From: Pseudomonadota bacterium
GTDB taxonomy: Bacteria > Pseudomonadota > Gammaproteobacteria > Burkholderiales > Rhodocyclaceae
NCBI GenBank assembly: GCA_018241665.1
Contig: JAFEDK010000021.1
Location: 1 to 64,000, forward strand
Direction: 5' to 3'
DNA: 64,000 nucleotides
Position numbers and translations under genes: made by a program. The notes under the pieces were generated by a model. It was given only the letters and a program-made list of their open reading frames with translations. It was not told the DNA's origin and did no database searches. Shown here in pieces: positions 1 to 64,000 of this stretch. Each line of letters begins with the position of its first letter. Position 1 is the first letter of the stretch.

Positions 1-22
1 ATGCCAGGTGGCTATCACACCT

Positions 23-64
23 GGTCAAAATTCAACGCGCACAGGTAGTCAAACTTAAACGCGC
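23..64. repeat. Two degenerate direct repeats, possible IS21-family end
   Basis: Positions 23-40 (GGTCAAAATTCAACGCGC) and 47-64 (AGTCAAACTTAAACGCGC) are the same 18-base unit, 24 bases apart, with four differences. A CGACA follows, ending at 71. Tandem units of this size ending in CA are typical of IS21-family termini. An inverted repeat (4-10 with 18-24) lies just before. No transposase is visible, so the element would lie to the left of the window. The family call is tentative. Confidence 0.3.
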
Positions 65-71
65 GCCGACA

Positions 72-597
72 CTATGGGGAGACGGCTTTTGAAAGTGCAT
101 CCAACGCATTCTAGAATGGGACCTACATGCTAGGCCCCCCTGACGGCCCGTGGAGAGAGTCTGCCTCCGTCAAAGCATGATACTTACTATCGCCCTGTTT
201 CAACCCGCAGGGCGAGCCTCCCTCTCACGGAGCCCCAGACGTTCGTCGCCCCGCAAACATGTCATGTTGCAGCCTGCCCACTGCAAGGTGGCGTTGTACA
301 TCTGCATGTTCACAAGTGCCGACTCAATAACCCCAGCCCAATCCACGATAGGCGGCACGCAGCATTGAATACTGCTGAGTCGTCACGCTTCCAGCACCGC
401 TCAGCATCGAGTGCGCTGGTGTGACTTAAGCATTCGCTGCGGTGAACAAAGACATTGCGGGCGTAAACATCGACTACGCAGTGCGCCGCATTCAATGTGC
501 GCGAGCCACGATGTGATGTGCGTCCGCGCACGATCAATGGGCACGCCGGTGGATCTTTCCCGCGCCCGTCGACATTCGTTGAGCGCGGTGCTTGATG
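72..597. other. Intergenic stretch without a supported gene
   Basis: About 525 bases with only short overlapping open frames on both strands. None has a convincing ribosome binding site, recognisable domain or expected codon pattern. It may be debris between the putative insertion-sequence end and gdx. Confidence 0.5.
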
Positions 598-918
598 TCA
601 CCCTGGCGAAGACAGCTTGAGGCCGACGATGCCGGCAACGACGAGGCCGAGGCTGAGGATGCGGGGGAGGGAGGCGGGTTCGCCGAGGAGGGCCATGCCG
701 ACGATGGCAGTGCCGACAGCACCGATGCCGACCCACACTGCATAGGCCGTACCGACGGGGAGATCGCGCATGGCCCAGCCGAGGAGGCCGAGGCTCAGCA
801 GGAAGGCCAGTGCGGTGCCGATGGAAGGCCACAGGCGGGTGAAGCCTTCGGTGTATTTGAGGCCGATGGCCCATATCACTTCAAGCAGGCCGGCGACGAA
901 GAGTGCGATCCAGTTCAT
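598..918 (-). CDS. gdx: Small multidrug resistance family guanidinium exporter (Gdx/SugE)
   Basis: A 106-residue inner-membrane protein with four hydrophobic helices, the usual length of the SMR family. It opens [20 protein letters not shown]; the glutamate in helix 1 (LLEVIWA) is the conserved coupling residue that binds the cation and protons. The [11 protein letters not shown] segment matches the SugE/Gdx branch, whose members export guanidinium in exchange for protons, rather than the EmrE drug exporters. An upstream in-frame start at 999 exists, but it would read through the riboswitch. The start at 918 sits just after a GGGGA ribosome site and is preferred. The guanidine-II aptamer directly upstream strongly supports the substrate. 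Confidence 0.93.
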
Positions 919-937
919 CTGGGTTCCCCATGCATAT

Positions 938-984
938 GGGGCCGTCCCCGATGAAGTGCGAGAAGCAGAGTCGTCCCTGCTTCT
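938..984 (-). promoter_or_regulatory. Guanidine-II (mini-ykkC) riboswitch upstream of gdx
   Basis: On the minus strand two hairpins stand in tandem. The first (984-961) has arms AGAAGCAG/CTGCTTCT capped by GG-ACGA-CT. The second (949-938) is GGGG-ACGG-CCCC. They are 11 bases apart. Two stem-loops each with an ACGR loop are the defining structure of the guanidine-II class, whose loops kiss on binding guanidinium. The second hairpin lies about 20 bases before the gdx start, as expected for control of ribosome access. The downstream guanidinium exporter agrees. Confidence 0.9.
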
Positions 985-1115
985 GCCCACCGCCCGCATG
1001 GTGATGGGAAATAGGCTTGCGCTGCGTGGTTTTTTGCTCCGGACGTGCCGGTGCGAGAAAAATGCCAGTCGCCATCATCGTGGAGCACGCAAGATGCGTC
1101 AAGCCTGACAACCGG

Positions 1116-1142
1116 AGGCGGGGCCATTGGCTGGCCCCGCCT
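1116..1142 (-). terminator. Terminator-like hairpin after the PEP-CTERM gene
   Basis: A perfect 11-base-pair stem (1116-1126 with 1132-1142) and a 5-base loop lie 24 bases beyond the stop of the PEP-CTERM gene. Only a weak T-rich stretch follows on the minus strand, so efficiency is uncertain. Confidence 0.55.
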
Positions 1143-1166
1143 TGTGCGCATCCATCCAATACCGGT

Positions 1167-1979
1167 TTAGCCCATGCGAGCACTACGACGCATGCCTAGC
1201 ACGCCCAACGCCACTAAGGACAATGTGAGTGTGGCGGGCTCCGGAACCGTCGAGACTGAAGTCGGGTACTGGTTGCCAGAGGCCGCGTCGATTACGGCGC
1301 CATTTGTGGTCGAGATGCCAAAATGAGCGGAGTGCGCATAATCGAGGGTTTGGTCCGTATCGGCACCCGCCGATAATATGCTCGCAATGTACCAGGTTTC
1401 ACCTGCCGCAATAGAAAAGGAGCCGCTGAAGAGCAAGTCGTAATTTCCTGGCGAATCGAGATTGGCGAACCCGAGCAATGCCGCGCTGGGGCCCAGCAAA
1501 CTCAAATGACTGGCGTTGTCTGGCACTTCGATCCAGGACAACAGTGTTGAAACGCTGTTGTGCGATTGGTAACGGACGAGATCGTATTCGCCCCCACCCA
1601 AGCCCCCTGCGCCCGCCCCTCGAAGGTTGCTGCCGGTCAGAACAACACTGTAATTGACAGTGGCCGTGGGGCCCGCGGCGCCATTGTACGAAAAGCTGTC
1701 ATACCAAACAGAATTGGCCCCGACTGCCCCAGGACCTGTTGCTTGGGCATAAGCACGATTGACGCCAAAGCTGGTTGAAGCATACGAATGCAATGGGCCA
1801 TTTGTGTACGACACGGTTGAACTATCGGAGGCCGAACCCTGCACACCAGAACTGGTCACGACATCTGAATAGAGCGCCGACGTTGGGATTATCACCGCAT
1901 GACCGATCGTTGGTGCGGCCACAAGTCCAATCGCAACCGAAATACAGTTATTCAGCAAACGCATCAAACTGGGCTTCAT
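1167..1979 (-). CDS. PEP-CTERM domain exported protein
   Basis: A 270-residue secreted protein. Residues 1 to about 27 form a signal peptide (MKPSLMRLLNNCISVAIGLV...). The C-terminus carries the tripartite sorting signal: VPEPATL, a hydrophobic helix (TLSLVALGVLGM) and a basic end (RRSARMG). In exosortase-carrying bacteria such proteins are cleaved and released or anchored with exopolysaccharide, often in floc formers. The middle is low-complexity beta-type sequence rich in S, G, T and N with no recognisable enzyme domain. The start at 1979 was chosen for its AGGAGAG site 7 bases upstream; a longer frame to 2264 has no signal peptide. No exosortase gene is in the window. Confidence 0.85.
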   Translation of the reverse strand: MKPSLMRLLNNCISVAIGLVAAPTIGHAVIIPTSALYSDVVTSSGVQGSASDSSTVSYTNGPLHSYASTSFGVNRAYAQATGPGAVGANSVWYDSFSYNGAAGPTATVNYSVVLTGSNLRGAGAGGLGGGEYDLVRYQSHNSVSTLLSWIEVPDNASHLSLLGPSAALLGFANLDSPGNYDLLFSGSFSIAAGETWYIASILSAGADTDQTLDYAHSAHFGISTTNGAVIDAASGNQYPTSVSTVPEPATLTLSLVALGVLGMRRSARMG

Positions 1980-2310
1980 CAAATCTCTCCTGTTGTTACG
2001 ACCACCTCTCGTCACTTCGTGCAAGAGGTGTGTGAGTACAACGTACGAATCCTCCCGTGAAGCTCTTGCGGCGGCAGAAGCCAAGCCGGCTGCGGTACTC
2101 AAGTAAGTACAATGGAGCTTGTATCGCCTCCTATGAAATATGGGCACACCGGCAGCATATTGATTAGATATAGCACAGGCCGATCGGGGCACAAGGCACA
2201 GGGCCCAACATTCAACTTCACCACCCTGAAGCTCTTCGTGCACCGCTGGTACTTCAACGTGCACGCGTGCCCATTGATCTCACGCGCGCCAAAGGTCTTC
2301 TTTGGATGTG
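1980..2310. other. Intergenic stretch, no gene seen
   Basis: Upstream region of the PEP-CTERM gene. Short open frames on both strands lack ribosome sites and similarity I recognise. The promoter of the PEP-CTERM gene should lie near 1985-2110. Confidence 0.5.
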
Positions 2311-2344
2311 AAAAGGCCTTGATCAAGCGGTGCTGATCAAGGCC
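2311..2344 (-). terminator. Intrinsic terminator of the PedF-like cytochrome gene
   Basis: Perfect 11-base-pair stem GGCCTTGATCA/TGATCAAGGCC (2315-2325 with 2334-2344), an 8-base loop, then TTTT on the minus strand (2314-2311). It lies about 115 bases past the stop of the cytochrome gene and faces the right way. Confidence 0.75.
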
Positions 2345-2458
2345 CGGGGATTGAATGAAGCGCTTGCGGGGCGGGGAGGTCTTCGTGCTCCGTCCGTTGC
2401 AAGGTTTCGCCTTGGCCGGGGTGTTGTCCGTGCCGGGGCGAGGGGTGTTGCCGGGGGC

Positions 2459-2941
2459 TTACTTGTGCAGTTCCTCGTGGGTGCGGGCGTCCACGTAGGC
2501 CTTGAGGGCCCAGACGGCTTCCTGGGTGAAGACGGCGCTGTAGGCGGGCATCGTGTAGCGGCCTTCGCTGTTCTTCTTACCGGACAGGGTGACTTCCTTG
2601 AAGTAGGCGTCGGTGTCCTTCAGGCAGGCTTCCTGTTGTTCCTTGGAGTCCATGTCCAGACAGTCCGCGTCGAGCTTGAGCAGGTCGGGTGCGACGCCGC
2701 CGGTGATGACATTGAGGCCGTGGCAGCCGGCGCAGTTGTGCATATAGCCTTCGGCGCCAACGGCCGCCGCCTGCTTGTCACCCCGGTAAGGGTTGGCGTC
2801 GGCCCAGGTGGTGCCGAGCTGCTTGAGTGCCGAGGTATCGATGGGGTGGGGCGTGACATCGCCGTGGGCCAGGGCGAGCGGACTCATCGAGACGAGAACG
2901 CCCGCGGCCAGCAGGCCGAGCGCGCCTTTCAACTTCAACAT
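2459..2941 (-). CDS. pedF: Cytochrome c-550 PedF-like
   Basis: A 160-residue periplasmic monohaem cytochrome c. A signal peptide (MLKLKGALGLLAAGVLVSMS..., cut near ALA-HG) precedes a single haem-binding CAGCH at about residues 70-74. A later methionine (YTMPAYSAVF, about residue 130) is the likely sixth haem ligand. The layout AEGYMHNCAGCHGLN...GGVAPDLL is the one seen in cytochrome c-550 of PQQ alcohol oxidation systems (PedF). In that role it takes electrons from PQQ-dependent alcohol dehydrogenase and passes them to the oxidase. No dehydrogenase gene adjoins it here, so the electron donor is unknown. An AGGAG site precedes the ATG and a strong terminator follows, so it is a single-gene unit. 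Confidence 0.8.
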   Translation of the reverse strand: MLKLKGALGLLAAGVLVSMSPLALAHGDVTPHPIDTSALKQLGTTWADANPYRGDKQAAAVGAEGYMHNCAGCHGLNVITGGVAPDLLKLDADCLDMDSKEQQEACLKDTDAYFKEVTLSGKKNSEGRYTMPAYSAVFTQEAVWALKAYVDARTHEELHK

Positions 2942-3255
2942 GCAGGACTCCTCTATTTATGATCAGTTATCAAGCTGCAGCGTGCGGAAACACGGGTCGG
3001 GTTCCGGCGGTCTCTTGATCCGCGTGCTTCCTGCGGGACAGTGATCACCATTTCGGTAAAGAGTTCAGTGCCTACCGAAAGACCGTGTGAGGCTGGCTGC
3101 TAGGAGGGCGGCGTCAGGAAGTCCGGCAAGGCAGCCTGGGTTCATGCAGAAGTTCACAGACCGCATCGCGCCCCGATGCTCAAAGCGTCACACGTCCCGC
3201 GCCAATGGAATATGCTTGCTGCCCATTCAGGGCACTGCGCGTATTAACGGCATTC
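2942..3255. other. Divergent promoter region
   Basis: About 310 bases between two outward-facing genes, the cytochrome and the hybrid kinase. I see no clear palindromic operator. An in-frame ATG at 3205 could extend the kinase N-terminus by 17 residues. Confidence 0.45.
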
Positions 3256-5212
3256 ATGGCTATCAACATTCTGTTGGCCGACAACGGACATTTGTACCGG
3301 GACATCCTCAACAACGCCTTGGGTGACGAGAGTGTTCGAATCGTCCTGGTCAGGAGCATTGCCGAAGCGCTGGAGGCGGTGGCGAAGGAGTCCTTCCACT
3401 GTTTCATCGTGGCGTGGCAGCTGGCCGACGGGGAAGGGACCGAGCTGTCCCGCAAGCTGCGCGAGCCGCAGGTGGCCCCTTACGAGCCCATCGTGATCCT
3501 CACCGCCAGCCCCTCGTCGGAGCTGGCCGAAGCCGCCAGCCATGCCGGCGCCACCGAGCTGTTCCGAAAGCAGGACGTGGAGGAGCTGGTCACCTTCCTG
3601 CGCCGCTTCCTCAAGGTGCATGGCCAGATGCCGTGCCGCGCACTGTACGTGGAGGATGCGCACGACCAGCAACTGCACCTGTGCGCCCAGATGCGGGAAT
3701 GGGGAATGGAGGTCGATGCCTTCGATTCGGCCGACGACGCCTGGGACGCCGTCCGCGAGAAGAGCTACGACATCCTGATCTGCGACATCGTGCTCGGCGG
3801 GCACATGACCGGATCGCGCTTCATCAACCGGATCCGGCGCCAGCCGGCGCCACTGGGAAACATCCTGATCCTGGCCACCACGGCTTTCGACAACGCGGCC
3901 CGGCGCATCGAACTATTCCATCTCGGCATCGATGACTACGTGGCCAAGCCCATCCTGCCGCTGGAGCTGAAGGCGCGGATCCAGAACCTGCTGGTGCGCA
4001 AGCGTTCCGAGGAAACCCTGCTGCTGGCCAAGCAGCGCGCGGAGGAGGCCAGCCGGGCCAAGAGCACCTTCCTGGCGAACATGTCCCACGAGCTGCGCAC
4101 GCCGATGAGCGCCATCATGGGCATGACCCGGCTGGCCCTGCGCCATGCGGCCGACGCGAAGCTGAAGGACCAGCTCGGGAAGGTGGACGTGGCTTCGCGG
4201 CACCTGCTGAACGTCATCAACGACATCCTGGACATCTCCAAGATCGAAGCCGGTTGCCTGACGCTCGAGCACGCCCGCTTCCGCCTCGGTGAGGCCATCG
4301 AGAACGTGGCCAGCCTGGTGGGCCACAAGGCGACGGAGAAGGGTCTCCAGCTCAACATCGATTTCGCTGCCGGCCTGCCAAAACCTTGGCGTGATTGGCG
4401 ATCCGATGCGCCTGGAACAGATTCTCCTCAACCTGGCCGGCAACGCGGTCAAGTTCACTGCGGCGGGGTCCATCACCCTGCGGTGCCGGATCGCCGAGGA
4501 AACGCCGGACGGCCTGCTGCTGCGCTGGAACGTCATCGATACCGGCATCGGCATCGCGGCCGAGCATCAGGAGAAGCTATTCACCGCCTTCGAGCAGGCG
4601 GATACCTCGATCACCCGCCGGTATGGGGGCACGGGCCTCGGCCTGGCGATCAGCAAGCGGCTCGTCCATATGATGGGCGGCGAGATCGGTGTCCACAGCG
4701 AGAGCGGCGAAGGCAGCAACTTCTGGTTTACGGTGCGGCTCGACAAAGCCCCTGCAGACGGCATTGCCGCACCGGCGCTGGCCGCGCTGGCGCCCGCCGA
4801 CCAACGCCTGCTCGACGTGTATGGTGGCGCGAAGGTGCTGGTGGTGGAGGATGAGCCTGTCAATCAGGATGTGTCGCGGAGCCTGCTCGAAGACGCTGGA
4901 CTGGCGGTCGATCTGGCAGAGGATGGCCAGGTGGCGGTGGCCATGGCCAGCCAGCAGCGCTATCAGCTGATCATGATGGACATGCAGATGCCCAACCTCA
5001 ACGGCCTCGATGCGACCAAGGCGATCCGGGCCGGCTCGCTCAACGTCGATACGCCGATCCTGGCGATGACGGCGAATGCCTTCGAGGAAGACCGGCAGAG
5101 CTGTTTCGATGTCGGCATGAACGATTTCGTTGCCAAGCCGGTGGTGCCGGATGTCCTCTACGAGACGATCCTGCGCTGGCTGTCCCGCCCGCAAGCCAAT
5201 CCCCAAGGCTGA
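3256..5212 (+). pseudogene. Hybrid sensor histidine kinase/response regulator, single frameshift
   Basis: Read across one frameshift, this encodes about 650 residues with no membrane segment: receiver 1 (1-118), receiver 2 (about 128-250, phospho-acceptor Asp177 in ILICDIVLGG), a HisKA domain with His278 (NMSHELRTP), an HATPase domain, and a C-terminal receiver (VLVVEDEPVNQDVS...MMDMQMPNLNG). Receiver 1 has Trp where the acceptor Asp should be (FIVAWQLADG), so it is probably a degenerate sensor-type receiver. The frame breaks near 4380 (GGCCTGCCAAAACCTTGG), between the helix leading into the ATPase domain and its N box (RLEQILLNLAGNAVKFT). Both halves keep perfect domain sequence, so the break is recent or a sequencing error in the AAAA run. 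As written, the kinase would lack its ATPase domain. Confidence 0.8.
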
Positions 5213-5244
5213 AAAAAACCCTGACCGGTGTTTACCGATCAGGG
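5212..5244 (-). terminator. Intrinsic terminator of the ED/glycolysis operon
   Basis: Stem CCCTGA-x-CGG pairs with CCG-x-TCAGGG (5219-5244, one mismatch, 6-base loop). On the minus strand it is followed by seven T (5218-5212). It ends the long edd-to-SemiSWEET operon and abuts the stop of the plus-strand kinase. Confidence 0.85.
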
Positions 5245-5274
5245 CAACGAGGGAGAGGGAAAGGGTTGGCGGCG

Positions 5275-5559
5275 TCAGTTCGGGTCCATGCGTCGCCCGC
5301 CATAGCGAACCTTCATCGCCAGGATGCTCAGCGCCAGCGCGAAGGTAGGCGTGTTGGCGAGGATCAGCGGCCAGGAGTTCTCGAGGATGCCGTAGATCAG
5401 CCACAGGCCGATGCCGGTGGTGAAGGCGAGGTACATGCCGAAGGAGACGTCATCCACCGAGCGGGTACGCCAGGTGTGCAGCACCTGGGGCACGAAGGCG
5501 ACGGTGGTGAGAACGGCGGCGATGTAGCCGATGAAGTCCTTGTAGTCATATAAGTTCAT
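5275..5559 (-). CDS. SemiSWEET-type sugar transporter (MtN3/PQ-loop)
   Basis: A 94-residue protein with three membrane helices, the length of bacterial SemiSWEETs, which work as dimers and let sugars equilibrate across the inner membrane. Helix 1 holds the PQ motif (TTVAFVPQVLHTW) and is followed by the TRSVDDVSFGMY loop typical of the family. It begins 3 bases after the ppc stop and is the last gene of the operon, before a strong terminator. Pairing with ED and glycolytic genes suggests uptake or release of glucose or a related sugar. The substrate cannot be read from sequence. Confidence 0.88.
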   Translation of the reverse strand: MNLYDYKDFIGYIAAVLTTVAFVPQVLHTWRTRSVDDVSFGMYLAFTTGIGLWLIYGILENSWPLILANTPTFALALSILAMKVRYGGRRMDPN

Positions 5560-5562
5560 GAC

Positions 5563-8322
5563 TCACCCCGAATTGCGCAGGCCGGCGGCGATGCCGTTGA
5601 TGGATAGCCGGATGGCGCGGCGGATGTGCTCGTCGTCGTCGCCGTGGCGGTAGCGCCGCAGGAGTTCCACCTGCACGTGGTTGAGCGGGGCCAGGTAGGG
5701 GAAGCGGTTGCGCAGCGCGTCCTTGAGCTGCGGGCTGGCGTCGAGAAGCTCCGCCTGGCCGGTGATGCGCAGCACGGCGTCCACGGTGGCCGCGTGTTCG
5801 GCCTGGATGCGCGGGAAGATCGCGGCGGCGAGGGCCGGATCTTCCACCAGCCCGGCGTAGCGGCCGGCGATGGCGATGTCGCTCTTGGCGAGGACCATCT
5901 CCATGTTGCCGAGCAGGCTGGCGAAGAAGGGCCAGTCCCGCTGCATCGCCTGCAGGCGCGCGAGGCCGGCATCGCCATGGGCAGCGAGATAGGCGCCCAC
6001 CGCGCTGCCGAAACCGAACCAGCCGGGCAGCATCAGGCGGCACTGGGCCCAGCTGAACACCCACGGGATGGCGCGCAGGTCTTCGATGGCGGTGGATGGC
6101 TTGCGCGACGCCGGGCGGCTGCCGATGTTGAGGTCGGCGATCTCGGCCAACACAGTGGATTCGCGGAAGTAGCGCTCGAAGCCGTCGGTCTCGTACACCA
6201 GCGCCCGATAGGCGGCGAAGGCGGCGGCGGAGAGTTCGTCCATCGCCTCGACGAAGTCGGCGCGCGGCGTATCGCCACCGCCGCCGGGCAGGCTCGCTTC
6301 CAGCGTGGCGGCGACCAGCACTTCCAGGTTGGCGAGGCCGGCTTCCGGACGGCCGTACTTGGCGGCGATCACCTCGCCCTGTTCGGTGAGGCGGATCTGG
6401 CCCTGCACGGCGCCCTTCGGCTGCGCCAGGATGGCCTGGTAGCTCGGGCCGCCGCCACGCCCGACGGAGCCGCCGCGGCCGTGGAACAGGCGCAGGCGCA
6501 CGTTGCGGCGGGCGAACACGGACACCAGCTCGGTCTCGGCCTTGAAGAGTTCCCAGCCGGAGGTGAGGAAGCCGCCGTCCTTGTTGCTGTCGGAGTAGCC
6601 GAGCATCACTTCCTGGGTGTCGTTGCGCGACGCCAGCAGGCGACGGTAGGGATGCAGGGACAGCAGGCGGTCCATCACCGGGCCGCTGTTCTGCAGGTCG
6701 GCGATGGTCTCGAACAGCGGGATGATGTTCATGTCCAGCCGCCCATCCTCGGGGTGCAGCAGGCCGCATTCCTTCAGCAGCAGGGCCACTTCCAGCATGT
6801 CCGACACGCCGTCGGTCTTGGAGATGATGCAGTTGGGCACCGCCGCCGGGCCGTAGCGCAGGTGGGCCTGGCGGGCGGCGCGGAAGATCGCCAGCTCGCC
6901 TTCGGTTTCGGCGGTGTAGCTGCGGTAGGGCGACAGCAGCGGGCGCGGCGAGGCGATCTCGGCCAGCAGCAACTCGATGCGGGCACCCTCGCGCAGGCGC
7001 AGGTAGCTGGTGCCCGGATGGGCGGCTTCCAGCAGCTCGGCGACGACGCGCTCGTGCACGTCGGAGTTCTGGCGCAGGTCGATCGGCGCGAGGTGGAAGC
7101 CGAACACGTCCACCGCCCGGCGCAGGCGCCGCAGGCGGCCCCGGGCCAGCGGCGCGCAGCCGTGGGCGCACAGGGAGTCGCGGACGGTGCGCAGGTCGTC
7201 GGCCAGCGCGGCGGGGCTGGCGTAGGGCGCGGCGTTGTCTTGGGCTGTTTGGCCGAGTAGCTGCGCTTCGGTGGCGGCGAGGCGCGCCAGGATGCCGGAC
7301 AGCGCGCGCCGGTAAGGCTCGTCCATGCGGTGGGGCGAGCGGTCCGGTGACGCGGCGGCGAGGGCCAGCAGTGCGTCGGACGCGCCGGCCAGCAACTCGG
7401 CGACGGACAGTTGCGAGGCGAGGGTGGAGACTTCCTCCCGATACCAGGCGAACAGTCGGCGGGCCTGGGTGGCGAGGGCTTCTTCGAGCACCTCGGCGGT
7501 AACGAAGGGGTTGCCGTCCCGGTCGCCGCCGATCCAGCTGCCGACTTTCAGGAAACTGGGCAGCTCGGGCGTGTCCGCGTCATCGTTCTTGCCTTCCGCG
7601 CGGGCCAGGCGGTCTTCCAGGCGGGCGTAGACGCGCGGCAGTTCCGTCAGGAAGGTGGCGTCGAAGTAGGAGAGGCCGTTGCTGACCTCGTCCATCACCG
7701 ACAGCTTGCTGAAGCGCAGCATGCGCGTCTGCCACAGGGTCAGCACGGCGCGGCGCAGGGCGTCCGCGTTGGCCTCCTGCTCGTCCGGCGTGAGCTGCAT
7801 GCGGTCCCGCTCGTCGAGCAGGCGTGCGATGGCCTGCTGGCAGTTGAGGATGCTCTTGCGCTGCACTTCGGTCGGGTGGGCGGTGAGCACCGGTGAGATC
7901 TCGGCGCTCTGGAACACCTCGCGCAGCGCCTCGGTGTCGAGGCCCGAGTCGAAGGCGCGCCGCAGCGCGACGTCCACGCTACCCGGCGCGGGCGCCTCGC
8001 CGGCCAGCTGGGCGGCCCGGCGGCGGCGCAGCTGGTCCTGGTCCTCGGCGATGTTCACCAGTTGCGAGAAGTAGCTGAAGGCGCGCACCACCTGGGTGGT
8101 CTGCTCGGGGCTGAGGCCGTCCAGCGTGGCCGCCAGCTCCTGGCGCAGGGCCTCGTCGTCCAGCCGGTGAAAACCCGTGGACAGGCGGCGGATGCGCTCG
8201 ATGAGTTCGAAGGCGGCCTCGCCGTGCTGGGCGCGCACGGTGTCGCCGAGCAGCTGGCCGAGCTGGCGGATGTCGCGGCGCAGGCGACCCTCCGCCGCCT
8301 TGAGGGGATCGATGGCGTTCAT
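5563..8322 (-). CDS. ppc: Phosphoenolpyruvate carboxylase
   Basis: A 919-residue cytosolic enzyme that carboxylates PEP to oxaloacetate and so refills the TCA cycle. Family landmarks are present: the catalytic His in [11 protein letters not shown] (about residues 147-157), the glycine-rich [14 protein letters not shown] loop (about 612-625) and the typical C-terminal AGLRNSG, close to the RNTG end of bacterial enzymes. Length is normal (about 880-940). It lies 12 bases downstream of eno, so PEP made by enolase can be split between Ppc and Pyk, all encoded in one operon. The ribosome site is weak, which suggests translation coupled to eno. Confidence 0.97.
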
Positions 8323-8334
8323 GGCGGGCCCGTC

Positions 8335-11290
<2,956 letters not shown>

Positions 11291-11317
11291 GGTCGTGTCC
11301 TTTGGTGGGCTGTCGTC

Positions 11318-12769
11318 TTATAGGGATTGGGTTTGCGGGCCGCTGCCGGGCAGCACCACGCGCAGCAGGTTGGTGCTGCCGGGGGTGCCGAAGGGCACGC
11401 CGGCGGCCAGCACGAAGGCGTCGCTGGGCTGGGTGAGGCCCTCGTCGCGGCAGGCTTCGGCCGCCTCGGCAAGCATGGCGGCGTCGTGGTCGGTGGTGGT
11501 CGGCGCGACGCGACGGGACAGGCGCGAGCGCACGCCCCACACCAGGGCCAGGCGGCGGGCGACGCGTTCGTCGGGCGTCAGCGAGAGGATCGGCGCACGC
11601 GGGCGCTGGTTGGCGAGGCGCAGCGTGGTGGCGCCGGAGGACGTGTAGGCCACCGTCGCGCCGAGCGGCAGCACGCCGGCCACGGTGCGCATCGCGGCGC
11701 CGATGGCGTCGGTGCTGCTGTGCTCCAGCCGGCCATGCACGGCGTCCATCAGCTGGCGCTGCAGCGGGTCGGACTCGGTGCAGGCGATGATGCGGGTCAT
11801 CATCTCGACGGCTTCCCGCGGGTATTTGCCGGAGGCCGATTCGGCGGACAACATCACGCAGTCCACCCCGTCATAGACGGCGGTGGCCACGTCGGAGGCT
11901 TCGGCGCGGGTCGGTGCGGGGGCTTCGATCATCGATTCGAGCATCTGCGTGGCCACCACCACCGGTTTGCCGGCCTCCCGGCAGCGCCGCACGATGCGCT
12001 TCTGCAGGCCCGGCACTTCCTCGGGCGGCAGTTCCACGCCCAGGTCGCCGCGCGCCACCATCACCCCGTCGGCGGCGGCGATGATGGCGTCGAGATGGGC
12101 CAGCGCGGCGGGCTTCTCGATCTTGGCCATCAGCCAGGCACGCTGGCCGATGATGGCGCGGGCTTCGAAGAGATCCTCGGGGCGTTGCACGAAGGACAGG
12201 GCCACCCAGTCGACGCCCAGTTCGAGGCCGAAGGCCAGGTCGGCCTGGTCCTTGGCGGTCATCGCCGACAGGGGCAGCGCCACGGACGGCACGTTGACGC
12301 CCTTGCGGTCGGACAGCAGGCCATCGGTGAGCGCTTCGGCGGTGACGACGTCGCCGGCCTTCTCGACGATGCGGAAGCGCATCTTGCCGTCGTCGATCAG
12401 CAGCGTGTCGCCGGGGCGCACGGCGGCAATGATCTCCGGGTGGGGAATGCACACCCGGTGGGCGTCGCCCGGCGTGATGTCCAGGTCGAACTGGATGCGG
12501 TCGCCGCGGGCCAGGCTCGGCTTGCCGCTGGCGAAGGTGCCGAGGCGCAGCTTGGGCCCCTGCAGATCCATGAGGATGCCGAGCGGGCGGCCGAGGGCGG
12601 CCTCGACGCGGCGGATGGCGGCGTGCACGGCCCGGTGGTTGTCGTGGCTACCGTGGCTGAAATTGAGGCGGAACACGTCGGCGCCGGCTTCGGCGAGGGC
12701 GCGGATGCTTGCTTCGTCGGCGCTGGACGGCCCTAGGGTGGCGATGATCTTGGTGTTGCGGTGGGGCAC
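11318..12769 (-). CDS. pyk: Pyruvate kinase
   Basis: A 483-residue cytosolic enzyme making pyruvate and ATP from PEP and ADP. Motifs: TKIIATLGPSS at the N-terminus, VFRLNFSHGSHDNH, the Mg/PEP-binding MAKIEKPAAL and MVARGDLGVELPPEEVP, and KPVVVATQMLESMI. It starts at GTG (12769) with AGGAG 6-7 bases upstream. It lies between galM and gapN in the operon. The C-terminal regulatory domain is complete. Confidence 0.97.
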   Translation of the reverse strand: MPHRNTKIIATLGPSSADEASIRALAEAGADVFRLNFSHGSHDNHRAVHAAIRRVEAALGRPLGILMDLQGPKLRLGTFASGKPSLARGDRIQFDLDITPGDAHRVCIPHPEIIAAVRPGDTLLIDDGKMRFRIVEKAGDVVTAEALTDGLLSDRKGVNVPSVALPLSAMTAKDQADLAFGLELGVDWVALSFVQRPEDLFEARAIIGQRAWLMAKIEKPAALAHLDAIIAAADGVMVARGDLGVELPPEEVPGLQKRIVRRCREAGKPVVVATQMLESMIEAPAPTRAEASDVATAVYDGVDCVMLSAESASGKYPREAVEMMTRIIACTESDPLQRQLMDAVHGRLEHSSTDAIGAAMRTVAGVLPLGATVAYTSSGATTLRLANQRPRAPILSLTPDERVARRLALVWGVRSRLSRRVAPTTTDHDAAMLAEAAEACRDEGLTQPSDAFVLAAGVPFGTPGSTNLLRVVLPGSGPQTQSL

Positions 12770-12805
12770 GCTTGTCTCCTGATATTTGTAGGTGTGGGTT
12801 GCGTC

Positions 12806-13810
12806 TCAGCCCTGCGCGAAGCGGGCGCCACAGCGGAAGCGGTGGCTGCCGCCGGGCGGCAGGCGGATCGCGGCGGCGCAGTCGGGGCGGTTGAAGGCGT
12901 CGGTCATCGCTGAAACCGGCTCGATGGCCACCGCGCGGCGGCCGTCGCGGGCCAGCGTGTCGCCGGTGAATAGATGCACCAGCCCGCCGTGTTGCCAGAC
13001 TTCCAGCGCGCGCCGGTTGAGCGGGTCGCGCAGGCGCGTCAGCACGATGCCGTGGGCGTCGGCGATCGGGTCGGCGACGCAACCGTCGATGACCGTATGG
13101 CCGATGGCCCAGGGCAGGCGGAAGTCGAGGGCCGGCAGCGCATGCAGCGGCTGGTAGGCGGCGCCGTCGACGAGCGGGATCAGTTCGGCGTCGGTGGCGA
13201 TGCCGCGGCGGGCCGGCAGGTGCAGCTTGAGGTGCTCAATGCCCTCGTCGCCGAGGCGGAAGTAGGGATGCCAGCCGCAGCTGAAAGGAGCTGCCACGTC
13301 GCCGACGTTGTGGGCTTCCAGTTCCAGCGCGATGCCCTGGTCGGACAGGGAGAACAGGATGCGCAGGTCGAGGGCGAAGGGGTAGCCGGCAAACGCGCCG
13401 GGCCGGATGGCGGTGCAGGCGAACTCCACGCTGGCCGCTTCGTCGTCGGCCCAGGCTTCGGCGATGGGCAGTTCGAGGCTGCGCAGGAAACCGTGGTAGA
13501 TCAGCCGCTCGGCATCCGGCACGCCGGGCTGCAGGTCGTACTCGATGCCGTCGAAGCGGTAGCGGGCATCCGCCACGCGGTTGCTGAAGGGGGCCATGAT
13601 GCCGCAGCGCACGCCGGCCTGGCTGTGCAGCTCGGCGGTGCTGGCGTAGCCGTCGATCAGTTCGAGCGTGCCGTCCGCGGTGGCCTGCTGCCAGCTCAGC
13701 AGCGTTGCGCCGGTGGTGCACAGCACGGCGCGGGTGTCGCCGTGGCTGTCCTCCAGGGCCACCGTGGGCAGGCCGTCGAAGTGATCGTGGACGATGCGGT
13801 AGCGCGGCAT
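12806..13810 (-). CDS. galM: Aldose 1-epimerase (mutarotase) family protein
   Basis: A 334-residue galactose mutarotase-fold protein. Visible landmarks are GVRCGIMAPFSNRV near residue 67, a conserved His in YHGFLRS, the SCGWHPYFRL segment (catalytic His in WHPYF) and a late acidic residue in VAIEPVSAMTDAFN. It would speed interconversion of alpha and beta anomers, feeding glucokinase or Zwf with the right anomer. It starts 10 bases after the eda stop and is translated with its neighbours. Members of this superfamily also act as glucose-6-phosphate epimerases (YeaD type), which would also fit this operon. Confidence 0.82.
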   Translation of the reverse strand: MPRYRIVHDHFDGLPTVALEDSHGDTRAVLCTTGATLLSWQQATADGTLELIDGYASTAELHSQAGVRCGIMAPFSNRVADARYRFDGIEYDLQPGVPDAERLIYHGFLRSLELPIAEAWADDEAASVEFACTAIRPGAFAGYPFALDLRILFSLSDQGIALELEAHNVGDVAAPFSCGWHPYFRLGDEGIEHLKLHLPARRGIATDAELIPLVDGAAYQPLHALPALDFRLPWAIGHTVIDGCVADPIADAHGIVLTRLRDPLNRRALEVWQHGGLVHLFTGDTLARDGRRAVAIEPVSAMTDAFNRPDCAAAIRLPPGGSHRFRCGARFAQG

Positions 13811-13820
13811 GGCCGTGGGC

Positions 13821-14459
13821 TCAGGCGGCGTGGGCCGGACGGCGCAGCGCGGCGGCTTCGGCGGCGAGGCGGGTGATCGCGGCCCAGTCGCCGGCCTTGA
13901 CCTTGTCGCCGGGCGTCAGCCACGAGCCGCCGACGCAGGCCACGTTGGGCAGGGCCAGGAATTCCGGCGCGCTGGCCAGGTCGATGCCGCCGGTGGGGCA
14001 GAAGCGCAGCTGCGGGAAGGGGCCGCCGAGGGCCTTGAGCATGCCGACGCCGCCGGCCTGCCTGGCCGGGAAGAGCTTGAGGGTGTCGAAGCCGGCGGCG
14101 ATGGCGGCGATGACGTCGGAGGGCGTCATCACGCCGGGCAGGAAGGGCAGGCCGCTGTCCCGCGCGGCGGCCAGCAGCTCGGCATTGGCGCCGGGGCTGA
14201 CGCCGAAGCGGGCACCGGCGGCGCGGGCGGCGTCGAGATCGGCGGGGCTGACGATGGTGCCGACGCCGACCAGGGCTTCCGGCACTTCGGCGACGATGGC
14301 GCGGATGCTGTCCAGTGCGGCGGCGGTGCGCAGCGTGACTTCCAGCACCCGAATGCCGCCGGCGACGAGGGCGCGGGCGAGGGGCACGGCGGAGGCCAGT
14401 TCGTCGATGACGATGACCGGCATGACGGGGCTGGCGGCGAGGATTTCTCGGGTCTGCAT
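13821..14459 (-). CDS. eda: 2-keto-3-deoxy-6-phosphogluconate aldolase
   Basis: A 212-residue class I aldolase of the ED pathway. It splits KDPG into pyruvate and glyceraldehyde-3-phosphate through a Schiff base. The lysine is Lys128 in FDTLKLFPA and the general acid/base is Glu40 in RVLEVTLRT. The phosphate-binding CPTGGIDL loop is present. It sits 24 bases after edd. The order edd-eda-galM keeps both ED-specific steps together. Confidence 0.97.
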   Translation of the reverse strand: MQTREILAASPVMPVIVIDELASAVPLARALVAGGIRVLEVTLRTAAALDSIRAIVAEVPEALVGVGTIVSPADLDAARAAGARFGVSPGANAELLAAARDSGLPFLPGVMTPSDVIAAIAAGFDTLKLFPARQAGGVGMLKALGGPFPQLRFCPTGGIDLASAPEFLALPNVACVGGSWLTPGDKVKAGDWAAITRLAAEAAALRRPAHAA

Positions 14460-14483
14460 GTTGGCTCTCTCTGCGGTGCCGGC

Positions 14484-16319
<1,836 letters not shown>

Positions 16320-16370
16320 CATGTCTCCTTGGCCTGTTGAGGCCTGTTTTGTGTAGTTTGTTGAAATAAA

Positions 16371-16385
16371 TGTAGCATTACTCCA
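16371..16385. promoter_or_regulatory. HexR-type operator before edd
   Basis: TGTAGCATTACTCCA fits TGTAG-N5-CTACA with one mismatch. It lies about 50 bases upstream of edd in the edd/pgl divergent region, which is AT-rich and holds further TGTAG half-sites near 16352, 16435 and 16503. The HexR consensus in proteobacteria is a 15-base palindrome of this form. Confidence 0.6.
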
Positions 16386-16550
16386 AAAAGAAATACAAGA
16401 AAGGTTTTGAAATTTTTGTTTTTCTACATCGAGTGTGTTGCTGTATTTATCTATAAAACACAATAAAAACAGAGATATTTAAAGCGGCGGCCATTTTTCG
16501 ACATGTAGTTTTTCATGTTGACTTTCTACAAAGCTACCGCTTTAATGTTG

Positions 16551-16565
16551 TGTAACAAAAGTACA
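16551..16565. promoter_or_regulatory. HexR-type operator before pgl
   Basis: TGTAACAAAAGTACA, 40 bases before the pgl ATG, matches the HexR palindrome with variant inner bases. With the box near edd it would let one repressor control both divergent operons. Confidence 0.55.
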
Positions 16566-16604
16566 TTTATAGACGTAATTCGCTTCCTCCGGAGTATTCG
16601 TGCA

Positions 16605-17336
16605 ATGAACGAGACGATTTCACCGTTAGCGCTGCCGGGCTTTGTCCGCCAGCGCCTGTTCGATACCGACGCGGCGATGGCCCCCGCGTTGGCCGCAGCC
16701 GTGGCCGATGCGCTGCGTAGTGGGCTGGCCGGGCGCGGATGCGCGTCGCTGGCGGTATCCGGCGGGCGCAGCCCCATCCCTTTTCTCGAAGCCCTGTCGG
16801 CGGAGACGCTGGACTGGTCGCGAGTGACCGTGACGCTGGTGGACGAGCGCTGGGTGGCGCCGGACAGCGTGGACAGCAACGAGGCGTTGGTGCGCCGCCA
16901 TCTGTTGCAGGGCCGTGCGGCAGCGGCGCGCTTCGTGCCGCTGAAGACGCCGGCCGCCACGCCGGAAGCGGGCGTCGCCGCAGCGCTGGCCCTGCGCGCG
17001 GAATTGCCGCAGCCCTTCGACGCGGTGGTGCTGGGGATGGGCGAGGACGGCCACACGGCCAGCCTGTTCCCGGATACGGCCGGCCTGGCCGCCGCGCTCG
17101 ATATGGAGGGCGACGCCGAACTGGCCTGCATCCATCCGCCAGTGGCGCCCCATGCGCGCATCACGCTGACGTTGGCGGGCCTGCTGGCGACGCAGCGCCT
17201 GTTCGTGCAGGCTGGCGGTGCGAAGAAGCGTGAAGTGCTGGAGCGCGCTGCGATCCAGGGCGATCCTCTGCAGCTCCCTGTCGCCGCGGTCCTGCAGCAG
17301 CGCAAGGTGGTAGCGGAGCTGTTCTTCTGCGCCTGA
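16605..17336 (+). CDS. pgl: 6-Phosphogluconolactonase
   Basis: A 243-residue cytosolic enzyme of the DevB type that hydrolyses 6-phosphogluconolactone. Motifs are SGGRSPIPFLEAL (about residues 50-62), the VDERWVAPD segment and the GMGEDGHTASLFPD active-site stretch near the middle. A longer frame reaches 16515 but reads through the operator; the ATG at 16605 follows GGAG at 16591 and is preferred. It is first in the operon pgl-hexR-pgi. zwf, which usually sits beside pgl, is about 18 kb away. Confidence 0.95.
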   Translation: MNETISPLALPGFVRQRLFDTDAAMAPALAAAVADALRSGLAGRGCASLAVSGGRSPIPFLEALSAETLDWSRVTVTLVDERWVAPDSVDSNEALVRRHLLQGRAAAARFVPLKTPAATPEAGVAAALALRAELPQPFDAVVLGMGEDGHTASLFPDTAGLAAALDMEGDAELACIHPPVAPHARITLTLAGLLATQRLFVQAGGAKKREVLERAAIQGDPLQLPVAAVLQQRKVVAELFFCA

Positions 17337-17366
17337 ACCGAGAGTGAAGACAAGGTGAAAACAACC

Positions 17367-18275
17367 ATGGCGACCATGGATTCCCCCGAAAACGACCGCA
17401 GCGAAGCCTTGGCCGAGCCAGCGGGCGGCGCCTCGCTGCTGACGCGCATCGGCGCCATGAAGGGCGAACTGCGCAAGTCCGAGAGCGCGGTAGCCGACTT
17501 CGTGCTGGAGCAGCCCAGCGAGGTGCTCAACATTTCCATTGCCGAGCTGGCCTACCGGGTCGGCGTGAGCCAGCCGACCGTGGCGCGCTTCGCCAACGCG
17601 CTGGGCTTCTCCGGCTTCAAGGAGTTCAAGCTGCGCCTGGCCCAGAGCATGGCCAGCGGCACGCCCTTCGTGCATCGCGACGTGGGGCCCGAGGACAGCC
17701 TCAACCAGGCGGTGCTCAAGGTCTTCGACCGCAGCATCGGCGCTTTGCTCAACGTGCGTAACCACTTGGACCCGGCGCGCGTGGCGCGGGCCGTGGACAT
17801 CCTCGCTGAGGCGCGGCGCCTCGAGTTCTACGGCATCGGCAACTCGGGCATCGTGGCGCAGGACGCGCAGCACAAGTTCTTCCGCTATGGCACGCCCAGC
17901 GTGGCCTACGGCGACCCGCACATCCAGGGCATGGCGGCCACGCTGCTGCGGGCTGGCGACGCGGTGGTGGCGATCTCCGCCAGCGGGCGCACGACGGACC
18001 TGGTCCGCAGCGTGGAGCTGGCCCGGGATGCCGGGGCCGAGGTGGTGGCGATCACCGCCAGCGGGTCGCCACTGGCTCGCGCCGCCAGCGTGACGCTGGC
18101 CGCCGACGTGCCGGAAGACCCGGACGTCTATTCACCGATGACTTCGCGCATCACCCACCTGGCGATCATCGACGTGCTCGCCGTCGGCGTGGCCCTGGTG
18201 GCCGGGCCCGAACTGGTGAAGCGCCTGGAAAGAACCAAGCAGACCCTTCGCGACAAACGCATCCGAGGATATTGA
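17367..18275 (+). CDS. hexR: RpiR-family regulator HexR
   Basis: About 302 residues: an N-terminal HTH of the RpiR type (about 50-95; [20 protein letters not shown]) and a C-terminal SIS sugar-phosphate isomerase domain ([20 protein letters not shown]). HexR proteins of proteobacteria repress ED and glycolytic genes and release DNA on binding KDPG. It lies between pgl and pgi, the classical HexR neighbourhood, and HexR-like boxes occur before edd, pgl, zwf and lamB. An in-frame GTG at 17355 could add four residues; ATG 17367 has AAGG 11 bases upstream. Confidence 0.93.
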
Positions 18276-18282
18276 GGCCGAC

Positions 18283-19926
18283 ATGAACACGCTGACCACC
18301 AGTCAGGAATGGCTTGCCCTGCAGGCCCACCGGGAAGAACTCCAGACCGCCCACCTGCGCCGCCTGTTCGCCGATGATCCGGCGCGCGCCGCGCGCTTCT
18401 CCATCGAGGCCGCCGGGGTGTTTCTCGACTACTCGAAGAACCGCATCACCACTGCCACGATGGACGCGCTGATGGCCCTGGCCCGCGCGCGGGGGCTGGA
18501 GGAGGCGCGCGACGAGATGTTCTCCGGCGCGCCGGTGAACATTACCGAGCACCGCGCGGTGCTGCACCGGGCGTTGCGCGCGCGCAGCGACGAGACCATC
18601 CTGGTCGGCGGCGAGAACGTGGTGCCGGGGGTGCGCAACGTGCTCGACCAGATGCGCCGCTTCACCGACCGGGTGCGCGGCGGCAGCTGGAAGGGCTACC
18701 GCGGCCAGCCGATCACCGACATCGTGAACATCGGCATCGGCGGCTCCGACCTCGGTCCGCAGATGGTCTGCGAAGCCCTGCGGCCAATTGGCCACCAGCG
18801 CCTGTCGATGCATTTCGTGTCCAACGTGGACGGTGCGCCGCTGGCCGACGTGCTGAACCGCGTCAATCCGGAGACGACGCTGTTCGTCGTGGTGTCCAAG
18901 ACCTTCACGACCCAGGAGACCCTGCGCAACGCGACCAGCGCGCGGAGCTGGTTCCTGGAGAACGGCGGCGAGCAGGAGGACATCGCGCGGCACTTCGTGG
19001 CGGTGTCCACCGACGCCCGCCGGGTCGCCGAGTTCGGCATCGACCCCGAGCACATGTTCGGCTTCTGGGACTGGGTCGGCGGGCGCTATTCCCTGTGGTC
19101 GGCGGTGGGCCTGTCTATCGCGCTGTACATCGGCATGCCGGCCTTCGCCGCGCTGCTCGACGGTGCACGGGAGATGGACGAGCACTTCGCGTCGGCGCCG
19201 CTGGAGCGCAGCATGCCGGTGATCCTCGGCATGCTGGGGGTGTGGTACCGGCAGTTCTTCAACGCCGGCAGCCACTGCATCGCGCCCTATGCGCACCGCC
19301 TCAACCGCTTTCCGGCCTACCTGCAGCAGCTGGACATGGAGAGCAACGGCAAGTCGGTAACCCGCGACGGCCGGCCGGTGTCCGGCGCCACCGGCCCGGT
19401 GATCTGGGGTGAGGTGGGCACCAACGGCCAGCACGCCTTCTTCCAGCTGCTGCATCAGGGCACGGACGTGGTGCCGGTGGATTTCATCGCACCGCTGAAG
19501 GCCGACCACGCCCTCGACGACCACCAGCTGCTGTTGCTCGCCAACTGCCTGGCCCAGAGCGAGGCGCTGATGCGCGGCAAGACCGCCGACGAGGTACGCG
19601 CCGAACTGACCGCGGCCGGCATGGCCGGAGACGAGCTGGAGGAGCTGGTGCCCCACAAGGTCTTCCCGGGCAACCGGCCGAGCAACACGCTGCTGCTGCC
19701 CGACCTGTCGCCGCACTCCCTCGGCGCGTTGATCGCCCTCTATGAGCACAAGGTTTTCGTGCAGGGCATCATCTGGAACATCAATTCCTTCGACCAGTGG
19801 GGCGTGGAGCTGGGCAAGCGGCTGGCGGTGGACATCGTCGCCGAGCTGCGCGGCGACGGCCTCGGCACCCACGACGCGTCCACGCGTGAGCTGATCGGGC
19901 GGGTGAGGGCATCGCTGAAGGATTGA
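18283..19926 (+). CDS. pgi: Glucose-6-phosphate isomerase
   Basis: A 547-residue cytosolic enzyme interconverting glucose-6-phosphate and fructose-6-phosphate. Family marks: [26 protein letters not shown], the catalytic Glu in [20 protein letters not shown], and the C-terminal catalytic Lys in DQWGVELGK. It begins 7 bases after hexR. With an ED route present it would also recycle fructose-6-phosphate, for example from the sugar kinase at 28 kb, into Zwf. Confidence 0.97.
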
Positions 19927-19947
19927 GGGCGGGCGTGGCCGGGGGTT

Positions 19948-20035
19948 GGGCGAATGAATTCGCCCCCACAGGATCTCAGGCCTTCAGGGCCTTACGAAAT
20001 CCCCCCCTTTTCTGTGGGGGCGAATTCATTCGCCC
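19948..20035. repeat. REP-like long inverted repeat, probable terminator of pgl-hexR-pgi
   Basis: Two perfect 24-base arms (19948-19971 and 20012-20035; core CGAATGAATTCGCCCCCACA) flank a 40-base centre. The arms contain an inner palindrome GAATTC. Paired REP units with a CGAATGAATTCG-type core are common between genes in Pseudomonas and relatives and are moved by RAYT transposases. Position just after pgi suggests transcript end protection or termination. Confidence 0.75.
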
Positions 20036-20160
20036 ATACCACTCGCCTCGCCTCTCGCCACTTCCGTTCCGCGGGCACGCGTTGGATGCTGGTATTTCTT
20101 CATGTCATTTCGGGTAGGGCCTGCCTATAGTGGCGGTGATCTTCTTCCCCGGAAAGAGTA

Positions 20161-20637
20161 ATGCTCGATCGTGAAACCCTGGCCTTCCTGCAGACCGGCG
20201 TCAGTATCAGCCTGGCCGCCTGCAACGGGGCGCGGCTGGCCTGCATGAGCCGCGGCATGGGCTGCAAGGTGCTGGACGGTGGCCGCAGAATGGCGGTGTT
20301 CATCAAGCGATCCCAGTCGGCAGAGCTGCTCGACAACATTGCCGCTACCGGCAAGGTGGCCTGTGTGTTCAGCCTGCCGAGCAGCAATCGGACGCTGCAG
20401 CTCAAGGGCGAGGATGCCGTCGCGCAGCCCTTCGACCCGGCGGACATGGCGGTCGTGAATCACCACATCGACGAATTCGTGCAGGAGGTCGTGCCCCTCG
20501 GCATGGCCGAGCAGGTGGTGCGTGCGGTGTTCGCCTGCACGGCGGATGACCTGGTGACGGTGGTCTATTCGCCGTCTGCGGTGTTCTCCCAGACGCCCGG
20601 CCCGAAGGCCGGCGAGCCGGTGGGGAGGGCGTCATGA
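20161..20637 (+). CDS. Flavin split-barrel (PNPOx-like) protein
   Basis: 158 residues with the fold pattern of pyridoxamine-phosphate oxidase-like FMN proteins (LAFLQTGVSISLAACNGARLACMSRGMGCKV, then VFIKRSQSAELLDNIAATGKVACVFSLPSS). No catalytic motif is distinctive. GGAAAGAG precedes the ATG. It is followed 80 bases later by another split-barrel protein fused to signalling domains, so the two may work together in flavin or redox sensing. Function unknown. Confidence 0.65.
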   Translation: MLDRETLAFLQTGVSISLAACNGARLACMSRGMGCKVLDGGRRMAVFIKRSQSAELLDNIAATGKVACVFSLPSSNRTLQLKGEDAVAQPFDPADMAVVNHHIDEFVQEVVPLGMAEQVVRAVFACTADDLVTVVYSPSAVFSQTPGPKAGEPVGRAS

Positions 20638-20716
20638 GCGCTCACGCACGGCCGCCCGAAGGGGGTGCTCATCCTCCCGCGGGGAGGCGATCACGCAGTG
20701 ACCGGTGGGTGATCCT

Positions 20717-22054
20717 ATGAACGTGCGCCTGGAAACCATCCGCGAATGTCTGGAAGGCATCATCCCCGGCCACATCGGCACCTGCGACGCCGAGGGCATG
20801 CCGAACCTGGCCTACCTGTCCCAGGTGGAGTTCATCGACAACGAGCACGTGGCGCTGTCCTACCAGTTCTTCAACCGCACGCGGCAGAACGTGCTGGCCG
20901 GCTCGCCGGTGCGCCTGCTGCTGACCAGCCATCTCACCGGCGCCCAGTACCGGGCCGAGCTGCAGTTCCTGCGCACCGAAACCGCCGGGCCGCTGTTCGA
21001 GCAGATGAAGGCCAAGCTGGCCGGCATCGCCGCCCACACGGGGATGAGCGGGGTGTTCAAGCTGCTGGGTTCGGACATCTACCGGGTGCTGTCCATCGAG
21101 CAGGTGGCCGGACCGACGGTGGCGCCACCGCCGCCCCCGGTCAATTACCTCACCGCGCTGCGCCGCGCCGCCCAGAAGCTGGTGGGCTGTGCCAACCTGG
21201 AATGCCTGCTGGAGACCGCCCTGGACAGCCTGCAGTCGGAATTCGGCATCGGCCACGTGATGTTGCTGATGCATGACGAGGGGCGAGGGCGGCTGTACAC
21301 GCTTGCCAGCCGCGGCTATCCGGAATCCGGTGTGGGTTCGGAGATTCCGATGGGGGTCGGGCTGATCGGCATCAGCGCGCGGGAGCGTTCGCCGATCCGC
21401 ATCGGTTTCATGGCCAGTGAGTACACCTACGGCCGTACGGTGCGTGACAGCATCGCCGCAGAGGGCTACGCGGATACGCTGGAGACGGCAATCCCGCTGC
21501 CGGGCCTGCCCGAAGCACGCAGCCAGATGGCGGTGCCGATCCTGGCCTGCGAGCGGGTGCTGGGTGTGCTGTACGTGGAAAGCGTGGCCGACCTGCACTT
21601 CGGCTATGACGACGAAGACGCGCTGGTGGCCTTTGCCGCCCAGCTGGGGCAGGCGATCCTGCACCACCAGCAGGCGGACGAGCTGGAGGAGGATGCGCCG
21701 GCCGCCGACAGCACGCCGCCGACCCTGGCCGGCCCGCCGCTGTCTATCCGCCATTACGCCGCCAACGACAGTGTGTTCCTCGACGACGACTACCTCATCA
21801 AGGGCGTGGCGGGAGCCATCCTGTGGGCTTTGCTGCAGGACTTCGTCGAGCGCGGCCGCACCGAGTTCACCAACAAGGGGCTGCGGGTGGACCCGCGCAT
21901 CCGCCTGCCCGGTGTCAGCGACAACCTGGAGGCCCGCCTGGTGCTGCTGCAGCGGCGCCTGGAAGAAAGAAGCGCCGGCATCCACCTGGCCAAGAGCGGG
22001 CGCGGGCGTTATGCGCTGGCCGTGGATCGGCCGCTGGAGTTGGTTGCCGACTGA
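20717..22054 (+). CDS. PNPOx-GAF-winged-helix fusion, putative redox-responsive regulator
   Basis: 445 residues in three parts. Residues about 1-125: split-barrel flavin-type domain (IPGHIGTCDAEGMPNLAYLSQVEF). About 150-325: GAF domain (LVGCANLECLLETALDSLQSEFGIGHVMLLM...MAVPILACERVLGVLYVES). About 350-445: a winged-helix-like end (YLIKGVAGAILWALLQDFVERG...RLPGVSDNLEARLVLLQRRLEE). The layout suggests a cytosolic sensor that reads a flavin or small ligand and binds DNA. An in-frame GTG at 20705 would add four residues. DNA binding is inference from the C-terminal pattern only. Confidence 0.65.
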   Translation: MNVRLETIRECLEGIIPGHIGTCDAEGMPNLAYLSQVEFIDNEHVALSYQFFNRTRQNVLAGSPVRLLLTSHLTGAQYRAELQFLRTETAGPLFEQMKAKLAGIAAHTGMSGVFKLLGSDIYRVLSIEQVAGPTVAPPPPPVNYLTALRRAAQKLVGCANLECLLETALDSLQSEFGIGHVMLLMHDEGRGRLYTLASRGYPESGVGSEIPMGVGLIGISARERSPIRIGFMASEYTYGRTVRDSIAAEGYADTLETAIPLPGLPEARSQMAVPILACERVLGVLYVESVADLHFGYDDEDALVAFAAQLGQAILHHQQADELEEDAPAADSTPPTLAGPPLSIRHYAANDSVFLDDDYLIKGVAGAILWALLQDFVERGRTEFTNKGLRVDPRIRLPGVSDNLEARLVLLQRRLEERSAGIHLAKSGRGRYALAVDRPLELVAD

Positions 22055-22122
22055 TCCTTGGGTATCTTTGCCGGCCGGACGCTGAGCTGCGTCCACGAGA
22101 ACGAGAACCGGGAAGCCTCAAC

Positions 22123-22815
22123 ATGAAGAAGACGCTGATAAGCCTCGCGGTGCTGGCTGCCGCGGGCGTGGTGGCGGGCGCTGCCGTCCTGTACGCCGGC
22201 GCCATCAACATCGCGGCCGACGAGCCGCATCATCCGCTGACCTACCGCCTGCTTGAATTCGCCCGCGAGCGCTCCATCGCGGTACGCGCCAGCGAGCTCA
22301 AACCGCCCGGCGATCTGGCGGACGCGGAGCGGGTGCGGCGGGGCTCGGGCAACTACGACGCGATGTGCGTGGGATGCCACCTGTCCCCCGGCGTGGAAGA
22401 CTCCGAAATCCGCAAGGGGCTTTATCCCGTGCCGCCCAGGCTGGCGGACAAGCCGGCTGCGGCGCTCGACCCGCAGTTCGCCCAGGCGCGCCAGTTCTGG
22501 GTCATCAAGCACGGCATCAAGGCGTCCGGCATGCCGGCCTGGTCGAAGGGCGGAATGGAGGACGAAGCGATCTGGGATCTGGTCGCCTTCGTGCAGAAGC
22601 TGCCCGGGCTGACTGCCGCCGACTACCGGACCCTGGTCGCCACCAGCGGGGGGCACAGCCATGGCGGGCTCGATGGGCATCACGACGGGCACGGGCATGA
22701 TGAAGATGATCATGACCACGACGATGAAGATCACCACGAGGATGAGCGGCCCGCGGTGCCGTCCGGCGAGAAGAAGGGGCATACCCACCCGCCCGGCTTC
22801 AAGCACCGGCACTGA
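22123..22815 (+). CDS. Monohaem cytochrome c with histidine-rich tail
   Basis: 230 residues with an N-terminal signal/anchor helix (MKKTLISLAVLAAAGVVAGAAVLYAG) and one haem site, CVGCH, near residue 85. A later GMPAWS supplies the likely axial Met. The last 50 residues are packed with His, Asp and Glu (GGLDGHHDGHGHDEDDHDHD), a pattern of metal-binding tails for copper, nickel or zinc. The next gene is a DUF411 protein linked with copper handling, so a periplasmic copper-related electron carrier is plausible. The longer frame from 21823 overlaps the previous gene and was rejected. Confidence 0.78.
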   Translation: MKKTLISLAVLAAAGVVAGAAVLYAGAINIAADEPHHPLTYRLLEFARERSIAVRASELKPPGDLADAERVRRGSGNYDAMCVGCHLSPGVEDSEIRKGLYPVPPRLADKPAAALDPQFAQARQFWVIKHGIKASGMPAWSKGGMEDEAIWDLVAFVQKLPGLTAADYRTLVATSGGHSHGGLDGHHDGHGHDEDDHDHDDEDHHEDERPAVPSGEKKGHTHPPGFKHRH

Positions 22816-22909
22816 CGACGGGCGAGGATTACCGAAATGTAATCCGGGGGACAGCTTCCCGTCGGGGAGCGCCCGCGACAATGAACCATCCCAATTCAAA
22901 GGATGGACC

Positions 22910-23341
22910 ATGAAACAGCAGGCACTGATCCTGGCGGCGGTGCTGGGCCTGATGGCCGGCTCTGCGCTGGCTGCGGCGCAGGTCGATGTGTACAAGAGCC
23001 CGTATTGCGGCTGTTGTGGAAAATGGGTCGAACACCTGCGGGCCCAGGGCTTCGACGTGAAGACGCACGATGTGGCGGACGTTCCGGGGCAGCGCCGCAA
23101 GCTCGGCATGCCCGAGGCCTACGGCTCCTGCCATACGGCCAAGGTCGGCAACTATCTCATCGAGGGGCATGTCCCGGCGGCTGATGTCCAGCGTCTGCTC
23201 AGGGAGAAGCCCAGGGCCATCGGCCTGGCGGTGCCTTCCATGCCGCCGGGCTCGCCGGGCATGGAAAGCGCAAGGCCGGTGCCGTACGAAACGCTGCTCG
23301 TCAACGCGGACGGATCAAACCGCGTGTTTGCCCGTCACTGA
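22910..23341 (+). CDS. DUF411 periplasmic metal-binding protein
   Basis: 143 residues. A signal peptide (MKQQALILAAVLGLMAGSALA) is followed by a DUF411 domain starting VDVYKSPYCGCCGKWVEHLR, with a CGCC cluster, a later YGSCHT cysteine and GHVPAADVQRLL. DUF411 proteins are repeatedly found with copper resistance genes and are thought to bind copper in the periplasm. The ATG is preceded by AAGGATGG. Gap to the His-rich cytochrome is 94 bases. Confidence 0.82.
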   Translation: MKQQALILAAVLGLMAGSALAAAQVDVYKSPYCGCCGKWVEHLRAQGFDVKTHDVADVPGQRRKLGMPEAYGSCHTAKVGNYLIEGHVPAADVQRLLREKPRAIGLAVPSMPPGSPGMESARPVPYETLLVNADGSNRVFARH

Positions 23342-23431
23342 GTTCGATATCCGGGCAGGCAGCAGGGGCGATGCAGGAGCACCTTCGGTCGTTCCGGAGC
23401 GGAACGGTGAGCCGGCCTGGGACAATCCGCC

Positions 23432-25048
23432 CTATACCCTGTATTGCTCCAGCGTGGCGATCTGGCGCTGGGCCTGCTCGTCGAGGCGGCGGGCGGTGGC
23501 GGACGATTGCTCTGCCGCGGCGGCGGCTTCCTCGGCCATCTGCGCGATACGCTCGATCTGCACCGCGATGTTGTTGCTGGCGGCGCCCTGTTCGCGGATC
23601 GCATCCGAGATCTCCGACACCATCTGGGCGGTATTCCCGGCTGTCGTCCCGATGTCCTTGATGGCTTTGTCCGTGTCGTCGGCGCGATCGACGCTCAGCA
23701 CGACCAGGCTCTCGGCCGACGCCATCTCGCGGGCGGCCTGCTCGGAAAAGCGGCGCATGGCCTCGATGGTGGAGGCGATCTCCTGAGTCGAGCTTGACGT
23801 GCGCTCGGCCAGTTTGCGCACTTCGTCCGCCACCACGGCGAAGCCGCGCCCCTGTTCGCCAGCCCGCGCGGCCTCGATGGCGGCATTGAGGGCCAGCAGG
23901 TTGGTCTGGTCGGCCACTTCCTTGATGACCTGAACCACCGACCCGACCCGTTCTCCCTGGGCGCCCAGTTCCCGCAACGATTCTGCGGCTGCGTTGACCG
24001 AGGATGAAATGCTCCGGATGTCGGTGATCGTCCGGTCGACGGTGGTGGAGCCGCTCCGCGCCATGCCGCCGGAATGAGCGGCCAGGCTATGGGCCTCGGT
24101 TGCGCGGTCGCTCACATGATTGACGCTGACCGTCATTTGCTCGACGGTCGCGGCGATTGCCGACGACGCCTCGCTCTGTGCCCCCGCGGCGTTCGAAACC
24201 TGGCCGGACGCATGGCTCATTTCGCGGCTGGCTTCGGCCACCGAGCGGGCGCCCTCGGTCAGGCTGCGGAAGTTGTCCTGCAGCTTGGACAGTAGCTGGT
24301 TGAAGGCCGCGGCAGTTTCGCCGATCTCGTCCATGCGGAGGACCGGCGCGCGGATGGTGAAGTCCTGGCTGTCATTGACGTTGGTGAGCGCGTTCCGAAT
24401 GCCGGCGAGACTGGTGCGGAGCGCGTTGATCAACAGATACGCGAGGAGGCCGACCAGCACAAAGGCGATGATCAGCGTGCCCGCGGTGGTCCATAGGGCC
24501 GTGCTCGCTTCCGCAGTGTTTTCCTGATTCAGCTTGTTGGCCAGTCCGTAGTTGTATTCCACATGTTGGGCAATGGCATCGCCCGCGGCGCCCGCCTTGT
24601 CACGCATGGTCACGCGCAGGAAGTTGCGGAGGGTCTCCATGTCATGGGCGTCGAGCTTCCCGTAGTAGTCCTCGCGGGTCTTGCGGTACTCCGCGATGGC
24701 CTGTTTGACCTTGCCCAGCAACTGTCGGTCCGTGTCGTCGGAGATCAGTTCGCGCTCGTATTTGTCGAGGGCGGCGTCTAGCTTCTGGTCAGCAGCATGC
24801 ACCTCCTGGGCGATTTCGTCCCGGTGGGCGGCGTCCACTGCCAGCGCCATCTGGTAGGTGCCGAGACGGCTGGCAGTGAGTCGGCTGCGCGCGTCGAACA
24901 GGACCTGCAGGCTTGGGAAGGTATTGACCTGTACGTAGTCGAATCTCTCCTTGGCTTGCCGGAGCTGCCAGATCCCCAGGCCGCCAACGAGAATCAGCGC
25001 GAACAGGGCTGCGCCCAGGGTAATGATGAGGCGTTGCGTCAGTTTCAT
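23432..25048 (-). CDS. Methyl-accepting chemotaxis protein
   Basis: 538 residues: TM1 about 7-29, a periplasmic four-helix-bundle sensor (about 30-190, with [20 protein letters not shown]), TM2 about 191-213, HAMP about 214-268, and a cytoplasmic signalling region whose tip reads [20 protein letters not shown] and [20 protein letters not shown]. It should report a small ligand or energy state to CheA/CheW; the ligand is unknown. No CheR-binding pentapeptide ends the protein. The start at 25048 has GGAG upstream; the open frame goes on to 25255 without domain sequence. It is convergent with the DUF411 gene and divergent from the E1 operon. Confidence 0.92.
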
Positions 25049-25285
25049 GTTGGCTCCAGAAGGGGGGAGAGTCGAAGACCCTGCTATTGATTTTATTGTT
25101 TCAGAAAAAATATTAATGCTAATTTTGGTGTATTTGTGGAATTTGTCAAAAAATAAATTTGTCTGCCTGATGGCGATGAGAACGAGCCAAGAGATTGAGT
25201 TTTCAGACATGGGCCTCTTGCTGTCCCGGCTGACCCAGCCCTCCCGCGGTACCAAGAACTAAGCCCAGACTCAACCGAAGGCGAC

Positions 25286-25316
25286 TTTCTTAAATATTCA
25301 TTCAGCGTTTCTTAAA
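25286..25316. promoter_or_regulatory. Direct repeats TTTCTTAAA before the E1 operon
   Basis: TTTCTTAAA occurs at 25286-25294 and 25308-25316, 22 bases (two helical turns) apart, about 85-115 bases before the E1 alpha start. Spacing on one DNA face suggests a dimeric activator site. No factor is recognised. Confidence 0.3.
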
Positions 25317-25399
25317 AGATTCGTAAGCGGCATTTACCCGATTTGCAAGGGGTTTCGGGCGACCTAGACTGACTCCATCGATCAACGACGGGAGACGTC

Positions 25400-26356
25400 A
25401 TGGCAACCCAAACCCCCGATCAGCGCCAGCTTCTCGAGCAGATGATGCTGGTGCGGGCCTACGAAGAAGCGATTGTTGCTGGCAGCCAGGCCGGCAAGGT
25501 TCCTGGCACCTGTACCTCGGTCGGCCAGGAGGCCGCCGCAGTCGGTGTCGTCAATGCGCTGGCGCCGGAAGACCTGATCCTCACCAACCACCGTAGCTCG
25601 GGCCACCTGCTGGCCCGCGGCGCCAACCCTGGCCGCATGCTGGCCGAGGTGATGGGGCGCAGCGGCGGCTATTGCGGCGGCCACAGCGGCTCGCTGCACA
25701 TCTCGGTGAAGGAACTGGGCGTGGTGCTCACCTCCACCATCGTCGGCGCGGAATTGTCCCTGGCGCCGGGCGTGGCCCTGTCCCAGAAGATGCTCGGCCG
25801 GCCCGGCATCGTGGCCTGTTTCTTCGGCGATGGCGCCGCCTGCGAGGGCAGCTTCCACGAATCCATCAACCTGGCGGCCCTGTGGAACCTGCCGGTGCTC
25901 TACATCTGCGAGAACAACCACTGGCAGGCCTTCGTGCACCGCCGCGAGGCGATGTGCAAGGACCACGTGTCGGAGTGGGGCGCGTCCTACGGCATTCCGT
26001 CCCGCACCGTGGATGGCAACGATGTCGCTGCGGTGCGGGCGGCGGCCCAGGAGGCGGCAGCCCAGGTGCGCGAAAGCGGCCGGCCCTACCTGCTGGAAAC
26101 CTATACCTATCGTACCCGCGGCCACTTCGAGCCAGACGATCAGGCCTACGTGGACCCGGCCGAGCGGGAAGCATGGGTAGCCCGCGACCCGATCAAGCTG
26201 TGCCGCGAACGGCTGATTGCCGAAGGCAGCCTCAGTGCCGTCGAGGCCGACAGGCTGGCCGACAAGGTGGCGACCCGCATCGCCGCCGCCCAGGCTTTCG
26301 CCGACGCGTCGCCTTTCCCCTCCACCGACGCGCTGACCCGCCACGTCTACGCCTGA
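25400..26356 (+). CDS. Thiamine-diphosphate dehydrogenase E1, alpha subunit
   Basis: 318 residues, the size of AcoA/PdhA-type E1 alpha. The ThDP-binding motif runs FFGDGAACEGSFHESINLAA to CENN (about residues 140-170). HRSSGHLLARG and GGYCGGHSGSLHI are family blocks. It decarboxylates a 2-oxo acid, or cleaves acetoin in the AcoA group, with the beta subunit. SD GGGAG precedes the ATG. No E2 or E3 gene follows; a cytochrome c gene does. The substrate (acetoin, pyruvate or another 2-oxo acid) cannot be settled. Confidence 0.88.
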   Translation: MATQTPDQRQLLEQMMLVRAYEEAIVAGSQAGKVPGTCTSVGQEAAAVGVVNALAPEDLILTNHRSSGHLLARGANPGRMLAEVMGRSGGYCGGHSGSLHISVKELGVVLTSTIVGAELSLAPGVALSQKMLGRPGIVACFFGDGAACEGSFHESINLAALWNLPVLYICENNHWQAFVHRREAMCKDHVSEWGASYGIPSRTVDGNDVAAVRAAAQEAAAQVRESGRPYLLETYTYRTRGHFEPDDQAYVDPAEREAWVARDPIKLCRERLIAEGSLSAVEADRLADKVATRIAAAQAFADASPFPSTDALTRHVYA

Positions 26357-26365
26357 GGAAACTCC

Positions 26366-27334
26366 ATGACTACCCTGACTCTCTATGACGCCGTCGGTGC
26401 CGCCCTCACCGAGGAAATGCGCCGCGACCAGACCGTCATCGCCTTCGGCGAAGGCATCGCCACCAAGCGCCACGACCTGGTGCAGGAATTTGGCGCCCTG
26501 CGGGTGCGCAACACGCCGCTGGCCGAAGGCATCATCGCCGGCACCGCGGTCGGCGCCGCTGGCACCGGCCTGCGTCCGGTCATCGACCTGCTGTTCGCGC
26601 CCTTCATGTGCTATGCGATGGACGAGATCGTGAACAGCGCCGGCAAGCTGCGCTTCATGTCCGGCGGGCAGTTCTCCTTTCCCCTCGTTGCCCTGGCGCA
26701 GACTGGCGCCGGCTGGGGCGTGGGCGCCCAGCACAACCACAACGTGGAGGCCTGGTTCGTGCACAGCCCCGGCCTTAAGGTGGTGATGCCGAGCAACCCG
26801 GCCGACGCCAAGGGCCTGCTGAAGGCGGCCATCCGTGACGACAACCCGGTGATGTTCTTCCTCGATATTGGCCTGCTCTACGTGCCCGGCGAGGTGCCGG
26901 CCGGCGACGTGGTTGTTCCGTTCGGCAAGGCCGCGGTGGCCCGCGAGGGCACGGACGTGAGCCTGGTGTCCTACGGCAAGACGGTGCTCCACTGCCTGCA
27001 GGCCGCCGAGGCGCTGGCGGGGCAGGGCATCTCGGCGGAGGTCATCGACCTGCGCAGCCTCAAGCCGCTGGACGAGGACACGATCCTGGCTTCGGTCCGC
27101 AAGACTGGCCGGCTCGTCGTGGTGCATGAAGCCAACAAGCTGTGCGGCGTCGGTGCGGAGATTGCCGCGCTGGTTGCCGAGCAGGCCTTTGCCGCGTTGA
27201 AGGCGCCGATCGTGCGCCTCGGTGGCCCCGACGCCCCGGTGGCGTCCAGTTATCCGCTCGAACAGGCCTTCGTGCCCCAGGCGGAGGCCATCGCCGCCGC
27301 TGCAGTCCGCCTGTGCGCGCGACAGCGGGCCTGA
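26366..27334 (+). CDS. Thiamine-diphosphate dehydrogenase E1, beta subunit
   Basis: 322 residues of transketolase pyrimidine-binding plus C-terminal fold. Blocks seen: GEGIATKRH, NTPLAEGIIAGTAVGAAGTGLRP, FSFPLVALAQTGAG and GQHNHN-like GAQHNHNVEAWFVHSPGLKVV, then VIDLRSLKPLDEDTI. It forms the alpha2beta2 E1 with the preceding gene, which ends 9 bases upstream. Ribosome site GAGGAA. Confidence 0.88.
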   Translation: MTTLTLYDAVGAALTEEMRRDQTVIAFGEGIATKRHDLVQEFGALRVRNTPLAEGIIAGTAVGAAGTGLRPVIDLLFAPFMCYAMDEIVNSAGKLRFMSGGQFSFPLVALAQTGAGWGVGAQHNHNVEAWFVHSPGLKVVMPSNPADAKGLLKAAIRDDNPVMFFLDIGLLYVPGEVPAGDVVVPFGKAAVAREGTDVSLVSYGKTVLHCLQAAEALAGQGISAEVIDLRSLKPLDEDTILASVRKTGRLVVVHEANKLCGVGAEIAALVAEQAFAALKAPIVRLGGPDAPVASSYPLEQAFVPQAEAIAAAAVRLCARQRA

Positions 27335-27361
27335 TTTAAATCATCAATGAGGAGTAGAACC

Positions 27362-27928
27362 ATGTTCCACAACGTCAACAAAGCCGCCTTCGGCATACTG
27401 GCCTGCACCATCTTTGTTCCCGCCGCCTTTGCCGGCGGCAGCAACCCGGCGCTCATCAAGCGCGGCGCCGAACTGGTCGCTGTTGCAGGCTGTGGTGACT
27501 GCCACACGCCGTTCAAGATGGGCGCCCACGGCCCGGAAAAGGATGTCGCCCGCGGCCTGTCGGGCCACCCGGAGGACCTGGCCTTGCCGCCGCCGCCTCA
27601 GCTGGCGGCCGCGTGGAACTGGGCCGGCTCGGCCTCGATGACGGCCTTCGTCGGTCCGTGGGGCATCACCTATTCGCCCAACCTGACGCCTGATAAGGAG
27701 ACCGGCCTGGGTGCCGTCTCCGAGAAGGCCTTCGTCAACAGCCTGCGCACCGGCCAGCATCTGGATGGCAAACGCCCGATCCTGCCGCCGATGCCCTGGC
27801 AGGCCTTGAGCAAGCTGTCCGACAAGGACCTGAAGGCGATCTACGCCTACCTGCAGGCCCAGCCGGCGGTGCGCAACAAGGTGCCGGCCTACCAGCCGCC
27901 AGCGGGGGCGCTGACCAAGGCCGAATGA
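27362..27928 (+). CDS. Periplasmic cytochrome c downstream of E1 genes
   Basis: 188 residues: signal peptide (MFHNVNKAAFGILACTIFVPAAFA), a single haem site CGDCH near residue 47 and a late PPMPWQALSKLSDKDLKAIYAYL helix, where Met supplies the axial ligand. The form resembles cytochrome subunits of membrane alcohol/aldehyde dehydrogenases but with one haem domain. GAGGAG lies upstream and a terminator follows, so it is the third gene of the E1 operon. How a periplasmic carrier would serve a cytosolic E1 is unclear. Confidence 0.82.
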   Translation: MFHNVNKAAFGILACTIFVPAAFAGGSNPALIKRGAELVAVAGCGDCHTPFKMGAHGPEKDVARGLSGHPEDLALPPPPQLAAAWNWAGSASMTAFVGPWGITYSPNLTPDKETGLGAVSEKAFVNSLRTGQHLDGKRPILPPMPWQALSKLSDKDLKAIYAYLQAQPAVRNKVPAYQPPAGALTKAE

Positions 27929-27955
27929 ATTGCGCACGCCTCCTCGAAGCGCTTG

Positions 27956-27982
27956 GCCGCCCGTATCGGGCGGCTCTTTTTT
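27956..27982 (+). terminator. Intrinsic terminator of the E1/cytochrome operon
   Basis: Stem GCCGCCCG/CGGGCGGC (27956-27963 with 27967-27974), 3-base loop, then TCTTTTTT. It lies 28 bases after the cytochrome stop. Confidence 0.9.
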
Positions 27983-27984
27983 GG

Positions 27985-28938
27985 TCAGGCGGTGACGCAG
28001 GCCGGGCCGACTTCCTCCTTGCGCGGCAAGTCGGCTCCGCGGCGCGAGCAGGTCAGCGCGGCGGCCCGTGCTGCGTAGCCGAGCATCGCCGCGATGTCGT
28101 CGGCATCGAGCGTTTCCAGCGCATCCGGTGACAGGCGACCGCCGTTGGCGAGCCAGGTCAGCATCGCGGCCTGGAAGGTGTCGCCGGCGCCGACGGTGTC
28201 CTGCAGGTCCACCGGCACGCCGGGCACCTGGGCGCTGGCGCGGGCGGTCCAGGCGATGGCGCCGTCGGCACCGCGGGTCACCACCACCAGCCGGGCACCT
28301 CGGGCCAGCATGCGGCGGGCGAAATCCTCGGGCGGCAGGTCGTCGTAGAGCAGGCGCACGTCCTCGTCGCTGATCTTGATCAGGTGGGCGAGGGTGGACA
28401 GGGTGTCCACGCGGGCGTGCCAGCGGGCCAGGGACGGCTCGACGTTGAGGCGCACGTTGGGGTCGTAGGCGATCAGGCGCTGGCCGCATTCTCGCCGCAC
28501 CAGGGTTTCCAGCGCGCCGGCGGTGGGCTCGACGACCGTCGCGTAGGAGCCTAGGTGGATCGCGCGAATCGCCGGGTCGAGGCTGGGCAGCGCGGCGATG
28601 TCGAGGCGCCGGTCGGCCGCGCCATCGCCGTAGAAGGCGTAGGCCGGCACGCCCTGGTCGTCGAGGCCGACCAGGCCGAGGGTGGTGGGCGCAGGCAGGC
28701 GCTGCACGGTGGCGGTTTCAACACCTTCCGAGCGCAGCTTGGCGACGAGGCGCTCGCCGAGCATGTCGCGGGAGATGCCGGCCAGGAAGGACACCGGCTG
28801 GCCGAGGCGGGCCAGGCCGATGGCCACGTTGAAGGGCGAGCCGCCGGGGTGGGCTTCCAGCTTGAGCACATCGGAGCCGGCGGCAGCATTGCCGTTGATG
28901 AAGACGTCGAAGAGGGCTTCGCCGCAGACGAGGAACAT
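27985..28938 (-). CDS. PfkB-family carbohydrate kinase (fructokinase-like)
   Basis: 317 residues of ribokinase fold. N-terminal GEALFDVF and GGSPFNVAIGLARLG, and the C-terminal anion-hole/base motif DTVGAGDTFQAAML with the catalytic Asp, are intact. The PAYAFYGDGAADR block is common in bacterial fructokinases. It is the last gene of the ABC importer operon, so it probably phosphorylates the imported sugar, and fructose is the best guess. GGAG precedes the ATG at 28938; the longer frame to 29154 lacks domain sequence. Confidence 0.88.
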   Translation of the reverse strand: MFLVCGEALFDVFINGNAAAGSDVLKLEAHPGGSPFNVAIGLARLGQPVSFLAGISRDMLGERLVAKLRSEGVETATVQRLPAPTTLGLVGLDDQGVPAYAFYGDGAADRRLDIAALPSLDPAIRAIHLGSYATVVEPTAGALETLVRRECGQRLIAYDPNVRLNVEPSLARWHARVDTLSTLAHLIKISDEDVRLLYDDLPPEDFARRMLARGARLVVVTRGADGAIAWTARASAQVPGVPVDLQDTVGAGDTFQAAMLTWLANGGRLSPDALETLDADDIAAMLGYAARAAALTCSRRGADLPRKEEVGPACVTA

Positions 28939-28958
28939 GGTGGCACTCCGGACTGGGC

Positions 28959-28985
28959 GGCGCGGCCCCGAAAGGGCACCGCGCC
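28959..28985 (-). other. Intercistronic hairpin between binding protein and kinase genes
   Basis: GGCGCGG (28959-28965) pairs with CCGCGCC (28979-28985), with an inner CCC/GGG pairing. It has no T run and follows the binding-protein stop by 25 bases. It could shield the upstream transcript end and give the binding protein higher levels than the kinase. Confidence 0.45.
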
Positions 28986-29009
28986 GGCATTGGACGGGAC
29001 GGACGGGGC

Positions 29010-29942
29010 TCAGCGCGGGGACGACCAGCCCTTGTAGGCGGCGATGTTGGCGCGGGTCACCAGCGTGGACGGCATCAGCACCATCGGGCTGGTCGGGCGC
29101 TTGCCGTTGGCGATGTCCTGGGCGATGTCCACCGCCTTCTGGGCCATGGCCCACGGGTCCTGGCTGGCGGAGGCCTCCACCTGGGTGTTGCCCTTGAGGG
29201 CGCCTTCAATGTCGGGCGCGCCGTCCACCGAAGTGATCACCAGGTTGTTGCGCTTGAACTGGCGGGCCGCCAGATCGGTGCCGATGGCCTGCGGGTCGTT
29301 GATGGTGAATACCGCATCGATCTTCGAGAAGCGGGTCAGGTGGCCCTGCATCACGTTCATGCCGCCCTCGCGGGAGCCCTTGCCGTCCTGGTCGTCGGAC
29401 AGCACCTTGATGCCGGCCGTCTTGGTCAGCACGCCCTTGCAGCCGTTCACCCGGTCCACCACGGCGGACACCTGCGGGCCGTTCTGGATGATCACGTTGC
29501 CCTTGCCGCCGAGCTTCTGGACGATGTATTCGCAGGCGATGCGGCCGGCCTGCACGTTGTCGGTCTGCACCGTGGCGTCGGCGCCGACGGCGGCCACGTC
29601 CACCGCCACCACCACGATGCCGGCCTTCTGGGCCTTCTTCACCGCCGGCTCGATGGCCTTCGGATCGGCGGCATTGAGCAGGATCATGTCCACGCCGGCG
29701 GCGATGAAGTTGTCGATCTGTGTGAATTGCTTGTTGAGGTCGTAGTCGGCCGACAGGGTGGTGACCTTGGCGTTGGGGTTGAGCTGCTTGGCGCGGGCCT
29801 CGGCGCCCTTCGCGATGGTCACGAAAAAGGGGTTGCCGAGGGAGCCGAGGGTGATCCCCACCGACTTGATCTCCTTCGCGGCGGCGCTGCCGGCGGCGAG
29901 GGCGAGGATCAGCGCGGTGGCGAGGGTCTTGGACTTGAACAT
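29010..29942 (-). CDS. Sugar ABC transporter periplasmic binding protein (RbsB/FrcB type)
   Basis: 310 residues: signal peptide (MFKSKTLATALILALAAGSAAA), then a periplasmic-binding-protein I fold beginning IKSVGITLGSLGNPFFVTIAKG, with IDNFIAAGVDMILLNAADPKA and FTINDPQAIGTDLAARQF. This class binds pentoses and hexoses such as ribose, xylose, fructose or allose. It lies after the permease gene and before the sugar kinase gene. Substrate is inferred as fructose from the kinase, with modest confidence. Confidence 0.88.
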   Translation of the reverse strand: MFKSKTLATALILALAAGSAAAKEIKSVGITLGSLGNPFFVTIAKGAEARAKQLNPNAKVTTLSADYDLNKQFTQIDNFIAAGVDMILLNAADPKAIEPAVKKAQKAGIVVVAVDVAAVGADATVQTDNVQAGRIACEYIVQKLGGKGNVIIQNGPQVSAVVDRVNGCKGVLTKTAGIKVLSDDQDGKGSREGGMNVMQGHLTRFSKIDAVFTINDPQAIGTDLAARQFKRNNLVITSVDGAPDIEGALKGNTQVEASASQDPWAMAQKAVDIAQDIANGKRPTSPMVLMPSTLVTRANIAAYKGWSSPR

Positions 29943-30018
29943 GATGCGTGTCTCCGTGCCGGCTTTATCGAAATCCCCGCGCGGTGCCGGCATCCCGGCG
30001 GGGCGTAGCGGGGTTTGA

Positions 30019-31023
30019 TTACGTGCGGGCGCCGGACTGGCGATAGCGATCCAGAGCGACGGCACCGATGATCACCAGGCCCTTCACGATGTACTGCCAG
30101 ATATCGGACACGCCGAGCAGCACCAGGCCGTTGGAGAGGACCGCGATGATCAGCGCGCCGATCAGCGTGCCGACGATGGAGCCGACGCCGCCGACGAAGC
30201 TGGTGCCGCCGAGGATCACCGCGGCGATGGCGTCGAGTTCGTAGGACTGGCCGAGTTGCAGGCCGTTGGCGGCAAACAGGCGGGCCGAGGTCATCACCGC
30301 GCCGAGGCCGGACAGCAGGCCGGACATGGCATACACGAAGAGCAGCACCTTCCACACCTTGATGCCTGACAGGCGCGCCGCTTCCGGATTGCCGCCGACC
30401 GAGTAGATCTGCACGCCCAGCACGGTGCGGCGCAGGATGAACCAGGACAGCAGCACCACCGCGGCGGCGATGATCACCAGCCAGGGCACGCCGAGCACCG
30501 CGCCGTTGCCGATGAAGGCGAAGGGCAGGTCCGGGTTGAAGATGGTCTTGTCGTCGCCGAGCAGGCGGGCCACGCCGCGCATGGCGGTCAGTGCGCCGAG
30601 GGTGACGATGAAAGGCGGCAGCCGCACGAAGGCGATCAGGCCGCCATTCACCAGCCCGCAGGCGAGGCCGGCCAGCAGGCCCGCGGCCACGCCGAGCATG
30701 CCGGCGCCGGGAATGTTGGAGGCCAGCATGGTGACCACCGCGGCGGCGGCGAGGATGGAGCCGACCGACAGGTCGATGCCGCCGGTGAGGATCACGAAGG
30801 TCATGCCGGCGGCGAGGACCACGTTGATGGACGCCTGCTGGGCCACGATGGAGGCGTTCTGCAGGCTGAAGAAGCCGTCGGCCAGGGTGCCGAAGCCGAT
30901 GCACAGCAGGATCAGCACAGGCAGCATGCCGACGCTGCGCATCAGCTGGCGCAGGCGTTCCGTGGCGGACGGGGCCGGGGTTTGCGGGAGGTTGGCGACA
31001 ACGCCGCTGACTTGGGTGCTCAT
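30019..31023 (-). CDS. Sugar ABC transporter permease (RbsC/FrcC type)
   Basis: 334 residues with about ten hydrophobic helices. The block VVLAAGMTFVILTGGIDLSVGS and the later DAIAAVILGGTSFVGGVGSI with GTLIGALIIAVLSNGL are signatures of the BPD-transp-2 family. It pairs as a homodimer with the double ATPase upstream and the binding protein downstream. Inner membrane. Confidence 0.93.
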   Translation of the reverse strand: MSTQVSGVVANLPQTPAPSATERLRQLMRSVGMLPVLILLCIGFGTLADGFFSLQNASIVAQQASINVVLAAGMTFVILTGGIDLSVGSILAAAAVVTMLASNIPGAGMLGVAAGLLAGLACGLVNGGLIAFVRLPPFIVTLGALTAMRGVARLLGDDKTIFNPDLPFAFIGNGAVLGVPWLVIIAAAVVLLSWFILRRTVLGVQIYSVGGNPEAARLSGIKVWKVLLFVYAMSGLLSGLGAVMTSARLFAANGLQLGQSYELDAIAAVILGGTSFVGGVGSIVGTLIGALIIAVLSNGLVLLGVSDIWQYIVKGLVIIGAVALDRYRQSGART

Positions 31024-31077
31024 GGATGTCTCCTCGGTCGAGGTGGATCTGTTGTGGTGTTGTGGTTTTTTTTGGGC

Positions 31078-32616
31078 TCAGGCGGCGGCCAGCAGGGTCT
31101 GGCGGGCGCCGGTGGCGTATTCGATGATGGTGGCCTGCTCGATGGGCTCGCCCGAGTGGCCGCCCAGTTCGGCGACCAGTTCGCCTTCGCGCATCACCAG
31201 CACCCGGTCGGCGGTGCCGACGATCTCGGGCAGCTCGCTGGAGATGACGACGATGGCCACGCCGCTCTGGGCAAGCGCGTTGATGATCCGGTAGATCTCC
31301 GACTTGGCGCCGATGTCCACGCCGCGGGTCGGCTCGTCGAGGATCAGCACGCGGGGCTTGATCTCCAGCAGGCGCGACAGCAGCACCTTCTGCTGGTTGC
31401 CGCCGGACAGGGCGCCGACGTTGCGGCGCCCGTCGCCGACGCGGATGCCCAGCGAGGCGATGGCCGCTGCGGCGCGAGCCTTGCCGCGGGCCCGGTCGAG
31501 CAGGCCGCCGGGGTGGGCGTCGAGGCTGCAGGCGCACACGTTGATGTTGTCGCGCACGCTCATGTCGAGGAACAGGCCCTGGGCCTTGCGGTCCTCGGTG
31601 AGGTACACCAGGCCGGCACGGATCGCGTCGAGGGGCGTGCGGACGTCCACCGGCACGCCGTCGATGTGGATCTCGCCGCTGCTGCGCGGATCGGCGCCGA
31701 ACACCATGCGGGCTAGCTCGGTGCGGCCGGCGCCCACCAGCCCGGCGATGCCGAGGACCTCGCCGGCGTGCACGTCGAAGCTGCAGTCGCGCACGCGCTT
31801 GCCATCGCCGATGTGGCGGGCCGCCAGCACCACGCGGCCCGGGTCGTAGGTGGCGTGTTCCTTGGTGTAGAAGCCGGACAGGTCGCGGCCGACCATCATC
31901 TGCACCAGACTCTCGGCGGAGAGAGCCGCGCGTTCCAACGTGCCGACGTAAGTGCCATCGCGCAGCACCGAGACCCGGTCGGACAGGTCGTAGATCTCCG
32001 ACATGCGGTGGCTGATGTAGATGATCGCCAGGCCGTCGGTACGCAGCTGGCGGATCAGCGCGAACAGGCGGTCGGTCTCCCGCGAGGACAGCGGCGTGGT
32101 CGGCTCGTCCATCACCAGGATGCGCGCCTCGGCGTGCAGGGCGCGGGCGATCTCCACCAGTTGGCGTTCGGCGATGGACAGGCTGGCCACTTCGGTGGCG
32201 GGCCCGAAGCTGGCGCCGAGGCGACGCAGGATGCCGGCGCAGGCGGCCTGCATCGCCTTGCGGTCCACCAGCCCGTGGCGGCGCAGCTCACGGCCCAGGT
32301 AGATGTTCTCGGCGACGCTGAGGTTGGGGCACAGGCTCAGCTCCTGGTAGATCACCGCGATGCCGAGGGCCTTGGCGGAGAGCGGGCCCTCGATGGTCAC
32401 GGCCTTGCCATCGACCCGAATCTCGGCGCCGGCGTCGGGCACGTAGGCGCCGGACAGGATCTTCATCAGCGTGGACTTGCCGGCGCCGTTCTCGCCCATC
32501 AGCGAGTGGATCTCGCCAGCGCGGATCGACAACTGCACGTCCTTGAGGGCCTTGACCCCGGGGAAGGTCTTCGAGATATGCCGCATCTCGAGGATGGGGC
32601 AGGCGTCATTGCTCAT
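31078..32616 (-). CDS. Sugar ABC transporter ATPase with two nucleotide domains (RbsA type)
   Basis: 512 residues. First ATPase half: Walker [15 protein letters not shown], signature [15 protein letters not shown], Walker [16 protein letters not shown]. Second half has the usual degenerate Walker A ([16 protein letters not shown]), signature [15 protein letters not shown] and [15 protein letters not shown]. Two fused domains mark the carbohydrate uptake transporter 2 family. It starts inside the last codons of the ROK gene (11-base overlap), so translation is probably coupled. Sinorhizobium FrcA by contrast is a single domain. Confidence 0.93.
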
Positions 32617-33853
32617 GGTGCATCTCCTCCGAACGGTGGGCATCCCGGCGCAGGATTTCGGTGCGCGGGGAAAAGTTGAAGAACAGGGGCAGGCTGGCGG
32701 CGCCGATGGCGCCGGCGTCGGAGCCGAAACTGCCACGCACCAGCTCGGGCACGCCGCGGGCTTCCGGCGCGTTGGCAGCGAGGGCGCGGTGCAGGCGCTG
32801 GATCAGCGCGTCCACCAGGCCGGCGTCGATGTCGGCATCCACCACCACGGCGGGCAGGTCGAGCAGGCACAGGCTGGCGCGCAGCACCGGCGCCAGCGCA
32901 TCGACACAGTCGTCCAGCCATTCCTCGACAGCCGGGTGGCGCTGGCGCACGCACTCGGCCAGATCGTCGAGGGATTCGGCGGCGGCGCCCCAGTGGCGCA
33001 GGTGGCGGGCCAGCGCATGCAGCGAGGCGCGGGACAGCAGCAGGTCCCAGGCGCCGGCCGGGCGCGGGCTGGAGGCCAGGCGACCGGCCGGCACGGGCAT
33101 CACCGCGATGTCGCCGGCGTTGCCCTGGGTGCCGCGCAGGCAGTCGCCGTCCAGCGCGATGCCGCAGCCGATGACCGGGCCGAGAAAGACGTACAGGAAG
33201 TCGTCGTGGTCCTGGCCGCAGCCGTGGAACAGCTCGGCGATGGCGGCGGCGTTGCCGTCGTTCTCGCTGAAGACCGGCAGGCCGCTGGCTTCGCCGAGTT
33301 CGTAGGCGAAGTCGTAGTCGTCCCAGTCGTGGAAGTGGGCCTCGGCCATGTCCAGCTCGCGCAGCCAGGCGCCCAGGTTGTAGGGCTGGGCGACGCCGAT
33401 GCCGGTGAGGCGGCGCCGTTCGCTGTCACCGAGGGTGGCGAGCACGGCGTCCACGTCGGCGGCGACGATGGCCAGCGCTTCCTGCGGCGGCGGCAGCACC
33501 CGGTGATGGACGCGGCGCGCCAGGATGTGGCCGCCGAAGTCGAGCAGGGCGGTCTCGATGCTGTCCCGGTCGAGGCGCACGCCGATGGCGAAGGCGCCCT
33601 TCGGGTTGAGGCGGATCAGCGAGGCTGGCTGGCCGCGCTGGCCTTCCGCGCGGCGGCCGGTGAATTCAATGAGGCCGGCTTCTTCAAGGGCCTGGATGAT
33701 GGTGCCGACTGCCGTGTTGGTGAGGCCGGTGGCGCGGGCCAGGTCGGCCTTGGAGGCCTGGCCGCCGCGGCGCAGGGCCTGCAGCAGCAGGCGTTCGTTA
33801 TAGCGCCGCAGGCGGATCGAGTTGCGGCCGCGGCCGGCGCGGGGGTTGTGCAT
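32606..33853 (-). CDS. ROK-family transcriptional repressor of the sugar importer
   Basis: 415 residues: N-terminal winged helix (about 20-75; [20 protein letters not shown]) and a ROK sugar-binding domain ([17 protein letters not shown]). The zinc motif CxCGxxGC common in ROK proteins is absent ([13 protein letters not shown] stands in its place), as in some sugar-binding repressors. First gene of the operon with the ABC importer and kinase; a palindrome lies 26 bases upstream, consistent with autoregulation and induction by the imported sugar. Confidence 0.88.
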
Positions 33854-33878
33854 GGTGGTCTCCTCGTCCCGCTGTTTG

Positions 33879-33897
33879 TTAAATCAGGCTGGTTTAA
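33879..33897. promoter_or_regulatory. Probable operator of the ROK repressor
   Basis: TTAAATCAGGCTGGTTTAA is a 19-base imperfect palindrome (TTAAA.CA...TG.TTTAA) just upstream of the ROK gene and its promoter region. ROK repressors bind AT-rich inverted repeats of this size. Confidence 0.55.
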
Positions 33898-33938
33898 TTA
33901 ATCGGCCGGAACTGGTTTGGGGCTTTGTCGGCTTCAGT

Positions 33939-33967
33939 GCCGCGCAGCACCTATCGGGCTGCGCGGC
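33939..33967 (-). terminator. Hairpin after glk
   Basis: Perfect 10-base-pair stem GCCGCGCAGC/GCTGCGCGGC (33939-33948 with 33958-33967) and 9-base loop, 7 bases past the glk stop. No T run follows on the minus strand, so it may end transcription weakly or protect the zwf-glk message. Confidence 0.5.
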
Positions 33968-33973
33968 CTGTGC

Positions 33974-34960
33974 TCAGGGCGCCGTGGCGACGAAGCCCGG
34001 TGCGTCGCGCTCCAGCGCACGGGCCGCGCCGGCGAGGCCGGGGTAGGGCGCGCGGATCACATAGGTGGGGATGCGCGCCAGGTAGTCGCTGAAGCGTCCC
34101 TTCTGCTCGAAGCGGGCGCGGAAGGGCGAATGGGCGAAGTAGCTGCCGAGCTTGGGTACGATGCCGCCGCCGATGTACACCCCGCCGCGGGCGCCGAGCA
34201 CCAGGGCCAGGTTGGCGGCGACGGTGCCGAGCATCGCGCAGAAGATCTCCAGACTTTCGGCGCAGTAGGCGCAGCTGCCGTCGAGGCCGCGGGTGCTGAT
34301 CTCGGTTGCCGTGAGCGCCTCGGTTGCCACGCCGTGGCGGCGCGTCACCGCCTCGTAGAGGGCTTCAAGGCCGGGGCCGGACAGTACGCGCTCGGCCGAT
34401 ACATGCGGGAAACGCTGCCCGAGCAGGGCCACGATCTCGGCCTCGCGGCTGTCGCTGGCGGCCAGCGTGACGTGGCCGCCCTCGCCGTTGAGGGGGATGA
34501 AATCGTCGCCACAGGGCACCAGGCCGGAGATACCCAGGCCGGTGCCGGCACCGATCAAGGCGCGCGGGGCGTGGAGGTCCGGTGTGCCGTCGCCGATCTG
34601 CTCCAGCTCGTCCGCCGCCAGCGTCGGCAGAGCCAGGGCCAGCACGGTGAAGTCGTTGAGCACGCGCAGCTGCTGCAAGTCGAGGGCGGCGCGCAGGGCT
34701 TCGATGGAGAAGGACCAGTGGTGGTTGGTCATGCTCACCTCGTCACCGGTCACCGGGTTGGCGATGCCGATTGCGGCGCGCCGTAGGCGGGTTACGCCGA
34801 CCTGGGCCATGTAGTGGCGGATCGCGGCGGCGGGTGTGTCGTGATCGGCGCAGGGCAGGGTCAGCACGTCGCTGAACGGGGCGCCGGGGGTGCGCACCAG
34901 CGCGAAGCGGGCGTTGGTGCCGCCGATGTCGCCGATCAGGTCGGGAGCGGGAGTCGTCAT
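33974..34960 (-). CDS. glk: Glucokinase
   Basis: 328 residues of the bacterial Glk family (ATP-dependent, cytosolic). ATP and sugar motifs: LIGDIGGTNARFALV at residues 8-22, NDFTVLALAL, IGAGTGLGISGLV, LNGEGGHV and GGVYIGGGIVPKLGSYF. It follows zwf by 18 bases, so glucose is phosphorylated and oxidised by products of one operon. A second glucokinase is encoded at 48.9 kb fused to a regulator. Confidence 0.95.
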   Translation of the reverse strand: MTTPAPDLIGDIGGTNARFALVRTPGAPFSDVLTLPCADHDTPAAAIRHYMAQVGVTRLRRAAIGIANPVTGDEVSMTNHHWSFSIEALRAALDLQQLRVLNDFTVLALALPTLAADELEQIGDGTPDLHAPRALIGAGTGLGISGLVPCGDDFIPLNGEGGHVTLAASDSREAEIVALLGQRFPHVSAERVLSGPGLEALYEAVTRRHGVATEALTATEISTRGLDGSCAYCAESLEIFCAMLGTVAANLALVLGARGGVYIGGGIVPKLGSYFAHSPFRARFEQKGRFSDYLARIPTYVIRAPYPGLAGAARALERDAPGFVATAP

Positions 34961-34978
34961 GATGTCGGGCTCCGGGGC

Positions 34979-36439
34979 TTACAGTTCTTCGTGCCAGTTG
35001 AAGCCGTCGCGGCCGAGCAGGGCGCTCGCCGCGGCCGGGCCCCAGGTGCCGGCGGTGTAGGGCTTGGGTGCTTCGCCGCCGTCGCGCCACGCGTCCATGA
35101 TCGGCTCGACCCACGACCAGGCGGCTTCCTGCTCGTCGCGGCGCACGAACAGGGTCAGGTTGCCGCGCATCACGTCCATCAGCAGGCGCTCGTAGGCTTC
35201 CAGCCGGCGCGTGCGGAAAGTCTCGGCGAAATCCAGGTTGAGGTGCACCGGACGCAGCTGGATCACGTCGCCGGGCTGCTTGGCGAAGAGGTGCAGCTGC
35301 ACGGTCTCCTCGGGCTGCATCTGGATCACCATCCGGTTGGTGTGGGCGGTGTCGGCCGGTGCGCCGAAGATCGAGTGGGGCACGGCGCGGAAGTTGATGA
35401 CGATCTCGGCGACCTTCTCCTGCATGCGCTTGCCGGTGCGCAGGTAGAAGGGCACGCCGGCCCAGCGCCAGGTGTCCACCTCGGCCTTGATGGCGACGAA
35501 GGTCTCGGTGCGGCTGTCCGGCGGAATGCCCTGTTCCTGCAGGTAGCCGGGCACCGGCTGGCCGCCGCTGGCGCCGGCGCGGTACTGGCCGCGCACGGTG
35601 CGGGTGGACACCGCCGGGCCGCTGATCGGGCGCAGTGCGCGCAGGATCTTCAGCTTCTCGTCGCGCACCGCGTCGGCGGCGATGGAGGCGGGTGGTTCCA
35701 TGGCGACGATGCACAAGAGCTGCAGCAGGTGGTTCTGCACCATGTCGCGCATTGCGCCGGCCTTGTCGTAGAAGTCGCCGCGGGATTCCACGCCAAGCTG
35801 CTCGGCGACGGTGATCTGCACGTCGCGCACCCACTCGCGCCGCCACAGGGGCTCGAACAGTGCGTTGCCGAAGCGCAGCGCCAGCAGGTTCTGCACCGGC
35901 TCCTTACCCAGATAGTGGTCGATGCGATAGATCTGGTCTTCGCCGAAATAGCGGCCCACCTCGTCGTTGATCTGGCGGGACGAGGCGAGGTCGTGCCCAA
36001 GGGGCTTCTCTAGCACCACGCGGCTGCGGCCGTGGATCAGCCCGGCGCCGGCCAGGTTGCGGCAGGTGGCGGAAAACAGGCTCGGCGCGGTGGACAGGTA
36101 GTACACCCGCTCGCGGGACGCTGCTTCGCCGAGGCGCTCGGCAAGGGCGGCGTAACTGGCCGGCTCGAGGGCGTCGATGGCCAGGTAGTCGATCCGCTCG
36201 CAGAAGCGGGCCCATTCCGTCGAGTCGAAATCCGCGCCCAGATACTGCTCGCAGTTGCGCGTGGCGATCTCCAGATAGGCCTGTGTGTCGAGCGTTTCAC
36301 GCGCCACCGCGATGAGCCGTGCGCCGGTGGGCAGCAGACTGTCCTTCTGCAAGTGATAGAGCGCTGGCAGCAGCTTGCGCATCACCAGGTCGCCGGTGCC
36401 GCCAAACAGCACCAGGTCGATTTCCTTGATATCCCGCAT
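34979..36439 (-). CDS. zwf: Glucose-6-phosphate 1-dehydrogenase
   Basis: 486 residues. The NADP site ([19 protein letters not shown]), the VLEKPLGHD block and the active-site motif [14 protein letters not shown] are complete. It makes 6-phosphogluconolactone and NADPH, the entry step of the ED and pentose phosphate routes. AAGGA precedes the ATG. Its upstream region carries a HexR-type palindrome at 36496-36510, pointing to joint control with edd, pgl and lamB. Confidence 0.97.
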
Positions 36440-36495
36440 CTCCGTTCCTTCATGTGCGTGCGATGCATGAGAGCGTCGCGTTGTTTTATCTAGTA

Positions 36496-36510
36496 TGTAG
36501 TAAAAGTACG
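36496..36510. promoter_or_regulatory. HexR-type operator before zwf
   Basis: TGTAGTAAAAGTACG matches the HexR palindrome TGTARTNNNAYTACA in all but the last base. It lies 57 bases before the zwf ATG. Further TGTAG half-sites are at 36532 and 36558 in an AT-rich stretch. Confidence 0.65.
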
Positions 36511-36689
36511 GAAAAGCAAGAATATTTTATTTGTAGATAAATTAGTGAGTTCATTTTTGTAGTCGAGAACAGGCTTTGCAGTGAGATCCTTTCTGCTGTG
36601 TATCTGCGTAATGGCGCTTTAATACTGGGGATTACTATGTAATGGCGGGGTCGTGCAAAGATTTTGTTTAATCTCGCTTGTGTTTTGTT

Positions 36690-36704
36690 TGTAGCTTAAC
36701 TACA
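36690..36704. promoter_or_regulatory. HexR-type operator before lamB
   Basis: TGTAGCTTAACTACA has perfect TGTAG/CTACA arms. A further CTACA half-site follows at 36726-36730. It is about 140 bases upstream of the porin gene, in a 405-base divergent region shared with zwf, and is the best-conserved HexR box in the window. Confidence 0.7.
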
Positions 36705-36818
36705 CTCGAATCCAGTTAAACAAAACTACATTCACTTCACGAGTGGTCGGAAAAGAGGGGTTCCGGCCGATGGCCTGAAGTTGGGGCAGCCCGCGGTGGA
36801 TGTAATGGATGGCTTTGA

Positions 36819-38162
<1,344 letters not shown>

Positions 38163-38357
38163 TCGGGTCCGGCTCGCCGGGGGTGGCGCGGAGGGTGTCT
38201 TCCCCTCTCCCTAGTGCGCTCTCCGTGTTATCCCCGGCAGATCCGGACACCGTTTTGTGATGTGATCGCGAAAATCCCGGCCGGTGTGGCGCAGCTTGTC
38301 GCCACGGCCCGCCGGGCCATACTCAAGAATGAATCTGCTTCCCCAGGAGGAAGAGCG

Positions 38358-39614
38358 ATGAAGACCCTGATCAAGACCCTGCACGCCGCGCTGATGAGCA
38401 CCTCCCTGCTGGCCGCGGCTGGCGCCCAGGCCGCCGACGTGGAAGTGCTGCACTGGTGGACCGCTGGCGGCGAAGCCCGCTCGGTGGCCGAGCTGAAGAA
38501 GATGCTCGAGGCCAAGGGCCACAAGTGGAAGGACTTCGCAGTGGCCGGCGGCGGCGGCGAGAACGCCATGACTGTCCTGAAGTCCCGCGTGGTTTCCGGC
38601 AATCCGCCGACCGCCGCGCAGATCAAGGGGCCGAGCATTCAGGAGTGGGGCGCCGAAGGTGTGCTGGCCAATATGAACGACGTGGCCAAGGCCGGTAACT
38701 GGGACGGCCTGCTGCCGCCCGTCGTGGCCAACGTAATGAAGTACAAGGGCAACTACGTGGCGGTGCCGGTGAATGTGCACCGGGTGAACTGGATGTGGGC
38801 CAACCCGGAAGTCTTCAAGAAGGCCGGGGTGGCGATTCCCAAGACCTGGGACGAATTCCCCGCCGCCGCCGAGAAGCTGCAGAAGGCCGGCTTCATCCCG
38901 GTGGCCCACGGCGGCCAGCCCTGGCAGGACTTCACGGTGTTCGAATCGGTGGTGATGGGCGTCGGCGGCCCGGCCTTCTACAAGAAGGCGCTGGTGGACC
39001 TGGACCAGGCCTCGCTGAAGGGCCCGACGATGATCAAGGCGCTGGAAACCCTGCAGATGGTGCGCAAGTACATCGACAAGGACGCCGCCAACCGGGACTG
39101 GAACCTGGCCACCGCGATGGTCATCAACGGCAAGGCGGCCATGCAGTTCATGGGTGACTGGGCCAAGGGCGAATTCAGCGCCGCCGGCAAGAAGCCCGGC
39201 AAGGACTACGTGTGCCTGCCGGCGCCGGGCACCGCCAACGCCTTCACCTTCAACATCGACAGCCTGGTGATGTTCACGCAGAAGTCGGCCGACGCGAAGA
39301 AGGGCCAGCAGGACCTCGCCACCGCGGTGATGAGCCCCGAGTTCCAGGAAGTCTTCAACCTCAACAAGGGATCGATCCCGGCCCGCCAGGGCATGGACCT
39401 CGCCAAGTTCGACGACTGTGCCAAGCAGTCCGCCGCCGACTTCACCGCCAGCGCCAAGAGCGGCGGGCTGGTGCCGAGCATCGCCCACCAGATGGCGGTG
39501 CCGGCAGCGACCGCCGGGGCGATCCAGGACGTGGTGACCCAGTTCTTCAACAGCCACACGATGACGGCCAAGGCCGCCGCCGACAAGCTGGCCCTGGCCG
39601 CGAAGGTCCGGTAA
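38358..39614 (+). CDS. gtsA: Glucose-type ABC transporter periplasmic binding protein
   Basis: 418 residues: signal peptide ([25 protein letters not shown]) and a type 1 extracellular solute-binding domain. [40 protein letters not shown] and [12 protein letters not shown] are close to the glucose-binding GtsA proteins of pseudomonads. AGGAGG lies upstream. It heads the operon with two permeases and an ATPase and adjoins the lamB porin. Mannose could also be bound. Confidence 0.9.
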
Positions 39615-39629
39615 CCGCGCAGCAAGAAC

Positions 39630-39654
39630 GGCCCGGCCACGAACGAGCCGGGCC
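39630..39654 (+). other. Intercistronic hairpin after the binding protein gene
   Basis: Stem GGCCCGGC/GCCGGGCC (39630-39637 with 39647-39654), 9-base loop, no T run, 15 bases past the stop. A second small hairpin (39672-39688) follows before the permease ribosome site. Such structures commonly stabilise the binding-protein transcript over that of the permeases. Confidence 0.5.
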
Positions 39655-39707
39655 CGTGATAACAGATCCCGCCGCGGCAGCGCCGCGGACGGGGTGGAGG
39701 ACGACAA

Positions 39708-40646
39708 ATGAACGCGACGGTGCTTTCTTCAACCACCGCTCCGGCGGCCCGGCCTGTCCGGCGCTGCCGATGGTGCGACACCCTGGATGCGTGGCTGCCG
39801 AAGCTGGTGGTGGCGCCTACCTTCGTGTGCTCCCTGGTCTTCGTGTATGGCTACATCCTGTGGACCGCGGTGCTCTCCCTGACCCCCTCGCGCCTGCTGC
39901 CGAACTATGAGTTCGCCGGGCTGGTCCAGTACGAGGCCCTGTTCGACAACGAGCGCTGGTGGCAGGCCCTGTCCAACCTGGCCGTGTTCGGCGGCGGCTT
40001 CATCGTCATCTGCCTGGCCGTGGGCCTGTTGCTGGCGGTGCTGCTGGACCAGAAGATCCGCGCCGAGGGCTTCATCCGCTCGATCTACCTGTACCCGATG
40101 GCGCTGTCCTTCATCGTCACCGGTACGGCCTGGAAGTGGATCCTCAACCCGGAGTTCGGCATCGAGAAGCTGGTGCACGACTGGGGCTTCACCAGCTTCA
40201 CCTTTGACTGGCTGATCGATCCGGAATGGTCTATCTACACCGTGATCGTCGCCGCCGTGTGGCAGTCGTCGGGCTTCGTGATGGCGCTGTTCCTGGCCGG
40301 GCTGCGCGGCATCGACGACTCGATCATCAAGGCGGCCCAGGTGGACGGCGCCTCGATGCCGACGATCTACCGCCGCATCATCATCCCGAGCCTGCGCCCG
40401 GTGTTCTTCTCCAGCTTCATGATCCTGGCCCACATCGCGGTCAAGAGCTTCGACCTGGTGATGGCCCTGACCAACGGCGGGCCGGGCTTCTCCAGCGACC
40501 TGCCGGCGACCTTCATGTACTCCTTCGCCTTCACGCGCAACCAGATCGGCCTCGGCGCCGCCAGCGCGATGATGATGCTGATGATCGTGGTGGCCGTCGT
40601 CGTCCCCTTCATGTACTCGGAAATGCGGAGGTCCCGCCATGGCTGA
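39708..40646 (+). CDS. gtsB: Glucose-type ABC transporter permease 1
   Basis: 312 residues with six membrane helices of the MalF/GtsB type. The cytoplasmic EAA loop reads GIDDSIIKAAQVDGASMPTI. YPMALSFIVTGTAWKWILNP and GGPGFSSDLPATFMY are typical of sugar permeases. It overlaps the next gene by 8 bases. Forms the inner-membrane channel with the second permease. Confidence 0.92.
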   Translation: MNATVLSSTTAPAARPVRRCRWCDTLDAWLPKLVVAPTFVCSLVFVYGYILWTAVLSLTPSRLLPNYEFAGLVQYEALFDNERWWQALSNLAVFGGGFIVICLAVGLLLAVLLDQKIRAEGFIRSIYLYPMALSFIVTGTAWKWILNPEFGIEKLVHDWGFTSFTFDWLIDPEWSIYTVIVAAVWQSSGFVMALFLAGLRGIDDSIIKAAQVDGASMPTIYRRIIIPSLRPVFFSSFMILAHIAVKSFDLVMALTNGGPGFSSDLPATFMYSFAFTRNQIGLGAASAMMMLMIVVAVVVPFMYSEMRRSRHG

Positions 40647-41520
40647 CATGTCTGTTGCTCACACCGCGGGCGCCTCGAAGCTTGGCCGCTTCATCATCTA
40701 CGGGCTGCTGGCGCTGGTGTGCCTGTACTACCTGATGCCGCTGTTCGTGATGTTGTCGACTTCGCTGAAGAGCCTCGACGAGATCCGCGCCGGCAACCTG
40801 CTGTCGCTGCCCGGCGAGTTTCGCACCGACGCCTGGGTGAAGGCCTGGGATTCGGCCTGCACCGGCGTGCAGTGCGGGGGCCTCAAGGGCTTCTTCTGGA
40901 ACTCGGTGTCTTTCGTGGTGCCGGCGGTGGTGATCTCGACGATGATCGGCGCCTTCAACGGCTACGCGCTGACCATGTACCGCTTCCGCGGCAGCGACCT
41001 GGTCTTCGGCATGCTGATGATCGGCTGCTTCATCCCCTTCCAGGTGGTGCTGCTGCCGATGGCCCAGACCCTCGGCGCGCTGGGCATCGCCAACTCGACC
41101 CTCGGCCTGGTCTTCGTGCATGTGGTGTATGGCGCGGCTTTCACGACGCTGTTCTTCCGCAACTACTACGTGACGATCCCGGACGAGCTGGTGAAGGCGG
41201 CCAAGATCGACGGTGCCGGTTTCCTGCGCATCTTCTTCAGCATCATCCTGCCGCTGTCGGTGCCGATCATCGTGGTCAGCGTGATCTGGCAATTCACCCA
41301 GGTGTGGAACGACTTCCTGTTCGGCGTGGTGTTCTCGTCCGGTGACCGCCAGCCGATCACCGTGGCGCTGAACAACCTGGTGAATACCTCCACCGGGGTC
41401 AAGGAATACAACGTGGACATGGCCGCCGCCATCATCGCGGCGCTGCCGACCCTGCTGGTGTACATCGTTGCCGGCAAGTACTTCGTGCGTGGCCTGACCG
41501 CCGGTGCGGTCAAGGGCTGA
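40639..41520 (+). CDS. gtsC: Glucose-type ABC transporter permease 2
   Basis: 293 residues with six helices of the MalG/GtsC type. EAA-type loop: IPDELVKAAKIDGAGFLRIF; end TAGAVKG. YYLMPLFVMLSTSLKS near the N-terminus is also typical. Coupled by overlap to the preceding permease and followed 27 bases later by the ATPase. Confidence 0.92.
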   Translation: MADMSVAHTAGASKLGRFIIYGLLALVCLYYLMPLFVMLSTSLKSLDEIRAGNLLSLPGEFRTDAWVKAWDSACTGVQCGGLKGFFWNSVSFVVPAVVISTMIGAFNGYALTMYRFRGSDLVFGMLMIGCFIPFQVVLLPMAQTLGALGIANSTLGLVFVHVVYGAAFTTLFFRNYYVTIPDELVKAAKIDGAGFLRIFFSIILPLSVPIIVVSVIWQFTQVWNDFLFGVVFSSGDRQPITVALNNLVNTSTGVKEYNVDMAAAIIAALPTLLVYIVAGKYFVRGLTAGAVKG

Positions 41521-41547
41521 CAAGACAAATACAGGAGTGAGACGAAA

Positions 41548-42660
<1,113 letters not shown>

Positions 42661-42672
42661 TGCCGCCGCAGA

Positions 42673-42722
42673 CGGCGCTGCCGGCGGCGGATTACGCCGC
42701 TCGCAGCGCCGTTTTCCTTTTT
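42673..42722 (+). terminator. Intrinsic terminator of the glucose importer operon
   Basis: Outer stem CGGCGCTG/CAGCGCCG (42673-42680 with 42704-42711) with an inner GCGGCG/CGCCGC pairing, followed by TTTTCCTTTTT. It begins 12 bases after the ATPase stop. Confidence 0.8.
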
Positions 42723-42742
42723 GCGTCTTCTTGCGCCGTCCG

Positions 42743-43531
42743 TCAGGCGGCCGAGCGTTGCAGGCGCATCGCCACCGCAAAGCGGTCGGCCGGATGGACG
42801 GTGAGCGACACCTCGAAAATCTGGCCGGCCGCGTCGAAGTACTGGCGCAGGATCTCCAGCCCCGCCATGCCGGGGCTGACTTGCAGCGCCCGGGCCATTT
42901 CCTCGCCGATCGTCATGGCCCGGATCACCTGGCGGATCTCCGCCACGTGGCGGCCGTAGCGCCGCTCGATCAGCGTGCTGACCAGCGTGTCCGGCGACGC
43001 CCGCACCACTTCCCCGATCTCTGCGTAGAGCGGATCCACATAGACGTCGGTCCAGCCCACCGGGCGCTGGCTGGCGCTGTCCACCCGCAGGCTGGAGATG
43101 CGCAGCCAGCGGCTGCCGCCCGCGCAGCCGAGGGCCTTGGCCAGCTCGCCGCTGGCGGTCGTCTCTTCGATGGACTGCACGACGCGGACGTTGCTGCTAC
43201 CGAACTGGATCAGGTCTTCCAGCGAGCTCAGGGACGGACGGAAGTCATTCTTCGGCGCGGCGGACTCGACCCGCGTTCCTGCATTTTTCTTCCGAGACAC
43301 CAGACCGAGTTGCTGCAGCTCCTGCAGCGCCGCGCGCACGGTGTGGCGGCTGGTGTTGTACAGCCCGCACAGCTCCAGCTCGCCGGGCAGCACGCTGCCG
43401 ACCGGGTAACGGCCGGAGGTGATGGCTTCGGTCAGTTCCTGCGCGATCTCGCTGAAATGGGGTTTGGCGGCCGTTTTTTTCATGGGCCGCATTTTACGCT
43501 GAGATAGGGCTTGCGATTTATGTTCGGACAT
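42743..43531 (-). CDS. GntR/HutC-family transcriptional regulator
   Basis: About 262 residues: N-terminal winged helix (about 25-90; GSVLPGELELCGLYNTSRHTVRAALQEL) and a C-terminal UTRA ligand domain (about 110-255). It faces away from the lyase-dctA operon, and tandem palindromes lie between them. Starts at 43531, 43492 and 43483 are all possible. None has a good ribosome site, and the first overlaps an operator-like palindrome, so a leaderless message is possible. UTRA domains bind small effectors, probably the dicarboxylate or amino acid handled by the operon. Confidence 0.87.
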   Translation of the reverse strand: MSEHKSQALSQRKMRPMKKTAAKPHFSEIAQELTEAITSGRYPVGSVLPGELELCGLYNTSRHTVRAALQELQQLGLVSRKKNAGTRVESAAPKNDFRPSLSSLEDLIQFGSSNVRVVQSIEETTASGELAKALGCAGGSRWLRISSLRVDSASQRPVGWTDVYVDPLYAEIGEVVRASPDTLVSTLIERRYGRHVAEIRQVIRAMTIGEEMARALQVSPGMAGLEILRQYFDAAGQIFEVSLTVHPADRFAVAMRLQRSAA

Positions 43532-43557
43532 ATTAAATTAAATACATGTCCGGACAT
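43519..43557. promoter_or_regulatory. Tandem operators of the GntR regulator
   Basis: TATGTTCGGACATA (43519-43532) and the perfect palindrome ATGTCCGGACAT (43546-43557) repeat the same TGTCCGGACA core about 26 bases apart, centre to centre. They sit between the divergent gntR and lyase genes and one covers the first possible GntR start. Confidence 0.75.
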
Positions 43558-43624
43558 ATTGAGTCTGGACCCGCAAACCGCCCGACACCCGTCGAGCCCA
43601 GACAAGACCCAGAAGGAGACACAG

Positions 43625-44998
43625 ATGTCCAATTTCGCACCCATGGCCAGCACCGTCGTCGATTCCATCCTGTTCCGCGATGCCTTCGGCACGGCCGCCA
43701 TGCGCGGCCTGTTTTCCGACGTGGCGCTGATCCAGCGCTACATCGACACCGAAGTGGCGCTGGCCCGGGCCGAGGCCAAGGTCGGCGTGATCCCCGCCGA
43801 GGCGGCCGAGGTGATCGCCCGTGAATCGAAAATCGAGCGCATCGACTTCGACCACATGCGCCATGAGACGGACATCGTCGGTTACCCGATCCTGCCGCTG
43901 GTGCACCAGTTGGTGGAGATGTGCGGCGAGGCCGGCCGCTACGTGCATTGGGGCGCGACGACCCAGGACATCATGGATACCGCCGTCGCACTGCAGGTGC
44001 GCGATGCGCTGGACGTCATCGACGGCGACATCCGCGCGCTGCGCCAGATCCTGACCGATCTGGCGGTGAAGCACCGCGACACCCCGATGGCCGGCCGTAC
44101 CCACCTGCAGCAGGCGCTGCCGGTGACCTTCGGCTACAAGGTGGCGATCTGGCTGGCGATGTTCGACCGCCACCAGCAGCGCCTTGCCGAGCTGCGCCCG
44201 CGCGTGGCCGTGGTCGAATTTGCCGGTGCTGCGGGTACGCTGGCCTCGCTGGGTGACAAGGGTTTCGAGGTGCAGCAGGCGCTGGCCGCGGAGCTCGGCC
44301 TGGGCGTGCCGGCCACCACCTGGCACGTGGCGCGCGATGGCTTCGCCGAAGCCGTCAATCTGCTGGCGCTGGTCACCGGCTCCCTGGGCAAGATTGCGCT
44401 GGACATCATGATCATGGCGTCCACCGAATTCGCCGAGGTCTACGAGCCCTTCGTGAAGGGCCGTGGCGCCAGCAGCACGATGCCGCAGAAGCGCAACCCG
44501 ATCTCCAGCGAGCTGATGCTGGCGGCGGCCAAGGCGGTGCGCCAGCACGCCGGCCTGATGGTGGACGCGATGATCCAGGACTTCGAGCGCGCCACCGGTC
44601 CCTGGCACGCGGAGTGGATCGCCATTCCCGAGAGCTTCATCCTGACCGCCGGCGCGCTGCACCAGGCCAAGTTTGCATTGGGCGGGCTGATCGTCGATAC
44701 CGAGCAGATGAAGAAGAACCTCGGCATCAGCAGGGGCCTGATCGTCGCCGAAGCGGTGATGATGGGCCTTGCGCCCTTCACCGGTCGCCAGCAGGCCCAC
44801 GACATCGTTTACGACGCCTGCCGTACGGTCAATGACAAGGGCGGTACGCTGGCCGAAGCCCTGGCGGCGCTGCCGGCGGTGACCGAACACTTTGACCGCG
44901 CCGCCATCGACCGCCTGACCGACCCAGCCAACTACCTGGGCCTGGCGCCGCAGATGGTGGACCGGGCGATCGAGCTGTCCCGGGCCAACGCAGCCTGA
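43625..44998 (+). CDS. Fumarase/aspartase-superfamily lyase (PcaB/adenylosuccinate lyase-like)
   Basis: 457 residues. The superfamily signature SSTMPQKRNPISSE lies near residue 285 and the earlier conserved HWGATTQDIMDTA and GRTHLQQALPVTFGYK blocks hold the catalytic residues. A C-terminal ADSL_C-type end is present. The closest groups are 3-carboxymuconate cycloisomerase and adenylosuccinate lyase-like enzymes of unknown substrate. It forms an operon with a DctA-type carrier and faces a GntR gene, so it probably releases fumarate or another unsaturated acid from an imported dicarboxylate adduct. Strong AAGGAG site. It is unlikely to be the housekeeping purine enzyme. Confidence 0.8.
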   Translation: MSNFAPMASTVVDSILFRDAFGTAAMRGLFSDVALIQRYIDTEVALARAEAKVGVIPAEAAEVIARESKIERIDFDHMRHETDIVGYPILPLVHQLVEMCGEAGRYVHWGATTQDIMDTAVALQVRDALDVIDGDIRALRQILTDLAVKHRDTPMAGRTHLQQALPVTFGYKVAIWLAMFDRHQQRLAELRPRVAVVEFAGAAGTLASLGDKGFEVQQALAAELGLGVPATTWHVARDGFAEAVNLLALVTGSLGKIALDIMIMASTEFAEVYEPFVKGRGASSTMPQKRNPISSELMLAAAKAVRQHAGLMVDAMIQDFERATGPWHAEWIAIPESFILTAGALHQAKFALGGLIVDTEQMKKNLGISRGLIVAEAVMMGLAPFTGRQQAHDIVYDACRTVNDKGGTLAEALAALPAVTEHFDRAAIDRLTDPANYLGLAPQMVDRAIELSRANAA

Positions 44999-45017
44999 TG
45001 GGCATCGCGAGGAGACA

Positions 45018-46421
45018 ATGATGAACACACAAGACAATCACGCCGACGCCCTGATCGCCCCGCCCAAGAAGCTGCCCTGGTACCGCAAGCTCGGGATGCA
45101 GGTGCTGGTGTCCCTGATCCTCGGTATCGTGGTCGGCCTGGCCTTCCCGAAGTTCGCCGCGCAGCTGAAACTGCTCGGCGACATGTTCCTGTCGCTGATC
45201 AAATGCGGCGTGGCGCCGCTGGTCTTCCTGACGATCGTGCATGGCATCGCCTCGGCGGGCGACGTGAAGAGCGCCGGGCGGGTCGGCTGGCGCTCCATCG
45301 TGTACTTCGAGGTGGTGTCCACCTTCGCGCTGGTCCTCGGTCTGTTTGCCGGCAACGTGCTGAAGATCGGCGAAGGGATGACAACGGTGGCCGGCGGTGC
45401 CTTGCCGCCCACCGCAGCCAAGGCCGCGCCGCAGGGCTTCCTGGAGTTCATGGCCCACGTGGTTCCGGACAATTTCGTCGGGGCCTTCGCCAAGGGTGAG
45501 CTGCTGCAGGTGGTGGTGCTGGCGGTGATGATGGGTATCGGCATCCTGGCCATCCCGGAGAAGAAGCGCGTGCGCATCAACGAGGGGCTGGATCAGGTTT
45601 CGGAAGTGTTGTTCTCCTTCATCAACCTGGTGATGAAGCTGGCGCCGATCGGCACCTTTGGCGCGGTCGCGTTCTCGGTGGGAAGCAGCGGCACCGCAGT
45701 GCTGATCGCACTGACCCAGCTGGTACTGAGCTTCTACGGCGTGGTGGTGGTTTTCATCGCCGTCGTACTCGGCGTGATCGCCCGGCTGGCCGGCTTCAGC
45801 CTGTGGCGCTTCCTGAAGTACATCAAGGACGAGATCTTCATCGTCATCGGCACGGCGTCGTCGGAAAGCGCACTGCCGCGCCTGCTGATCAAGCTGGAGC
45901 GCCTGGGCTGCGGTAAGCAGACGGTCGGCCTGGTGCTGCCCACCGGCTATGCCTTCAACCTGGATGGCACCTCGCTGTTCATGTCGATGGGCGTGATGTT
46001 CATCTCCTACGCCTACGGCGTGCCCCTGTCGCTGGACCAGCAGGTCGGCGTGCTGTTGTTGATGCTGCTCACATCCAAGGGCGCGGCGACGGTGTCCGGC
46101 GGCTCCTTCGTGGTCTTCGCGGCGACGGTGACCTCCACCGGCATCCTGCCGATCGAAGGCCTGGCGGTGATCTTCGGGGTCTATCGTTTCATGTCGATGG
46201 CCATTGCCACCTGCAACACCATCGGCAACAGCGTGGCGACTGTGGTGGTCGCCAAGTGGTCCGGCACCTTCGACGCGCAGGTGGCCGAGCGCCATCTTCA
46301 CCCGGAGCGCTTCCCGGCTACCGCCGTTGCCGACGCCGCACTGGCCGACGGCAATCTGCTACCGGAGGACAGCGACGAGGCGTTGCCCCATCCGGTCGGG
46401 ATTCAGGTCGGCAAGGCCTGA
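45018..46421 (+). CDS. Dicarboxylate/amino acid:cation symporter (DctA family)
   Basis: 467 residues, eight helices with two re-entrant loops. [20 protein letters not shown] and [18 protein letters not shown] are family hallmarks, closest to DctA. It should import a C4-dicarboxylate or acidic amino acid with protons or sodium. GAGGAGACA precedes tandem ATGs. Its last 19 bases overlap the convergent UPF0303 gene. Confidence 0.9.
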
Positions 46422-46912
46422 GCGGAGGCGTCCGGCGGGGTGTAAGCCAGGCCCAGTTCAGCACTTAGCGCCTCGACCACCAGCTCGTGGTCGAGGCGCT
46501 GGGGCAGGCCCGATACCGCGACGTAACCAATGACGCCGGCGCCTTCCACGCAGAGTGGAAAGGCGCCGCCGTGGCTTGCATAGTCCGCGGCCGGCAGGCC
46601 GTAGCGGCTGGTCAGATCGCCGCCTTTCTGCTGCAGGCTCAGGCCGATGGCGTAGGAGCTGCGCAGGAAGCGCGTCACCACGTTGCCTTTGCGGCGGATC
46701 CAGTCGGCGTTGTCCTGCGTCGTGCCGGGCAGCGCGGCGTGAAACAGCAGCTGGCCGCAGCGCCGGATCTCGATGGCAATGGCCAGCCCGCGCTCCACGG
46801 CCATGCTGCGCAGGCGGGTGCCGAGACGCCACGCTAACTCCTCGTCGAAGCGGGGCAGGTGCAGGGCCGCTTCCTGGGCGGCGACGCCGGCAAGCTCTTC
46901 GTTCAGTTCCAT
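46403..46912 (-). CDS. UPF0303/haem-degrading-domain (HbpS/GlcG-like) protein
   Basis: 169 residues with the pattern of UPF0303 proteins: a DEELAWRLG start, [13 protein letters not shown], then [25 protein letters not shown] and [28 protein letters not shown]. The fold resembles HbpS/GlcG. Role unknown. Last gene of the operon deoR-oxidoreductase-UPF0303, overlapping its upstream neighbour by 10 bases. Confidence 0.8.
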
Positions 46913-47973
46913 GCGGCGCGCTCCTGTTCAGTCAGTTCCAGGCCGGTGCACTGGCCGCTGGAGGCGCTGCGTCGGGCGGCGTCGATGACGGCCATCACCG
47001 CCAGGGCTTCGTGGGCCGGCACCGGGTTGGGCGCGCCGTCCCGCAGTGCCGCGTGGATGGCGGCGTAGTAGGCCGCGTAATCGCCGCGCGGCAACGGCAG
47101 TGTGGTGGTCGAGCCGTCGGCGGCGTACAGCGTGGGCGTCTGCGGGTCAAGCCCCCAGTCGGGCGCGCCGGGGCGCAGGCCGGCCTTGAGCTGGTCTTCC
47201 TGGCAGTCCAGCCCGTATTTCACCCAGCTGCCCGCCGTGCCGTGGGCCGCGAAGCGCGGCATGCCGCCGGCCACCAGCATCGAGGCGCGCAGCGTGACCT
47301 GCAGCTGGCCATAGTCCAGGTCCACCTGCGCCCAGTCATCCGTCTCGGCACCACCCCGCTGGATGGCGAAACGCGCCGACACGCTGTCGGGCAGGCCGAA
47401 GAGCTGCAGCGCCTGGTCCACCAAATGTGGCCCGAGGTCGTACCACACGCCACCGCCGGCCACCGCCTGCTCGCGCCAGCGGGCGCGCACTTCCGGGCGG
47501 AAGCGCTCGAAGCGGGATTCGAGCTGGGTCGGCCGGCCGAGACGGCCATCGGCGAGCAGTGCGCGCAGGGCCAGGAAGTCCGCATCCCAGCGGCGGTTGT
47601 GGAACACCGACAGCAGCCGGCCATGCTGTTCGGCGAGGCGGATCAGCTCGCGGGCTTCGGCCAGCTCGACGGTGAAAGGCTTGTCCACGACCACATGCTT
47701 GCCGGCGGCGAGCGCCGCGGCAGCAAGCGGCGCGTGGGTGTCGTTGGGGCTGGCGATGACCACCAGCTCGATGTCCGGAGCGTGGATGGCGGCCAGCGGA
47801 TCGGCCACGACGCGGGCGTCCGGCCAGTCGGTGGCGACGGCCTGGCCCTGGCTGGAGGCGATGCAGGCGAGGCGCAGGCCCGGCGTGGTGGCGATCAGCG
47901 GGGCGTGGAAGGTCTTGCCGGCATTGCCGTAGCCGATCAGTGCGACCGGGATGGCTTGGGCGGGTGTCGTCAT
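46903..47973 (-). CDS. Gfo/Idh/MocA-family oxidoreductase (YdgJ-like)
   Basis: 356 residues: NAD(P)-binding Rossmann start [18 protein letters not shown], then [14 protein letters not shown] and [17 protein letters not shown] (catalytic Lys of the EKP-type motif), [16 protein letters not shown] and [20 protein letters not shown]. Substrate class is sugar or inositol derivatives. The open frame extends far upstream because it runs antisense through the next gene; ATG 47973 overlaps the deoR stop by 4 bases (ATGA) and fits the family start. Confidence 0.88.
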
Positions 47974-48728
47974 TGGGTCGGCTCTCCGGTGGTGTCGAGG
48001 GCGGTTTGCGTGAGGCCGGCTGGCAGCTCTGTTTTGAAAGGCAGGTCGCAGAACAGCCGCGTGAAGTCGTCCAGCGGGGCGACCGCATGCGGCGCGAGGG
48101 TGTCGAACTTGAGATGGTCGGTGGCCAGCCAGTGGGCGTCGCTGCAGGCCAGCATCGCGCGCTTGACCTCGGCGTCGCCGGCTTCGGTGGCGGTCAGCCC
48201 GTGGCGTGGGTGCAGCGCGCAGGCGCCGAGGATGGCCAGGTCCACGCGGTAGCGGCGCACGGTGTCCACCGTGGCTGGGCCGCGGAACAGGCGCTGGCGC
48301 GCGTCCCACTCGCCGCCGGCCAGCACCAGCGTGATCTCTGGCCGGGTGCTCAGCGCCTGCGCGACATCCAGCGAGTGGGTGACGACGCGGTGCGGCCCGC
48401 GCAGCGCCCGCGCGACGGCCAGCAGCGTTGAGCCGGCATCGAGCATCAGGGATGCGCCGGGCGGAATCGCCTCTGCGACGGCGCGGCCGAGGGCCTCCTT
48501 CACGTCGGGCAGCACCGCATCGCGGGCCGTGCGGGGCAGCGCATGCATGTCGGCCAGCACCGCGCCGCCGTGGCTGCGGATCAGCAGGCCCTGGGCTTCC
48601 AGGTGCTTCAGATCGCGGCGGATGGTGTCGTCGGACACGCCGAGGGCGGTGGCCAGTTCGAGGATGCCGGCCTGGCCGCTGTTGGCCAGGTGCTGGAGGA
48701 GGGCGCGGTGACGGGTGGCAGGCAGCAT
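47970..48728 (-). CDS. DeoR-family transcriptional regulator
   Basis: 252 residues. N-terminal DeoR HTH (RHRALLQHLANSGQAGILELATALGVSDDTIRRDLKHLE) and C-terminal sugar-phosphate sensor domain (LMLDAGSTLLAVARAL, VTHSLDVAQAL, DLAILGACAL). Translationally coupled to the oxidoreductase and divergent from the glucokinase-HexR gene. Likely regulates its own operon in response to a sugar phosphate. Confidence 0.9.
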   Translation of the reverse strand: MLPATRHRALLQHLANSGQAGILELATALGVSDDTIRRDLKHLEAQGLLIRSHGGAVLADMHALPRTARDAVLPDVKEALGRAVAEAIPPGASLMLDAGSTLLAVARALRGPHRVVTHSLDVAQALSTRPEITLVLAGGEWDARQRLFRGPATVDTVRRYRVDLAILGACALHPRHGLTATEAGDAEVKRAMLACSDAHWLATDHLKFDTLAPHAVAPLDDFTRLFCDLPFKTELPAGLTQTALDTTGEPTQ

Positions 48729-48906
48729 GAAAGTCGAAAAATAGCTGAGATGGCCGCAATTTTATTTGCGTATTTGTGCGGAAGTGTACGGTTTTGTGAA
48801 AAACGTGCCGCAATGGCCCGCCCGGACGGTATTGGCGCCCGCTTGCGTTATGCTTGGGGCCAGATTTGAAAGCATCAGCGAACAGGAGAAGCACGTGGGA
48901 GGAGCA

Positions 48907-50805
48907 ATGGCCGCCGGCTGGGACATGCAGGGCAACGAAGCGGGCGGGGCGCTGTACGACAGCGGCCCGCGCCTGCTGGCCGACGTGGGGGCGACCAATG
49001 CGCGCTTCGCGCTGGAAATGGCGCCGGGCCGGCTGGAGCAGCTGGCGGTGCTGACCTGTGCGGACTATCCCGGCTTCGTGGCGGTGGTGCAGGCCTACTT
49101 TGCCGGCCTGCGCGGGCCGCGGCCGCGCCATGCGGCGGTGGCCATCGCCAACCCCATCGACGGCGATTTCGTGAAGATGACCAACCGGGACTGGCAGTTC
49201 TCCATCGAGGAGGCGCGCCGCGGCCTGGAGCTGGACACCTTGCTGGTCGTCAACGACTTCACCGCGCTGGCCATGTCCCTGCCGTATCTGGGCAACCCGC
49301 AGCGCCGCCAGGTCGGCGGTGGCGAGGCGCGCCAGAATGCGGTGATCGGCCTGATTGGCCCCGGCACCGGCCTGGGCGTCTCCGGCCTGATCCCCGCCGA
49401 AGACCGCTGGATCACGCTGGGTTCGGAAGGTGGCCACGTGAGCTTTGCGCCGGCCGATGAGCGTGAGGTATTCATCCTGCAGTATGCGTGGAAGGAGCTG
49501 CCCCACGTGTCCGCCGAGCGCCTGGTGTCCGGCCCCGGCCTTGAACTGATCTACCGGGCGCTGGCGGCGCGCAATGGCGTCGAGGCGCCGAGTCGCAGCG
49601 CGCCGGACATCGTGCAGGCGGTGCTGTCCGGCGATACCGGTCTGTGCGCCGAAACGGTGGAGTGCTTCTGCGCGATGCTTGGCACAGTGGCCGCCGACGT
49701 GGCGGTGACGCTCGGCGCGGTGGGCGGCATCTACATTGGCGCGGGCATCGTGCCGCGCCTTGGGGAGGCATTCGACCGCTCGGCCTTCCGCCAGCGCTTC
49801 GAGAGCAAGGGCCGCTTTGCCGATTACCTGGCGCAGATCCCGACCTATGTGATCACCGCCACCAACCCGGCCTTCCTCGGCGTGGCGGCGATCCTCGGCG
49901 CCCACCTGCAGCGTGGCGAGTCGGAGAGCCCGATGCTCGGCAACATCCGCCGCGCGAAGGCCAGCCTGAGCCCGGCGGAGCAGCGCGTCGCCCAGTTCCT
50001 GCTCAACCAGCCGCGCATGTTCCTCAACGAGCCGATCGTCGAGATCGCCCGCCATTCGGAAGTCAGCCAGCCGACGGTGATCCGTTTCTGCCGTTCGCTG
50101 GGCTTCCAGGGCCTGGCCGAGTTCAAGCGCAAGCTCGCGTCGGGGATCAGTGGCACGGTGCCGGTGCGCCACAGCCAGGTGCGGCTTGGCGACTCGGCAC
50201 CGGATCTGTCGGTGAAGGTGCTCGACAACACGGTGTCGGCAATCCTGCGCTTTCGCGACAGCCTCGACCCGGAGGCCGTCGAGAAGGCCATTGCGCTGCT
50301 GCAGAAGGCGCGGCGCATCGAGTTCTACGGCATGGGCAACTCGGCGGTGGTGGCCATCGACGGCCAGCACAAGTTCTTCCGCTTCCGCATCCCGACGGTG
50401 GCTTACTCCGACTCGCGCCTGCAGATGATGGCGGCGGAGCTGCTCGGCAAGGACGACGTGGTGGTGGCGGTGTCCCGCTCCGGCGCGATGGCTGACATCC
50501 TGCAGGCGGTGGACCTGGCGCTGGCCGCTGGCGCCAGCGTCATCGCCATCACCACCAGCAATTCGCCACTGGCCGCCAAGGCCACCGTGGCGCTGGCGGT
50601 GGACCACGCGGAGGACGGCACCAGCTACATCTCGATGGTGTCGCGCATCCTGCACCTGCTGATGATCGACATCCTGGCCGTCGGCGTCGCCGTGCGCCTG
50701 CTCGATCCGGCCGCCGCCGACCGGGAGCTGGGCAAGGGCCTGATCGGCTCGGTCGGCACACCCGCTCCGGGCGGACTCGGCAATTTGATCTCCCACGCCA
50801 GTTAA
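48907..50805 (+). CDS. Bifunctional glucokinase/RpiR-family regulator (Glk-HexR fusion)
   Basis: 632 residues. Residues about 20-345 form a glucokinase ([62 protein letters not shown]). Residues about 348-632 form an RpiR regulator: [23 protein letters not shown] and SIS domain [20 protein letters not shown]. Both halves look intact. Such fusions are known in Burkholderia-type betaproteobacteria. A GTG at 48895 is also possible; ATG 48907 directly follows GGGAGGAG. Stand-alone hexR and glk also exist in the window, so this may have a distinct signal or target set. Confidence 0.93.
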
Positions 50806-50820
50806 GGCATGCAGAGTAGT

Positions 50821-50851
50821 CCACCCGCGGCAGCCTGGCTCCCGCGGGTGG
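50821..50851 (+). terminator. Hairpin after the Glk-HexR fusion gene
   Basis: Perfect stem CCACCCGCGG/CCGCGGGTGG (50821-50830 with 50842-50851), 11-base loop, 15 bases after the stop. No T run follows, so termination strength is unclear. Confidence 0.5.
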
Positions 50852-50878
50852 AAGGCTTGCCGGTATTAATTCAAGACG

Positions 50879-52192
50879 ATGCGTGAATCGTATACACGGC
50901 ACACGTTGCTCAGGCGCCAGCCCTTGGCCTCGGCCTTGCTGGCCGTGATGATCGTGCTGGCTGCATTGACAGGGACTGGCCACGGGCCGCCAAGCGGGTG
51001 GGCCGGCGCCAGCGCCTGGCTGGCCGCAGCGCTCCTGTGGCCGCGCCTGCCGGCTGCGCAGAAACGCCAGGCCGTGTTGCTGGCGGGTTGCGGGCTGCTG
51101 GCCTTCGGGGTGAGTCTGTTCAATGGCCAGCGTCCGGCGTGGCTCAGTGTGCTGACGCAGAATACGGCGCTGCTGGGCATGCTCGGGGCGGTCAGCTTCC
51201 TGCAGTTGCTCAATACGGCGGAAGACGCCCGCGAGACGCTGCCGCAGGGGCGAAAGGCCTTGTGGCGTACGGCCCTTGGCGTGCATCTGCTGGGGGCGGT
51301 TATCAACCTGTCCGCGGTCTTCATCATGGCCGAGCGGATCAGGGCGACGGGCAAGTTCCGTCCCGAGCAGGCGATGATTCTCGGGCGGGCCTTTTTGGCG
51401 GCGGCCCTGTGGTCGCCCTTCTTTGCGGCCACCGCGGTTGCGCTGACCAATGCGCCGGGCGCCAATCCAATGCGGCTGGCCGGCATCGGCGCGGCGCTCG
51501 CTGCCGTGCTGCTGGTGCTGGCAGTGCGCGATATCGAAAGAGCGCTGGGCAACAGCAGCGCGACCTTTGTCGGCTACCCCATGCATCTGCGGGCGCTGCG
51601 TGTGCCGGCCTTGCTCTCCGTGCTGGTTGCGGCCGGGCATTGGCTGCTTCCGCATTGGGCGGCGCTGTCCATCGTCAGCCTGTCTGCGCTGGCGATCGTC
51701 TGCGCGGTGACCTCCGTTGAGCGGGGCCCCAGGGCCGCGGCACGGTCGATCTACCGCCATGCCAGGGATCGCCTGCCCGGCATGTCCGGCGAGCTCATCC
51801 TGTTTCTGGCGGCCGGGGTCTTTGCCAGCGGCTTGCAGTCGCTGATCAGCCTCGGCGGCGTGTGGATGCCTTTCAGTGCATTCGGCACCTTCGAGGCAGC
51901 GATCATCCTCGCCCTGATGATCCTGCTGTCCATTCTCGGTATCCACGTGGTGATCTCGATCACCATCATGGCGTCCTGGCTGGCGCCGCTTCACCCGGAA
52001 CCCGACCTGCTTGCCCTGGTCTTCGTCGAATCGTGGGCCATTGGACTTGCCGCAGGGTCGATGTCCGGCATCCACATCGCCATCCAGGGGCGCTTCGGCG
52101 TCCCGGCCGGCACCTTGGCGCGCGGCAACATGCGCTATTGCCTGCAAGCCTACTGTCTCGCCGTCGTGTGGCTGGCGCTCGCTTCCAGATAA
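50879..52192 (+). CDS. Polytopic membrane protein of unknown function
   Basis: 437 residues with about eleven hydrophobic segments and little soluble sequence. The pattern (long helices, a GLQSLISLGGVWMPFSAF re-entrant-like stretch and a GSMSGIHIAIQGRFG segment near the C-terminus) resembles ion-transporter-superfamily anion carriers, but I do not recognise a family with confidence. It lies 14 bases before an MFS gene, so both may be one operon. Its ribosome site is weak. Confidence 0.65.
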   Translation: MRESYTRHTLLRRQPLASALLAVMIVLAALTGTGHGPPSGWAGASAWLAAALLWPRLPAAQKRQAVLLAGCGLLAFGVSLFNGQRPAWLSVLTQNTALLGMLGAVSFLQLLNTAEDARETLPQGRKALWRTALGVHLLGAVINLSAVFIMAERIRATGKFRPEQAMILGRAFLAAALWSPFFAATAVALTNAPGANPMRLAGIGAALAAVLLVLAVRDIERALGNSSATFVGYPMHLRALRVPALLSVLVAAGHWLLPHWAALSIVSLSALAIVCAVTSVERGPRAAARSIYRHARDRLPGMSGELILFLAAGVFASGLQSLISLGGVWMPFSAFGTFEAAIILALMILLSILGIHVVISITIMASWLAPLHPEPDLLALVFVESWAIGLAAGSMSGIHIAIQGRFGVPAGTLARGNMRYCLQAYCLAVVWLALASR

Positions 52193-52206
52193 GAAAGACC
52201 CCCATC

Positions 52207-53406
52207 ATGACCGCTCCCCCCGACCGTGAGCTCCGCCGGCCCATCTTGCTGCTCTCTGCGGCGGCTTTCGCCAGTGCTGTTTCCGCGCGCCTGTGCGACC
52301 CGATGTTGCCCGAGCTGGCGCGGCAGTTCGCCGCCTCGCCGGCCGAGGTGGCCCACGTGGTGTCGGGCTTCGCGGTGGCCTACGGGCTGGTGCAGGCTTT
52401 CTTCGGGCCCCTGGGCGACCGCCTCGGCAAGTACCGTTTGATCGCGCTGACCACCCTGCTGTGCACCCTCGGTACCCTTGGCGCCGCGCTGGCCGCGTCC
52501 CTCGACCTGCTGATCCTGGCGCGCGTATTCACCGGGGTGGCGGCGGCGGGCATCATTCCGCTCTCGATGGCCTGGATTGGCGATAAGGTCTCCTATGCGG
52601 AGCGCCAGCACACCCTGGCCCGCTTCATCGGCGGACAGATCGCCGGAGTGATTGCCGGCCAGCTGATCGGCGGGGTGCTCACCGATACGGTGGGCTGGCG
52701 CTGGGCCTTCGGCTTCGTCTGTCTGCTCTATCTGGTGATTGGCCTGCGCGTCCTGACGGAGTCGCGGCGCAATCCGCTGACCTACCCGCAGCCTGGCGCC
52801 ACGGGCGGGCAGGGCGGGTTGGTGGCCCAGATGGGGAGCTTGTTCGGCGTGCCGTGGGCACGGGTGATTCTGGCGGTGGTCTTCGTTGAGGGCATGCTCG
52901 TGTTCGGCGGCCTAGCCTTCGTGCCGCTCTACCTGCATGACCGCTTTGCGCTGAGCATGTCGCAGGCGGGCTTGCTTATGGGCATGTTCGGGTTGGGCGG
53001 GCTGTCCTACATCCTGTTTGCCCGGCGCCTGGTGAAGTGGCTGGGGGAATTGGGCCTGGCCATTGGCGGTGCGGCCCTGATCGCGCTGGCCTGGCTGCTG
53101 ATCGCCAGCGGCCCGGCGTGGGGCTGGGCCATGCCGGCCTGCGCGCTGCTGGGGTTGGGTTACTACATGTTCCACAACACCCTGCAGACCCACGCAACCC
53201 AGATGGCGCCGCAGGTGCGGGGCACCGCAGTGTCCCTGTTCGCATCCTGCTTCTTCCTCGGCCAGGCGCTCGGCGTCTCAGCAGGCGGGCTGCTCTACGA
53301 AACCCGCGGTGCGCTGATGGTCTTTGGCCTGGCGGCCAGCGTGATGGTGCCGCTGGGGGCCGTCTTCGCCGTGCTGCTCCGGCGGCACCACCGGCGCACG
53401 GCTTGA
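52207..53406 (+). CDS. Major facilitator superfamily transporter
   Basis: 399 residues with 12 predicted helices. The loop 2-3 motif is FFGPLGDRLGKYRLIALTTL (G-D-R-x-G-K-x-R). Further, AGGLLYETRGALMVFGLAASVMV is a normal last pair. Closest to drug/solute efflux MFS proteins; substrate unknown. It follows the membrane protein by 14 bases and is convergent with groESL. The longer frame from 51862 overlaps the previous gene and was rejected. Confidence 0.88.
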   Translation: MTAPPDRELRRPILLLSAAAFASAVSARLCDPMLPELARQFAASPAEVAHVVSGFAVAYGLVQAFFGPLGDRLGKYRLIALTTLLCTLGTLGAALAASLDLLILARVFTGVAAAGIIPLSMAWIGDKVSYAERQHTLARFIGGQIAGVIAGQLIGGVLTDTVGWRWAFGFVCLLYLVIGLRVLTESRRNPLTYPQPGATGGQGGLVAQMGSLFGVPWARVILAVVFVEGMLVFGGLAFVPLYLHDRFALSMSQAGLLMGMFGLGGLSYILFARRLVKWLGELGLAIGGAALIALAWLLIASGPAWGWAMPACALLGLGYYMFHNTLQTHATQMAPQVRGTAVSLFASCFFLGQALGVSAGGLLYETRGALMVFGLAASVMVPLGAVFAVLLRRHHRRTA

Positions 53407-53428
53407 TTGCCCAGCGGCTGATGGACAC

Positions 53429-53454
53429 AAAAAAGCCGGCCCCGAAGGGCCGGC
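53429..53454 (-). terminator. Intrinsic terminator of groESL
   Basis: Stem GCCGGCCC/GGGCCGGC (53435-53442 with 53447-53454), 4-base loop, then TTTTTT on the minus strand (53434-53429). About 40 bases past the groEL stop. Confidence 0.9.
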
Positions 53455-53493
53455 CGTCACAGGCAGGGGGGCTGCCGTGAGGTGATCAGCGGA

Positions 53494-55149
<1,656 letters not shown>

Positions 55150-55180
55150 TTATGTGTTATCGGGTGCGAGGCTGAAGGGC

Positions 55181-55471
55181 TCAGCCTTCGATGATCGCGA
55201 TGACGTCTTCCTCGCGCAGCACGAGGGCGTCGCTGCCGTCGATCTTGACGGCCTGGCCGGCGTATTTGCCGAACAGCACGCGGTCGCCGATCTTGACGGC
55301 CAGCGGACGCAGCTCGCCGCTGGCGAGCAGCTTGCCGTTGCCGACAGCCAGCACTTCACCCTGATCGGGCTTTTCACCGGCGCTGTCGGGGATGACGATG
55401 CCGCTGGCGGTGGTGCGCTCCGGATCGAGGCGCTTGACGATGACGCGGTCGTAGAGCGGACGAATGGCCAT
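55181..55471 (-). CDS. groS: Co-chaperonin GroES
   Basis: 96 residues, normal length. [38 protein letters not shown] includes the mobile loop, and [10 protein letters not shown] is the usual end. First gene of the groESL operon, 52 bases before groEL, and behind a CIRCE-like operator. A longer frame to 55573 runs toward the operator and was rejected. Confidence 0.97.
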
Positions 55472-55562
55472 TTTTCTGAGTTCTCCGTTGCGTGATTTGA
55501 ACAATCCGGCCGGCCTGCGATGGCAGGGCTGCGGCCTTGGATTGCCTATCGCAAGGGCAATG

Positions 55563-55589
55563 CCAGCACTCAACGCCTTTGATTGCTAA
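55563..55589. promoter_or_regulatory. Degenerate CIRCE (HrcA) operator before groES
   Basis: On the minus strand TTAGCAATC-N9-GAGTGCTGG. The CIRCE consensus is TTAGCACTC-N9-GAGTGCTAA, so 15 of 18 arm bases match with exact spacing. It lies about 90 bases before the groES ATG, where HrcA repression is expected. Confidence 0.75.
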
Positions 55590-55848
55590 CAGAAATCCTC
55601 TCGGCCGCTGCGCTGGCGCTGTTGAAATTCCAGCAGCAATGCTCCCAAGCTGCCCCTATGGCAGCATTTCTTGGCCTTCATGAATGAACGTGAATTCAAA
55701 ATATTCAATAGCTTAGCTGTGCGGATGGAATAGCGCCTATGCCCCGTCCGACTGCAATGCATATCGAAAGAATTTGGTTTGGTGCGCTGCGGGGCCACGA
55801 CACACTCACGTCATTCGTGCTGCGGCACGCTTTGAAGGAGTCGCCGAT

Positions 55849-56172
55849 ATGCAGGCAGTGATCGTGGGAGCGGACCGCATCGAAGGTATCCGCAGTGAAA
55901 TCCTGCGGGTGGCCGACCAGTTCGGCATCAAGCAGATCGACCATTGGACCGGCCGCAAGGCTTCCGAGAACCGGCGCCAGCTGTCGCGCCGTACCGGGCT
56001 GGTGGTCTTCATGTGCGACCGGGCCAATCACATGCTGATGCGCAATGTGCGCAAGCAGGCCGAAGACCTGGGCATCCCCATGGTGTTCTGCCGGCACTCC
56101 GCCACCGAAGTGCGCGAGCGTCTGGATGACCTGAGCTGTGGGCGCTGCGAGCACCGCAAGCAAAATGCCTAG
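55849..56172 (+). CDS. DUF2325 domain protein
   Basis: 107 residues covering one DUF2325 domain: MQAVIVGADRIEGIRSEIL, IDHWTGRKASENRRQL, VVFMCDRANHMLMRNVRKQAEDLG, and a CRHSATEVRERLDDLSCGRC end with three cysteines that may bind a metal. Small single-domain DUF2325 proteins are common but uncharacterised in betaproteobacteria. AAGGAG 9 bases upstream decides the start. It stands alone between groESL and the WYL regulator. Confidence 0.8.
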   Translation: MQAVIVGADRIEGIRSEILRVADQFGIKQIDHWTGRKASENRRQLSRRTGLVVFMCDRANHMLMRNVRKQAEDLGIPMVFCRHSATEVRERLDDLSCGRCEHRKQNA

Positions 56173-56227
56173 AACGGCGCTGCGATTCAGGGGATGAATC
56201 GCAGCGTGACGGGTATGTGCTCTCCGG

Positions 56228-56314
56228 TCATGGATGAGCCATATCGACCACTTCGCCCGGTTCCGCTCCTTTGAGATAGGCGTTCCGCCAGTCCTTGGCA
56301 AGCCGCCACTTTGA
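56228..56314 (-). pseudogene. C-terminal remnant of a gene like that at 61975-62340
   Basis: Read on the minus strand, the last 28 codons give AYLKGAEPGEVVDMAHP before a stop. The intact gene at 61975-62340 ends AYLKGTEPGEIVDVPS. Similarity fades upstream of 56314, so only the tail remains. It sits directly before the WYL regulator promoter, as its intact relative sits before a copy of the same promoter. Confidence 0.65.
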
Positions 56315-56335
56315 GCCCGTCGGACTGCACCTAAG

Positions 56336-56350
56336 CGACAAATTGTGTCG
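56336..56350. promoter_or_regulatory. Palindrome before the WYL regulator gene
   Basis: CGACAAATTGTGTCG (arms CGACA/TGTCG) lies 36 bases before the regulator start. The same element with one base changed occurs at 62508-62522. It is a likely autoregulatory operator. Confidence 0.6.
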
Positions 56351-56386
56351 TATGATGAGCGCGTTCCCAACTCGTCAGGAGCCCCC

Positions 56387-57406
56387 ATGGCCGTCGCTCA
56401 CCAATCCCGGGTAGACCGTCTGAAACTGCTGCAGAAGTGCATCCCCAGGAACCAGGCGGGGGACGACTACCCGGACGCGAGACAGTTGCTGGTCAAGCTG
56501 GCGGAGCAATACGAGTCCAGCAAAACCGACAGTGCCCGGATGCGCTCCATCCAGCGCGACCTGGATGAACTGGTGAATGACGGCTTCATCGAGATCGTCA
56601 ATCCCGGCGGAAAGCCCCAGTGCTATCGGCGGACGATCGACCTTGGCGTCACGGACCCCCGCCTGTGGGCGTACGCGCAGAAGCTGATGCGCTCCCTGAT
56701 CCGTGACGCGGTGCCGGCAAAACGCCTGGACAAAATCTGGGAGGCCCTGCGCGAGGAGGGCGAGGAATTCGGCCTGGGAGAGGACAAGCTGTGCATCCTC
56801 AGCGATACCCAGCGCCTGCTGCCCGCCGAGTTCAAGGAAGAGGTCCTGCTCGCGGCCCTCGAAGCCCTTGCGCAATCCCAGACCTTGAGCGCCACCTACC
56901 GGGACGGCGGCGGGAGTTTGACCCATCCGACCCTGCACCCGCAGGCCTTGCTGCAACGTGGCCCGCGCCTGTATCTGTTCGCGCTCAAGAATGACGAGGT
57001 CGAGCCCCTGCGCATGTATGCGCTGCACCGCTTCACCTCCGCCAAGGTCGGCACTGCGCCGGTCCGCAAGGCCGAGGGTTTCAGCCTGAAGGAGGCCGTG
57101 CGCAAGGGGCAGGCGGACTTCGCTGGCAATGGCGAGGTGGATCTGGAGCTGCGGGTGCGCGGCTATGTCACCGAACTGCTGCGCGACTGCAAGCTGGCCG
57201 AGAACCAGGTTATCGAGGATGAGCCGGATGGCAGTCCCTTCAAGGCCCGCGTGCGGGCGAAGGTGCCGGAAACCGGGCAGCTGCTACGCTGGTTGCTGGG
57301 CTGTGGCGACAACGTGGAGGTCGTGGCCCCGGCCAAGTGGCGGGAGGTCGCCATCAGCCAGATCGAGAAAATGCGCGCCATCTACCCGCCTCGTGACGGG
57401 AGTTGA
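56387..57406 (+). CDS. WYL-domain transcriptional regulator
   Basis: 339 residues: N-terminal winged helix (about 8-75; ARMRSIQRDLDELVNDGFIEIV), a WYL domain (about 160-245; LHPQALLQRGPRLYLFALKNDEVEPLRMYALHRF) and a C-terminal extension ending near residue 335. WYL proteins bind nucleotides or nucleic acids and control DNA repair, phage defence or metabolism. AGGAG upstream of the ATG at 56387. A palindrome precedes it. It is convergent with the hybrid kinase (8 bases between stops). Confidence 0.88.
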   Translation: MAVAHQSRVDRLKLLQKCIPRNQAGDDYPDARQLLVKLAEQYESSKTDSARMRSIQRDLDELVNDGFIEIVNPGGKPQCYRRTIDLGVTDPRLWAYAQKLMRSLIRDAVPAKRLDKIWEALREEGEEFGLGEDKLCILSDTQRLLPAEFKEEVLLAALEALAQSQTLSATYRDGGGSLTHPTLHPQALLQRGPRLYLFALKNDEVEPLRMYALHRFTSAKVGTAPVRKAEGFSLKEAVRKGQADFAGNGEVDLELRVRGYVTELLRDCKLAENQVIEDEPDGSPFKARVRAKVPETGQLLRWLLGCGDNVEVVAPAKWREVAISQIEKMRAIYPPRDGS

Positions 57407-57414
57407 GCCTGGGG

Positions 57415-60400
57415 CTACGCCCCCTTTGTTGTTCCGTCGAATGCCTTTTGGAGCGCCTGCTGCGCCGTTTCAAGCTGTGCAATCAAGATCTGAACCCTTG
57501 GCGTATCGCTGATCGAGCGTCGTAGCAACTCATCGAGTTCCTTGGCTGCTTCGAACACGGCAGTAAAACCAAGATTGCCAGCCCCTCCTTTTATAGGGTA
57601 TGCACGGCACGTTCTGCTGCTGAGCAATCCCCGGCCGCCAAGGCGCTCTTGATGGACGCAATATGCTTGGCGTTGCTTCCGCAGCTCAGGCGTGCCAGTT
57701 CAAGATACTTATCCTTCCTGTTGCGCAACATTCCCAAGCCCCGTGCCAGATCGATGCCGGGTGTTTCGGCGAGACGGGTCAGGATGGACTCTGGGGTGGC
57801 CGGCTGCGCTGCAGGAGGGGGCGTCGAAACGGACTCCTGCTTTGATGCAGCGTGCTCGGGAAGCCATTTCAGAAGCGTCGCGTACATCATGGCAGGCTCC
57901 ACCGGCTTGGCGATGAAGTCGTTCATGCCTGCCGCCAGACAAGCTTCCCGGTCTTCATCGAAGGCGTTGGCCGTCATGGCCAGGATCGGGATGTCCGCGC
58001 ATTGGGGCAGCGAACGGATCGCGCGGGTGGCTTCCAGGCCATCCATCTCGGGCATTTGCATGTCCATGAGAATGAGTTCGTACGAACCTGTCCTGGCCTT
58101 CTCGACTGCGACACGCCCATTCTCGGCGACGTCCACCCAGAGATGCGCGGCATGCAAGAGCTCTTGTGCCACTTCAACATTGATCAGGTTGTCTTCCGCA
58201 AGCAGAACCCGTGCGCCTTCGTGCCGCAGGCGCAACTCGCTATCAGCCGAGGAGGTCAGCGTCTCTTCAAGCGGCATCACGCCATGGCCGCGCTGCAGCC
58301 AGGCGGAGAACCAGAAGACCGAGCCCTTGCCCACGGTGCTTTCGCAGCCTGCTTCACCCCCCATCAGCTCGGCCAGGCGTTTGCTGATCGCGAGCCCGAG
58401 ACCGGTTCCCTCGTACTTGCGCGTTGCGCTGTTATCCGCCTGTTCGAAGTCGTGGAACAGGCGCCCCAAGGCGTCCGGCGCAATGCCGATACCCGTATCT
58501 TCGACCGAGAAGCGAACCTTCAGGCGGTCGGCTTCTTTGGCGAGCAAATCAGCCTTGAGGGTAATGCTCCCTTGTTCGGTGAACTTGACGGCGTTGCCCG
58601 CAAAATTGAGCAGCGCCTGGCGAATCCGCAGGACGTCGCCGCACAGCCATACGGGCACATGCTCCGTCACCATGGATAGGGTGAGTCCCTTGGCGCGAAC
58701 CGATTCGCCAATGATGGAAGCCGTATGGTCAAGCACTTGCGTCAACGCAAAGTCCGTCAGATTCAAGGACAGCTTGCCCGCCTCGATCTTGGAGAGGTCG
58801 AGGATGTCATTGATGATCGACAGCAGATGCTTGCCTGACATCTCGATCTTGGACAGCCGCTCCGCCTGCTGGGGCGTCGGACTGTCCTTGCGTAACAGAT
58901 GCACCAGGCCCGTGATGGCATTCATCGGCGTACGGATCTCGTGGCTCATGTTGGCCAGGAAAGCGCTCTTGGCAACATTGGCCGCTTCGGCTGCCTCTTG
59001 CGCCTTGAGCATTTTTAGCTCGAGTTCCTTGCGCGTGGACAGGTCGATGTGGGTCCCAACCGCGCGCAGAGGGTTGCCGTCCGGGGCCCGCGCGACCACT
59101 TTGCCGCGACTGAGGATCCATTTGTAGCGGCCATCCTTGCAGCGCATACGAAATTCCATTTCGTAACTGCTATCCGTGTGCAGCAACTCCATTGCCTTCG
59201 CGTGGACGGACTCCTTTTCCTCCGGATGCAGCAAGGCGAGCCAATTGTCGTCAAGGCTTTCACCGAGTTCGCCGGGGGCGTAGCCCAACATCGTGCTGTA
59301 GGCGGGGTTCAGGTAGTTGATATCGTCCCGGATGCTCCAATCCCACAATCCATCGCGGGTCGCCTCCAGGGAGTACTCGAGACGCTCCCGGTCGAACGCC
59401 TGCTGGGCCAGGGATTCCGAGAGCGCCTGTGTTCGCTCTTCGATCTTCGCTTCGAGTTGTTCCTGATAATCGATGAGTTGCAGCTCGGCCCGCTTTCGGC
59501 GACCGTTCTGAACCATCAAGGCAAGACTCAGCCCGGACAACACGAGAATGACGGCAAAGGCCGCGATGACGAGGCCCTTGTAGTCGACCCAGATGGAGCG
59601 GGGGCGATGGAGGAAAAGCGTGTTCTCCGGAAGCCGTGCAGGGTCGGCGCCCCAGCGCTGCACTTGCAGCCAGTCAAACACCGCCTGCGGCGGTACCTTC
59701 CTGTCGATATCGCCCGCCTCGAATTTGCCGGATCCATCAAGGAGCGCAAAGCCGAGTTCTGCAGCGCTTTGCCCGACCCTCATCGGCACGACAACGGATC
59801 CGCCCGTAAAGCCGAGCCGGACATGGGGCTCATACAGCGCCAGAACCGGCACATTGGCTCGCTTGGCAACTTCGGCACCGACTTCGGCAGCAATAAAGTT
59901 CCGCCCGCTCAAATCCCTTTGGTAGATGCCGAACAAGATCAGCGCGTCCTGCGGCAGTGAGGCAATACGCTGCAGCATTTCCTGGTGAGTCAGTCCTGCC
60001 GTGTCTTCGAGCGCCACCTGCAGGCCCTTGGCGGCGAGCGCCTCCTTGGCCTGCTTATAGAACGACGCCTGCTGCTTGTCTGCCCCGGCAACCAGAACCA
60101 CACGGCGCGTGCGGGGGAAAAGGGCTAGACCGTGGTCGATTGTTCCTGCGATGTCATACCGGTTGATGATGTTCTGCACTGGGCGAACTTGCCCACGCCA
60201 CTTGATGGTGGACATATCGACAATCGTAGCGATCACCGGCACATCGGGCGGAACCACCTCATGACCTTCTTGAGCGAGAAAATCCAGGCCCGTTTGATTG
60301 ACGGCGATTACGACACCGATGTTTCGCGTGGCCAATTTTTCTTGCAGCAGGATTGCCAGCGCTGCGCGCCGGCGGGAATCGTTGTGGCGCAGCAGGTCAA

Positions 60401-60725
60401 GGTTTTCAACGTAGATATCGTTGACGCTGATCCCTTTGTCCTTGAGCTTCGCCACGATACCTTGGGTCAACGCGTCCGGCACCGGGATACCGTATTGCGC
60501 TCCGGAGAGGATCAGAACCGCTTTTCCTTCAGTCCCCGACTTTGCCGCGGGGCTCCGCACATCCGGGGCGCCTGCCTCGGGCGCGGCCGCAATGCAAAGC
60601 AGGGATAGTGACAGCAGAAAAAAAGTAGCCGCGACCAGGCGTGCCAGACTGAGTACGCCGCGCGTGCTTCCGGACAAAGGGGTGGTTGAGACGCCCCCTG
60701 TTCCAATCGAGCCTGCGTGCATCAT
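57415..60725 (-). pseudogene. Hybrid histidine kinase with ABC-type periplasmic sensor, frameshift in Hpt domain
   Basis: Order: N-terminal membrane/signal helix (about 25-47), periplasmic ABC-substrate-binding-like sensor (about 50-350; VLILSGAQYGIPVPDALTQG), TM about 382-402, coiled coil, PAS domain (about 440-570), HisKA with His595 (ANMSHEIRTPMNAI), HATPase (EGTGLGLAISKR), receiver (ILMDMQMPEMDG) and C-terminal Hpt. The frame ends inside Hpt at AVHTL-stop (57591). The other frame continues as KGGAGNLGFTAVFEAAKELDELLRR to 57415. An extra TA (CCCTATAAAAGG) would explain the break; the phospho-accepting His is in the truncated half. Start 60725 has AGAGGGGG upstream. Confidence 0.8.
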
Positions 60726-60964
60726 TCCCCCTCTGGAATTGCCATGCCAGCAATGCGTCAATCCTATCATGAATAGAAAAATGATCAGTCCAGACCGACA
60801 AGGCGCATTCTGTCACTCTTAGTGCCAGCTGCACGAAAAAGACCGGGCTTCAGGTAATTGAAAGCAATGATAAAGAACGGTTGGCACGAGATGCTCTGGT
60901 TCCGAATAGAGGGCCGGACTCAGATGCAGCAAGACGAATCGGTCAGTTTCGTCGGGAGATAGTC

Positions 60965-61863
60965 ATGCGGAGCTGGCAGTCCCTGAAGGTTAGGCTTTCT
61001 ATTACGACCTTGGGGGTTTGTGTGGCCATGCTGTGGTCGCTCTTTTTCTATGGTTACCAGCTGGTCAAAAAGGACTCGGAGAGGCTGATTGGAGAGCAGC
61101 AATTCGCCACGGCGCAAATCGCAGCTGAGCTGATAAACGATACCGTCACCCGGCAGTTTTCGGCCCTCGAGCATGCGGCAATAGAAATCCCGCCTGAGCT
61201 GCTGATAAAACGCGATCGGCTTCAAGAGTGGTTGGAAGGGCAGCCATCCCTGCTCAGTCTTTTCAATGGCGGCGTATATGTGACCGGCAATCGCGGGGTC
61301 CCGCTCGCCGTATTTCCTTATTCCCGGAAAATGACGGAGACCAGTTACGCCGACCAGTCGAGCCTTCGCGTCCCTGCATGAGCTGCGCCGCCACATGCTT
61401 CTTGCCACAAGCTTGCTGTCGCTCCTTGCCGGTCTGCTCACCTGGGGCATTGCGGCGCAACTGCTGCGGAGAAGGCTGTTCCCCATCATCGAGGCCACCA
61501 AGCACCTGGTCAAGCTGGATGAAAAGACCAGCCGGACACTCGAGGCACTTCCCGCGGCATGTAATGACGAAATCGACGAATTGGTAAATTAATTCAACGA
61601 CTTGATCGTCGCGGCAAGGAAGCGCGAACTCCTGCTCGGCCAGAAAATGGAATCTCTGGCTGAGGCCGTGGGCCGGGCGGAGCAAATGGCTGGAGAACGT
61701 TCCACCCGCGCCAATAGACGCCGCGCACGCCCCCAAACCGATAATCTCCTCGGAAAAGGATTCCCTGCTACGCCAGCCCGATCCCGACATGAAAGCCATT
61801 CTTGGAATATTGGGAGAAATTGAACTGGCTCAAGGGGAACTGGCAAAGGTTTTGGGCATGTAG
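60965..61863 (+). pseudogene. Decayed membrane sensor protein
   Basis: The first frame gives MRSWQSLKVRLSITTLGVCV (TM), then a Cache-like extracellular region (LLSLFNGGVYVTGNRGVPLA) to a stop at 61381. A second frame (about 61375-61592) holds TM2 and a HAMP-like stretch (LRRRLFPIIEATKHLVKLDE), then an in-frame TAA at 61590 followed by FNDLIVAARKRELLLGQKME. A third frame carries ENVPPAPIDAAHAPKP to QGELAKVLGM and a stop at 61861. Two frameshifts and one nonsense codon show loss of function. GGGAG precedes the ATG. No output domain remains. Confidence 0.7.
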
Positions 61864-61974
61864 GAACGCGCGCAGGGAAGGGGGAGTGTCCCGGAAAACA
61901 GCCGTGCCTTATCGGGGCTTTGCCATCCTGAAACGGAGTGCGGAAGCGCCCCCCCAGGCTATGGAACGACAGGT

Positions 61975-62340
61975 TCAGGACGGCACATCGACGATCTCAC
62001 CAGGCTCTGTTCCCTTGAGATAGGCGCCACGCCCGTACTTGGGGACCTGCAACCAGTCGCAGGGCAGGGTGAAATTGCCGAAATGCTCGACAACGCAGCC
62101 GTCCTTCCAATAAGCCTGCCCGTCAGCAGACTCGACAACGGTGTCAAAGCCGAGCTTATCCAGTTGCTCCACCATGGTCCGGATATCGTTCGGGTGTCCC
62201 GAGCAATAGCGGGCAAGGTGTTCATCGTAGGTAATTTGCCGTGCGTAATCCTTCCGGAATTGCTCCAAGCCACCGGGGTATTTCTCAGTGATGACTTTGA
62301 TCGGTACGAAGAGATTGATAAAACCAAGTGAGATGGCCAT
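61975..62340 (-). CDS. Conserved-looking small protein of unknown function
   Basis: 121 residues, no signal peptide cleavage site, one hydrophobic start (MAISLGFINLFVPIKVI). It continues KYPGGLEQFRKDYARQITYDEHLARYCSG and has a WKDGCVVEHFGNFTLPCDWL stretch and an AYLKGTEPGEIVDVPS end. I do not recognise the family. A truncated relative (tail only) lies at 56228-56314. No clear ribosome site precedes the ATG, which leaves the start in doubt. Confidence 0.6.
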   Translation of the reverse strand: MAISLGFINLFVPIKVITEKYPGGLEQFRKDYARQITYDEHLARYCSGHPNDIRTMVEQLDKLGFDTVVESADGQAYWKDGCVVEHFGNFTLPCDWLQVPKYGRGAYLKGTEPGEIVDVPS

Positions 62341-62662
62341 AGGGAAGATCGTTTCCAGTTGATTCAGTGATGGTTCCGGCTATCGTCGTAGCCTCGTTGC
62401 GAGGTGGGCTTATTGGAACTCAGGGAAGTCGAAAGTCATCGAGGGATTGCATGGCAGGCATGGTCGGCTCCTTGTGGCAGGTTCAAGCCTATTTGACGCC
62501 AGCTGAACGACAAATCGTGTCGTATGGTAGAGATGTTTCCAACCCCCCGGGCGTCCCTATTGCTCCGGCTAAGGGGCGGGAGCCTGTCGGCTCACCAGAA
62601 ACGACAGATGCTGTCGCAGCCAGGGACTATCCTGCTTGCATCGCAATCTCAAGGACACGCCG
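62341..62662. other. Intergenic region with a relic copy of the WYL promoter
   Basis: At 62508-62556 the sequence CGACAAATCGTGTCGTATGG and the following TTTCCAAC segment copy the region just upstream of the WYL gene (56336-56395). The copy decays around the position of the WYL start codon and no regulator follows. Otherwise no gene is seen before the phosphatase. Confidence 0.6.
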
Positions 62663-63229
62663 ATGCCTGCATGCCGGACCCTCCGCACGAGTGAATCCCA
62701 CCCCATCCGTATCGATGCCGTTCAAGCCCGCCGCGATTGGGGGCTGATTGGCATGTCCTTCTGCCCCGGCAAGCAGCAGGTCGACGGACTGAGCGGGCAC
62801 TGGCAGCGGGATCTCGGTATGGATCTGGAGCGCATCCGGGCCTGGGGGGCATCGATCGTGGTGTCCCTCGTCGAGCAGCAGGAGCTTGCCGAACTGGGCG
62901 TGGAGGCGCTGCCGACCGAGGTCATGCGCCTTGGCATGATGTGGCGGCACCTGCCGATCCGCGATCGCTATCCGCCGGGCCAGACCTTTGAAAGCCGCTG
63001 GCCCGAGATCGGCGCCGAACTGGTAGCTGCTTTGCGGACGGGACAACGGATCTTCCTGCACTGCAAGGGCGGCCTGGGCCGCACGGGCACCGTCGCAGCC
63101 TGCCTGCTGATGGAGGCCGGCATGAACGCCGAAGAAGCCGTGACGCAGGTGCGTCTCGCACGCCCGAAAACTATCGAGACCACGCTGCAGGAGTGGTACG
63201 TGCATACCTACCGCCCGAGGTTTGGCTGA
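62663..63229 (+). CDS. Dual-specificity/CDKN3-type protein phosphatase
   Basis: 188 residues. The Cys-based active site is FLHCKGGLGRTGTVAACLL (HCx5R, about residues 129-147). An upstream aspartate-containing HLPIRDRYPP loop is the likely general acid. GMSFCPGKQQ near the N-terminus is typical of the CDKN3-like group found in bacteria. It would dephosphorylate Tyr/Ser/Thr or a phospholipid; targets unknown. AAGGA precedes the ATG. The next gene starts 31 bases later and encodes an FtsZ-like protein, so they are likely co-transcribed. Confidence 0.85.
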   Translation: MPACRTLRTSESHPIRIDAVQARRDWGLIGMSFCPGKQQVDGLSGHWQRDLGMDLERIRAWGASIVVSLVEQQELAELGVEALPTEVMRLGMMWRHLPIRDRYPPGQTFESRWPEIGAELVAALRTGQRIFLHCKGGLGRTGTVAACLLMEAGMNAEEAVTQVRLARPKTIETTLQEWYVHTYRPRFG

Positions 63230-63260
63230 TATTGCTGCAATCGCCCTGACAGGAAAACGC

Positions 63261-64000
63261 ATGATCAAGATCATTGGGATTGGCAAGACTGGCGTCCGCC
63301 TGCTGGATACGCTGATTTCCCTGGGGCTGCGCGAAGCCCTGAAAGAGGAGGGCAAGTGGCGAGAGCTGCGCTTCATTGCAGTGGAGACCGACATCGGTGA
63401 GTGGGCATGCGCCAATGCCGATGCGGGGTTTTACCTTGGGGCAGCAGGAGAATGTGCCAGCCAGGCTGAGGCCATGGAGCGCATGTCGGTGCGGGCACAA
63501 CAGGCGCTCGCCCATGAACTGCGCGGCGCCTGTCTGATCCTGCTTCTGGTTGAAACTGGCGACCTGCTCGAATGCGCGGCGGCGGCGGGTATCGCCGAGC
63601 TGGCTGATCGAGCAGGTGCCATGGCGGTCTCCCTGGTGGCGCGGCCAGGCAGCGCCGCAGACGGAGCGGTTGCGAAGGCGGACGATGATCAGCTTGCGCG
63701 TATTCGTGCGGCTTCGGACGTCGTCCTGTCGTTCCATTCAGACGAGCGGGAACTGGTGGGGGATGCGTGCTTTGTGCGCCATGGCGCGGAGCCTGTTCCG
63801 GCAGGGAGGCTCATCAATTGTGCGCACATCCTGCTCAAGGCCATCACGCAGCCTTACCAGCAACTGGTGGGGTGCGACTATCAGGATGTTCGCACGGTGC
63901 TGGATACGCAGCCGATACCGGAGGATAGGGTGATGGGCTATGAGACGGCGTTCTTTCACCGGATGGTTGCATCATCGGACGCGCAGCCGGAGGTCATCGC
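63261..64000 (+). CDS. Divergent FtsZ/tubulin-like protein (partial, runs off window)
   Basis: 246 codons visible, open at the right edge. IKIIGIGKTGVRLLDTLISL parallels the FtsZ start IKVIGVGGGGGNAV. LRFIAVETD stands for FIAINTD; AHELRGACLILLLVETGD and AELADRAGAMAVSLVARP stand for the region around the GTP loop; LKAITQPYQQLVGCDYQDVR matches SDLITxPGLINVDFADVR. The GGGTGTG nucleotide signature is missing (VETGDLLECAAA instead), so GTP binding may be lost or altered. Likely a specialised paralogue rather than the division FtsZ. AGGAAAACGC precedes the ATG. Family call is by pattern, not database search. Confidence 0.7.
   Translation, partial: MIKIIGIGKTGVRLLDTLISLGLREALKEEGKWRELRFIAVETDIGEWACANADAGFYLGAAGECASQAEAMERMSVRAQQALAHELRGACLILLLVETGDLLECAAAAGIAELADRAGAMAVSLVARPGSAADGAVAKADDDQLARIRAASDVVLSFHSDERELVGDACFVRHGAEPVPAGRLINCAHILLKAITQPYQQLVGCDYQDVRTVLDTQPIPEDRVMGYETAFFHRMVASSDAQPEVI

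Follow-up and report, generated by a model that had tools for sequence, protein, structure and literature searches.

A strongly altered FtsZ paralog with a degenerate T4 loop and a retained T7 loop at variable, defence-like loci of Zoogloea

Introduction

What are the closest described counterparts of an FtsZ-like protein that has lost its T4 loop? As is well established, the GTPase site of one bacterial FtsZ subunit is completed by the T7 loop of its neighbour (also stated in PMC13423816). Accessory FtsZ-superfamily paralogs that stand alongside a normal FtsZ, as does the protein described here, are known as FtsZl1 and FtsZl2 (Makarova and Koonin 2010, PMC2875224). According to the passages of that paper drawn on here, the founding FtsZl1 protein has GGGTG(S/T)G, most FtsZl1 proteins add a coiled coil (mostly together with a helical domain), and most FtsZl1 operons include a vWA gene; FtsZl2 keeps all of the nucleotide-domain motifs and has a region of about 300 residues. 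Recent work has established that FtsZ itself contributes to the signal activating a bacterial immune protein, and the phage protein Gp0.4, which has been likened to SulA and MciZ, blocks FtsZ at its synergy-loop face (PMC13423816, in the part cited here).

Two further bodies of work concern WYL proteins. In about half of all cases, BrxR-family WYL regulators are found alongside phage defence (PMC9122601), and modules that unite WYL and rhodanese-phosphatase genes have been proposed as conflict systems (PMC9503650). In contrast to the loci reported below, the portions of these two papers used here describe no FtsZ-like component, and a search of PMC9503650 for the word FtsZ gave 0 occurrences. 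Among the matches listed from open-licence literature, as far as their excerpted text goes, we found no FtsZ paralog presented as a defence component; the nearest was PMC13423816, which concerns host FtsZ itself.

We analysed a window of 64,000 nucleotides from a Zoogloea contig (C13, 66117 bases in length). Near its end lies an FtsZ-like gene, here called A, which runs past position 64,000.

Results and Discussion

A divergent member of the FtsZ superfamily

63261..64000 in the window, continuing to contig position 64217 (stop included), + strand: FtsZ-like gene A, 318 aa
contig 64290-64934, outside the window, downstream of A: C39-like peptidase gene, 214 aa

The first-pass annotation of the window saw an FtsZ-like protein that is divergent and lacks the tubulin signature, and suggested reading on beyond 64000. 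Doing so gives the full gene of 318 codons, ending at 64217, with the C39-like peptidase gene downstream. The start is an ATG at 63261 with an AGGA-type ribosome site a few bases upstream; a promoter and terminator scan returned nothing above chance.

Judged from its sequence, A is a true member of the FtsZ superfamily. The NCBIfam ftsZ model TIGR00065 matches residues 2-301, nearly the whole protein, with E=4.8e-13, and a phmmer search against solved structures matched FtsZ chains (best E=9.3e-7). The score of 49.1 bits lies far below the 295.2 equivalog cut-off of TIGR00065, and the matches to Pfam Tubulin (E=0.099) and FtsZ_C (E=0.022) both fall below their cut-offs. A separate contig of the host encodes a normal FtsZ, with GGGTGTG; it is 26% identical to A, and it is the sole other FtsZ-type protein that A matches in its own genome. 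A is a second, strongly altered FtsZ paralog, new and so far restricted to one genus, in a defence-like setting. The earlier description as divergent and devoid of the tubulin signature is borne out by the TIGR00065 match and by the single GGGTGTG residue of seven that is kept, and the sequence blocks it named are present in A.

AlphaFold2 gave a pLDDT of 57.4 and a pTM of 0.55 from the four A sequences alone, and 79.8 and 0.82 once 17 canonical FtsZ rows were added, with an FtsZ-like order of strands and helices; as the latter alignment contains FtsZ, this model is no independent proof of the fold.

Loss of the T4 loop and retention of the T7 loop

63552..63587, + strand: degenerate T4 position, ETGDLLECAAAA, aa 98-109, from the alignment against FtsZ GMGGGTGTGAAP
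63867..63902, + strand: kept T7 / synergy loop, VGCDYQDVRTVL, aa 203-214, with D206 and D209 retained

For the comparison of motifs, four A proteins were aligned with two proteins of a second paralog (B, below) and 16 different canonical FtsZ sequences from relatives. In focal A, ETGDLLECAAAA aligns over the canonical T4 loop GMGGGTGTGAAP, and the same position reads GLDDPLECVAAA or GLDDPLECAAAA in the relatives of A, in which 0 of the 7 GGGTGTG residues are kept in each of the three. Residues G21, N25, E136, R140, N161 and D182 (host FtsZ numbering), which we take to be GTP contacts, are replaced in all A rows covering these positions; G18, G20 and G23 of T1 are kept. A is apparently unable to bind GTP. 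In the C-terminal domain 12 of 66 conserved positions remain, and there is no C-terminal tail peptide (0/11 positions in the focal protein, 1/11 in each relative).

The T7 loop is the best kept of the seven regions compared. The canonical loop VNVDFQDVRTAM is VGCDYQDVRTVL in focal A and VGFDFQDLRTxL in its relatives, and 7 of its 11 conserved positions match canonical FtsZ in focal A, versus 52 of 198 across the core (Fisher p=0.008 uncorrected, ~0.06 when corrected for the seven regions). The three relatives also score 7/11 each, the four rows being related to one another. Both aspartates, D206 and D209, are invariant in the four A proteins and throughout a 21-row alignment of these with 17 canonical FtsZ sequences, in which the T7 loop holds 4 of the 14 invariant columns. 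Thus A resembles bacterial FtsZ (TIGR00065) in its homology across nearly the whole protein and in a T7 loop with both aspartates, and differs from it in lacking the T4 GGGTGTG, most GTP contacts and the tail peptide.

A was considered as a member of the two described accessory families and rejected from each, on the traits given for them in the cited part of PMC2875224: from FtsZl1, because GGGTG(S/T)G is absent and the 318 residues end with the FtsZ-like core, and from FtsZl2, because the nucleotide motifs are lost and there is no C-terminal region of ~300 residues. A Pfam search of part of the neighbours at the A loci likewise found no vWA gene, the trait of FtsZl1 operons.

A narrow distribution, with both constraint and decay

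A was found in 4 of 23 Zoogloea genomes, several of which are incomplete: the focal genome, G010 (a Zoogloea sp. metagenome-assembled genome), and G018 and G019, which represent one species, Z. oleivorans. Other Zoogloea matches to A (1e-15 to 1e-17) fit ordinary FtsZ, and those of their loci that were inspected contain GGGTGTG; one Zoogloea genome, G008, gave no match at all. A pattern-based contig scan for relatives of A recovered three loci, all in Zoogloea (an earlier such scan had recovered none). There was no hit at E<=1e-15 among 368 other genomes of the class sample (369 in total) and none at E<=1e-18 among 397 other genomes of the phylum sample (398 in total). The family sample (296 genomes, evidently without G010 and G019) returned the window's genome, G018 and three hits near 1e-19, and these three were rejected as members because they contain GGGTGTG and are ordinary FtsZ. 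Class, phylum and family samples were drawn evenly from larger groups, with 5 to 7 candidates scored per genome, and rare members may be missed. A phage or plasmid home for A was likewise considered and rejected, no relative having been found in viral contigs (pattern-based scan), phages or plasmids.

Three copies of A are intact (focal, G018 and G019). The ratio dN/dS is 0.42 between G018 and G019 (Fisher p=0.005), 0.31 between G018 and what can be read of the G010 copy, and about 0.25 between the focal gene and G018, where dS is saturated; nonsynonymous change lies below synonymous change, and the A protein is under constraint. Decay is also evident. The G010 copy has an in-frame TAA stop, and G018 carries, ~26 kb from its intact A-B pair, a decayed second copy of A (4 stops) with a fragment of B (one stop). 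Together these show that A is dispensable.

Could A be a decaying duplicate or a hitch-hiker on an island, with no present function? The stop in G010, the decayed copies in G018 and the presence of A in 4 of 23 genomes are what such a relic would leave, and the third-position GC of A (0.69, versus about 0.85-0.94 in most of the genes predicted to its left in the window) also fits. Against this stand the three intact copies, dN/dS values of 0.25-0.42 over three comparisons (one with saturated dS) and the retention of T7 in all four A copies, and we regard the absence of function as unlikely.

The decayed A and B copies of G018 (L091:1-5900, C44 at about 34-40 kb) have as neighbours a decayed piece of WYL, an AAA+ ATPase and a DUF2779-like gene; the ATPase and the DUF2779-like gene were identified by eye, from their likeness to the locus L035. 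An intact version of this neighbourhood is found in G019 (L035).

The adjacent phosphatase

62663..63229, + strand: rhodanese/DSP-type phosphatase, 188 aa (Pfam Tc-R-P 5.6e-12, PTP-SAK 6.2e-12, CDKN3 4.8e-10)
56345..57406, + strand: WYL-domain protein; its relatives lie near A in two genomes (G010, G018) and immediately upstream of the phosphatase in three further Zoogloea genomes

The focal gene order is the phosphatase, 31 bases, A, 72 bases, the 214 aa protein, 43 bases and a gene on the opposite strand. A phosphatase gene ending 31 bases upstream of A had been noted before, correctly (its stop codon occupies 63227-63229), and the label CDKN3-type given to it is fair, as CDKN3 passes its Pfam cut-off, although Tc-R-P and PTP-SAK score better.

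The first-pass annotation went on to propose that the two genes form a phosphorylation-controlled system, and named absence of the pair from related genomes as the finding that would refute it. The phosphatase (E<=1e-5) occurs in 8 of 23 Zoogloea genomes, namely the window's own and seven that lack A, and at that threshold in 0 of the 3 other carriers of A. The pair is absent from the related genomes, several of which are incomplete, and as a system it is refuted. The membrane-remodelling role suggested for it finds no support here. Placement on one strand at a distance of 31 bases is what speaks for an FtsZ-like system under phosphatase control; with pairing at one of four A loci, and with the phosphatase occurring without A in 7 of the 22 other Zoogloea genomes, we consider such control very improbable.

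Five of the seven phosphatase loci without A were inspected. In three, the phosphatase directly follows a WYL gene that is 74-76% identical to the WYL gene at window position 56345; on the stretches around the other two no such WYL gene was found. Since the phosphatase follows WYL in 3/5 loci and its pairing with A is not conserved, WYL is a more plausible partner for it than A. The focal WYL and phosphatase genes stand 5.2 kb apart, with a histidine kinase and fragments in between, and the stretch 57591-62340 is apparently an insertion, as WYL and phosphatase adjoin in the three other Zoogloea genomes. This gene order recalls the WYL and rhodanese-phosphatase conflict systems, in which a WYL gene is combined with an R-P-type phosphatase; the ARG domain is central to those systems as set out in the cited part of PMC9503650, and the likeness here concerns the WYL and phosphatase genes alone.

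Some details of these clusters may be recorded. The stretch 57591-62340 holds a minus-strand histidine kinase/response regulator gene and sensor-like fragments. Among the three Zoogloea clusters with WYL followed by phosphatase (L083, the clearest, L084 and L085), RecD- and RecB-like genes, named by eye, face the phosphatase in L083 and L084, and diverging from WYL in L083 are the gene of an unknown 144 aa protein and the beginning of an AAA+-like gene.

Variable partners of A

L034:9379-10683 and L035:3715-4989, directly behind A in Z. oleivorans: B, a second divergent FtsZ paralog

At the focal locus A is followed by the 214 aa protein, which gave no significant Pfam, NCBIfam or PDB match. 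Its residues Q24, C31, H142 and D165 are invariant in four rows (the focal protein and three plasmid homologs), and Gln, Cys, His and Asp constitute the C39/papain-like active-site set; among its homologs, one is annotated as a C39 family peptidase, and the Pfam C39-type matches of homologs lie below cut-off, the focal protein having no such match. The gene occurs in 4 of 249 genomes of a family sample, the window's own included, and is paired with A at the focal locus only, so that as a partner it is no better conserved than the phosphatase. An empty-site comparison by means of this gene revealed no insertion boundary, as its surroundings vary across the three genomes compared.

The order in Z. 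oleivorans is A, B and a Sir2-family gene (for G018, Pfam SIR2 3.3e-19). B matches TIGR00065 with E=1.4e-9 and has about 110 extra N-terminal residues, for which the best Pfam match, cREC_REC (E=0.1), is under cut-off; the gap between A and B in G018 is 27 or 90 bases, the start of B being uncertain. Of the motifs, B retains 5 of 9 T1 positions and one T7 aspartate, the first; T4 and the second aspartate are lost. Its dN/dS between G018 and G019 is 0.27 (Fisher p=1.8e-5). Full-length B was found in G018 and G019 only among 60 relatives searched, with none in the focal genome or G010 and none in viral contigs; plasmids gave 12 weak matches (E 3e-4 to 9e-3), nine annotated as FtsZ or cell division protein and three unannotated. 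In a tree of A, B and FtsZ the branches are about 5 to 10 changes per column long, too long to place the origin of either A or B. In G010, the gene 29 bases after A is JAB-like (Prok-JAB E=0.022, under cut-off). Every adjacent enzyme, then, was found with A in one species only.

The presence of B raises the possibility that A, with B where present, builds a scaffold or polymer of its own with a role outside division, in the spirit of FtsZl1 and FtsZl2. The two altered paralogs adjoin in Z. oleivorans and their remnants are complementary, T7 in A and 5/9 of T1 in B. However, T4 is lost in both, so that neither should have a GTP switch, B is absent from the focal genome and G010, and A has no C-terminal tail peptide; we hold an independent scaffold to be quite unlikely.

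WYL genes as the recurring neighbour

The recurring neighbour of A is a WYL gene, and the adjacent enzymes vary. A WYL match lies 1.4 to 6.2 kb from A in 4/4 carrier genomes (C13:56840 in the focal genome, C402:8362 in G010, C44:16346 in G018 and C18:6484 in G019), with 3 to 5 WYL matches per genome. The chance of a WYL match that near to A is 0.002-0.007 per genome, in a test chosen after the loci had been seen and with G018 and G019 being one species. Identity to the focal WYL protein is about 62% in G010 and G018 and 27% in G019. AAA+ ATPases with one AAA domain, which match PADLOC IetA models, lie beside the WYL genes or A in G010 and G019. PADLOC 2.0.0 returned no match or E>=0.04 for A, B, the phosphatase and the C39-like protein; its matches at the A loci are to neighbours only, in the WYL, IetA, DEDDh and PDC families. 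The combination of a WYL regulator with exchangeable enzymes is shared with WYL/BrxR-regulated defence islands (PMC9122601, in the part cited here).

A possible block of FtsZ filaments

The T7 aspartates act on the GTP of a neighbouring subunit, and only host FtsZ fits as that neighbour, so that their retention suggests contact of A with host FtsZ. Since A apparently cannot hold GTP itself, keeps the T7 aspartates and has host FtsZ as its sole GTP-loaded candidate partner, we favour a role in capping or poisoning Z-filaments. We propose, tentatively and as something possible rather than probable, that A, encoded in a defence-like cassette, is an accessory FtsZ without GTP binding whose T7 face docks on host FtsZ, pausing division. 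First, A would have lost GTP binding (the T4 loop and most other GTP contacts) and the tail peptide, with the T7 loop kept. Second, the T7 face of A, once made, would dock onto the GTP-bearing face of host FtsZ. A docked A could not be extended, so that Z-filaments would be capped or poisoned and division paused; in Z. oleivorans, A may act together with B. The cassette would be a variable, defence-like one near WYL regulators, which may control it, with differing partners (C39-like peptidase, Sir2, JAB-like), and these surroundings make phage- or stress-induced growth arrest the likely setting. Several points weigh against this proposal: the T7 enrichment is modest, the C-terminal domain keeps 12/66 positions, the focal locus has no B, the WYL test was chosen after the fact, the adjacent enzymes differ between species, PADLOC has no significant match to A or B, and the gene is dispensable.

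SulA and MciZ are, to our knowledge, not homologs of FtsZ. They and Gp0.4 resemble A in the proposed mode of action, occupation of the longitudinal interface of FtsZ, which for A is a proposal; they differ in that they cover the T7 face of FtsZ, whereas A would offer a T7 face to the GTP face of FtsZ (PMC13423816, in the part cited here).

Alternatively, A might act as a decoy or guard that imitates monomeric FtsZ, so that phage division inhibitors bind it and the neighbouring enzymes (C39-like, Sir2, JAB-like) are released as effectors. There is a strong precedent in CapRel-Ebc, which senses Gp0.4 only when complexed with FtsZ, monomeric FtsZ being sufficient; the main contact of Gp0.4 with FtsZ is at the synergy loop (PMC13423816, as excerpted), part of which A keeps. 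Polymerisation of A is not expected, and the WYL, Sir2 and IetA-like neighbours would suit this role. A decoy would not need both catalytic aspartates, however, and the candidate effectors vary between species. Residues 199-206 of E. coli FtsZ presumably correspond to 195-202 of host FtsZ, where focal A matches at 196, 201 and 202 only. It is this stretch that Gp0.4 protects (PMC13423816, in the part cited here), and it sits just before the part kept by A; the other contact surfaces (262-270 and 292-303) fall in the C-terminal domain, where A is poorly conserved. On balance we judge a decoy to be rather unlikely.

More broadly, a family of FtsZ paralogs that do not bind GTP might have been recruited as swappable parts of immune cassettes, in which the face for FtsZ-FtsZ contact serves to stop host division on command or to catch phage proteins that attack FtsZ, with a signal to the neighbouring enzymes; we put this forward as doubtful but conceivable. 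If true, A, with its nucleotide loop lost, its contact loop kept and its surroundings defence-like, would make a natural mimic of FtsZ, be it for immunity or for arresting division.

Relatives of the partner genes on plasmids and in other genera

Homologs of the partner genes were seen elsewhere. On the Prevotella plasmid pE2-28 (L064:5899-7302), a homolog of the C39-like gene stands directly before a Sir2-family gene, the enzyme class that also follows A and B in Z. oleivorans. In P. aeruginosa (L063:5992-6615), a protein annotated as HcuA has the Gln-Cys-His-Asp pattern of the C39-like family. Finally, the Caballeronia plasmid pSBC2-5 (L096:4706-7390) carries a Sir2 gene that matches the one of Z. 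oleivorans at 72% DNA identity over some 315 bases. This Sir2 gene is divergent to a WYL gene and has a gene for a putative molybdenum carrier protein behind it; no FtsZ-like gene is annotated nearby.
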